Virus record (IMG/VR): IMGVR_UViG_3300044703_000139
Location: 1 to 29,398 of that record
DNA from: a virus
Strand: one strand, 5' to 3'
Length of the DNA: 29,398 nt
How positions within the stretch are numbered: the first letter of the stretch is position 1; every line of letters starts with the position of its first letter. This document shows, piece by piece, positions 1-29,398 of the stretch. The notes below the pieces were generated by a model. It made no database searches. It saw nothing but the letters and a program-made list of their open reading frames with translations, and had not been told where the DNA came from. The position numbers and the translations under genes were made by a program.

Positions 1-216
1 ATGAGCAACGACGACACGACCGTCACCATCGACCTCGGACCGCTGAATGCCCAAGTCGACCAGTACGCCATCCGGCATGGCATGACCCGCGAGGAAGCAG
101 CATTCGCGCTGGTCAAGGCAGGTCTGAACGGCGGCATCCGCAACAGCATCTCCGGCAACGTCACCGGCACCGTCGTCCAGCACGGCGGCGACGTCCACGG
201 CAACATCGCGTTCTGA
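1..216 (+). CDS. Small RHH-like protein with C-terminal RHIM/amyloid-like motif
   Basis: A 71-aa protein. Residues 6-45 (acidic start, a short beta-like stretch VTIDLG, then two predicted helices with GMTREEAA between them) resemble a ribbon-helix-helix fold. The last 24 residues switch to a Gly/Val/Asn pattern, NVTGTVVQHGGDVHGNIAF. This resembles the short 'SG-x-V-x-G-x-V-V-Q-x-x-x-I-x-G' motif widespread in actinobacterial conflict proteins, proposed to be a RHIM-like amyloid signalling sequence (BASS3 class, from memory). The role is unknown; a DNA-binding or oligomerising adaptor is an inference. The ATG is the first base of the window, so the upstream signal cannot be seen and an earlier start is possible. 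The stop is at 214-216, close to the convergent membrane-protein gene. Confidence 0.7.
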   Translation: MSNDDTTVTIDLGPLNAQVDQYAIRHGMTREEAAFALVKAGLNGGIRNSISGNVTGTVVQHGGDVHGNIAF

Positions 217-229
217 CCCGATTTCTGAA

Positions 230-667
230 TCAGTCGGTCTTCGACCGTCGTTCCGCGGCCCGCGCGCGTTCCTCATCGGTGAGCGGCCGGGTCAGGTCGT
301 CCATGGCGGCCATGAGTTCCACACGCTGGGCGGGGTCGTCGTCGGCGAACCGCTTGTTGGGGTCGCCAGCGTCGAGCTTTTCGCGCCAGAACTGCACCAG
401 CAGCTCCTGCCCCTTCGCACGGCCGTACGCGTGTGCACCGGCTATGGACACGTAGATCAAGACAAAAGCGACGACGATCCACAGCAGCTGTACACCGAGC
501 ACGGATAACAGCCCCAAGACCACGCCGACCGGGAGACACGTCAGAGCCAGCGCCCATTTCGGGCGCTTCGCGGCGACCATCGCAGCTGCGTCGCTGTACC
601 CCTTGTTGATCTCGTGCCAGGCGTACCAGCCCGGAGCGCTTTGGTTCGCTGTGTCGTTGTCGACCAC
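230..667 (-). CDS. Small membrane protein with two transmembrane helices
   Basis: 145 aa. The N-terminal 35 residues are polar (WYAWHEINKGYSDAAA). Two hydrophobic segments follow at about residues 39-60 and 62-80, forming a helical hairpin in the cytoplasmic membrane. The rest is a charged cytoplasmic tail ending in an Arg/Glu-rich stretch. The GTG start is preceded by AGAGG six bases upstream. It is transcribed towards the first gene and away from the gene at 764. I do not recognise the family. Cargo membrane proteins of this size near the end of a phage genome are often exclusion or lysogenic-conversion proteins, but nothing here proves that. Confidence 0.7.
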   Translation of the reverse strand: MVDNDTANQSAPGWYAWHEINKGYSDAAAMVAAKRPKWALALTCLPVGVVLGLLSVLGVQLLWIVVAFVLIYVSIAGAHAYGRAKGQELLVQFWREKLDAGDPNKRFADDDPAQRVELMAAMDDLTRPLTDEERARAAERRSKTD

Positions 668-751
668 GTTGATCCTCTCTACCGGACGTCGAGTGCCTGG
701 CCGCCATTGTCGCAGCTCGTGTCGGCATCCTTACTGCGCCGTGACCCCCGC

Positions 752-757
752 TAGCCT
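752..757 (+). promoter_or_regulatory. Probable -10 of a leaderless promoter
   Basis: TAGCCT (TANNNT) lies exactly at -12 to -7 if transcription starts on the A of the ATG at 764. There is no Shine-Dalgarno before that ATG. This geometry is typical of actinobacterial leaderless mRNAs. No convincing -35 is present. Confidence 0.45.
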
Positions 758-763
758 CGCGGC

Positions 764-979
764 ATGAGTGGTGAAGGTGAAACCAGCTTCCGTTTGGCCC
801 AGAAGTACGCGCTGACCGCCGTCCAAAAACTCGAGGACGGCGCACCGGAGGAGGCCGACCTGTACGTCAGGCTCGCCGACGTACAGGCCCGGCTCGCCCA
901 GGCTGCCGCGGTTGTGCTGACCACGACCGGCGGCCAGGCCACCGGATACCGCATCCTGGCGGGCGGCATGGACCTATGA
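764..979 (+). CDS. Small hypothetical protein, leaderless-type
   Basis: 71 aa, predicted mostly helical: SFRLAQKYALTAVQKLEDGAPEEADLYVRLADVQARLAQAAAVVL, followed by a short flexible tail. The amphipathic helices (residues 8-55) suggest a helical hairpin or dimer. No membrane segment, Cys cluster or catalytic motif is visible. The ATG has no ribosome binding site but has a -10-like TAGCCT at the right distance for leaderless translation. A reading on the other strand in this stretch has no such signals. It lies 54 bases upstream of the acyltransferase and may be cotranscribed with it. Function unknown. Confidence 0.65.
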   Translation: MSGEGETSFRLAQKYALTAVQKLEDGAPEEADLYVRLADVQARLAQAAAVVLTTTGGQATGYRILAGGMDL

Positions 980-1033
980 CTAGCCGATACTCCGAGCTCG
1001 TCTCAGCCGCCGACGTTGGGGAAAGGCGCTGCC

Positions 1034-1912
1034 GTGCTTGAGCATGATGGCGCGGCCGCGCGGGAGTGGTGGCGGTGGGCGCGGATGGGAGCCGCGATCA
1101 CCGCGGACTCACCGGAAGCGGCACAGTTCGCTGGGCTGGGCGAGGGCTCTTACCTGGCGTTCCCGCAGGGCGTGCTGGAGAACCCCGGCCGGATCCGGAT
1201 CGGCGCGGGCTGCGTCGTCAACGAGCAGGTCACCCTGTCCGCCGACCTGCCGGGCGGCACCGGGACCGGCGATCCGCGGATCGTGCTCGGCGACCGGTGC
1301 GTCCTGGGCCGCGGTACCGAAATCCTCGCGCTGGGCCGGGTGGAACTGGGCGAGGACGTCTGGACCGCGTCTCGGGTCTTGATCGTGGATCACCACCATC
1401 GCCACGATCAGCCCGACGTCGCGGTGGGCCTGCAGATTCCGCTGCGGAAGAGCACGGTCACCATCGGGCGGGGCAGCGTGATCAGCACCGGCGCCACCAT
1501 CCTCGCCGGAGCCTGGATTGGGGCGTACTGCATGGTGGCTGCGGGTGCCGTCGTGCGCCCCGGGCACTACCCGAACAACAGCCTGATCGCCGGGAACCCC
1601 GCAGCCATCAAACCCTTCGGCTCCCTGCCCGTCGCGCCCGACCGCGAGCAGACCCCGCTCGACATCCCGAACATGCTGCCGCGCGAGCACCCAGACCCGA
1701 ACGTCCAGACCCGCATCAAGCGCTACCTCGAGGCGCACTCCCTCGCCGCACGAACCCCCTCCCCGGAGACCTATCGGGAGGTGGCCGATCAGGCAATGCA
1801 GTTGCAGGCCGCGCTCGGTCGGGACGACCCCGGCAATGGCGAGCTGAGTCTTGCCCTGTTCGACCGGGCGTACGAGTTCGGTCGGCAAGCATCGCTGTTT
1901 CCCCGGCCTTGA
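1034..1912 (+). CDS. Left-handed beta-helix (hexapeptide repeat) acyltransferase
   Basis: 292 aa from a GTG preceded by GGGGAAAGG seven bases upstream; a TTG at 1016 is possible but lies before that site. Residues about 50-200 hold hexapeptide repeats ([IV]-G-x-x-x-x): IRIGAGCVV, RIVLGDRCVLGRG, RVELGED, TVTIGRGSVISTGATILAG, IGAYCMVAAGAVV, closing with NSLIAGNPAAIKPF, the family hallmark. DHHHRH near residue 120 supplies candidate catalytic histidines. The family forms trimers that transfer acetyl or other acyl groups from CoA to sugars or antibiotics. A roughly 90-aa helical C-terminal extension is unusual for the family. In a phage it would be a candidate cell-surface-modifying conversion gene; the substrate cannot be read from sequence. 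Confidence 0.85.
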   Translation: MLEHDGAAAREWWRWARMGAAITADSPEAAQFAGLGEGSYLAFPQGVLENPGRIRIGAGCVVNEQVTLSADLPGGTGTGDPRIVLGDRCVLGRGTEILALGRVELGEDVWTASRVLIVDHHHRHDQPDVAVGLQIPLRKSTVTIGRGSVISTGATILAGAWIGAYCMVAAGAVVRPGHYPNNSLIAGNPAAIKPFGSLPVAPDREQTPLDIPNMLPREHPDPNVQTRIKRYLEAHSLAARTPSPETYREVADQAMQLQAALGRDDPGNGELSLALFDRAYEFGRQASLFPRP

Positions 1913-1916
1913 GCGG

Positions 1917-2345
1917 TCAGGGGTTCGGGTTCGGGTTCGGCCAGGGAACGTCGTACTTGTGCTTCAGGAACGACTTCCGGGCGAACTCCGGGCTGAGGTA
2001 GCCGCCGGTGGCGGCAGCGCCGCAGGCGCATGTCCAGGTCGAGAAGCCGGTGGCCGGGTTCTCGGTGATGACGTCGGGGTCGTAGTCGTCGCTGTGCGCG
2101 GCGGCGCGCGAGGCGAGGTCCGGTGGCCGCGCCGTCGTCGGCCGGCGTACGGGCCGGATCGCCGGGCGACGGGCCCGCAGTCGGGCGGGCAGCTGCACAG
2201 CCATCGCGACGGTCGAGACGAGGGCGAGCAGGAAGCCCGCGGCAGCAACCGGCGGCACGGCCACGCCGAGGAACAGCAGGGCGAGGCCCGCGCCGACACC
2301 GCAGTTGACGACGACCTGGGCGCGCGTGAGGCGGGCAGCGGGCAC
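1917..2345 (-). CDS. Membrane-anchored protein with CxC-containing C-terminus
   Basis: 142 aa. After a short basic N-terminus, residues 12-55 are hydrophobic and could form two transmembrane helices (GVGAGLALLFLGVAVPPVAA and GFLLALVSTVAMAVQL). A long Arg/Pro-rich linker follows, then a compact domain (TGFSTWTCACGAAATGGYLS, FARKSFLKHKYDVPWP). The CAC pair could bind metal only with other ligands. The protein ends in a PNPNPNP tail, encoded by a short GGTTCG repeat on the plus strand. The GTG start has GGAG five bases upstream. It is the last gene of the leftward operon and runs convergently into the acyltransferase with four bases between. Function unknown. Confidence 0.7.
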   Translation of the reverse strand: MPAARLTRAQVVVNCGVGAGLALLFLGVAVPPVAAAGFLLALVSTVAMAVQLPARLRARRPAIRPVRRPTTARPPDLASRAAAHSDDYDPDVITENPATGFSTWTCACGAAATGGYLSPEFARKSFLKHKYDVPWPNPNPNP

Positions 2346-2354
2346 GATCGTCTC

Positions 2355-2663
2355 CTACTCGGTGGCCAGGTCGGCGATGTTGTGCACGACCAGGTAGTTC
2401 GTCAGGTCGAGGACGCGGCGCATCCAGCGGCGCGGCTTGTCGAAGGTGGTGGTCCGCTCGTCGGCGGCGGTTACGAGAATGCGCAGCCTCGTGCCGTGCT
2501 CCTCGACGGTGATCCGGCCGCCGCGGATCGGCAGGCCGCCGATGGTCCACGCCGCGCGGTTGACGGGCAGACCGCACGCACGGGCCTTGACCGCCATGCT
2601 GAACGGCATCTTCTCGTCGACGACGTCGTCCTCGGCTGCACTGAACAGCCAGATGTCTGCCAC
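2355..2663 (-). CDS. Hypothetical early-region protein
   Basis: 102 aa from a GTG with AAGGAG nine bases upstream; a longer reading to 2771 is rejected because its added residues look out of frame. The protein (ADIWLFSAAEDDVVDEKMPFSMAVKARACGLPV...) appears mixed alpha/beta. Its middle (AAWTIGGLPIRGGRITVEEHGTRLRILVTAADERTTTF) looks like a small beta-sheet. No motif is recognised. It is the second-last gene of the leftward operon, nine bases from the next start. Function unknown. Confidence 0.65.
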   Translation of the reverse strand: MADIWLFSAAEDDVVDEKMPFSMAVKARACGLPVNRAAWTIGGLPIRGGRITVEEHGTRLRILVTAADERTTTFDKPRRWMRRVLDLTNYLVVHNIADLATE

Positions 2664-2677
2664 GGTGGAGCACTCCT

Positions 2678-2869
2678 TCACTGGTTGGCTACCCGGCGGG
2701 CGAGCATCCGCGTCTTGCGTTGGGCATTGGTCGGTTCGGTGAACGTGTGCAGGCCGGGACCGGGCGTCCACCGCGTGGCGTGCTGCTGCTGGTCGATGCC
2801 GCAGAAACGGCAGCCGTTCGGCGAGGACAGCGGCCGGAACCGATCGAAAACGGGCCTGAGATCGGCCAT
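2678..2869 (-). CDS. Small basic protein with one CxxC pair
   Basis: 63 aa. It begins ADLRPVFDRFRPLSSPNGCRFCGIDQQQHATRW; the CRFC pair with a nearby His could be half of a zinc knuckle. The C-terminus (NAQRKTRMLARRVANQ) is strongly basic and may contact nucleic acid. The ATG is preceded by GGAG ten bases upstream. A 95-aa reading from 2965 adds an Arg/Ser-rich stretch that overlaps the upstream gene and is unlikely. Small Cys-containing proteins of this kind are common in actinophage early operons. The precise role is unknown. Confidence 0.6.
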   Translation of the reverse strand: MADLRPVFDRFRPLSSPNGCRFCGIDQQQHATRWTPGPGLHTFTEPTNAQRKTRMLARRVANQ

Positions 2870-2885
2870 GGCGGACGAACTCCGA

Positions 2886-3200
2886 TCAGCTGATTTGGGG
2901 GATGACCGGGGCGACGTGCGTTGTGCAGCGGCAGCTGACGACCCCGCATCGGCCGGGGGTGTCACGCAGCACCTGCTCGTACTCGTGGTCGCACTCGCAC
3001 AGCAGCACCGTCTCTCCGATCGCGGTGACGCTCATGCAGCTCACGCGGCGGATGAGGTACGACTGGTAGTGACGATCCGCCAGCGTGAGCCGCCCGCCCT
3101 CGCCCTGGTCGAGAACGATCTTCTCGCCGTGCTCGGCGGCGTGCGAGCCGTGGTAGTCGACGACCTCGCCCCGCTCGAACACGTACCGGGTGCTCGTCAT
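2886..3200 (-). CDS. Hypothetical Cys-rich protein
   Basis: 104 aa. The ATG overlaps the stop of the 38-aa upstream gene (ATGA), implying translational coupling and fixing the start. The first 50 residues (TRYVFERGEVVDYHGSHAAE, IVLDQGEGGRLTLADRHYQS) look like a small beta-barrel. The second half carries five Cys (SCMSV, LLCECDHEYE, GRCGVVSCRCTTH) plus His, a plausible zinc site. It lies in the leftward early operon among other small Cys/His-rich genes. No function can be assigned. Confidence 0.65.
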   Translation of the reverse strand: MTSTRYVFERGEVVDYHGSHAAEHGEKIVLDQGEGGRLTLADRHYQSYLIRRVSCMSVTAIGETVLLCECDHEYEQVLRDTPGRCGVVSCRCTTHVAPVIPQIS

Positions 3201-3313
3201 CTCTGCTTCCGCCACGCCTTGAGCTTGCGGGCGACCCGCACGGCGAGCGCGCGCTTGCGGCGGGAGTCGTTGGCCTCGTTCTTCTTCACGGCGCTCTTGC
3301 CGCTGGTCGTCAT
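3197..3313 (-). CDS. 38-aa basic protein
   Basis: A very short gene: MTTSGKSAVKKNEANDSR followed by RKRALAVRVARKLKAWRKQR. The C-terminal 20 residues form a cationic amphipathic helix. The ATG has AGGAAGGGA about seven bases upstream, the same Shine-Dalgarno type as the neighbours. The TGA overlaps the next gene's ATG (ATGA). These two signals support a real gene despite its size. A small nucleic-acid-binding or host-interacting peptide is an inference. Confidence 0.6.
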   Translation of the reverse strand: MTTSGKSAVKKNEANDSRRKRALAVRVARKLKAWRKQR

Positions 3314-3343
3314 CAGGGGTCCCTTCCTGGGAGTCGTGGGAGG

Positions 3344-3823
3344 TCAGGCACTCAGCCGCTCGGCGATCATCGTCACGAAGTCCTCGGACGCGAACGCCCG
3401 GTCCGTTGCCTCCCGGGCGTTCGCGGCGATGACCTCGGCGTAGACGGTGTGCTCGTCCTCCACCCATACCGCGTTCCCGACGCGCGGCAGGCCGGCCAGG
3501 TCGACGGCGAACGGCGCGATGCCGCCCTCGATCCCCCCGCCCGCGCCGAGCTTCGCGGTCACGGTGAAGGGCCGCGGACCGGTCGGCTCCACCGGCGCGG
3601 GCGGCTCCGGTGCGACGCCGTCCACGTGCAGGTCGTCGAGCTCATCGAGGCTGACGGTGAACTCGCTGCCCGAGTACTCCTTGCAGAACAGGGAGCCGTC
3701 GTCCTCGATCTCGAAGACCTGGGAGTTCCACTCGCGGCCGTCGAAGGTCAGGTAGGCAACCCCCCGGCCGTACTGTGCGATGTCCTTGCGGATCTGCGCG
3801 ATCTGCGCGTCGAACCTGCCCAT
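3344..3823 (-). CDS. Hypothetical early-region protein
   Basis: 159 aa from the second ATG (MGRFDAQIAQIRKDIAQYG), which has GGGAG eight bases upstream. The ATG six bases earlier sits too close to that site. The N-terminal 20 residues form a helix, then come beta-like segments (VAYLTFDGREWNSQVFEI, SLFCKEYSGSEFTVSLDEL). A Pro-rich linker at about 72-85 separates a C-terminal domain (PFTVTAKLGAGGGIEGG ... EVIAANAREATDRAFASEDF). The two-domain layout is clear but the family is not recognised. It sits between two other single-gene units of the leftward operon. Confidence 0.7.
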   Translation of the reverse strand: MGRFDAQIAQIRKDIAQYGRGVAYLTFDGREWNSQVFEIEDDGSLFCKEYSGSEFTVSLDELDDLHVDGVAPEPPAPVEPTGPRPFTVTAKLGAGGGIEGGIAPFAVDLAGLPRVGNAVWVEDEHTVYAEVIAANAREATDRAFASEDFVTMIAERLSA

Positions 3824-3858
3824 GTTCATTGCTCCCGTCGTCCTCGGCTCTGTCCGGC

Positions 3859-4200
3859 TCAGACCGCGGCCGGGGTGAGGTTGTGCGCCCGCTTGTACAG
3901 CCCCGCTGCCATGTGGAGCGGCTTGCGCAGTGCCTCGATCGCCGCCACCGCCGTTTCGTAGTCGCGGCCGGTGGAGCAGCTCATGATCTTCGATGGCGTC
4001 TCGCCGCCCAGCACCTTCTGCAGGTCGGAGATGATCTGGCTCGCGCGCAGCTTGATGGTCTCGTAGTGGCGGTCGAACTCGCTTGCCATCTCGTACAGCG
4101 CGTAGTCGACGGGGTTTTCGATGTCGAGGTCCTTGTAGGTCATTTCGATGCCGACGACTTCGGACATCAGCTTGTTGATCCGGGTCAGCTGCTCGTTCAT
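3859..4200 (-). CDS. Helical hypothetical protein
   Basis: 113 aa, almost entirely predicted helical: NEQLTRINKLMSEVVGIEMTY, YALYEMASEFDRHYETIKLR, ASQIISDLQKVLGG, YETAVAAIEALRKPLHMAAGL. The heptad-like spacing suggests a helical bundle or short coiled coil that oligomerises. The ATG has AAAGG seven bases upstream. No Cys cluster or membrane segment is present. It lies between the 57-aa gene and the 159-aa gene in the leftward operon. Function unknown. Confidence 0.7.
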   Translation of the reverse strand: MNEQLTRINKLMSEVVGIEMTYKDLDIENPVDYALYEMASEFDRHYETIKLRASQIISDLQKVLGGETPSKIMSCSTGRDYETAVAAIEALRKPLHMAAGLYKRAHNLTPAAV

Positions 4201-4245
4201 TTCTGTGCCTTTCTGGTTTCGCTTGCGCGGGGTTAGGAATGTGGT

Positions 4246-4419
4246 TCAGCGGGCGAAGTCGAGCGTGGCCTTGTAGGTGGCCGTTGCCTCGGTGACCGAC
4301 TTGGGTGCGCTGGAGTTGGTGGCGGACACGGTGATCTCGGTGCCGTTCGCGGTCACGTCGGTGATGGTGGTGATGTACTGGGAGAAGATGAAGCCGATGC
4401 GAACGGTGGTGATCTGCAT
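4246..4419 (-). CDS. 57-aa hypothetical protein
   Basis: A short gene starting MQITTVRIGFIFSQYITTIT and ending TATYKATLDFAR. The ATG has AGGAGCAGGAA directly upstream and follows an AT-rich promoter-like region. The protein is all beta-like (alternating Thr/Val/Ile: VTANGTEITVSATNSSAP), a possible small beta-sandwich. As the first gene after the 4.46-kb promoter candidate, it may be well expressed. No function is recognised. Confidence 0.65.
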   Translation of the reverse strand: MQITTVRIGFIFSQYITTITDVTANGTEITVSATNSSAPKSVTEATATYKATLDFAR

Positions 4420-4458
4420 TTCCTGCTCCTTTGTTTTTGCTTTCTTTCTGATACCTAT

Positions 4459-4487
4459 ATCTTAATGGAAAAGGACGCTATTATCCA
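4459..4487 (-). promoter_or_regulatory. Candidate leftward promoter in AT-rich gap
   Basis: On the minus strand TAAGAT (4464-4459) is a good -10. A TGGATA/GGATAA hexamer lies 16-17 bases upstream as a weak -35. TAAGAT is also the -10 of the stronger candidate at 6361-6389. The start site would be near 4452, about 33 bases before the ATG at 4419. The gap 4420-4514 is conspicuously AT-rich. Confidence 0.45.
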
Positions 4488-4514
4488 CATTTAAATGGTC
4501 GCACAGCTATTTGT

Positions 4515-4865
4515 TTATGTGGTACCCGTCCCAGTGTTTTTGCTGGTCGGCATGGACTTTCCGCCGCCGTGCAGGATGCGGTCGGCCGCTGTGAAGTCGG
4601 CGCCGCCGTTGATGCCGACGGTGGACTGTTTCACCAGCGCGTCTTCGGCTTCCAGGTATGCGGCGTCGCTGTCCTGCTCGGCGGTGTCGGCCAGGTACGA
4701 GCGGGCCTGGGCCGGGCCCTTGCCGGGTAGGTGGGTGTGCGCGAGCACGGCGGCCAGGTCGAGGACCACGTTGCGATCGAGGCCCAGCGCGCGCAGGCCC
4801 TCGGTGGTCTCGACGATGCGCGTGAGGATCAGCCCTGCGGGGCTGAACGACTGGCGGGACGTCAT
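4515..4865 (-). CDS. Hypothetical helical protein with Thr/Gly tail
   Basis: 116 aa. Residues 5-85 appear helical (SFSPAGLILTRIVETTEGLR, NVVLDLAAVLAHTHLPGKG, AQARSYLADTAEQDSDAAYL). The end is low-complexity (GGGKSMPTSKNTGTGTT). The ATG has GGAG nine bases upstream. Its final codons lie inside an AT-rich element whose sequence partly matches boxes at 6.4 and 11.3 kb. It follows the methyltransferase-like gene after 37 bases and is probably cotranscribed with it. Family not recognised. Confidence 0.7.
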   Translation of the reverse strand: MTSRQSFSPAGLILTRIVETTEGLRALGLDRNVVLDLAAVLAHTHLPGKGPAQARSYLADTAEQDSDAAYLEAEDALVKQSTVGINGGADFTAADRILHGGGKSMPTSKNTGTGTT

Positions 4866-4902
4866 GGGGTCAGTCTCCTAGTTGAGTGAGGGAATTGCCT
4901 GG

Positions 4903-6009
4903 TCAGGACTCCACGACGAGGTCGACGAGGTCCCAGAACCCGGCGGCGAGCACGTCCTTCTGCTCGGCGTCGAGGTCGATCAGCGGCACCGGCGTGACGA
5001 CGTGCGCCGCGGGCTTCGGGGCGGGCTCGGGGTCCGGCGCGGTCTCGCCGACCGGCTCCGGCTCCGGCTCGGATGCCGGCGGCGGTTCGTTGGGGGGCTG
5101 TTCCTGTGGCTCGGGCTCGGCGTCCGACGTCATCTCGTCCTGTGGCTCGGCAGGGTCGGACAGGAGCCTGAACGCCTTGAGCATGGCGGCGTCGCGGCGC
5201 AGCTGCCGGACTAGTTCGACGGTCTCGCGGCGCTCGCCGATCGCCCGGTCCCACCAGTCGTTGCGCAGGCTGTCGCCGACGCCGAGCAGCACGTTGGTGC
5301 CCAAGCCCCAGAGCACCACGTTGACGGCGCAGCAGGCGACGGCGACGTGGTCGATGTCGACGCCGACCCACAGGCACGTGGTCGGGTCGCCGCCGGTGGC
5401 GCGGACCGCTTCGGCCGCGGCCCGGAACGCGCCGCCCGTGCCGCACGTGGGCTCGTGGATCGATTCGCCTTCGCGCACGCCCAGGATGCGCGCCATCATC
5501 TCCAGCACCGGGCCCGGCGTGTAGTACTGCCCCCGGCCCTGCAACGCGCTCTTCGGGCGCAGGAGCGTCAGCACCACCCCGAGAAGATCGGTGTCGCACC
5601 GCCTGTTCGGGTCGCCGGTGAGGGAGAGCTGACCGGCCTGCAGCGCGGCGTTCGCCGCGTGCTTGGCGGCGTCGCGGGCCTGCTCGCTCATGCCGTCCTC
5701 GCGGATCCACGGCTCGGCCAGCGGCCAGATCCGGTTGATCAGGTCCGGGCGGCCGGTCATGAACCATCGCCACTGGTGGCGCATGAAGTCGGCGAACTCG
5801 GCCGGGGTGAGCTTGATCAGCGCGACGGCGACCTCGTCGCGCAGCTGGTAGGGAGGCTCGACGAACGCGAGCGCGGCGACGACGCCGGCGGGGATCTCCA
5901 GGTAGCCCGAGCCGTGGTGGCCGTACCAGGCTTCGACCACTTTCTCCCCGATCAGCTGGGCGTGCTGAGTCGAATCGCTCAGAGCGGGCCGGATGCGAAT
6001 GGCGGCCAT
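4903..6009 (-). CDS. N6-adenine DNA methyltransferase-like protein lacking motif IV
   Basis: 368 aa. Residues 158-200 (GRGQYYTPGPVLEMMARIL, then HEPTCGTGGAF) match the HsdM/N6-Mtase signature: the YTP entry motif and SAM-binding motif I (PTCGTGG, 187-193). VGVDID (215-220) is the acidic residue after beta-2 and GDSL (245-248) fits motif III. The catalytic (N/D)PP(Y/F) that should follow is absent: the sequence reads RNDWWDRAIGERRETV. It therefore probably binds SAM or DNA without methylating, or is a variant. The N-terminal 130 residues are helical; residues 283-340 form a Pro/Glu-rich linker. The ATG at 6009 has AGGGAG six bases upstream and a perfect 12-bp hairpin just before it. It may shield phage DNA or act as a decoy against host restriction (inference). 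Confidence 0.75.
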   Translation of the reverse strand: MAAIRIRPALSDSTQHAQLIGEKVVEAWYGHHGSGYLEIPAGVVAALAFVEPPYQLRDEVAVALIKLTPAEFADFMRHQWRWFMTGRPDLINRIWPLAEPWIREDGMSEQARDAAKHAANAALQAGQLSLTGDPNRRCDTDLLGVVLTLLRPKSALQGRGQYYTPGPVLEMMARILGVREGESIHEPTCGTGGAFRAAAEAVRATGGDPTTCLWVGVDIDHVAVACCAVNVVLWGLGTNVLLGVGDSLRNDWWDRAIGERRETVELVRQLRRDAAMLKAFRLLSDPAEPQDEMTSDAEPEPQEQPPNEPPPASEPEPEPVGETAPDPEPAPKPAAHVVTPVPLIDLDAEQKDVLAAGFWDLVDLVVES

Positions 6010-6035
6010 GAATGCTTTCTCCCTGCTGAAATGAG

Positions 6036-6063
6036 CCTGGCCCCGCCGGAAGGCGGGGCCAGG
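6036..6063 (-). promoter_or_regulatory. Perfect 12-bp hairpin upstream of the methyltransferase-like gene
   Basis: CCTGGCCCCGCC (6036-6047) and its exact reverse complement (6052-6063) flank a four-base loop. It sits in the 85-base gap between 6095 and 6009, about 27 bases before the ATG. No T-run follows on either strand. It could be an actinobacterial terminator, an RNA processing site or a start-associated element. Confidence 0.75.
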
Positions 6064-6094
6064 AGGTTTGGAGGGTGATCGGCGGTGGCGGTCT

Positions 6095-6310
6095 CTACGG
6101 CTTGACCACGGCCAGGACGGGGATCTTGTGGAACTCATCCCCGAGCGTCTTGTTCAGCCCGAGCCGGGAACCGTTGTCCCACTTGATGTGCGCGGTGCCG
6201 AGGTCGTCGATGAAGCCGACGGTTCCCTGGTCGCCGGGCTTGAGCAGGGTGTCGGGGTCTTCGCAGCGATCCAGCTCGACTCGGTCACCGCGGGCGTATG
6301 TTTCGGACAT
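6095..6310 (-). CDS. DUF4314-like small protein
   Basis: 71 aa. The pattern GDRVELDRCEDPDTLLKPGDQGTV...IDDLGTAHIKWDNGSRLGL matches the DUF4314 family, a small SH3-like beta-barrel of unknown role that is frequent in phage and mobile-element genomes. The core GD-RVEL, P-GD-GTV and H(I/V)-W-NGS-L are all present. The start chosen is the ATG with GGAG four bases upstream; a longer reading to 6334 lacks a site. It is the first gene after the 6.37-kb promoter candidate. Family assignment is by recall of the motif. Confidence 0.8.
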   Translation of the reverse strand: MSETYARGDRVELDRCEDPDTLLKPGDQGTVGFIDDLGTAHIKWDNGSRLGLNKTLGDEFHKIPVLAVVKP

Positions 6311-6351
6311 AGCTCTCCTGCACCTCGAATTCACTGGGGGGCCTTTTTACT

Positions 6352-6363
6352 GATTAACTAATC
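6352..6363. promoter_or_regulatory. AT-rich palindrome, possible operator
   Basis: GATTAACTAATC pairs five bases on either side of a two-base centre. It overlaps the predicted -10 (6361-6366) and start site of the 6.37-kb leftward promoter, where a repressor would act. A role is inferred from position only. Confidence 0.35.
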
Positions 6364-6389
6364 TTATTTGACCGCATATCCATAAGCCA
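6361..6389 (-). promoter_or_regulatory. Candidate leftward promoter (TGGCTT-17-TAAGAT)
   Basis: On the minus strand TGGCTT (6389-6384) and TAAGAT (6366-6361) are 17 bases apart. The same arrangement recurs at 11296-11324 with TAGGAT. The predicted start is near 6354, about 45 bases upstream of the ATG at 6310. It lies in the AT-rich gap 6311-6434. Confidence 0.6.
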
Positions 6390-6442
6390 GTAATTGCGCT
6401 TCTATTGCACCTTTATTTTGTGATACCCGTCTATTTATTCGC
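6384..6442 (-). repeat. AT-rich upstream element, copy 1
   Basis: About 59 bp upstream of the promoter. Read on the minus strand, it shares blocks in the same order with 11319-11379: GCGAATAAA, GTATCACA, AAATAAA, AGCGC, AATT and CTGGCTT. Here it lies at and beyond the stop of the 198-aa gene. Conservation across coding and noncoding settings points to a DNA-level role. Confidence 0.6.
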
Positions 6443-7031
6443 ACATTCCGTAGTGGTCGCTGGTGTAGCTGATCCGGGCGCGGGTATCGACCTGGTCGTA
6501 GTCGAGGCCCAGGAGCTCGGTCAGCGAGGGCACGTCGGCGTAGAACGCGGCCAGCACGCTGGCCGGCGGGTCGGCGGCGGTGCCGCACATCTGGGCGTAG
6601 GCGACGAGTCCGCGCGCGGCGGTTCCGGCCCGGCGGGCGTTCATGTCCGGGCCGCAGTCGTCGATCTGGCTGCTGTAGGGGTTCGAGACGTGGCTCAGGA
6701 ACCACTCCACGTGCTCGGCGAGGTCGGCGACGGAGGTCATCACCGCGGGCGACGAGAGCACGTCGGGCGGCTCGGGCGCGGGTTCGTCGTCGAGCGGTTC
6801 TTCCTTGCGGTCGCGGCGGTTGATCTCGGCGAAGTCGATGCCGAGGGCGTCGACGAGGTGGCGCAGGTTGCACAGCAGGTCGGCGAGCTGTTCGACGTTG
6901 CTGTCGTGGTCGGGGGTGTCGGTGTCCTGCCCGGTGGCGACGGCGAACGCCGTCATCGCGGCCGCCACCCGCGCCGCGCGGAGCACGGTGTTGTCGCTGA
7001 AGCGCTGGTGCCCGGTGGCTGAAGTGGTCAT
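6435..7031 (-). CDS. Hypothetical protein, two helical domains
   Basis: 198 aa. The ATG overlaps the stop of the upstream gene (ATGA), indicating coupled translation. Residues 10-70 are helical (LRAARVAAAMTAFAVATG, NVEQLADLLCNLRHLVDALG). An acidic Pro-rich linker lies at about 75-90. A second helical domain follows (SVADLAEHVEWFLSHVSN, GTAARGLVAYAQMCG, SLTELLGLDYDQVDTRARI). The first helical pair vaguely recalls all-alpha NTP-pyrophosphohydrolase folds, but the metal-binding Glu/Asp set is not visible. Function unknown. Confidence 0.7.
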   Translation of the reverse strand: MTTSATGHQRFSDNTVLRAARVAAAMTAFAVATGQDTDTPDHDSNVEQLADLLCNLRHLVDALGIDFAEINRRDRKEEPLDDEPAPEPPDVLSSPAVMTSVADLAEHVEWFLSHVSNPYSSQIDDCGPDMNARRAGTAARGLVAYAQMCGTAADPPASVLAAFYADVPSLTELLGLDYDQVDTRARISYTSDHYGMCE

Positions 7032-7393
7032 CGCGGGCTGCCTTCCGTGCCGGGGTCGAGCTGCCCGGCGATCAGCCCGAGCAGGGCGGCTTCGGTGGGG
7101 AGGCCGTGGTGGAAGGTGCAGCTCCACGTTTCGTCTGTGGCGTGGATGGTGAGCCGCCCTTCGGTGTCGTCGCGTTCGTCGTCGCCGAATTCGACGGTGA
7201 TCTGTTCCGCGATGACGACGGCGACGGTGTGCCTGTCGGTCCATTCGGTCCGGCCACCGTGGGTCTCGGCGAAGTTCCGCACCGCGGCCTGGAGGCCCTC
7301 GAAGCGGCTGTCGAATTCGGCGGTCTCTGCGCGGGCGAGACGCCGGGTGAGGGCGGCGAGTTGATCGCGCATCTCCTTGACGGTCTCGGGCAT
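7028..7393 (-). CDS. Hypothetical protein with N-terminal coiled coil
   Basis: 121 aa. The start MPETVKEMRDQLAALTRRLA is the ATG with GGAAGGA about six bases upstream; a longer reading to 7447 runs into intergenic sequence. Residues 5-40 form a charged helix or short coiled coil. Residues 48-95 look beta-rich (HTVAVVIAEQITVEFGDD, EGRLTIHATDETWSCTFHHG), and a final helix follows (EAALLGLIAGQL). It is translationally coupled to the 198-aa gene downstream. No known family recognised. Confidence 0.7.
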   Translation of the reverse strand: MPETVKEMRDQLAALTRRLARAETAEFDSRFEGLQAAVRNFAETHGGRTEWTDRHTVAVVIAEQITVEFGDDERDDTEGRLTIHATDETWSCTFHHGLPTEAALLGLIAGQLDPGTEGSPR

Positions 7394-7464
7394 GACGGGT
7401 CCTTCCTGATGAGGAGCTGGGTGGTGTCGTCCTGGGCGCTTGCCCAACGGGCACAGGCGCTATG

Positions 7465-7514
7465 GAGAACGGGGCGTCCCCGCCACGCGAAGTTGGCAGG
7501 GACGCCCCGTTCTC
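7465..7514 (-). promoter_or_regulatory. 20-bp-arm hairpin in the 7394-7544 gap
   Basis: Arms 7465-7484 and 7495-7514 pair over 20 bp with one mismatch around a ten-base loop. It is the longest hairpin of the leftward operon and begins 30 bases after the TAA of the 211-aa gene. A terminator or processing site is likely. No T-run and no small ORF is seen in the gap. Confidence 0.75.
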
Positions 7515-7544
7515 AAGGGGTTGTTCGTGCAGGTCAGAGGCTGG

Positions 7545-8180
7545 TTACAGCGCTACCCAGCGATCTCCTGCGTGGCGGTACTCGATCTCAGCGGCGCCGC
7601 TGTCGGGTTTGGACAGGTCGGTCAGCGGCCCGAACTCGGCGTCGGCCTCGACCTCTGGGTGGCCGGTGCGCTCGTCGTCGCGGTCGGGGTCGAGGTCGGA
7701 CCAGTCGAGGTACCGGCCGCTGTGCACGATCCGTTCCGACAGCGGCCGGTCGTCGTCGCGTTCGAGGTCATAGAGGGTGCGCCAGCCGCGGCCCTCTCCG
7801 GCCTCGAGTCGGCGGAGCAGCGCGTCCGGAATATTCCGCGGTCCCGTGCATCCGGTGTAGTCGTGCACGCCCTCCATCTGGTGGTGGTCGACGTCGCAGA
7901 TCCACCCGTACGTCGACTCGCCGCGCTTCGAGCCCACGACGTACCCGCTGTCGATGGCGTGCTCGCCGAACTCGGCGAGCTGCTTGCCCGCGGCCGGGGA
8001 CGCGGCGTCGATGGCCCGGTCGCGGTCGGTCTCGAACTCGCCGAGGAGGGGGCGCCGGGCGGGGTCGACGACGGTCTGCTCGACCTCGACGGGCTCGCCG
8101 TCGAGGAACACCGTCGCCGTGGTGGCCAGCGTGCCCTTGTCGTCAGGTGCGCGGTACACCACGACTTCCACTCTGGGCAT
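7545..8180 (-). CDS. Hypothetical acidic protein
   Basis: 211 aa. The N-terminal 60 residues are beta-like (RVEVVVYRAPDDKGTLATTA, TVFLDGEPVEVEQTVVD). The central part has CDVDHHQMEGVHDYTGCTGP, in which two Cys and several His may bind metal. The C-terminus is Asp/Glu-rich (DWSDLDPDRDDERTGHPEVE), ending in a short beta strand. The ATG has GGAG nine bases upstream. The leader carries a 19-base sequence repeated upstream of the gene starting at 10924. Function unknown; the acidic C-terminus recalls DNA-mimic proteins, but that is speculation. Confidence 0.7.
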   Translation of the reverse strand: MPRVEVVVYRAPDDKGTLATTATVFLDGEPVEVEQTVVDPARRPLLGEFETDRDRAIDAASPAAGKQLAEFGEHAIDSGYVVGSKRGESTYGWICDVDHHQMEGVHDYTGCTGPRNIPDALLRRLEAGEGRGWRTLYDLERDDDRPLSERIVHSGRYLDWSDLDPDRDDERTGHPEVEADAEFGPLTDLSKPDSGAAEIEYRHAGDRWVAL

Positions 8181-8200
8181 GGTGCTGTTCTCCGTTCTGC

Positions 8201-8219
8201 TCTGTGTGAGGTGGTGGGA
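8201..8219. repeat. 19-bp start-associated repeat, copy 1
   Basis: TCTGTGTGAGGTGGTGGGA occurs exactly here and at 10943-10961. Both copies are 18-21 bases upstream of a leftward ATG, just before the Shine-Dalgarno. The two downstream proteins are not similar beyond the initial MP. Confidence 0.7.
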
Positions 8220-8235
8220 TGGTCTGGACCTGCTG

Positions 8236-8694
8236 CTAGAACAGGCCTTGCTCTTCGGCTCGCGTTTCTGCCGGCCGGACGGCGCCGTACTCGGGCACGT
8301 CCTCGCCGGTCTGCTTCGTCCACCACTGCGCGAACAAGGACCGGTGGCAGTAGGTCCCCGGCTTCTTCGCCAGCTGCTCGAAGCACAACAGGACCAGCAC
8401 GGCGTTCTCGTCGACGCCGATCGCGGAGCGCAGATGTTTCGCGCTCTCGCGGATGGCGTCGACGCCGACCTCCTCCAGATGCGCGAAGTAGGCCGGGACG
8501 AACTTCTCGCGCGGCCACTTGATCGTCGCGACGGGAGTCGGGAACGTCAGTGGCAGCTTGTGCACGAGGCCGTCGGTCTTGAGGCTGTAGGGCAGCGTGT
8601 GCGCGATGTGGCGGGGAAACCCGTTCGAGGACTGAACGGGCACCCCTCCCATCAGCGCGGGGTTGAACTCCTGGAACGAGCAGGTTGCGAACAC
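8236..8694 (-). CDS. DUF488-like protein
   Basis: 152 aa. The C-terminal part has the DUF488 hallmark: a hydrophobic strand ending in C-x-E (VLLCFEQLAKKPGTYCHRSL), with the Cys-His-Arg triplet about 13 residues later and a final PEYG segment. The N-terminus (FATCSFQEFNPALMGGVPVQ) fits the short first strand and loop of the family. DUF488 proteins are small, uncharacterised, and common in bacteria and actinophages; the conserved CHR suggests a catalytic or binding site. The GTG start has AAAGG eight bases upstream. It is separated by 12 bases from the 84-aa gene upstream and is likely cotranscribed. Confidence 0.7.
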   Translation of the reverse strand: MFATCSFQEFNPALMGGVPVQSSNGFPRHIAHTLPYSLKTDGLVHKLPLTFPTPVATIKWPREKFVPAYFAHLEEVGVDAIRESAKHLRSAIGVDENAVLVLLCFEQLAKKPGTYCHRSLFAQWWTKQTGEDVPEYGAVRPAETRAEEQGLF

Positions 8695-8706
8695 GTGTGG
8701 TGCCTT

Positions 8707-8961
8707 TCACTGCGGATCGATGATTGCGCGGACCCTGGCCACCGAGATGGTCTTGATCGGCTTCTCATCCAGCTTGGTCCGCAGCTCGACCAAGCGCTCC
8801 GCGTCTTCGCCCGCCTCCTCGGCGGCCGCCGTCCGGATCTCGTCGACGAAATCCCCGGCCCAGTCCTCGCGGCGTACGGCGCACCCGTAGTTGTCCGTGG
8901 TCCACGGCTCGACGCCGTTGCGTTCAAGGAACTCGATCAGGTCGGCTGCTGGGTCGAGCAT
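8707..8961 (-). CDS. Hypothetical helical protein
   Basis: 84 aa from the ATG with a near-perfect AAAGGAGGT four bases upstream; the GTG two codons earlier lies inside that site. MLDPAADLIEFLERNGVEPW begins with a helix. Residues 25-70 are charged helices (DFVDEIRTAAAEEAGEDAER, LVELRTKLDEKP), ending with ISVARVRAIIDPQ. The strong ribosome binding site and a TATGAT box just upstream suggest substantial expression independent of the long operon. Family not recognised. Confidence 0.7.
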   Translation of the reverse strand: MLDPAADLIEFLERNGVEPWTTDNYGCAVRREDWAGDFVDEIRTAAAEEAGEDAERLVELRTKLDEKPIKTISVARVRAIIDPQ

Positions 8962-8963
8962 GT

Positions 8964-9344
8964 TCACCTCCTTTCACCCATCTCGGTTACCTCCTTAATC
9001 ATATAACGCTTTGCGGCACGCGAGGGGAGATTGATGGGTGTGTCGGGGACCGAGTCACCCACCTTGACCAGCGCGGACGGCTCGTAGCGGGCAGGCTCCT
9101 CGTCCTCTTCCTCGGTGAAGAACACCCGCACCTCGCTCTCCCCGGCCTCGTCCTCGCCACGTTCGACGCGGACCGCGACGTGGCCGTCCGCGCCGTGGTC
9201 GGCGAGCCGCTGCCCGGCCTTGAGGTCGCTGGCGAAGACGTACGGATCGAGCGCGGCCGCCGCGGCGGCCGGCACGTCCCCGCCGTCGCACCGGAGCCGT
9301 GTCCGGCCGCGAGCACCGCGGCCGGACACGGGAACCTCGTTCAC
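8964..9344 (-). CDS. Hypothetical protein; start uncertain (9344 or 9275)
   Basis: 126 aa from a GTG overlapping the upstream stop (GTGA), or 103 aa from a GTG at 9275 that follows GGCGGGG. The first 20 codons of the longer form contain a perfect 15-bp-arm palindrome (9297-9331), like those in true intergenic gaps, so the shorter form may be right. The body, AAAAALDPYVFASDLKAGQR, then VAVRVERGEDEAGESEVRVF and acidic FTEEEDEEPARYEPSAL, looks beta-rich. The tail KRYMIKEVTEMGERR overlaps a promoter-like box. Function unknown. Confidence 0.65.
   Translation of the reverse strand: MNEVPVSGRGARGRTRLRCDGGDVPAAAAAALDPYVFASDLKAGQRLADHGADGHVAVRVERGEDEAGESEVRVFFTEEEDEEPARYEPSALVKVGDSVPDTPINLPSRAAKRYMIKEVTEMGERR
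8998..9003 (-). promoter_or_regulatory. Promoter-like TATGATTAAGG box
   Basis: On the minus strand, TATATGATTAAGGAGG closely matches the main promoter region at 14867 (GATATGATTAAGGGG). It lies inside the end of the preceding gene and about 37 bases upstream of the ATG at 8961. No good -35 is present, so activity is uncertain. Confidence 0.4.
9297..9331. repeat. Perfect 15-bp-arm palindrome at a gene start
   Basis: Arms 9297-9311 and 9317-9331 are exact complements around the loop AGCAC. It lies 10 bases after the stop of the zinc-ribbon gene and within the first codons of the next gene if that starts at 9344. Same style as the intergenic hairpins of this operon. Confidence 0.75.
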
Positions 9345-10060
9345 GCCAGCGTCTCGGCGGTCAGCAGGTTGCGCAGCGACAGCACCACGACGTACCGGTC
9401 CGGAGTCGGTGGCGGGTCGTCGCGGCCGGACCGGGCGTCCGCCGCGCTGGACGCGGGGGAGGGCACGGGCACGAGTTCGATCCAGTCGTCGCCGGAGGCG
9501 TTCTGGTTGGTCCACAGCAGCAGCGGCCCGAGCGCGTTGGTGATGCCGGGCAGCTCGGTTTCGGGGATGTGGTTGGAGTTGCCGCAGCAGACGCAGCCGA
9601 TGCAGACCCCCGGCGAGGTACCAATGAGGTGGACGTGATGGACGTCGCCGCCGCCCCAGCTGGTGTAGAAGAACGTGCCGGTGGCGGGCCGGTCCAGCGC
9701 GGGCCGGTGCTGGTAGTGATGCCCGGCGATGCGGAACACCTGCTCGTCGACGGTCGGGAGCGTGTCGATGAGCGTCGGCGGGAGGAAGTCCGGTTTCCCG
9801 GTCAGCTCCTCGATCGCCGAACGCGCCGTCGATCGGCGCACGACGAGGCCGTAGCGGCAGCCGACCGACGGCTCGTAGGGGTGGTAGCCGATGACCCGGC
9901 TGCCCGGCGGCAGTGCGTACCGGCGGCATCCGCAGGTCAGCACGTTGCACATGCCCCGGCTGAACGGCGTGACGACCGAGGGCCGGTGCTGGTGGCCCTG
10001 GTGTCCGCACTCGCTGCACATGAGCGTGACGATCTGGTCGAGCTCGACGACGGCGTTCAC
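9341..10060 (-). CDS. Zinc-ribbon-containing hypothetical protein
   Basis: 239 aa. The GTG overlaps the previous stop (GTGA). The N-terminal domain has CSEC (15-18), HQGHQH, then C38, C43 and C45 (MCNVLTCGCRRY), consistent with a zinc-binding domain. A second Cys set, CIGCVCCGNSNH, occurs in the middle. The rest alternates beta strands and loops (VFRIAGHHYQHRP, TGTFFYTSWGGGDVHHVHL), and a final acidic/Ser-rich linker leads to RYVVVLSLRNLLTAETLA. It is coupled at both ends to neighbouring genes. It may bind nucleic acid or a host protein; no family recognised. Confidence 0.7.
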   Translation of the reverse strand: MNAVVELDQIVTLMCSECGHQGHQHRPSVVTPFSRGMCNVLTCGCRRYALPPGSRVIGYHPYEPSVGCRYGLVVRRSTARSAIEELTGKPDFLPPTLIDTLPTVDEQVFRIAGHHYQHRPALDRPATGTFFYTSWGGGDVHHVHLIGTSPGVCIGCVCCGNSNHIPETELPGITNALGPLLLWTNQNASGDDWIELVPVPSPASSAADARSGRDDPPPTPDRYVVVLSLRNLLTAETLA

Positions 10061-10410
10061 GCGCTCACCGCCGAGGCCGGCGTGCCGAACGGGTGCCAGG
10101 CGGTCGGGCGCGCGGCACCGCCGCGCAGGAGGTCGTCGAGGTCGGGGAAGACGTCGGCGAACTGGGACGCTGCCCGTAGGCGCTCCTTCTTCGTCCCGTC
10201 GTGGATGTCGGCGCACAGCTGGCGAAGCTCGTCGAGCAGTTCGTCGGGATCGAGGTAGACCGCCGTGCTGCTGAGCAGGTCGCGGGCGGCGTCGATCAGG
10301 TCGTTGCCCGCGTCGTGCTCGGCGTCGTTGCTGTCGCCTCGCTGGGCCTTGGTGAGCTGGTGGATGGCGTCGCGCACGTGCTCGCGCGAGCTGTCGAGGT
10401 GGCCTGACAT
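10057..10410 (-). CDS. Hypothetical helical protein
   Basis: 117 aa, helical throughout: GHLDSSREHVRDAIHQLTKA, EHDAGNDLIDAARDLLSSTA, DPDELLDELRQLCADIHDG, ERLRAASQFADVFPDLDDLL. The ATG is preceded by AGGAAGGA five bases upstream. It is the first gene after a perfect 12-bp hairpin (10434-10462) and is translationally coupled to the zinc-ribbon gene. No membrane or metal motif. Function unknown. Confidence 0.7.
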   Translation of the reverse strand: MSGHLDSSREHVRDAIHQLTKAQRGDSNDAEHDAGNDLIDAARDLLSSTAVYLDPDELLDELRQLCADIHDGTKKERLRAASQFADVFPDLDDLLRGGAARPTAWHPFGTPASAVSA

Positions 10411-10433
10411 GGTGTCCTTCCTGGTAAACGAGA

Positions 10434-10462
10434 ACCGGCCCCGCCGTGGTGGCGGGGCCGGT
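10434..10462 (-). promoter_or_regulatory. Perfect 12-bp hairpin in a 58-base gap
   Basis: ACCGGCCCCGCC (10434-10445) pairs exactly with 10451-10462 around a five-base loop. It begins six bases after the stop of the 151-aa gene and ends 23 bases before the next ATG. It shares the GGCCCCGCC core with the hairpin at 6036-6063. Confidence 0.75.
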
Positions 10463-10468
10463 CGGGGG

Positions 10469-10924
10469 TCAGAGGCTGATGCCTTCGTTCTCCAGCGCGG
10501 TGGCGAGCGCGTCGGACGGCGACACCTCGTCGTCGAACATGTCGCGCCACAGCTGGTCGGGCAGGTCTTCGGCGGACACCCCGAGGCGGGCGATCGCGAG
10601 CTGGTTGACGTGCGCCATCCAGACGTGGAACTCGTGGTCGGGGTCGGGCGCCGACTCGGTCGGCGGTTCCTGCGCTTCCGCGCCGTTGACCAGCTCGATC
10701 AGCCGGTCGGCGACGCGGGTGTCGTGGCGGTGGCCGTTGCGCATCTCTCCGGGCTTCAGCTCGGCGTCGACCTCGCGGGTGGCCTGGGCGAAGGCGTCGC
10801 GCACGGCGTCGCCGTTGAAACCGAGCTGGCAGCCGACGAGAAACACGCGGTCGCCGTCCGGTCCCTGGTTGGCGCGTTCGCGGAGGCTGACCAGCGTCGC
10901 GGCATTCATCACTTTTTCGGGCAT
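10469..10924 (-). CDS. Hypothetical protein
   Basis: 151 aa from an ATG with GGGAG seven bases upstream. Residues 1-70 include helices and a beta segment (NAATLVSLRERANQGPDGDR, VFLVGCQLGFNGDAVRDAF, ATREVDAELKPGEMRNGHRH). The second half is helical and acidic (HVWMAHVNQLAIARLGVSAE, DQLWRDMFDDEVSPSDALAT). A reading to 11125 overlaps the 53-aa gene and is rejected. The leader carries the 19-bp start-associated repeat. Function unknown. Confidence 0.7.
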   Translation of the reverse strand: MPEKVMNAATLVSLRERANQGPDGDRVFLVGCQLGFNGDAVRDAFAQATREVDAELKPGEMRNGHRHDTRVADRLIELVNGAEAQEPPTESAPDPDHEFHVWMAHVNQLAIARLGVSAEDLPDQLWRDMFDDEVSPSDALATALENEGISL

Positions 10925-10942
10925 GACAAAACTCCCGTTGTT

Positions 10943-10961
10943 TCTGTGTGAGGTGGTGGGA
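10943..10961. repeat. 19-bp start-associated repeat, copy 2
   Basis: Exact copy of 8201-8219, placed 18 bases upstream of the ATG at 10924, just before the GGGAG site. Confidence 0.7.
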
Positions 10962-10971
10962 ACTGCGCCCC

Positions 10972-11012
10972 CGTGGCGAACTCGCGCAATTCCTTCGCGC
11001 GAATCCGCCACG
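10972..11012 (-). promoter_or_regulatory. 16-bp-arm imperfect hairpin
   Basis: Arms 10972-10987 and 10997-11012 pair over 16 bp with two mismatches and a nine-base loop. It sits in the 103-base gap between the 53-aa membrane protein and the 151-aa gene. No T-run. Terminator or processing site. Confidence 0.65.
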
Positions 11013-11027
11013 AGGCGAGAAGGTCGA

Positions 11028-11189
11028 CTAGAAGACGAACTCGATCGCGGTGCGCATACCGGTGACAACCGCGGACCAAATCTCTTCGCCCATGAACCAG
11101 AAGATGGCGAGCTCGGCGGCGGCAACGACGGTGACGAGCCAGGTCACGGGCTTGCGGGCAACGTTGCCGATGGCGGCGAGCGTCTTCAT
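11028..11189 (-). CDS. 53-aa single-pass membrane protein
   Basis: MKTLAAIGNVARKPVTWLVT begins with a short basic amphipathic stretch, then a transmembrane helix at about residues 16-33 (VTWLVTVVAAAELAIFWF). The C-terminal part (GEEIWSAVVTGMRTAIEFVF) is amphipathic and may lie on the membrane. The ATG has GGGGAGA four to five bases upstream. It is the first gene after the 11.30-kb promoter candidate, with a roughly 100-base leader carrying a nested hairpin. A holin, exclusion or inhibitor role is possible, but nothing distinguishes them. Confidence 0.65.
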   Translation of the reverse strand: MKTLAAIGNVARKPVTWLVTVVAAAELAIFWFMGEEIWSAVVTGMRTAIEFVF

Positions 11190-11204
11190 TTTCTCCCCTT
11201 TTCT

Positions 11205-11263
11205 GGCAATGCCGCGCCGGTAAAACTGATCTTTTATCAGTGCAGCGGGCGCGCGGCATTGCC
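11205..11263 (-). promoter_or_regulatory. Nested hairpin in the leader of the 53-aa gene
   Basis: Outer arms 11205-11217 and 11251-11263 are perfect 13-bp complements. Inside the loop, ACTGAT (11225-11230) pairs with ATCAGT (11236-11241). It lies between the predicted start site (about 11289) and the ATG, ending 16 bases before it. A regulatory leader or attenuator is plausible. Confidence 0.7.
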
Positions 11264-11295
11264 GGTGATTTGCTTTGTTGTGATCTTGTATTTAA

Positions 11296-11324
11296 ATCCT
11301 ATTGGACCACCATTCACGAAGCCA
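11296..11324 (-). promoter_or_regulatory. Candidate leftward promoter (TGGCTT-17-TAGGAT)
   Basis: Minus-strand TGGCTT (11324-11319) and TAGGAT (11301-11296) with a 17-base spacer match the 6361-6389 promoter in hexamers, spacing and flanks. It overlaps the end of the 103-aa gene and lies in an AT-rich stretch. Confidence 0.6.
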
Positions 11325-11379
11325 GGTTTACCGCGAATTAGCGCTTTTATTTACTGTGATACGCACCCCGTTTATTCGC
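11319..11379 (-). repeat. AT-rich upstream element, copy 2
   Basis: Shares GCGAATAAA, GTATCACA, AAATAAA, AGCGC, AATT and CTGGCTT in order with 6384-6442. Most of it encodes the last residues of the 103-aa protein, unlike copy 1, so the similarity is not due to a shared protein. Confidence 0.6.
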
Positions 11380-11639
11380 GGGGATTTACGCACGGGATGG
11401 TCGCGCCCGTCGGGAACGGGGCTGACCGTCCACGTACCGCGCCGGGTCAGAACCCAGCCGTCGCGGCGCAGGTGCTCGTTGAGGGTGTGCCGGACGATGC
11501 CGGGGCCGTAGATCCAGACGGTGCGGCCCGCGTGGTCGATGACCTGCGCGGACTTGTTGGTGTAGTCGACACGAACGAGGTAGGGGCCCCGTCCCCACCG
11601 CCACCAACGGCGGCGAGGACGGGGCGTCGATCTGCTCAT
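11328..11639 (-). CDS. Basic hypothetical protein
   Basis: 103 aa. The ATG overlaps the stop of the upstream gene (ATGA), setting the start. The first 20 residues are Arg/Trp-rich (MSRSTPRPRRRWWRWGRG). The rest is beta-rich (PYLVRVDYTNKSAQVIDHAG, RTVWIYGPGIVRHTLNEHL, GWVLTRRGTWTVSPV) and the net charge is strongly positive. The coding start contains a GC hairpin (11586-11625), and the 3' end overlaps the AT-rich element and promoter for the next unit. Possibly nucleic-acid-binding; unrecognised. Confidence 0.7.
   Translation of the reverse strand: MSRSTPRPRRRWWRWGRGPYLVRVDYTNKSAQVIDHAGRTVWIYGPGIVRHTLNEHLRRDGWVLTRRGTWTVSPVPDGRDHPVRKSPRINGVRITVNKSANSR
11586..11625 (-). promoter_or_regulatory. 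GC hairpin inside the start of the 103-aa gene
   Basis: GCCCCGTCC (11586-11594) pairs with GGACGGGGC (11617-11625); CCGCC/GGCGG pair inside. It covers codons 5-18 of the gene, soon after its coupled start, and could tune translation. Confidence 0.55.
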
Positions 11640-11890
11640 TCGGGCGCCGGTCCGCACTTCGCGCGGATCTCGTCATCGAGGGCGGCGAGCGCCACCTGCA
11701 GCTCGGTCTTCCGTACGCCGGTGGCCGGCGGCCGCGACTGCACCATCGCACCGTCGCGCCAGACCACGTCGCCGCTCTCCGGGTAGCGCAGCAGGCCGTC
11801 GAGTTCGCCGGTCAACTGGAAGCGCCGGGTGAGCAGGGCCTGCGCGGCGAGGTCGCTCCCGGCCCACACCACCTCGTCGCGCCCGTTCAC
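11636..11890 (-). CDS. Hypothetical 84-aa protein
   Basis: The GTG overlaps the stop of the ArdC-like gene (GTGA) and the TGA overlaps the next ATG, so the three genes are translationally coupled. The protein (NGRDEVVWAGSDLAAQALLT, RRFQLTGELDGLLRYPESGD) has a helix-rich start and a beta-like centre (VVWRDGAMVQSR). It ends with a helix (TELQVALAALDDEIRAKCG). Co-translation with the ArdC-like and ATPase genes suggests a role in the same recombination/DNA-protection unit, by position only. Confidence 0.7.
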   Translation of the reverse strand: MNGRDEVVWAGSDLAAQALLTRRFQLTGELDGLLRYPESGDVVWRDGAMVQSRPPATGVRKTELQVALAALDDEIRAKCGPAPE

Positions 11891-12639
11891 GTCGTCACCG
11901 CCGCCTTCTGCCGGGCGGCCTTGCGGGCGGCGGCACGGTCGGAGGCGTCGGTGAGGATCTGCGCGAGCGCCAGCGCGATGGTCAGGATCTTGTCGCGCGC
12001 CGACCACTCCGGCATGACGGTGATGGTCTTCGCGTCGTGGTCGACGTTGCTCGGCGACGCCGGGACGTCGTGCTCGGCGGTGACGACGCGGTACTCGTGT
12101 CGTTCCACCTGCTCGGTGAGTCCGTCGAGCAGCACCCGGGCCGGATCGGGGACCTCCGGTGGTGGCTCCTCCAGCTCGTCGCCGTCGGTCATCGAGCGGT
12201 CCCACACGCTGACCATGTGGAAGCCGATCGACTCCTCGCCCTCACCGTTGTCCTCGGCGGCCGGGTCCGCGGGCTGCGGCTCGTCGAGCGCGGGAGTGCC
12301 GGCGTCGTCCTCGCGGTTGCCGTTGCGGGCGGTGATCCGGAGTCCGGGCTGGCCCTTGCGTGGCCAGCGCCCGAGCGCGCGCCACTCGCCCCTTCCCCGG
12401 ACGTCGGACAGCGGGATTGCCCGGTCCTCGGCCTGGGAGATCACGAGGGCCTGGTTGCGCAGGCTGTAGGAGAGCACGCGCGGACCGAGCTTGGCGTGCA
12501 TCAGTTTCTCGATCATCCGCGCGACGCCCTCGGGGGCGGCGAGCACGGCGGCCGCCTCGGTGCGGATCTTGGCGTCCGCGGCCTTGCGCTCCTCGGTCGG
12601 CACGCGGCGCTTGCGCTTCTTCTTCGTGGCGGTGGTCAT
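11887..12639 (-). CDS. ArdC-like ssDNA-binding protein without the protease motif
   Basis: 250 aa. Residues 55-104 (RVLSYSLRNQALVISQAED, then RGRGEWRALGRWPRKGQPGL and RITARN) match the N-terminal ssDNA-binding domain of ArdC antirestriction proteins: the YSLRNQ-LI--Q helix and the W--GR-RKG--G-RI strand. HMVSVWDRSMTDG fits the family's V-VFD--QT strand. In full ArdC, a zinc-metallopeptidase helix HExxH follows a strand like KTITVMPEWSARDK. Here the helix reads LTIALALAQIL (219-229) with no His or Glu, so protease activity is lost. The N-terminus is very basic. The ATG overlaps the ATPase stop. Likely ssDNA protection or recombination partner of the ATPase. Confidence 0.75.
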   Translation of the reverse strand: MTTATKKKRKRRVPTEERKAADAKIRTEAAAVLAAPEGVARMIEKLMHAKLGPRVLSYSLRNQALVISQAEDRAIPLSDVRGRGEWRALGRWPRKGQPGLRITARNGNREDDAGTPALDEPQPADPAAEDNGEGEESIGFHMVSVWDRSMTDGDELEEPPPEVPDPARVLLDGLTEQVERHEYRVVTAEHDVPASPSNVDHDAKTITVMPEWSARDKILTIALALAQILTDASDRAAARKAARQKAAVTT

Positions 12640-13874
12640 TCGGCGGCTGCTTCCTGTGTGGTGCTGACGGCGTCGACCTCGGGGGCCGCGGGAACTGGCG
12701 CCGCATCGGCCTGCTCGGCGAGGCGCTCGCCTCCCGGCGGGACACCGTCCGGACGGTCGGCCTGCTCGGCGTGGGCGTCGATCCACGCCGTTGCCCACTC
12801 TTTGGCGGCTTCATCGGCGGCCGCGTGCCCGGCCGCCGCGATTCGGGTGAGCAGCCCGCGCGGAACGGTCCGGAACCGCTGGTGCTCAATGGCGGCGCGT
12901 TTCCAGACCTCGCCCAGCGCGTCCTTGCGGGCCTTCGGCTGGTCGATGCTGTTGGCGGCGGCGAACTCCTTGTCCCAGTCGGTCGGAACTGGGTGCGGCT
13001 CCCCGGCGGCGCGCTGGCGGTGTGCCTGCTCCACCAGGTCCGGCTCCCACGGCTTCGGCTTGTACTGGAGGGCGTCGAACACCAGCTGCGGCAGGCCCTC
13101 GTACGGGCGCGGGTCGTCGATCCACGGCCTGCGGGGCGCGATGGCGGACCGCGCGTACATCACCAGCGGCTTGCCGGTGTGGAAGGTCCGCACGTGCGCG
13201 CTCGCGTCGTAGATGAGGTTCTTGTGGCCCTCGACCTTGTAGACCTTTTCCCCGGCGATGGCCTTGCCGTCGTCGTCGAACGCGGTGACGAGTTTCCCGC
13301 GCGTGATCATCACCGCGATGCCCGGAAACCCTTGCAGCATCCGGATCAGCTCGTAGTGCAGGTCGATCACGTCGTTCCACGTCGACGACGAGATCGTGTG
13401 CGAGTCGCCGATCGCGGCCGGGTTGGCGGCGATCTTGCGCAGCACGCTCGGCGAGGCCATGGTCCGCGCGTGGGCGAGGTTGCGGACGGCGTCCCATTCC
13501 CCGGCGGCGGTGTCGATGACGATCATCGGCGCGGAGCCGTGGTCGACCAGGTCGCGCGCCTGGACGCTGATCTGCTCGACCAGCGACAGCAGCGACCAGA
13601 TCGTGCCGTCGTGGCGAACGATGGCCACCTTCGCGCCGGGGATGGTCCCGGCGTACTCGGACACACACGGCTTCTCGCCGATCTCGAACCACCAGCAGTG
13701 CGAGATCCGCGGATCGGTGGTCGCGGTGACGACGTCGAAGGACTTGCCGGACTTCTCCGGGCCCTCGACGACGATGAACGGCGGCTCCACGTCCCCGGTG
13801 GGGGTGAAGGTCTCCAGCGGGTACGGGTTCTGTGGCCGCGCGAGCGGCACAGGCACTTCGGCGTACGCTGACAA
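12636..13874 (-). CDS. RecA-core (Sak4-like / AAA_24) phage ATPase
   Basis: 412 aa from a TTG with GGAG six bases upstream. FIVVEGPEKSGKSFD contains Walker A (GPEKSGKS, 38-45); PMIVIDT (116-122) is Walker B. The following region (NDVIDLHYELIRMLQGFPGI, AVMITRGKLVTAFDDDGKAI) fits the RecA-like core of phage single-strand annealing ATPases of the Sak4 group. About 160 extra C-terminal residues (WEPDLVEQAHRQRAAGEPHP onward) end in an Ala/Pro/Glu-rich tail, longer than typical Sak4. Its role would be ATP-dependent handling of ssDNA in phage recombination or replication, probably with the coupled ArdC-like protein. A perfect 15-bp-arm hairpin lies upstream. Confidence 0.75.
   Translation of the reverse strand: MSAYAEVPVPLARPQNPYPLETFTPTGDVEPPFIVVEGPEKSGKSFDVVTATTDPRISHCWWFEIGEKPCVSEYAGTIPGAKVAIVRHDGTIWSLLSLVEQISVQARDLVDHGSAPMIVIDTAAGEWDAVRNLAHARTMASPSVLRKIAANPAAIGDSHTISSSTWNDVIDLHYELIRMLQGFPGIAVMITRGKLVTAFDDDGKAIAGEKVYKVEGHKNLIYDASAHVRTFHTGKPLVMYARSAIAPRRPWIDDPRPYEGLPQLVFDALQYKPKPWEPDLVEQAHRQRAAGEPHPVPTDWDKEFAAANSIDQPKARKDALGEVWKRAAIEHQRFRTVPRGLLTRIAAAGHAAADEAAKEWATAWIDAHAEQADRPDGVPPGGERLAEQADAAPVPAAPEVDAVSTTQEAAAE
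13858..13873. repeat. Start-overlapping repeat (MSAYA), copy 1
   Basis: TCGGCGTACGCTGACA covers the first codons of the ATPase gene and matches 14752-14767 at 15 of 16 bases. Both encode MSAYA. The core TCGGCGTACGCTGA is nearly palindromic. Confidence 0.6.
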
Positions 13875-13912
13875 ACGAAACTCCTGTTCGTACAAGGGGT
13901 TTTCGATGGAAA

Positions 13913-13962
13913 GCGGTGCCGCCCCGGGCGAACTTTCCTAGGGCTTGCCGGGGCGGCACCGC
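13913..13962 (-). promoter_or_regulatory. Perfect 15-bp-arm hairpin upstream of the ATPase gene
   Basis: Arms 13913-13927 and 13948-13962 are exact complements around a 20-base loop. It starts three bases after the TAG of the 98-aa gene and ends about 38 bases before the TTG start. Terminator, processing site or leader structure. Confidence 0.75.
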
Positions 13963-13965
13963 CGT

Positions 13966-14262
13966 CTACTCGTTCCCGCTGATGCGGGTGACGACCACGC
14001 CCGGCGCGGTCCTCTTCATCGGCACGTCGCGGCCGAGCTCGGTCAGGATCGCCTTGACCGCGTCGAGATCGACGATCTCGCTGGGCTCGCTCTGCGACAG
14101 TGCCCAATCCCCGTAGGTCCCGACGCTGAGCGTGTCGACGACCTTGCGCAGCTGGCGGCCTTCGGCGGCCGCGGCGTTCTCCCGGTCCTTGGCGTCGCGG
14201 AACGCGGCGAGAACGCCGGCGAACGCGGCGGCGACTCCGGGCGGTGTGGTCTTCGTGCTCAC
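13966..14262 (-). CDS. Hypothetical 98-aa protein
   Basis: GTG start with AGGA four bases upstream; the longer reading to 14577 lies out of frame inside the Cys-rich gene. Residues 8-48 are helical (GVAAAFAGVLAAFRDAKDRE, NAAAAEGRQLRKVVDTLSVG). The rest (EIVDLDAVKAILTELGRDVP, KRTAPGVVVTRISGNE) ends in a beta strand. The pattern resembles small single-domain phage proteins placed next to recombination ATPases, but no family is recognised. Confidence 0.7.
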   Translation of the reverse strand: MSTKTTPPGVAAAFAGVLAAFRDAKDRENAAAAEGRQLRKVVDTLSVGTYGDWALSQSEPSEIVDLDAVKAILTELGRDVPMKRTAPGVVVTRISGNE

Positions 14263-14290
14263 GTGATCCTCTTTCTCTTTTTCCCTTGTG

Positions 14291-14314
14291 CCCCAACGGC
14301 TCGTGCCGCCAGGG
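14291..14314 (-). promoter_or_regulatory. Wobble hairpin in a 56-base gap
   Basis: As minus-strand RNA, a 10-bp stem forms with three G-U pairs and the loop ACGA (core CGGC-ACGA-GCCG). It is weaker than the other gap hairpins and lies between the Cys-rich gene and the 98-aa gene. Confidence 0.45.
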
Positions 14315-14318
14315 ACGT

Positions 14319-14768
14319 CTAGAGCCCGAACTCGGCGTCGCGAGCGGCCTCGTAGTGGCGGTCCGGGTCGTCGTCGTGTTCGGGCTCGCAGCAGCCGCAG
14401 CAGCGGCCGGGCTCGGTGCAGCCGTCGTGGCCGTCGAGCTGGTGTTCCGGGCTGACCGGCTCGGCGCAGCCGTCGCAGGTCATCGGCGCGGGCGCGCCAC
14501 AACCGGGCATCTCGCGGTGTTCGGCGTCCCACTCGCAGCGCTCGCCGTCGAGCAGGCCCAGGACGCACGCCTCGCACCGGTCGTGGAGGTGAATCCAGCC
14601 GGTGGCCGCGTGGTGGGCGAGGTAGAGGCCGCAGACGATCGTCGAGCCGTCGGGACGGGTGATGCGGGTTCCGCAGCGCGCGAGCGCGGGGACCAGGGCG
14701 GCGGACAGCTGCGGCCCGGCCGGAGCCGTGCGGGCAGGGGTCATCGCCGCGTCGGCGTAAGCTGACAC
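14319..14768 (-). CDS. Cys-rich (multi-zinc-finger-like) early protein
   Basis: 149 aa, first gene of the leftward operon. It begins MSAYADAAMTPARTAPAG, sharing MSAYA with the ATPase. About 14 Cys form clusters: C-G-T-R start, HDRCEACVLG, GERCEW, PGCGAP, MTCDGCAEP, DGCTEPGRCCGCCEPEH. With the many His they could bind two or more zincs, giving a nucleic-acid- or protein-binding protein. The GTG has AAGGAG eight bases upstream. Immediate-early position just behind the strongest promoter suggests a regulator or host-takeover protein (inference). Confidence 0.75.
   Translation of the reverse strand: MSAYADAAMTPARTAPAGPQLSAALVPALARCGTRITRPDGSTIVCGLYLAHHAATGWIHLHDRCEACVLGLLDGERCEWDAEHREMPGCGAPAPMTCDGCAEPVSPEHQLDGHDGCTEPGRCCGCCEPEHDDDPDRHYEAARDAEFGL
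14752..14767. repeat. Start-overlapping repeat (MSAYA), copy 2
   Basis: TCGGCGTAAGCTGACA covers the first codons of the Cys-rich gene; one base differs from 13858-13873. Confidence 0.6.
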
Positions 14769-14801
14769 GGTGAAGCTCTCCTTCGCGGACGAGTTTTCGT
14801 G

Positions 14802-14840
14802 CCCCGCGTCACCGGCCCGGAAAAGTCAGGTGGCGCGGGG
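14802..14840 (-). promoter_or_regulatory. Leader hairpin of the main leftward operon
   Basis: CCCCGCGTCACC (14802-14813) pairs with GGTGGCGCGGGG (14829-14840) over 12 bp with one wobble. On the minus strand it lies between the promoter and the GTG at 14768. On the plus strand TTTTG follows, so it could also terminate any rightward read-through. Confidence 0.65.
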
Positions 14841-14866
14841 TTTTGTTGCTTCCGAACTACCCCTTA

Positions 14867-14894
14867 ATCATATCACATTTTGCATTACAGGCAA
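14867..14894 (-). promoter_or_regulatory. Main leftward promoter (TTGCCT-16-TATGAT)
   Basis: Minus-strand TTGCCT (14894-14889), a 16-base spacer and TATGAT (14872-14867) form the best sigma-70-type promoter in the window. The start site would be near 14860, giving a leader of about 92 bases with a hairpin before the Cys-rich gene. Confidence 0.65.
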
Positions 14895-14923
14895 GGTGTG
14901 AGCTGCGGAAACGCGCTATTTCA

Positions 14924-14936
14924 GTCCACTGTGGAC
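14924..14936. promoter_or_regulatory. GTCCACTGTGGAC palindrome, possible operator
   Basis: A perfect 6+1+6 inverted repeat about 30 bases upstream of the -35 of the main leftward promoter, in a position suited to a regulator. Only one copy is seen. Confidence 0.4.
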
Positions 14937-15083
14937 GGCGCATCGTCGCTCGTCATTAACGTCAGGCGAAATGCGCGCGAAAGGGCAATGGCCTCCTATT
15001 CGGAGGGGCTCCCTTCGAGTGGTGCTCTGGCCGCCCAGTGGTCATCCTGGCGGAGATGGTCGTGACTGGAAGGAGCCAGCAGC

Positions 15084-15413
15084 ATGGCGGACGTGCCGTC
15101 GCTGGAAACGTGGATGCTCGGCGTCGCGCGCGCCAACATCGCTGACGCGCGGTCAGCGCCACATCTGTCCTCGGCTCTGGACCGGCACATCGCCGAAGTG
15201 CACCAGGAACTGGTCGCGGCCGGTGCGCCGATCAACCGCGCCAGCCTGACCCTCTACGTGCACGCGGTCGGCCTGACCGCCGCGCGCATCACAGCGAGCA
15301 CCGACGACTGGGGCCCCAGCGAGCCAGGCACCACCCAGGTCGACTGGCCAACCCTGCGCATCACGGCGGTCTGCGCTATCGCCGAGGACTACGGCGTTGT
15401 CCCCGCGACCTGA
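15084..15413 (+). CDS. Hypothetical 109-aa protein
   Basis: ATG with AAGGAG eight bases upstream. Mostly helical: ADVPSLETWMLGVARANIAD, SALDRHIAEVHQELVAAGAP, RASLTLYVHAVGLTAARITA, then TLRITAVCAIAEDYGVVPAT. No Cys cluster, membrane segment or catalytic motif. It is transcribed away from the leftward operon and towards the HTH-protein gene. Being in the control region, it may be a small regulator, but no helix-turn-helix is evident. Confidence 0.65.
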   Translation: MADVPSLETWMLGVARANIADARSAPHLSSALDRHIAEVHQELVAAGAPINRASLTLYVHAVGLTAARITASTDDWGPSEPGTTQVDWPTLRITAVCAIAEDYGVVPAT

Positions 15414-15496
15414 TCACCCGCTACCAGCCGTCTCGCATCGCCTCAGCAACACCTGACCAGCGGGTTCAGGAGCTCGTTGCCCCTTCCTTCCCGTAT

Positions 15497-15510
15497 TCCG
15501 GGCCCCCGGA
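15497..15510 (+). terminator. Possible terminator hairpin after the 109-aa gene
   Basis: TCCGGG-CC-CCCGGA is a perfect 6-bp-arm palindrome 84 bases after the stop at 15413. It lacks a T-run, so the call is weak. Confidence 0.3.
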
Positions 15511-15552
15511 GCAGTCCGGTTCCTATCGGATGACCGGGCCTTGACGTGCAAT

Positions 15553-15609
15553 GGGAACTGAGTTCTCGCCTGGTTGACTTCATCGAAATGGCGTGGGAAC
15601 TTAGTTCCC
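15553..15609 (+). promoter_or_regulatory. Leaderless-type promoter with two palindromic operators
   Basis: GGGAACTGAGTTCTC (15553-15567) and GGGAACTTAGTTCCC (15595-15609) are 15-bp inverted repeats with centres 42 bases apart, four helical turns. TTGACT (15574-15579) lies between them at -36 to -31 if transcription begins on the A of the ATG at 15610. The second palindrome covers the -10 region and abuts that ATG. This fits cooperative repression. Confidence 0.65.
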
Positions 15610-16830
15610 ATGACAGGTGTCGACATCGTTCTTCCGCCGGTGGGCGAGCTGCGGCCGGACTACCTCCACCAGCAGGGCCGCACCTACGGCTCCGACCCCA
15701 CGTTCCTGTACCTCAACACCGGCTCCCCGAAGCTGGCCAGCGCCGCGGTGCGGCTCGCCGCCGGGGACTACTCCTGGAAGAACTTCTCCGAGGCGCCATT
15801 CTGCGTGTGCTGGCCGATTCCGGTCGTCGTCGCCACCCCCGCGTTCCTGGACCTGGTGCAGTCGCTGGAGCCGCTGTTCGCCGTCGTGGCCACCGGGCTG
15901 CGCGTGGACACCAGCAACGTCCCCGTTCGCGCCAGCGTCGACGAGGAGGACGAGCTGTTCCACGTTCCGACCGGCGCCGAACTCGGTGTGCAGATCCTGT
16001 CCCCGAAGGCGCAGCAGGCACGCCAGCAGATCGCCGACGAGCTCGCCGTGCTCCAGGACTGGGCGAAAGTCGAAATCCACGACGCCGTGCTCACCGCGGA
16101 CCAGGAACGCGACCTGATCGAGCGGATCGCCCCCGAGGACACGATCTACCCGGAACTGGCCGACCTCGCCGAGACCGTGCGCGCCGCCGCGACACCGACG
16201 ACCCCGGGAAACTACGTGGTCATTCCCGGGATGATCGCCCGCCTGCGCGAACTCCAAAACGGTGTCCGCGCGCGCGAGCTGGCAAAGCTGGAGGCGATCG
16301 CGAAGACCGCGCGGACCGCCACCGAGGACCGCGATCGGCTCCTGTGCAAAGCGGCGAGCTGGAAGGACACCTCCGGCGAGACGTCCCAGCGTGCATTGGC
16401 GACCCGCGCCGGGCTCAGCGGCCGGGGGGTCGGCAAGATCCTCGCCCGCGGCCGCGTCGAGGAGGCCGGCGTGGCACCGGACGTGTCCGACCTGGTCGAT
16501 CCGGAGCTGGAACACCTCAGCACCGACGCAGTGGAGCTGCATCTCGACCGGAGCACGCCGGAGCAGCGCTACCGCTGGACCTCGTGCGAACACCCCGGCG
16601 CCATGGTCGTCGCGTGCTCCGATGGAGATCAGGCCGACGACGGCGTCAGCAACGGCATCGGCCTGCGCGAGCTCAACGACGTGGGCCAAGACCTCGACGA
16701 CATGCGGATCGACAACGCCGTGGGTATCTGCGGCGCCTGCTCCGCGCCGGTGGTGACGGTCCGCATGTGGAACACCACGGCGACCTGGCGCAGCCCCTGG
16801 ACGCTGCTGCATCGTGACGGCGATCCCTAG
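15610..16830 (+). CDS. HTH-containing putative DNA-binding/regulatory protein
   Basis: 406 aa. The ATG has no Shine-Dalgarno and is placed for leaderless translation directly after an operator-like palindrome. Residues 1-125 (VDIVLPPVGELRPDYLHQQG, FLYLNTGSPKLASAAVRLAA, FCVCWPIPVVVATPAFLDLV) form a domain I do not recognise. Residues 135-250 are helical, probably coiled-coil. Residues 258-281 (TSQRALATRAGLSGRGVGKI) read as a helix-turn-helix. The C-terminal part has Cys pairs (SCEHPG, ICGACSAP) that may bind zinc. An autoregulated phage control protein is a reasonable inference from HTH plus paired operators, but not proven. Confidence 0.7.
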   Translation: MTGVDIVLPPVGELRPDYLHQQGRTYGSDPTFLYLNTGSPKLASAAVRLAAGDYSWKNFSEAPFCVCWPIPVVVATPAFLDLVQSLEPLFAVVATGLRVDTSNVPVRASVDEEDELFHVPTGAELGVQILSPKAQQARQQIADELAVLQDWAKVEIHDAVLTADQERDLIERIAPEDTIYPELADLAETVRAAATPTTPGNYVVIPGMIARLRELQNGVRARELAKLEAIAKTARTATEDRDRLLCKAASWKDTSGETSQRALATRAGLSGRGVGKILARGRVEEAGVAPDVSDLVDPELEHLSTDAVELHLDRSTPEQRYRWTSCEHPGAMVVACSDGDQADDGVSNGIGLRELNDVGQDLDDMRIDNAVGICGACSAPVVTVRMWNTTATWRSPWTLLHRDGDP

Positions 16831-16879
16831 TGGTAGATCCCGGGTGTCGAGAGCCGACGGTGCGCGTTCCGAAGCAGGT

Positions 16880-17284
16880 TCAGTGAACCGACTCGCCGTC
16901 CGGATCACGGCCGTAGCCGTGCTTTTTGTGCAGGTCTCCCAGGAATTCGTACTCCGACGGCGTAGGTACGCGCGCCAGCATTCCGTCCCCCTTGATGCGC
17001 TGGCGCATCGCGTACGCGAGGTTCAGATCCGGTTTGCCCTCCGGGCTGCCCTGGCGCACCTCCAGGACCACTCGGGCGGTGGGAGTGTCGGGTTCCTCGA
17101 CCAGCCGCACGTACCAGCTGGCGATGGTTCCCTTGTCGATGTAGCCGTGCCAGGTGCGCAGCCGACGAGCTCGCCGGTGCTGCCGGAATGAGCCAACCTT
17201 CGAGAAGCCCCGCCCGATCCAGCCTGCCACCCCGCCGCCGCCGACCAGGCCCACAACCACACCCACAGCCTGTAGCGAGTCCAT
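16880..17284 (-). CDS. Single-pass membrane protein with basic stretch
   Basis: 134 aa from an ATG at 17284 (a GTG at 17290 is an alternative; neither has a clear ribosome binding site). A Gly/Val-rich transmembrane helix at residues 3-25 (LQAVGVVVGLVGGGGVAGWI) is followed by SFRQHRRARRLRTWHGY, a positive-inside cytoplasmic stretch. A soluble domain follows (SWYVRLVEEPDTPTARVVLE, VRQGSPEGKPDLNLAYAMRQ) and the tail is Gly/Asp-rich. It is divergent from the coiled-coil gene with 42 bases between starts. Function unknown. Confidence 0.65.
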   Translation of the reverse strand: MDSLQAVGVVVGLVGGGGVAGWIGRGFSKVGSFRQHRRARRLRTWHGYIDKGTIASWYVRLVEEPDTPTARVVLEVRQGSPEGKPDLNLAYAMRQRIKGDGMLARVPTPSEYEFLGDLHKKHGYGRDPDGESVH

Positions 17285-17313
17285 CGGCACATTCTGACGC
17301 TCGACCGGCTCGA

Positions 17314-17319
17314 TAGACT
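17314..17319 (+). promoter_or_regulatory. -10-like TAGACT for the coiled-coil gene
   Basis: TAGACT lies at -13 to -8 from the GTG at 17327, consistent with leaderless or near-leaderless transcription within a 42-base divergent spacer. No strong -35. Confidence 0.4.
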
Positions 17320-17326
17320 CGACGCC

Positions 17327-17638
17327 GTGCCGGACAACGACGATATCGAGCAGCGCTTGCGCACCCTGGAAGTCGAGATGCGCGCGGTCCGCGAAACCGC
17401 GGCGACCGCCCGCGCCGATGCCGGCGCCGCCCGCGTGCTGGCATCGGGCGCCGACCGGGACGCCTCCGAGGTCCGCGCCGAGCTCCGGGCACACACGTCC
17501 GCCCTCAACGCCCTGCGCGAGACGCAGGTCGAGCAGCACAACGAGGCCCTGGCCAACTTCAAGAAGCTCCAGACCGGGATCGCCGCGATCGCCACCCTGC
17601 TCAGCAAGGACGACGACCCCGGCGACACACCCGGCTGA
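17327..17638 (+). CDS. Coiled-coil small protein
   Basis: 103 aa from a leaderless-type GTG. Nearly all helical with heptad spacing: IEQRLRTLEVEMRAVRETAA, ASEVRAELRAHTSALNALRE, QVEQHNEALANFKKLQTGIA. It ends in a short acidic tail. The form suggests a dimeric or trimeric coiled coil, perhaps a partner of the divergently encoded membrane protein. It ends six bases before the stop of the convergent initiator gene. Similar small coiled-coil proteins occur widely in actinobacterial accessory DNA; none has a role I can name. Confidence 0.7.
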   Translation: MPDNDDIEQRLRTLEVEMRAVRETAATARADAGAARVLASGADRDASEVRAELRAHTSALNALRETQVEQHNEALANFKKLQTGIAAIATLLSKDDDPGDTPG

Positions 17639-17644
17639 CGCTGC

Positions 17645-18553
17645 TCAGGTGGTGGCCTGCTGAAGCCGCTTCGGCAGCAGCTTCGGATCCAGCCCGCGCG
17701 CCAGCAGATCCTCGGCCGTGAGGTCCCGCACCGGCGCGGCCGCAGGTTCCTCCGCCGCACCGTTCTGCGCGGCCGCAGAAGGCGCCGAGGCGGCCCGCGA
17801 CGGCACCGGCAGACGATCACCCTCCAGTGCGCCCCGCAGGTACGCCACGGCGTTCTTGGTGGCCTCGCTGACGGCGGCACGGCAGTGCCGGGCAAGCCCC
17901 GTCCGGCTCTGGCCGTGCTCAGCGACGGCGGCCTCGAGGAGCGCGGCCAGCTCGCCCGCCTGACGCTTCGTCGGCCGCCGGTGCCTGCCGTAGTCGAGCC
18001 CCGCGATCAGCTCCAGCGCCCACGCGGCCGGTTCGGGTTTCGCCTCCGGGGAATCTCCCTCCGCTCCCTCGATCGAAGAGTTCTCTGACGAGTCACTGAT
18101 GGATTGCGACCGCGTGGCGGTTGTTCCTACAGCCGCAGGGCGGTTGTTCGACGACCGCGTCGCGGCTGTTCGGGAACCGCTGGTCGGCTCTATTGACCGC
18201 GTCGCGGTTCTTTGGGCTCCACCTGCGGATTCTTCCTCCTCGAACTCCAGCTCCGTCTTGATCCTCGTCCGGTCACCGCGGTCCACCGCCGCGTCGGCGA
18301 GCTTGGCCAGGTTCAGCCTCGTGATGGCGCTCGTGCCGAACCGGCGCTTGGTCGCCAGCCACCCGGCGGCGATCAGCTCGGCGCGGGCGTCGACCACCGC
18401 GGTCTTGCCGTAGCCGGTGTCGAACGCGATCAGCTCGATGCCTGCCCAGGTGTAGCCGCTCTCGTCGGCGTAGTTGGCGTAGGCCATCAGCACGGGTTTC
18501 AACGGTGCCGCCATCGCGACGTTCCGGACGAGCCCTTGGGCCTCGTTACTCAC
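17645..18553 (-). CDS. Winged-helix replication-initiator-like protein
   Basis: 302 aa. Residues 17-80 (PLKPVLMAYANYADESGYTW, IELIAFDTGYGKTAVVDARA, LIAAGWLATKRRFG) match the HTH_36-type winged helix of phage and plasmid replication initiators: helix, GYTW, recognition helix (TGYGKTAVVDAR), then a wing. Residues 108-165 are a low-complexity linker rich in Ser/Thr/Arg/Asn, encoded by the iteron-like repeats. Residues 175-245 (KRQAGELAALLEAAVAEHGQ, AVSEATKNAVAYLRGALEG) form a helical domain of DnaD/primosome type, a possible helicase-loader contact. The layout copies lambda O and similar initiators with an internal origin. GTG start; AGG ten bases upstream is weak. Initiator function is inferred. 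Confidence 0.7.
   Translation of the reverse strand: MSNEAQGLVRNVAMAAPLKPVLMAYANYADESGYTWAGIELIAFDTGYGKTAVVDARAELIAAGWLATKRRFGTSAITRLNLAKLADAAVDRGDRTRIKTELEFEEEESAGGAQRTATRSIEPTSGSRTAATRSSNNRPAAVGTTATRSQSISDSSENSSIEGAEGDSPEAKPEPAAWALELIAGLDYGRHRRPTKRQAGELAALLEAAVAEHGQSRTGLARHCRAAVSEATKNAVAYLRGALEGDRLPVPSRAASAPSAAAQNGAAEEPAAAPVRDLTAEDLLARGLDPKLLPKRLQQATT
18108..18213 (-). repeat. Five iteron-like repeats inside the initiator gene (candidate origin)
   Basis: Units on the plus strand start at 18108, 18131, 18153, 18175 and 18195, each 19 bases, best form GACCGCGTCGCGGTTGTTC. The core ACCGCG-N-CGCGGT is palindromic. Spacings are 23, 22, 22 and 20 bases, about two helical turns and mostly not multiples of three, so the repeats do not keep reading frame. 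Unit 4 is degenerate (about 11 of 19). Confidence 0.75.
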
Positions 18554-18746
18554 TGCTTTTTACCTCGTGACGTGCACTGAGGTGGTGATCTCACGGGCGC
18601 GCGTAGCGGCCGGCCGAGGGCGTCCGCTATCGTCACTCGTGGAGCACATGCCTCACGGGTCGGATGTTCACTGGATCTCCTTCGGGTGAATCCCTTAGCG
18701 CCTCCTTCCTTGGGCACGCGGTTCGCCAGCCGCGGTGTCCCGTTAG

Positions 18747-18774
18747 TTGATGCAGTGCCAAAACGTGGTATTCA
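18747..18774 (+). promoter_or_regulatory. Candidate rightward promoter
   Basis: TTGATG, a 16-base spacer and TATTCA preceded by TGG (extended -10 type). It points to the tail operon but is followed at once by a hairpin, so it may be attenuated. Low confidence. Confidence 0.3.
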
Positions 18775-18775
18775 G

Positions 18776-18804
18776 CCCCGGCCGATCGCCAGATCGCACC
18801 GGGG
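18776..18804. terminator. Hairpin in the pre-tail noncoding region
   Basis: CCCCGG (18776-18781) pairs with CCGGGG (18799-18804), with an inner GATC/GATC pair. No T-run. It could be a terminator or a protein-binding structure. Confidence 0.35.
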
Positions 18805-19031
18805 TTGATCCATATCTAAGCCCGTTCCGCCGTCACCATGTGAGCCGACTCCCCGGTGAACGGCCAGCTACTTGCGCACCTTCCGCACCACCGATCACGA
18901 AGACCAGGTCAGCCGCCGCCCGCACGCTCGCGCTTCCGGCCCGATCTCTGGCTACGATCCGAGGTGCACGGGACTGGCGACACGTGGCCGCCGAGCGATT
19001 CCGGGATGAACCACACCCAGAGGGCGGTCAC

Positions 19032-19754
19032 GTGGACACACTCAGCTTCAGCACTCCGGCCAAGACACGCACCGCGCAGGCCGTACCCGTCGTCCTGTGC
19101 GGCGAGGAGTTCACCGTCCGGCGCCCGAAAGACGCCGTCGTTTACTTCATGCAGACCGTGATCGGCGACTCCGTGTCCGAGGGAGACCGCGCCATGGCGG
19201 TCTTGCAGTTCGTCGACAGCGCGCTGGACCCGGTCGACCGCAAGCGGTTCTTCGATCGCTGCCTCGACGGCCCCCGCGGACTGGAGTACCCCGGCGATCC
19301 GGTGAATCAGGCCGCCACGCTGGAGATGATCGGCAGCCTCCTCGACCGCTGGAACGCCTGGCCCGAGACCGGTCACCACACTCCGGACCCCGTGATCGTC
19401 GAGCCCACCGCGACACCGTTCGCCGGGCAGCCGGTCCGCATCAAGCACGAAGAATTGGATCTCGACTTCACGGCCTGGCCGCCGAAGGACATCATCCTGC
19501 TGTTCGTAGCCGCCTCCATGGCCACCGGCGCCTCGGTCGGCCAGCAGGCCTGGGCGATCGGGCTGTTCCTCGACGCCGCGCTGCTCAAACAGGACGAGCT
19601 CATGGTGTCGCAGCGGTTGCGCCACACCGACGACGAACTCGATCTCGGTCACCTCGCCGAGATCGTCCAGGAACTCATCACGCGCTGGACACCGAAGGGC
19701 AACCGGGCCGCGCGCCGGGCCGCGGCCGCGGGCCGCGTCATCGACGTTGACTAA
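19032..19754 (+). CDS. Tail assembly chaperone-like protein with duplicated domain
   Basis: 240 aa from a GTG with AGGGCGG upstream. Two halves resemble each other: EFTVRRPKDAVVYFM ... QFVDSALDPVDRKRFFDRCL ... EMIGSLLDRW, and DFTAWPPKDIILLFV ... LFLDAALLKQDELMVSQRL ... EIVQELITRW. The motif of a short strand ending Pro-Lys-Asp, helices and a final RW is typical of actinophage tail assembly chaperones, which coat the tape measure before tube polymerisation. Position two genes before the tape measure supports this. It overlaps the next gene by eight bases in another frame. The upstream gene should be the major tail protein but is not. Confidence 0.7.
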   Translation: MDTLSFSTPAKTRTAQAVPVVLCGEEFTVRRPKDAVVYFMQTVIGDSVSEGDRAMAVLQFVDSALDPVDRKRFFDRCLDGPRGLEYPGDPVNQAATLEMIGSLLDRWNAWPETGHHTPDPVIVEPTATPFAGQPVRIKHEELDLDFTAWPPKDIILLFVAASMATGASVGQQAWAIGLFLDAALLKQDELMVSQRLRHTDDELDLGHLAEIVQELITRWTPKGNRAARRAAAAGRVIDVD

Positions 19755-20358
19755 CCCGTTCACCCTCCGCCAGCAGCACGGCCCGCCCGCGCCAGCTCAG
19801 CCGCTGGACTTCGAGATCGACGGCGAGACGTTTACCCTGCCCGTCCTCGGCACCCGTGCCTGGCTGGAGATCCTGACGCTGAAACGCCCCGGCTGCTGGT
19901 GGCAGGCCATCCCGACCGCCCTGGCCGGCACCGGCTTCACCCGCCTCTACGCCCGCCTGGTCGACAACGACGACACCTTCGACATCGACGACCTCGAGTC
20001 GGTGGCCGAGCAGGTCCTGCCGCACGTGCTTGGCGTCGAGATCGACGCCGCCAGCCGCCTCGCCAGCGGGGCCTACGGCAACTGGATGCTGTTCGACTCC
20101 TGGGCGGCCACGGTCGGACTCGACCCCATTGAGCTGCCGATTCCCCGCCTGCTGGCGGCCTCCTACGCCTGGCGCAGAGCGCTGTGCCAGGAGACCGCGG
20201 AACTGCGCCGCCTCGACACCGAAGTGTTCGCCCCGGCCCCCGCCGACACCATCAGCGGCAAGAGCCGCGTCCTGTCCGCCGAACCCGAATGGCTCGACGA
20301 GCAGGAGGAAGCCGCGTTCATGGGCTTCCTGAGCAACATCGGCGCGCGAGCAGGCTAA
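19747..20358 (+). CDS. Second tail assembly chaperone-region protein
   Basis: 203 aa from a TTG inside the end of the previous gene, +1 frame relative to it. Residues 24-45 (LDFEIDGETFTLPVLGTRAW) hold an E-IDG-TF-LP strand like that of the first chaperone. Helices follow (GTGFTRLYARLVDNDDTFDI, IPRLLAASYAWRRALCQETA). In many siphophages this gene is made as a frameshift fusion to the first chaperone (G/GT). Here no slippery heptamer is visible and the ribosome binding site is weak, so both a coupled start and an unusual frameshift remain possible. It ends just before the tape measure gene. Confidence 0.7.
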   Translation: MTNPFTLRQQHGPPAPAQPLDFEIDGETFTLPVLGTRAWLEILTLKRPGCWWQAIPTALAGTGFTRLYARLVDNDDTFDIDDLESVAEQVLPHVLGVEIDAASRLASGAYGNWMLFDSWAATVGLDPIELPIPRLLAASYAWRRALCQETAELRRLDTEVFAPAPADTISGKSRVLSAEPEWLDEQEEAAFMGFLSNIGARAG

Positions 20359-20444
20359 ACCCGCTCAGCCCGTTACGATCAAGACACATCAGCTAGGCCG
20401 ACTGGCGCCTCGTGGCCGGGCCACCCCGAACAGGGAGTGGACCC

Positions 20445-23414
20445 GTGGCCATTGGCAGCGGCGGCTCGATCGCGCAGGCCGCGGTCGACATCGTTGCCGA
20501 CGGCAAGGGCTTCCCCGCCTCTGTTCGCAAGGCAATCCTCGGCGCCGGGGGCGAGGCCGAGAAGTCCGGCAAGGACACCGGCACCGACTGGTCCTCCGCG
20601 TTTCGCCAGGCCGTCGCCAACAACATCGCCAAGATGTCCCTGAGCAAGATCTTCGGGGTCTTCCAGGCCGGGGCGAAGGCGCTGGTCTTCTCGTTCATCG
20701 GCGCGCAGGCCGCGGCCGCCGCCGGGGGACTGATCCAGTTCACCGCCGCGCTGCTGCCGGCAGTGGGCATCATGGCCGCTGCCCCGGCCGGGATCGCGGT
20801 GTTCGCCGGGCTGCTGGGCACCCTGGGCATCGCCCTGTCCGGCGTCGGTGACGCCTTCGGGGCCGCGCTGTCGGGCGACGCGAAGAAATTCGAGCAGTCC
20901 CTGGCCAGCCTGTCCCCGGCCGCGCAGACCGTCGCCCGGGACCTGCGCTCGGTCAAGCCCGAGATCGACGGCCTCAAAGCGAGCGTGCAGGACGCCTTCT
21001 TCGCGCCTCTGGTCGGCCGGATTCAGCAGCTGGCCTCCGTGCTCATCGGGCCACTGAAGTCCGGCATGTCCAGCGTCGCGGCGGAGTTCGGCCTGGGCGC
21101 CTCGCAGGTCGCCGCCTTTGCCACCGAGAGCCAGTCCGTCAGCGTCCTGGACCAGGTCTTCGCCACCCTGCGCAAATCCGTCTCGAACGTCACCCCGGCC
21201 CTGGTACCGGTGCTTCGCGGGTTCCGCGACCTCACCGGTGTCGGGCTGCCGCTCATCGAGCAGCTGTCGGCCGGCGTCGGCTCGCTGGCGACCCAGTTCG
21301 GCGAGTGGATCCAGCAGGCCGCCGCCAGCGGGCAGGCGCTGAACTGGATCAACAACGCCGTCGCCGTGTTCAAGCAGCTGTGGACGATCGTCGCCAGCGT
21401 CGGCGGCATCATCGAGGCCGTCTTCCGCGCCGCGCAGACCGCGGGCACCGGCGTCGTCGGCACCTTCGGACAGCTGCTCACCTCCGCGAACGCCTTCCTC
21501 AGCAGCGTCCAGGGCCAGCAGGCGCTCGTTACGATCTTCCAGACCCTCGCGGTGATCGGTAGCCAGCTCGGTCCGATCTTCACCGCCTTCGGCGGCTCCC
21601 TGGCCTTGATCGCTCCGCAGATCGCCGCCATCGCCCTGGCCATCGGCCCCGGTATCGCCTCCGCGATCGCCCTGCTCGGGCCTGCGCTGGCCGCCCTCGG
21701 ACCTGGCCTGACCGCCGTCGCCGCCGGGCTGTCGGCCGCCTTCGGAAACCCCGCGTTCGCCGCCGGGCTCCTGCAGCTGGCTCAGTCCCTCTCCGGCGTC
21801 CTCGTTGCGGTCTCGCCCCTGCTGCCCCTGATCGGGCAGCTGGCAGGCATCCTCGGCAGCGCCCTGGCCAGCGCGATCAACGCGGCCATGGCCGTGCTCG
21901 GGCCCGTCGTCGACGTCCTGTCCGCCCTCGGCATCGTGGTCGGCCCGCTCGGGCCCGCGATCAACTTCCTGGCCGGCGCCCTGGGCGCGATCATCGGCGT
22001 GCTCGTCGCCGTCCGGGTCGCCGTGATGGCCTGGACCGCGGCCCAGTGGCTGCTCAACATCGCGATGGACGCCAACCCGATCGGCGTGATCATCCTCGTG
22101 ATCGGCCTGCTGGTCAGCGCCTTCATCTACCTGTGGAACAACAGCGCAGGCTTCCGCGATTTCTGGATCGGCCTGTGGGACGCGGTCAAGGGCGCCGTCG
22201 AGGCCGCCGTGAACTGGATCTCCGGTGCGGTCTCCGCCATCGGCGATTTTTTCTCGAATTTGGGCTCGTCGATCTCCTCCGGAGTCGGCGCGGTGCTCGA
22301 CTGGTTCGCCTCGCTGCCAGGCAAAATCGGCTCATTTTTGGCTTCACTGCCCGGAATTCTCTGGTCCGCGTTCACCTCGGCGCTCCAATTTGGACTGAAC
22401 GCGGTCGTTCAGGGACTCCAGTGGATCATCGCCGAAATCATCGCGTTCCCGATGCAGGTGGTCTACATCATCGGCCAGCTCGGCGTGCTGCTGTGGAACG
22501 CGCTGACCGCGGCCTGGCAGTGGGCCTCGACCGCCGTCGTGGCCGGCGTGACCGCGATCGTCGACTTCGTCATCGGCCTGCCCGGCATGATCGTCAACGG
22601 GATCTCCAACCTCGGCTCGATGCTCGCAGGCTGGGCCTCGGCCGCCTGGGAATGGGCCAAGTCGACGACGATCTCGACCGCGCTCGCGATCTACAGCTGG
22701 GTGACCGGGCTGCCCGGCCGGATCCTCTCCGGCATCGCGAATCTGGGCTCGATGCTCGGCTCGTGGGCCTCCAACGCCTGGAACAACGCCGTGAACGGCA
22801 TGAAGTCCGCCGCCGAGGGCATCTGGGGCTTCGTCAAATCGATCCCGGATCGGATCCTGTCCGGGCTCGGCAACCTCGGCTCGCTGCTGCTCGGCGCGGG
22901 CAAGGCGATCATCAACGGCCTGCTCAACGGCATCAAGGCCGCCGCGGGCGCGGTGTGGGACTTCATCTCCGGCATCGGCGACAAAATCAAGTCCCTGAAG
23001 GGGCCACTCGACTACGACAAGATCATGCTCGTCCCCGAGGGCAAGGCGATCATCGGCGGCCTCAACCGCGGCCTGCAGGACGAGTTCGGCTCGGTGCGCT
23101 CCACAGTCTCCGGCTTCACCAAGGAACTGTCGAACCTCACGATCCCGATCAAGACCGAGACCAGCCTGATCACCGAACCCTTGCGCACGCCCGAAATGGC
23201 CGCGGCCGCGCGCAACGCGCAGGCGTTCGTCGACCTGCAGCTGGCCCGTCAGCAGGCCGGCACCCCGAACGCCGACGGGTTCGCGCCGTTCGCGACGCCA
23301 TCGCCGTCGCAGGTCACGGTGAACGCCCCGATCACCATGACCACCCAGGCCACCGATCCGTACCTGGTCGCGCGGATGACCGCCGACTCCGTCGCCCAGC
23401 TCACCCAGGTCTGA
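20445..23414 (+). CDS. Tail tape measure protein
   Basis: 989 aa, the longest gene in the window; by the usual 1.5 angstrom per residue it implies a tail near 150 nm. The GTG at 20445 has GGGAG seven bases upstream; a GTG at 20412 has none. Residues 1-70 are soluble (MAIGSGGSIAQAAVDIVADG), then come long hydrophobic helices (FIGAQAAAAAGGLIQFTAAL, GPGIASAIALLGPALAALGP, NPIGVIILVIGLLVSAFIYL). Residues about 610-835 contain five 44-aa repeats with GLPG--I--GI-NLGSML. The segment KGPLDYDKIMLVPEGKAIIG is a hallmark of actinophage tape measures. It sets tail length and helps pass DNA through the host membrane. Confidence 0.92.
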   Translation: MAIGSGGSIAQAAVDIVADGKGFPASVRKAILGAGGEAEKSGKDTGTDWSSAFRQAVANNIAKMSLSKIFGVFQAGAKALVFSFIGAQAAAAAGGLIQFTAALLPAVGIMAAAPAGIAVFAGLLGTLGIALSGVGDAFGAALSGDAKKFEQSLASLSPAAQTVARDLRSVKPEIDGLKASVQDAFFAPLVGRIQQLASVLIGPLKSGMSSVAAEFGLGASQVAAFATESQSVSVLDQVFATLRKSVSNVTPALVPVLRGFRDLTGVGLPLIEQLSAGVGSLATQFGEWIQQAAASGQALNWINNAVAVFKQLWTIVASVGGIIEAVFRAAQTAGTGVVGTFGQLLTSANAFLSSVQGQQALVTIFQTLAVIGSQLGPIFTAFGGSLALIAPQIAAIALAIGPGIASAIALLGPALAALGPGLTAVAAGLSAAFGNPAFAAGLLQLAQSLSGVLVAVSPLLPLIGQLAGILGSALASAINAAMAVLGPVVDVLSALGIVVGPLGPAINFLAGALGAIIGVLVAVRVAVMAWTAAQWLLNIAMDANPIGVIILVIGLLVSAFIYLWNNSAGFRDFWIGLWDAVKGAVEAAVNWISGAVSAIGDFFSNLGSSISSGVGAVLDWFASLPGKIGSFLASLPGILWSAFTSALQFGLNAVVQGLQWIIAEIIAFPMQVVYIIGQLGVLLWNALTAAWQWASTAVVAGVTAIVDFVIGLPGMIVNGISNLGSMLAGWASAAWEWAKSTTISTALAIYSWVTGLPGRILSGIANLGSMLGSWASNAWNNAVNGMKSAAEGIWGFVKSIPDRILSGLGNLGSLLLGAGKAIINGLLNGIKAAAGAVWDFISGIGDKIKSLKGPLDYDKIMLVPEGKAIIGGLNRGLQDEFGSVRSTVSGFTKELSNLTIPIKTETSLITEPLRTPEMAAAARNAQAFVDLQLARQQAGTPNADGFAPFATPSPSQVTVNAPITMTTQATDPYLVARMTADSVAQLTQV
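22270..22930 (+). repeat. Five tandem 132-bp (44-aa) repeats in the tape measure gene
   Basis: The aligned point falls at 22311, 22443, 22575, 22707 and 22839, exactly 132 bases apart. The encoded motif is best kept in units 3-5: GLPGMIVNGISNLGSML, GLPGRILSGIANLGSML, SIPDRILSGLGNLGSLL. Units 1-2 are diverged (SLPGKIGSF..., AFPMQVVYIIGQLGVLL). Confidence 0.8.
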
Positions 23415-23425
23415 GGAGGTCGATC

Positions 23426-24781
23426 GTGGCGTTTGAAGGCTGGATCTGCATGGGCGGCACCGAGCTGGTGAACAACGCCCGCACCGCCCAATACGCTGCC
23501 ATGTACGGGATTCCGGTCAAGGGCGGCAACTGCGCGAACCTCGCCGCGTCGCTGAGCGACCCGCCCTACATGGACCAGGTCAGCGACCCCGCACCCTGGT
23601 ACGACCCGTCGGTCCCCGACTCGAAGGGCTTCTGCGGCTTCCTCGGCCTGGAGATCATCGGGGCATCGGACTCGACGTCGACGACCCGCTGGACGAACCT
23701 CATCGGCGACGGCGCGGTGTCCGGGCCGCTACGTCGCGACGCCCGCGAGATCCAGGTCAAGACCGTCGCCATCGGCGCGAACGAAGCCGCCTTGTCCTAC
23801 GGCATCTCCTGGCTGGCCTCGGCGCTGCGCGGATCGCCGTGCCGCGTCGGCGAGGAGCTGATGCTCTACGCCGCCTGCCCGGAACCACCGCGGCAGCCGT
23901 GCACGGCCGAGGAGGAGCCGCCGACCTACGGCCCCGTCGCCCTGGGCGACCACATGGTGCGGCGCCTGTTCAACGTCATGGTGCTGCAAGGTCCGAAGGT
24001 CACGCTGAAGAAGTACCTCTCGGCCGGGCGGTCCGCGGACTCCGGCAGCGTGCTGGCCGAGGTCAACTTCATCGTCAAGGCCGGCGTCCCCTTCTGGTAC
24101 CAGCAGCCGATGCCGGTGGCCAGCGCGCTCGGCGGTCAAGGGCGGCCGCCGACCGAGTACTTCGCCGACACGCTGGTCAACTACGACCCGGACAGCTACT
24201 GGACGACGTGCCGGACGAAACAGGAGACCGTCGACCAGTCCTGTTTGGACGATCAGGCGATGCCCTTGCCTGGCTGCAAGGACACCGCGCCGCCGATCGT
24301 GCCCGTGCCGCCGCAGGACCCCTGCTACCCGTCCGGTCCGTACCCCAAGGCGAACCGGATCATCTACAAGATCGAACGCGCGGACCTCACCGACTGGCTG
24401 GAGAAGGTCCCGATCCTCACCCTGCAGACCGGCGCGACGCCGCTGCGGCGGCTGCTGGTGCGCTGGTACACCAACCCGCAGGGCCGCCCGCCGACCGACG
24501 CGCTCGACCCGTGCGCGGTGTGCAGCTCGTTCACCATCGCCTACCTGCCGCGCAACTCCACGCTCACGATCGACGGCCGCGTGAACAGCGCCGTCGTCGA
24601 GTGCACCGGCAACCGCATCGCCAACCCGATCCTCTACGGACCGGCGTCCTCGCTGTACTCGTGGCCGATTTTCGAGTGCAACACCAGCATGTTCCTCGAA
24701 GTCATCGTCGACAGCCGCAGCTCGTGGGCTCCGGACTCCACCCTCGACGTTTTCCTCTGCGCGCGAGGGGATACCTGCTGA
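23426..24781 (+). CDS. Distal tail / minor tail protein
   Basis: 451 aa. The GTG has GAGGAGGT a few bases upstream and follows the tape measure by 11 bases, the place of the distal tail (Dit-like) protein. The N-terminus (AFEGWICMGGTELVNNARTA, FCGFLGLEIIGASDSTSTTR) and the middle (RREI-type strands, LFNVMVLQGPKVTLKKYLSA, VLAEVNFIVKAGVPFWYQQP) fit a beta-sandwich tail protein. A Cys/Pro-rich insertion lies at about 145-310 (LYAACPEPPRQPCTAEEEP, TTCRTKQETVDQSCLDD). The C-terminal part is a jelly-roll-like domain (SSFTIAYLPRNSTLTIDGRV, MFLEVIVDSRSSWAPDSTLD). It likely forms the ring that joins the tail tube to the tip. Confidence 0.8.
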   Translation: MAFEGWICMGGTELVNNARTAQYAAMYGIPVKGGNCANLAASLSDPPYMDQVSDPAPWYDPSVPDSKGFCGFLGLEIIGASDSTSTTRWTNLIGDGAVSGPLRRDAREIQVKTVAIGANEAALSYGISWLASALRGSPCRVGEELMLYAACPEPPRQPCTAEEEPPTYGPVALGDHMVRRLFNVMVLQGPKVTLKKYLSAGRSADSGSVLAEVNFIVKAGVPFWYQQPMPVASALGGQGRPPTEYFADTLVNYDPDSYWTTCRTKQETVDQSCLDDQAMPLPGCKDTAPPIVPVPPQDPCYPSGPYPKANRIIYKIERADLTDWLEKVPILTLQTGATPLRRLLVRWYTNPQGRPPTDALDPCAVCSSFTIAYLPRNSTLTIDGRVNSAVVECTGNRIANPILYGPASSLYSWPIFECNTSMFLEVIVDSRSSWAPDSTLDVFLCARGDTC

Positions 24782-25995
24782 TGCCGCTGCTGGGACACGC
24801 ACAGACCTACGACGCCGCGATCTACCGCCAAGGCGGCAAGCAGCTGTGGACCCGCGTCGGCGGTCTCACCGCCGTCGAGTGGGGCCGCAAGCTCGACGAC
24901 TACTCCGAAGGCAAGATCACCGTCTCCAAGGGCCTGTCCGACGATGCGGTCTGCGGGAAGCTCGGCCAGGTCAACACCTGGAAGCACGAGCTGTGCATCT
25001 TCCGCGACGCGGAGATGGTTTGGTGCGGGCCCATCGTGCAGAAAAGCGAGTTCCGCGACCGGTTCGTCTTCAACGCCCGCGACATGATCGCCTGGTTCGA
25101 CCGCCGCTACAACCCCGTCCCCTACAACTGGGTGCCGGTGTCCAGCCAGAACCCCGGCGGCTGGGGCGAGGCCAACGTCGGCGGCCTGATCTGGCACATC
25201 CTCGCCGACTGCTTCGACCTCAACGGTGCCGCCGGACACCGCGCCGAGCACGACCCGAACCTCTACCCGTACCTGCTCGTCGACAGCACCCCGGGCATCA
25301 ACGCCTCGGTCCAGGCCGTCCGGGTCCGCGAGAAGAACGTCGGCACGCTCATACGCGACCTGCTGCAGCACGGCATCGACATGTTCACCATCGGCCGGTT
25401 CATCGTGATCCGCCACATCTCCAACACCCGCGCGAACGTGCCGTACCGGCTCACCCAGGACGACTTCATCGGCGACCTCGAGATCAGGGAGATGGGGCTC
25501 GACGCCGCGACCCGCGGCATCGTCGTCGGCGGCCAGGCCCAGACCACCGACGGCGCCAACAATCCCGCGGCCGGACAGACGCTGCCCCCGATCGGCGTGG
25601 CCGGCGGGGTCGACGCCCAGTTCGGCCTGATCGAGAAGGGCGTCCAGTCCCAGACCGCCACCAGCCAGAAAGCGGTGGACTCCCTGGCCCGGCAGGTCGC
25701 CAGCTACGGCAACCCACCGCCGGTGGCGATCATCGTGCCGGACAAGACGCAGCTGTCGCCGACCGCGAACATCACCATCCGCGACCTCGTCCCCGCGCGG
25801 CGCCTCAACGTGCGCCTCGACCGCTTCTGCACGCCGGTCGAGAGCCAGTTCGTCATCTCCGAGGTCGCCGCGTCCTGCACCGTGGACGACTCCGGCATCT
25901 CCGAGCAGGTGCAGGTCAGCTTCACCACCGACGGCGTCCCGCTGAGCACCCTGTCCGGCGCGCCGACCGCGCTCACGGCAGGAGCCGGCGGATGA
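24781..25995 (+). CDS. Tail hub / minor tail protein (Gp37-like)
   Basis: 404 aa; the ATG overlaps the previous stop (TGATG). The N-terminus (RVGGLTAVEWGRKLDDYSEG, VNTWKHELCIFRDAEMVWCG, PIVQKSEFRDRFVFNARDMI) has the typical layout of actinophage hub proteins resembling the siphovirus Gp37-like family: antiparallel barrel strands, W-GPI, then ARDM. Helical LIRDLLQHGIDMFTIGRFIV is followed by strands. The C-terminal region (KAVDSLARQVASYGNPPPVA, LSPTANITIRDLVPARRLNV) gives the conserved end. It likely caps the tail tube and opens during infection. No lytic domain is visible. Confidence 0.8.
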   Translation: MPLLGHAQTYDAAIYRQGGKQLWTRVGGLTAVEWGRKLDDYSEGKITVSKGLSDDAVCGKLGQVNTWKHELCIFRDAEMVWCGPIVQKSEFRDRFVFNARDMIAWFDRRYNPVPYNWVPVSSQNPGGWGEANVGGLIWHILADCFDLNGAAGHRAEHDPNLYPYLLVDSTPGINASVQAVRVREKNVGTLIRDLLQHGIDMFTIGRFIVIRHISNTRANVPYRLTQDDFIGDLEIREMGLDAATRGIVVGGQAQTTDGANNPAAGQTLPPIGVAGGVDAQFGLIEKGVQSQTATSQKAVDSLARQVASYGNPPPVAIIVPDKTQLSPTANITIRDLVPARRLNVRLDRFCTPVESQFVISEVAASCTVDDSGISEQVQVSFTTDGVPLSTLSGAPTALTAGAGG

Positions 25996-26306
25996 AGCTC
26001 ACCGGCCCCGTCGGCTCCCTCAACCCCGCCCGCGAGGCGGCCCGCCTCGCCGAGCGCGCGGCCGCGACGCCACCGCGGGTCACCGGCACGATCGCGCCCG
26101 CCCCGAACCCGAGCCAGCCCGACCCGGGCACCGCCGGACCGGCGGCCGCGCGAGCCGCCCGCACCACCGCGGCCGCGCCCGAGCCTGGCCCGGTCGCGCC
26201 GGGCTGGCGCCTCGACGTCGACCCGGACGGTTCCCTGGTCGCCGTCCACGACCCCACCGACACCCGCGTGGTCATCGCCACGCCCAACCCGGAAAACGGA
26301 GGTTGA
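25992..26306 (+). CDS. Small Ala/Pro-rich tail-module protein
   Basis: 104 aa; the ATG overlaps the hub gene's stop (ATGA). The N-terminal 30 residues form a basic helix (LNPAREAARLAERAAATPPR). Residues 33-70 are an Ala/Pro linker (APAPNPSQPDPGTAGPAAAR). The C-terminus is a small beta motif (GWRLDVDPDGSLVAVHDPTD, TRVVIATPNPENGG) resembling repeats seen in tail accessory proteins. It probably joins the hub to the next tip protein; this is inferred from position only. Confidence 0.7.
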   Translation: MKLTGPVGSLNPAREAARLAERAAATPPRVTGTIAPAPNPSQPDPGTAGPAAARAARTTAAAPEPGPVAPGWRLDVDPDGSLVAVHDPTDTRVVIATPNPENGG

Positions 26307-26308
26307 CC

Positions 26309-28261
26309 ATGGGCCGCTGCGGCTGCACCGAGGCCTGCGCCTGCCTGATCACGCCCGGTCTCGGCATCGACGTCGACGGCACCGGCGACGCGAACAACCC
26401 GTACAAGATCAGCTTCGACCCGACCAACGGCGGCGTCATCGGCCGCGGGCTTACCTGGTCCGGCCAGACGCTCTCGACGAACCTCAAGCCCGGCGGTGGC
26501 CTCGAGTTCGACCCGGTCACCGGGGCCATGCTCGTCACCGGCGGCGGCGACCCGGGCGGCGGCGGGATCGGAGCGACGGTGAAGTCGCTGGAGACGCTGA
26601 CCGTGGACGTCATCGGCGGCTCGCTCGGCGCGGGCTTCATGCACAAACCACCCGACCTGCTGTCGAGCTACATCTACGGCCAGACCGTCGGCCTCGACTT
26701 CCTCCAGGTCCCGGTCCGGTTCCTCAGCGACGGGACACCGGTGGTGTCGTTCTACGAGACCCTGACCAACGTCGAGGGCCTCAACGACATCGCCTCCAGA
26801 CCCATTGCCGACCAGCACGTCCAGGACCAGGACCTGTCGCGGTGGCGCACCGGCAACCTCAAGCCCGGCGCGTTCATGCTCCCGCAGAAGCCGACCAACG
26901 TCACCGACCCCATCGCGGGCTGGTTCGGCTACCTCGAACCCGGCCAGTACGGGCTCACCACCCTCGCCGACGTTCTGCGTGCCGTTGGCAACAAGGTCGT
27001 CCTGCTGCTCAATCTCACCTTCCCGGCGGTCAACGGCAGCGGCGCGTTCGTCCACGCGACGCCGGCCTGGCGCACCGAGCTGTTCATCCGACGCACCATC
27101 GACACCATCACCTCGTTCGGCGCCACCGGCAGCGTCATCGTCACCACCGACCAGCTGTTCATCCCGCCCAACAGCGGCACCGCGCCGACCGACGTCCTCA
27201 AGCGGTTCAGCGACAACGCCATGGTCGTCGGCCCGTACATGGCGAACCAGGCGATGATCGACGCCTACCCGCCGGACGACCCTACGAAGTGGCAACCGAC
27301 GTGGACCTGGGTGTTCGCGTCCTGGCGGGCACCGCGCGCCAACCTGGCGAAGTACGTCGCCGCGAAGCTGCACACCATCCTGTTCGTCGTCTCCCGCCAC
27401 TACCTGCGCTCGGCGATCGTGCACAACTCCGCGCAGGTGCCCGGCGCGAACGGCGTCGGCGCGAAAGGCGTGATCTCGGCCGATCCCGAGTACTACGGCG
27501 GCATCGCCTCGCGCGGCGCGCTCGTCGGCTGGAAGTACCGCAAATACCACGGCGACTGGCAATACGGCACCGTCCACCACGGACTTCTGCCACCCGGCGA
27601 CGACACCCTGCCCAACGTCAAACCGTCCATCCGCGGCTGGTCCTACTCCACCTACGACGCCTGCTGGATGGGATCGCAGTCCATCATCGAATCCGGCTCG
27701 AACACCGCCTGGGTACTGCACGGCGAGCTGTCGCCGTTCCCGGACACGAACAGCTTCAGCCTCGACTTCGGACCCGGCTTCGGGATGACCTCACCCGAGC
27801 CCTACGGCTGGATGGCACTCGCGTTCGCCGTGCCCACCGACCACGGCTTCAAGGACCCGCCCGGCGCCGTCGCACCGGGGGACCCGCTCTACGCGCTGGA
27901 CTCCGGCTACGTGATGTTGTTCGACACCAACGGATTCGCCTTCCTCTGGGCCTTCGACAAGGGCGTGCAGACGACGATCGGCGGCGGCAAGAACGTCATC
28001 GGCGGCGACCCGGCGGCCGGGGCGGTGTACTGGTACCGCATCGGGGTGAATCCCAACGGCATCAAGGTCACCCAGCTCACCGGCAACGGCCAGCTCGGCA
28101 CGGTGCTGTGGGAGGTCAAGACGGACCTGGCCAAGCAATTTCGGGGCCAGTACTGCTATCTGGGCCGCCTGGGCAAGAACATCACCGCGTGGAACGGCTA
28201 TACCGAGCCGATTTCGCACCTGCCCGGCGGCGGTTTCCCGCCCAACGGCCCCGTGGCCTGA
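26309..28261 (+). CDS. Tail-tip protein with degenerate GDPD-like domain
   Basis: 650 aa from an ATG with GGAGG six bases upstream; a TTG at 26303 is less likely. The N-terminus (CGCTEACACLITPGLGIDVD, GTGDANNPYKISF) is a short tail-attachment segment followed by Gly-rich linkers. Residues about 95-370 resemble a glycerophosphodiester phosphodiesterase TIM barrel: GLDFLQVPVRFLSDGTPVVS fits G-D-hE-D-V-T-DG-PVV-HD, YGLTTLADVLRAVGNKVVLL the TLxE strand, and VIVTTDQLF later strands. The catalytic HRG, E-x-D and HD residues are missing. Residues about 450-640 (LHGELSPFPDTNSFSLDFGP, GYVMLFDTNGFAFLWAFDKG) look like a lectin jelly roll. Likely a receptor-binding protein for a cell-wall polymer (inference). 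Confidence 0.75.
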   Translation: MGRCGCTEACACLITPGLGIDVDGTGDANNPYKISFDPTNGGVIGRGLTWSGQTLSTNLKPGGGLEFDPVTGAMLVTGGGDPGGGGIGATVKSLETLTVDVIGGSLGAGFMHKPPDLLSSYIYGQTVGLDFLQVPVRFLSDGTPVVSFYETLTNVEGLNDIASRPIADQHVQDQDLSRWRTGNLKPGAFMLPQKPTNVTDPIAGWFGYLEPGQYGLTTLADVLRAVGNKVVLLLNLTFPAVNGSGAFVHATPAWRTELFIRRTIDTITSFGATGSVIVTTDQLFIPPNSGTAPTDVLKRFSDNAMVVGPYMANQAMIDAYPPDDPTKWQPTWTWVFASWRAPRANLAKYVAAKLHTILFVVSRHYLRSAIVHNSAQVPGANGVGAKGVISADPEYYGGIASRGALVGWKYRKYHGDWQYGTVHHGLLPPGDDTLPNVKPSIRGWSYSTYDACWMGSQSIIESGSNTAWVLHGELSPFPDTNSFSLDFGPGFGMTSPEPYGWMALAFAVPTDHGFKDPPGAVAPGDPLYALDSGYVMLFDTNGFAFLWAFDKGVQTTIGGGKNVIGGDPAAGAVYWYRIGVNPNGIKVTQLTGNGQLGTVLWEVKTDLAKQFRGQYCYLGRLGKNITAWNGYTEPISHLPGGGFPPNGPVA

Positions 28262-28281
28262 CCCTCGAAAGGAATATTCCG

Positions 28282-28863
28282 ATGCCGAACCCCTGCCAGC
28301 CGTTCGAGTACAACCAGAACAACGGGCCGTACCGGGTCGGGCTGCGGCTGACCCTGCCGAAGGGCTACGCCGACCGGGGCGATCCCGGAGGCGGCGGCAT
28401 CCCGGCGACATCCGAGGTCCACGACGCCCTGTGGACCGCGTTCGACGCCAAACCGGCCGAAGTCACCGAGCGGCTGCCCGGCTTCGAGTCCACGACGGTG
28501 TGGATCGGCACCGACCGTGTGTTCAACGGGGCACCCATCCAGCCCGACGACCCGACCAAGCCGGACACCCCCGCGGATCCGCTGATCTGGTACGTCCAAA
28601 CCTGGGTGTACGCGCCGTACGCGCCCTCGAACCGGTCGCTGGACTACCCGTGGCTGGCCGGTCGCTGGGTCGCCGAGGTAGCGACTCTCGAGTTGCCAAA
28701 CTCGCACGGCACGATGGGCCTGGCGGTCACCACTGTCGTCTACCAGGCCGGTCCGGACCAGCGCTTCGTCGGCGTGCTCCCGCCGAACTACCCGGATGCC
28801 TCGCCGCCGCCACCCGCGCCGCGCAGCGACCCAGGCCCGGACTCCGTGCTCATCGGACGCTGA
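28282..28863 (+). CDS. Tail-module accessory protein
   Basis: 193 aa from an ATG with AAAGGA about nine bases upstream, 20 bases after the GDPD-like gene. The N-terminus (PCQPFEYNQNNGPYRVGLRL) and strands (ESTTVWIGTDRVFNGAPIQP, PLIWYVQTWVYAPYAPSNRS, TMGLAVTTVVYQAGPDQRFV) suggest a beta-rich domain. The C-terminus is Pro/Asp-rich. Co-operonic position implies a tail-tip or receptor-binding accessory. No family recognised. Confidence 0.7.
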   Translation: MPNPCQPFEYNQNNGPYRVGLRLTLPKGYADRGDPGGGGIPATSEVHDALWTAFDAKPAEVTERLPGFESTTVWIGTDRVFNGAPIQPDDPTKPDTPADPLIWYVQTWVYAPYAPSNRSLDYPWLAGRWVAEVATLELPNSHGTMGLAVTTVVYQAGPDQRFVGVLPPNYPDASPPPPAPRSDPGPDSVLIGR

Positions 28864-28866
28864 CCT

Positions 28867-28880
28867 GCGCGGGGCCGCGC
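28867..28880 (+). terminator. Possible terminator of the tail operon
   Basis: GCGCGG-GG-CCGCGC, a perfect 6-bp-arm palindrome starting four bases after the stop at 28863. No T-run follows, as is common in actinobacteria. The remaining 28881-29008 gap shows no gene. Confidence 0.4.
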
Positions 28881-29008
28881 TACCGTGGTGAAGACATCAC
28901 AGCCAGCCGGGCGCGCGGTTCCCCGAATCGACCACGGTCGAGGGTCACCTGATCGAGGGAATATCGGCCTTCCGACAGTGAAAATAGGCCCCTTCAAACG
29001 AGGTATAG

Positions 29009-29398
29009 ATGACGGCGCGAACAGAACCGGCTCACCAGCCCGGCGACCAGCCGGCCGAAGAGCGGTGCGAGCGCTGCGAACTGCTGATCGGCGCGGGCTG
29101 CGCCTGCCACGTTCCGCAGGCCCGGCCCGGCCAGCGCTTCCTCCGGCTCGACAACTGGGGCCCGTTCGCGCCGGACACCATCCTGATCTCCCCAGGCGGC
29201 TACGCGCACCTGCCCGGAGCCTGTGGTCACCTCAGCGAGTCCGAGGTGACCGAGCCGGAATGGGGCTGGATCACCGCGCCGGAGCCGACGTTGTGGAGCC
29301 AGATCGGCGCGCAGAAGCCCGCGGTGGCCACCGACGGCAACACCGCGCGCACCGCCACCCGACGGTGCCAGGGCTGCGAACAGGCCGTGACGACCTAG
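29009..29398 (+). CDS. Cys-containing hypothetical protein
   Basis: 129 aa, ending on the last base of the window with its own TAG. The ATG has GAGG six bases upstream. An N-terminal Cys cluster (ERCERCELLIGAGCACHVPQ) and a late pair (RRCQGCEQAVTT) could form one zinc site between the ends. The centre (RFLRLDNWGPFAPDTILISP, GGYAHLPGACGHLSESEVTE) is mixed. It follows the tail operon after a 145-base gap and may begin a new transcription unit. Function unknown. Confidence 0.7.
   Translation: MTARTEPAHQPGDQPAEERCERCELLIGAGCACHVPQARPGQRFLRLDNWGPFAPDTILISPGGYAHLPGACGHLSESEVTEPEWGWITAPEPTLWSQIGAQKPAVATDGNTARTATRRCQGCEQAVTT

Follow-up and report, generated by a model that had tools for sequence, protein, structure and literature searches.

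A putative ribbon-helix-helix-like protein with a BASS2-like C-terminal motif at the end of a virus record

Amyloid signalling from bacterial NLRs to killer proteins is known mainly from bioinformatics and is regarded as an affair of the host, and the BASS families of bacterial amyloid signalling sequences were reportedly set out by Dyrka et al. in 2020. What, then, is a motif of this kind doing on a 71-residue protein of a virus record, and why is it joined to a head that looks as if it could bind DNA? The question is raised by the IMG/VR virus record IMGVR_UViG_3300044703_000139, the whole 29,398 bases of which were analysed and are referred to here as the window. It matters because, if so small a protein of mobile elements bore the tag of the host proteins on a DNA-binding-like head, this would show that such elements tap or jam the route, in the manner of the RHIM decoys of animal viruses, and at 71 residues the protein is a small enough handle for the question to be put to experiment. 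The proposed role of BASS motifs is to transmit an amyloid fold, which goes from an NLR N-terminus to an effector C-terminus (PMC7889193).

The gene lies at 1..216 on the plus strand, running from an ATG start to a TGA stop at 214-216, and its product is MSNDDTTVTIDLGPLNAQVDQYAIRHGMTREEAAFALVKAGLNGGIRNSISGNVTGTVVQHGGDVHGNIAF. A sequence-only reading had taken this ORF to encode a protein of 71 residues, and that it is a real gene is borne out because a Prauserella plasmid protein aligns with it nearly throughout in the same frame. This protein, WP_091810725.1 (MSTDHSDTDTVTVNLGPWVADVDRYATREGLSREAAVLALIRDALTTPRTNTVTGSVGGNVVQGRDIQGGLSL), is encoded on pPmarDSM45268, the complete 134-kb plasmid of Prauserella marina DSM 45268, and was the sole relative found by tblastn in 72,556 plasmids (residues 3-71, 43.5% identity, E 5e-10). 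Residues identical in the two proteins fall in the head (TVT, LGP and VD.YA.R.G..RE.A) as well as in the tail (N, G.V.G.VVQ, G.D and G), such that the head is conserved to the same degree as the tail. Proteins combining the head with the tail number two so far. Searches of 50,697 phage records, of IMG/VR by protein or alignment, and of genome contigs in two scans that did not reach the chromosomes of the likely host family, yielded no relative, whilst every match of four DNA patterns to IMG/VR fell inside an unrelated ORF and revealed no other phage with such a tail. Neither of the two proteins matches the PADLOC defence library, and a sequence search of solved structures gave nothing relevant.

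The tail, residues 48-71 (142..213, plus strand), reads NSISGNVTGTVVQHGGDVHGNIAF and runs directly into the stop codon; within it AlphaFold2 predicts, with low confidence, strands at residues 56-61 and 64-69. Where else does such a tail occur? A profile of the window and Prauserella tails, searched against large actinomycete plasmids (2.8 Mb), retrieved, at E 0.0018, a TIR protein (PF13676, E 2.1e-7) from Streptomyces sp. BHT-5-2 with a tail that reads TNSIGDVGGTVVQGRDFTGDVGGTVV. A STAND-type NTPase is encoded by a gene that overlaps the TIR gene, and a second short motif, HTGxGxIY, is common to both products. A three-row tail profile then matched, if weakly (E 0.21), an NB-ARC NLR on the same BHT-5-2 record, in which NTIGGSAQVTGPTLQSREVHGDVHLH stands directly ahead of the NB-ARC domain (PF00931, E 1.7e-7). 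Homologues of this NLR are present in 182 actinomycete plasmid records, and in the ten loci fetched the motif sits at or near the NLR N-termini, as in NEISGSAWLSGLVVQARDVHGGLHHH and NTISGGTLNGPSVQARRITGGVHFH. In Nocardia sp. NBC_01377 the gene of an NLR carrying SHLSGSAADVVQARDVHGGIHFH (3923-6334) precedes, on the same strand, that of a 111-aa protein (6507-6842), which matches no Pfam model, which we read as BELL-like from its size and layout, and which terminates in NNQISGTVSGNALQARDIQGGINF-stop. The window tail agrees in pattern and in terminal position with that of this Nocardia protein, both ending F-stop, and further BELL-like proteins with the motif near the C-terminus are found on two Streptomyces plasmids.

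Several other arrangements were seen at these loci. The BHT-5-2 TIR protein (L048:4542-7282, NZ_CP081497.1) carries several different short amyloid-like motifs in series, and its STAND partner has the matching HTGxGxIY at its N-terminus. Tandem pairs of NLRs with overlapping genes, both members bearing N-terminal BASS2-like motifs, recur in Streptomyces plasmids (L061, L062, L063 and L065). On a plasmid of Kitasatospora cathayae (L067:3308-6352) an NLR has DUF6879 fused ahead of the motif and NB-ARC domain, with a small gene immediately upstream.

How far does the likeness of the window tail to these motifs go beyond coincidence? The motif profile search that had been suggested for the tail did give a match, to a home-made NLR/BELL profile with the HMMER filters switched off. 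This profile, of 11 motifs, left out the window, the Prauserella protein and two motifs that had been found with window-based profiles, and it scores the window tail at 18.2 bits, the whole window protein at 15.2 and the Prauserella tail at 27.8; not one of 20,000 shuffles of either tail reached the observed score. Across the 8,732 ORFs of all loci, those above 9 bits are NLR, BELL-like and TIR proteins together with the two head-plus-tail proteins, of which the window protein ranks just below the NLR and BELL-like matches; among unrelated ORFs the highest score is 8.9 bits. With profiles composed in other ways, all home-made, lacking the window sequences and read by unfiltered HMMER, the window protein scores 16.0 bits (all motifs) and 15.4 (another grouping), in both cases with 0/20,000 shuffles, and 13.8 with NLR motifs only, a score reached by 1/20,000; a BELL-like-only profile gives a weaker 10.3 bits, which 10/20,000 shuffles reach. 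The Prauserella relative has 21-30 bits across the motif profiles. The test is not wholly independent because the NLR family was chosen for its likeness to the window tail; the NB-ARC region then served to gather the related NLRs, and adjacency led to the BELL-like gene of Nocardia. The window tail is also a divergent copy, with VVQHGGDV against VVQARDI and thus one inserted residue, and under default HMMER filters a 13-row motif profile finds no match in the window and does not report the protein, a miss that is due to the speed filters of the program. Nevertheless, at the level of sequence the likeness to the NLR and BELL-like motifs is confirmed to be more than chance.

These figures bear directly on the explanation that the tail is a fortuitous likeness, or a common beta-hairpin in a regulator or antitoxin of RHH type, and not an amyloid motif at all. 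Such an explanation would draw on the Gly/Val-rich, low-complexity character of the tail, on its being missed by the default filters and on the ten shuffles that equal it against the BELL-only profile. The other profiles, with 0-1 shuffles in 20,000, the 21-30 bits of the Prauserella protein, the 8.9 bits of the best unrelated ORF and the fact that the tail sufficed to pull out an NLR and a TIR effector all argue against it, and we consider it decidedly improbable.

If the tail belongs to an amyloid family, which one is it? The sequence-only reading described a C-terminal bacterial amyloid motif related to RHIM; a BASS-type tail in the position found on effectors is what is seen, but the RHIM-related label does not suit it, since VVQHG is nearer to BASS2. 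The RHIM-related bacterial motif is BASS3, of which a Frankia example reads GVQVGDGNVQINRF (PMC8086366). BASS3, RHIM and the fungal PP motif share with the window tail a short hydrophobic-Q-x-G core that is used between immune receptor and effector. However, the tetrad of RHIM and BASS3 is (I/V)Q(I/V/L)G, whereas the window core is V-V-Q-H-G, with a histidine at the third tetrad position, and GVQVGDGNVQINRF is laid out differently; the RHIM/BASS3 label was accordingly rejected. The BASS2 family has been described in PMC7889193, PMC8086366 and PMC9815663; with 329 sequences it is the largest of the BASS families (PMC8086366), and 'ARD', a triplet present in many relatives of the window motif, has been named as one of its features (PMC9815663). 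From its motif features, the NLR examples and the home-made profiles the window motif looks BASS2-like, a label that follows from the broken RHIM tetrad, from the 'ARD' typical of BASS2 and from the NLRs. With BASS2 it shares the Gly/Val motif N-[STQE]-[IV]-[ST]-G-x(2-5)-G-x-[VAL]-[VIL]-Q-[AG]-[RG]-[DS]-[IVF]-x-G-[GDN]-[IVL], its place at the very end of the protein, where effectors also carry it, and the occurrence of the same motif on actinomycete NLR N-termini. It differs in the one-residue insertion in the core, in having no neighbouring NLR in view, the left flank being outside the record, and in a head that is RHH-like and not BELL, TIR or CHAT. This head is shorter than in the BELL-like examples and matches no Pfam model.

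What kind of domain is the head? By eye, residues 7-43 have a strand-helix-helix layout, so that the DNA-binding domain of ribbon-helix-helix (RHH) type proposed earlier is plausible in its layout, although Pfam is empty and RHH_1 is silent. The putative beta-strand TVTIDL (residues 7-12; 19..36, plus strand) falls in TVT[IV][DN]LG, which is kept in both relatives, but it is not built in the AlphaFold monomer. The AlphaFold2 single-sequence model, with a mean pLDDT of 59.5 for the 71 residues, predicts with fair confidence helix 1 at residues 13-26 (37..78, plus strand; pLDDT about 63-82) and helix 2 at residues 30-43 (88..129, plus strand; pLDDT about 71), which stand in RHH spacing. A Pfam scan of the protein found no match up to E 10, neither it nor its Prauserella relative matches RHH profiles, and RHH_1 returned nothing from the window, 14 control genomes being positive, and no RHH sequences from six actinomycete plasmids. 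A PHROG repressor family aligns with residues 15-45 (E 0.04). The weak rows of a Foldseek search include the RHH proteins VapB, TacA2 and CdbA at non-significant E values above 0.8, and in VIA-align CopG and MazE-mt10 align in register at a Z of 2.1-2.3, which is not significant and is exceeded by HU proteins. A ribbon-helix-helix-like fold is thus no more than the best guess. The likeness to RHH repressors and antitoxins of the CopG/Arc type lies in a strand-helix-helix layout of about 45 aa, with CopG aligned over residues 9-47; the differences lie in the missing RHH profile match, in the Z of only 2.1-2.3 and in an amyloid-type tail where the CopG/Arc type has a toxin-binding one. A toxin-antitoxin interpretation was rejected, as there is no conserved neighbour and the next gene of the window is on the other strand.

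Can the partner of the motif be found nearby? Of the two things that were to be looked for, a match to an amyloid motif profile and a partner gene bearing the motif, the former is present and the latter is not in sight. There is no second copy of the motif in the window; the complete Prauserella plasmid has neither a second copy nor an NLR partner, and WP_091810725.1 has no NLR neighbour. No gene neighbourhood is conserved between window and plasmid, the head-plus-tail gene being their only full-length gene match, accompanied by a single short, weak one. Upstream of the Prauserella gene, a look for operator-like repeats gave just a two-copy 13-nt repeat, likely due to chance.

The ends of the record are relevant here. 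Base 1 is the A of the ATG of the gene, and base 29398 closes the TAG codon with which ORF 29009..29398 ends. Prophage callers cut at predicted gene limits, and because both ends coincide with gene boundaries the record was probably taken in this way from a longer contig with a prophage as its source. The left flank is therefore absent and any NLR upstream of the gene is out of view; that one was cut off there is possible. The description of the gene as lying on phage DNA holds for the right part of the window, which clearly belongs to a phage, with a tail assembly chaperone and with tape measure and minor tail proteins, but is uncertain for the outermost gene of a record cut at gene boundaries, and the gene may sit on the host side of a prophage border. 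The window ORFs scanned included tail genes but neither a terminase nor a portal, capsid or integrase gene.

It is in this setting that the protein might be the effector half of an NLR operon severed at the record boundary, with the RHH-like protein as the output, for instance a transcription factor. The C-terminal motif and the expected gene order would agree with the Nocardia locus, where NLR and BELL-like genes follow each other on one strand; the window begins exactly at the ATG, and the GC of the gene, 0.639, is the lowest among the genes measured. Against this stands the Prauserella copy, which is not flanked by an NLR and whose entire plasmid shows the motif nowhere else; we regard this explanation as rather unlikely.

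Action in trans on chromosomal NLRs is favoured, because no motif partner is present in the window or on the complete Prauserella plasmid. The interpretation that we put forward, tentatively and at somewhat under even confidence, is that of a mobile-element protein whose RHH-like head and BASS2-like tail would act in trans on NLR signalling. That grade applies to this general statement and not to the regulator detail alone; a switchable regulator is placed first, with low confidence, because both halves are conserved and the gene is an orphan on mobile DNA. The head would bind DNA, probably as a dimer, and the motif at the extreme C-terminus would allow joint assembly in trans with those NB-ARC NLRs of actinomycetes whose N-termini carry it too. 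A host NLR, once triggered, would form an amyloid seed with its N-terminal motif, and this seed would template the tail of the element's protein; such templating could alter the DNA-binding protein or take it off its operator, by which means the element would read the alarm of the host.

The same motif could also serve to silence the alarm. As a decoy, the protein would cap the NLR/BELL assemblies of the host or sequester them, blocking the suicide response, with a head that does nothing but dimerise. The class of motif, the lack of a recognised effector domain, the mobile DNA and a complete plasmid without a partner are all consistent with this, and there is precedent in the RHIM decoys VZV ORF20 and MCMV M45 (PMC7375649), which are likewise viral or mobile-element proteins bearing an amyloid signalling motif of the host. 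These decoys are, however, larger proteins of mammalian viruses with RHIM proper, and inhibition of cell death has been shown for them, whereas for the window protein such a role is hypothetical. Furthermore, a decoy would render a DNA-binding-like head superfluous, but conservation is equal in head and tail, and no other IMG/VR phage with such a tail was found. A decoy is unlikely on balance, although it and the half of a cut system, the two ideas with which the sequence-only reading began, are both possible.

A DNA-sensing adaptor in the style of ZBP1 would turn the direction of the signal around: clustering on DNA would concentrate the tail, nucleate amyloid and trigger NLR/BELL killing. 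The domain logic of a DNA-binding-like head with an amyloid motif speaks for it, as ZBP1 in concept also joins a nucleic-acid-binding domain to an amyloid motif, and is described as sensing viral nucleic acid and as entering into amyloid together with a viral RHIM (PMC7375649). But ZBP1 is mammalian and without homology to the window protein, so the comparison is by analogy only, DNA binding is putative, and the gene is an orphan on mobile DNA outside a defence locus; such an adaptor is very improbable. Regulator, decoy, operon output and adaptor are all compatible with the present data, which do not separate them.

The motif family and its NLR, BELL and TIR settings are already known, but no RHH-like carrier of a BASS motif on mobile elements was found in the open-access papers searched. 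The second copy, on the Prauserella plasmid, suggests that bacterial NLR amyloid signalling is accessible to mobile DNA. It is possible, if doubtful, that this is an actinomycete phage or plasmid DNA-binding protein with an amyloid tail templated by host NLRs, the immune signal setting, or being jammed by, the transcription of the element. Were this so, it would be the first link from NLR amyloid signalling to a transcription switch, and the first interceptor of the NLR amyloid pathway from a mobile element in bacteria.

Three other ORFs of the window deserve mention. Near the left end, 1016-1912 (plus strand) encodes a hexapeptide-repeat acyltransferase (PF00132, E 3.4e-11) with relatives of about 41% identity in a Nonomuraea genome and on a Streptomyces megaplasmid, and may be host DNA. 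Beyond the tail genes, a 652-aa ORF at 26303-28261 (plus strand) is without a PHROG or Pfam match and has a stretch that by eye resembles glycerophosphodiester phosphodiesterases. On the minus strand, 4903-6138 encodes an N6 DNA methylase domain (PF02384, E 4.4e-15), the C-terminal region of this ORF being acidic and Pro/Glu-rich.
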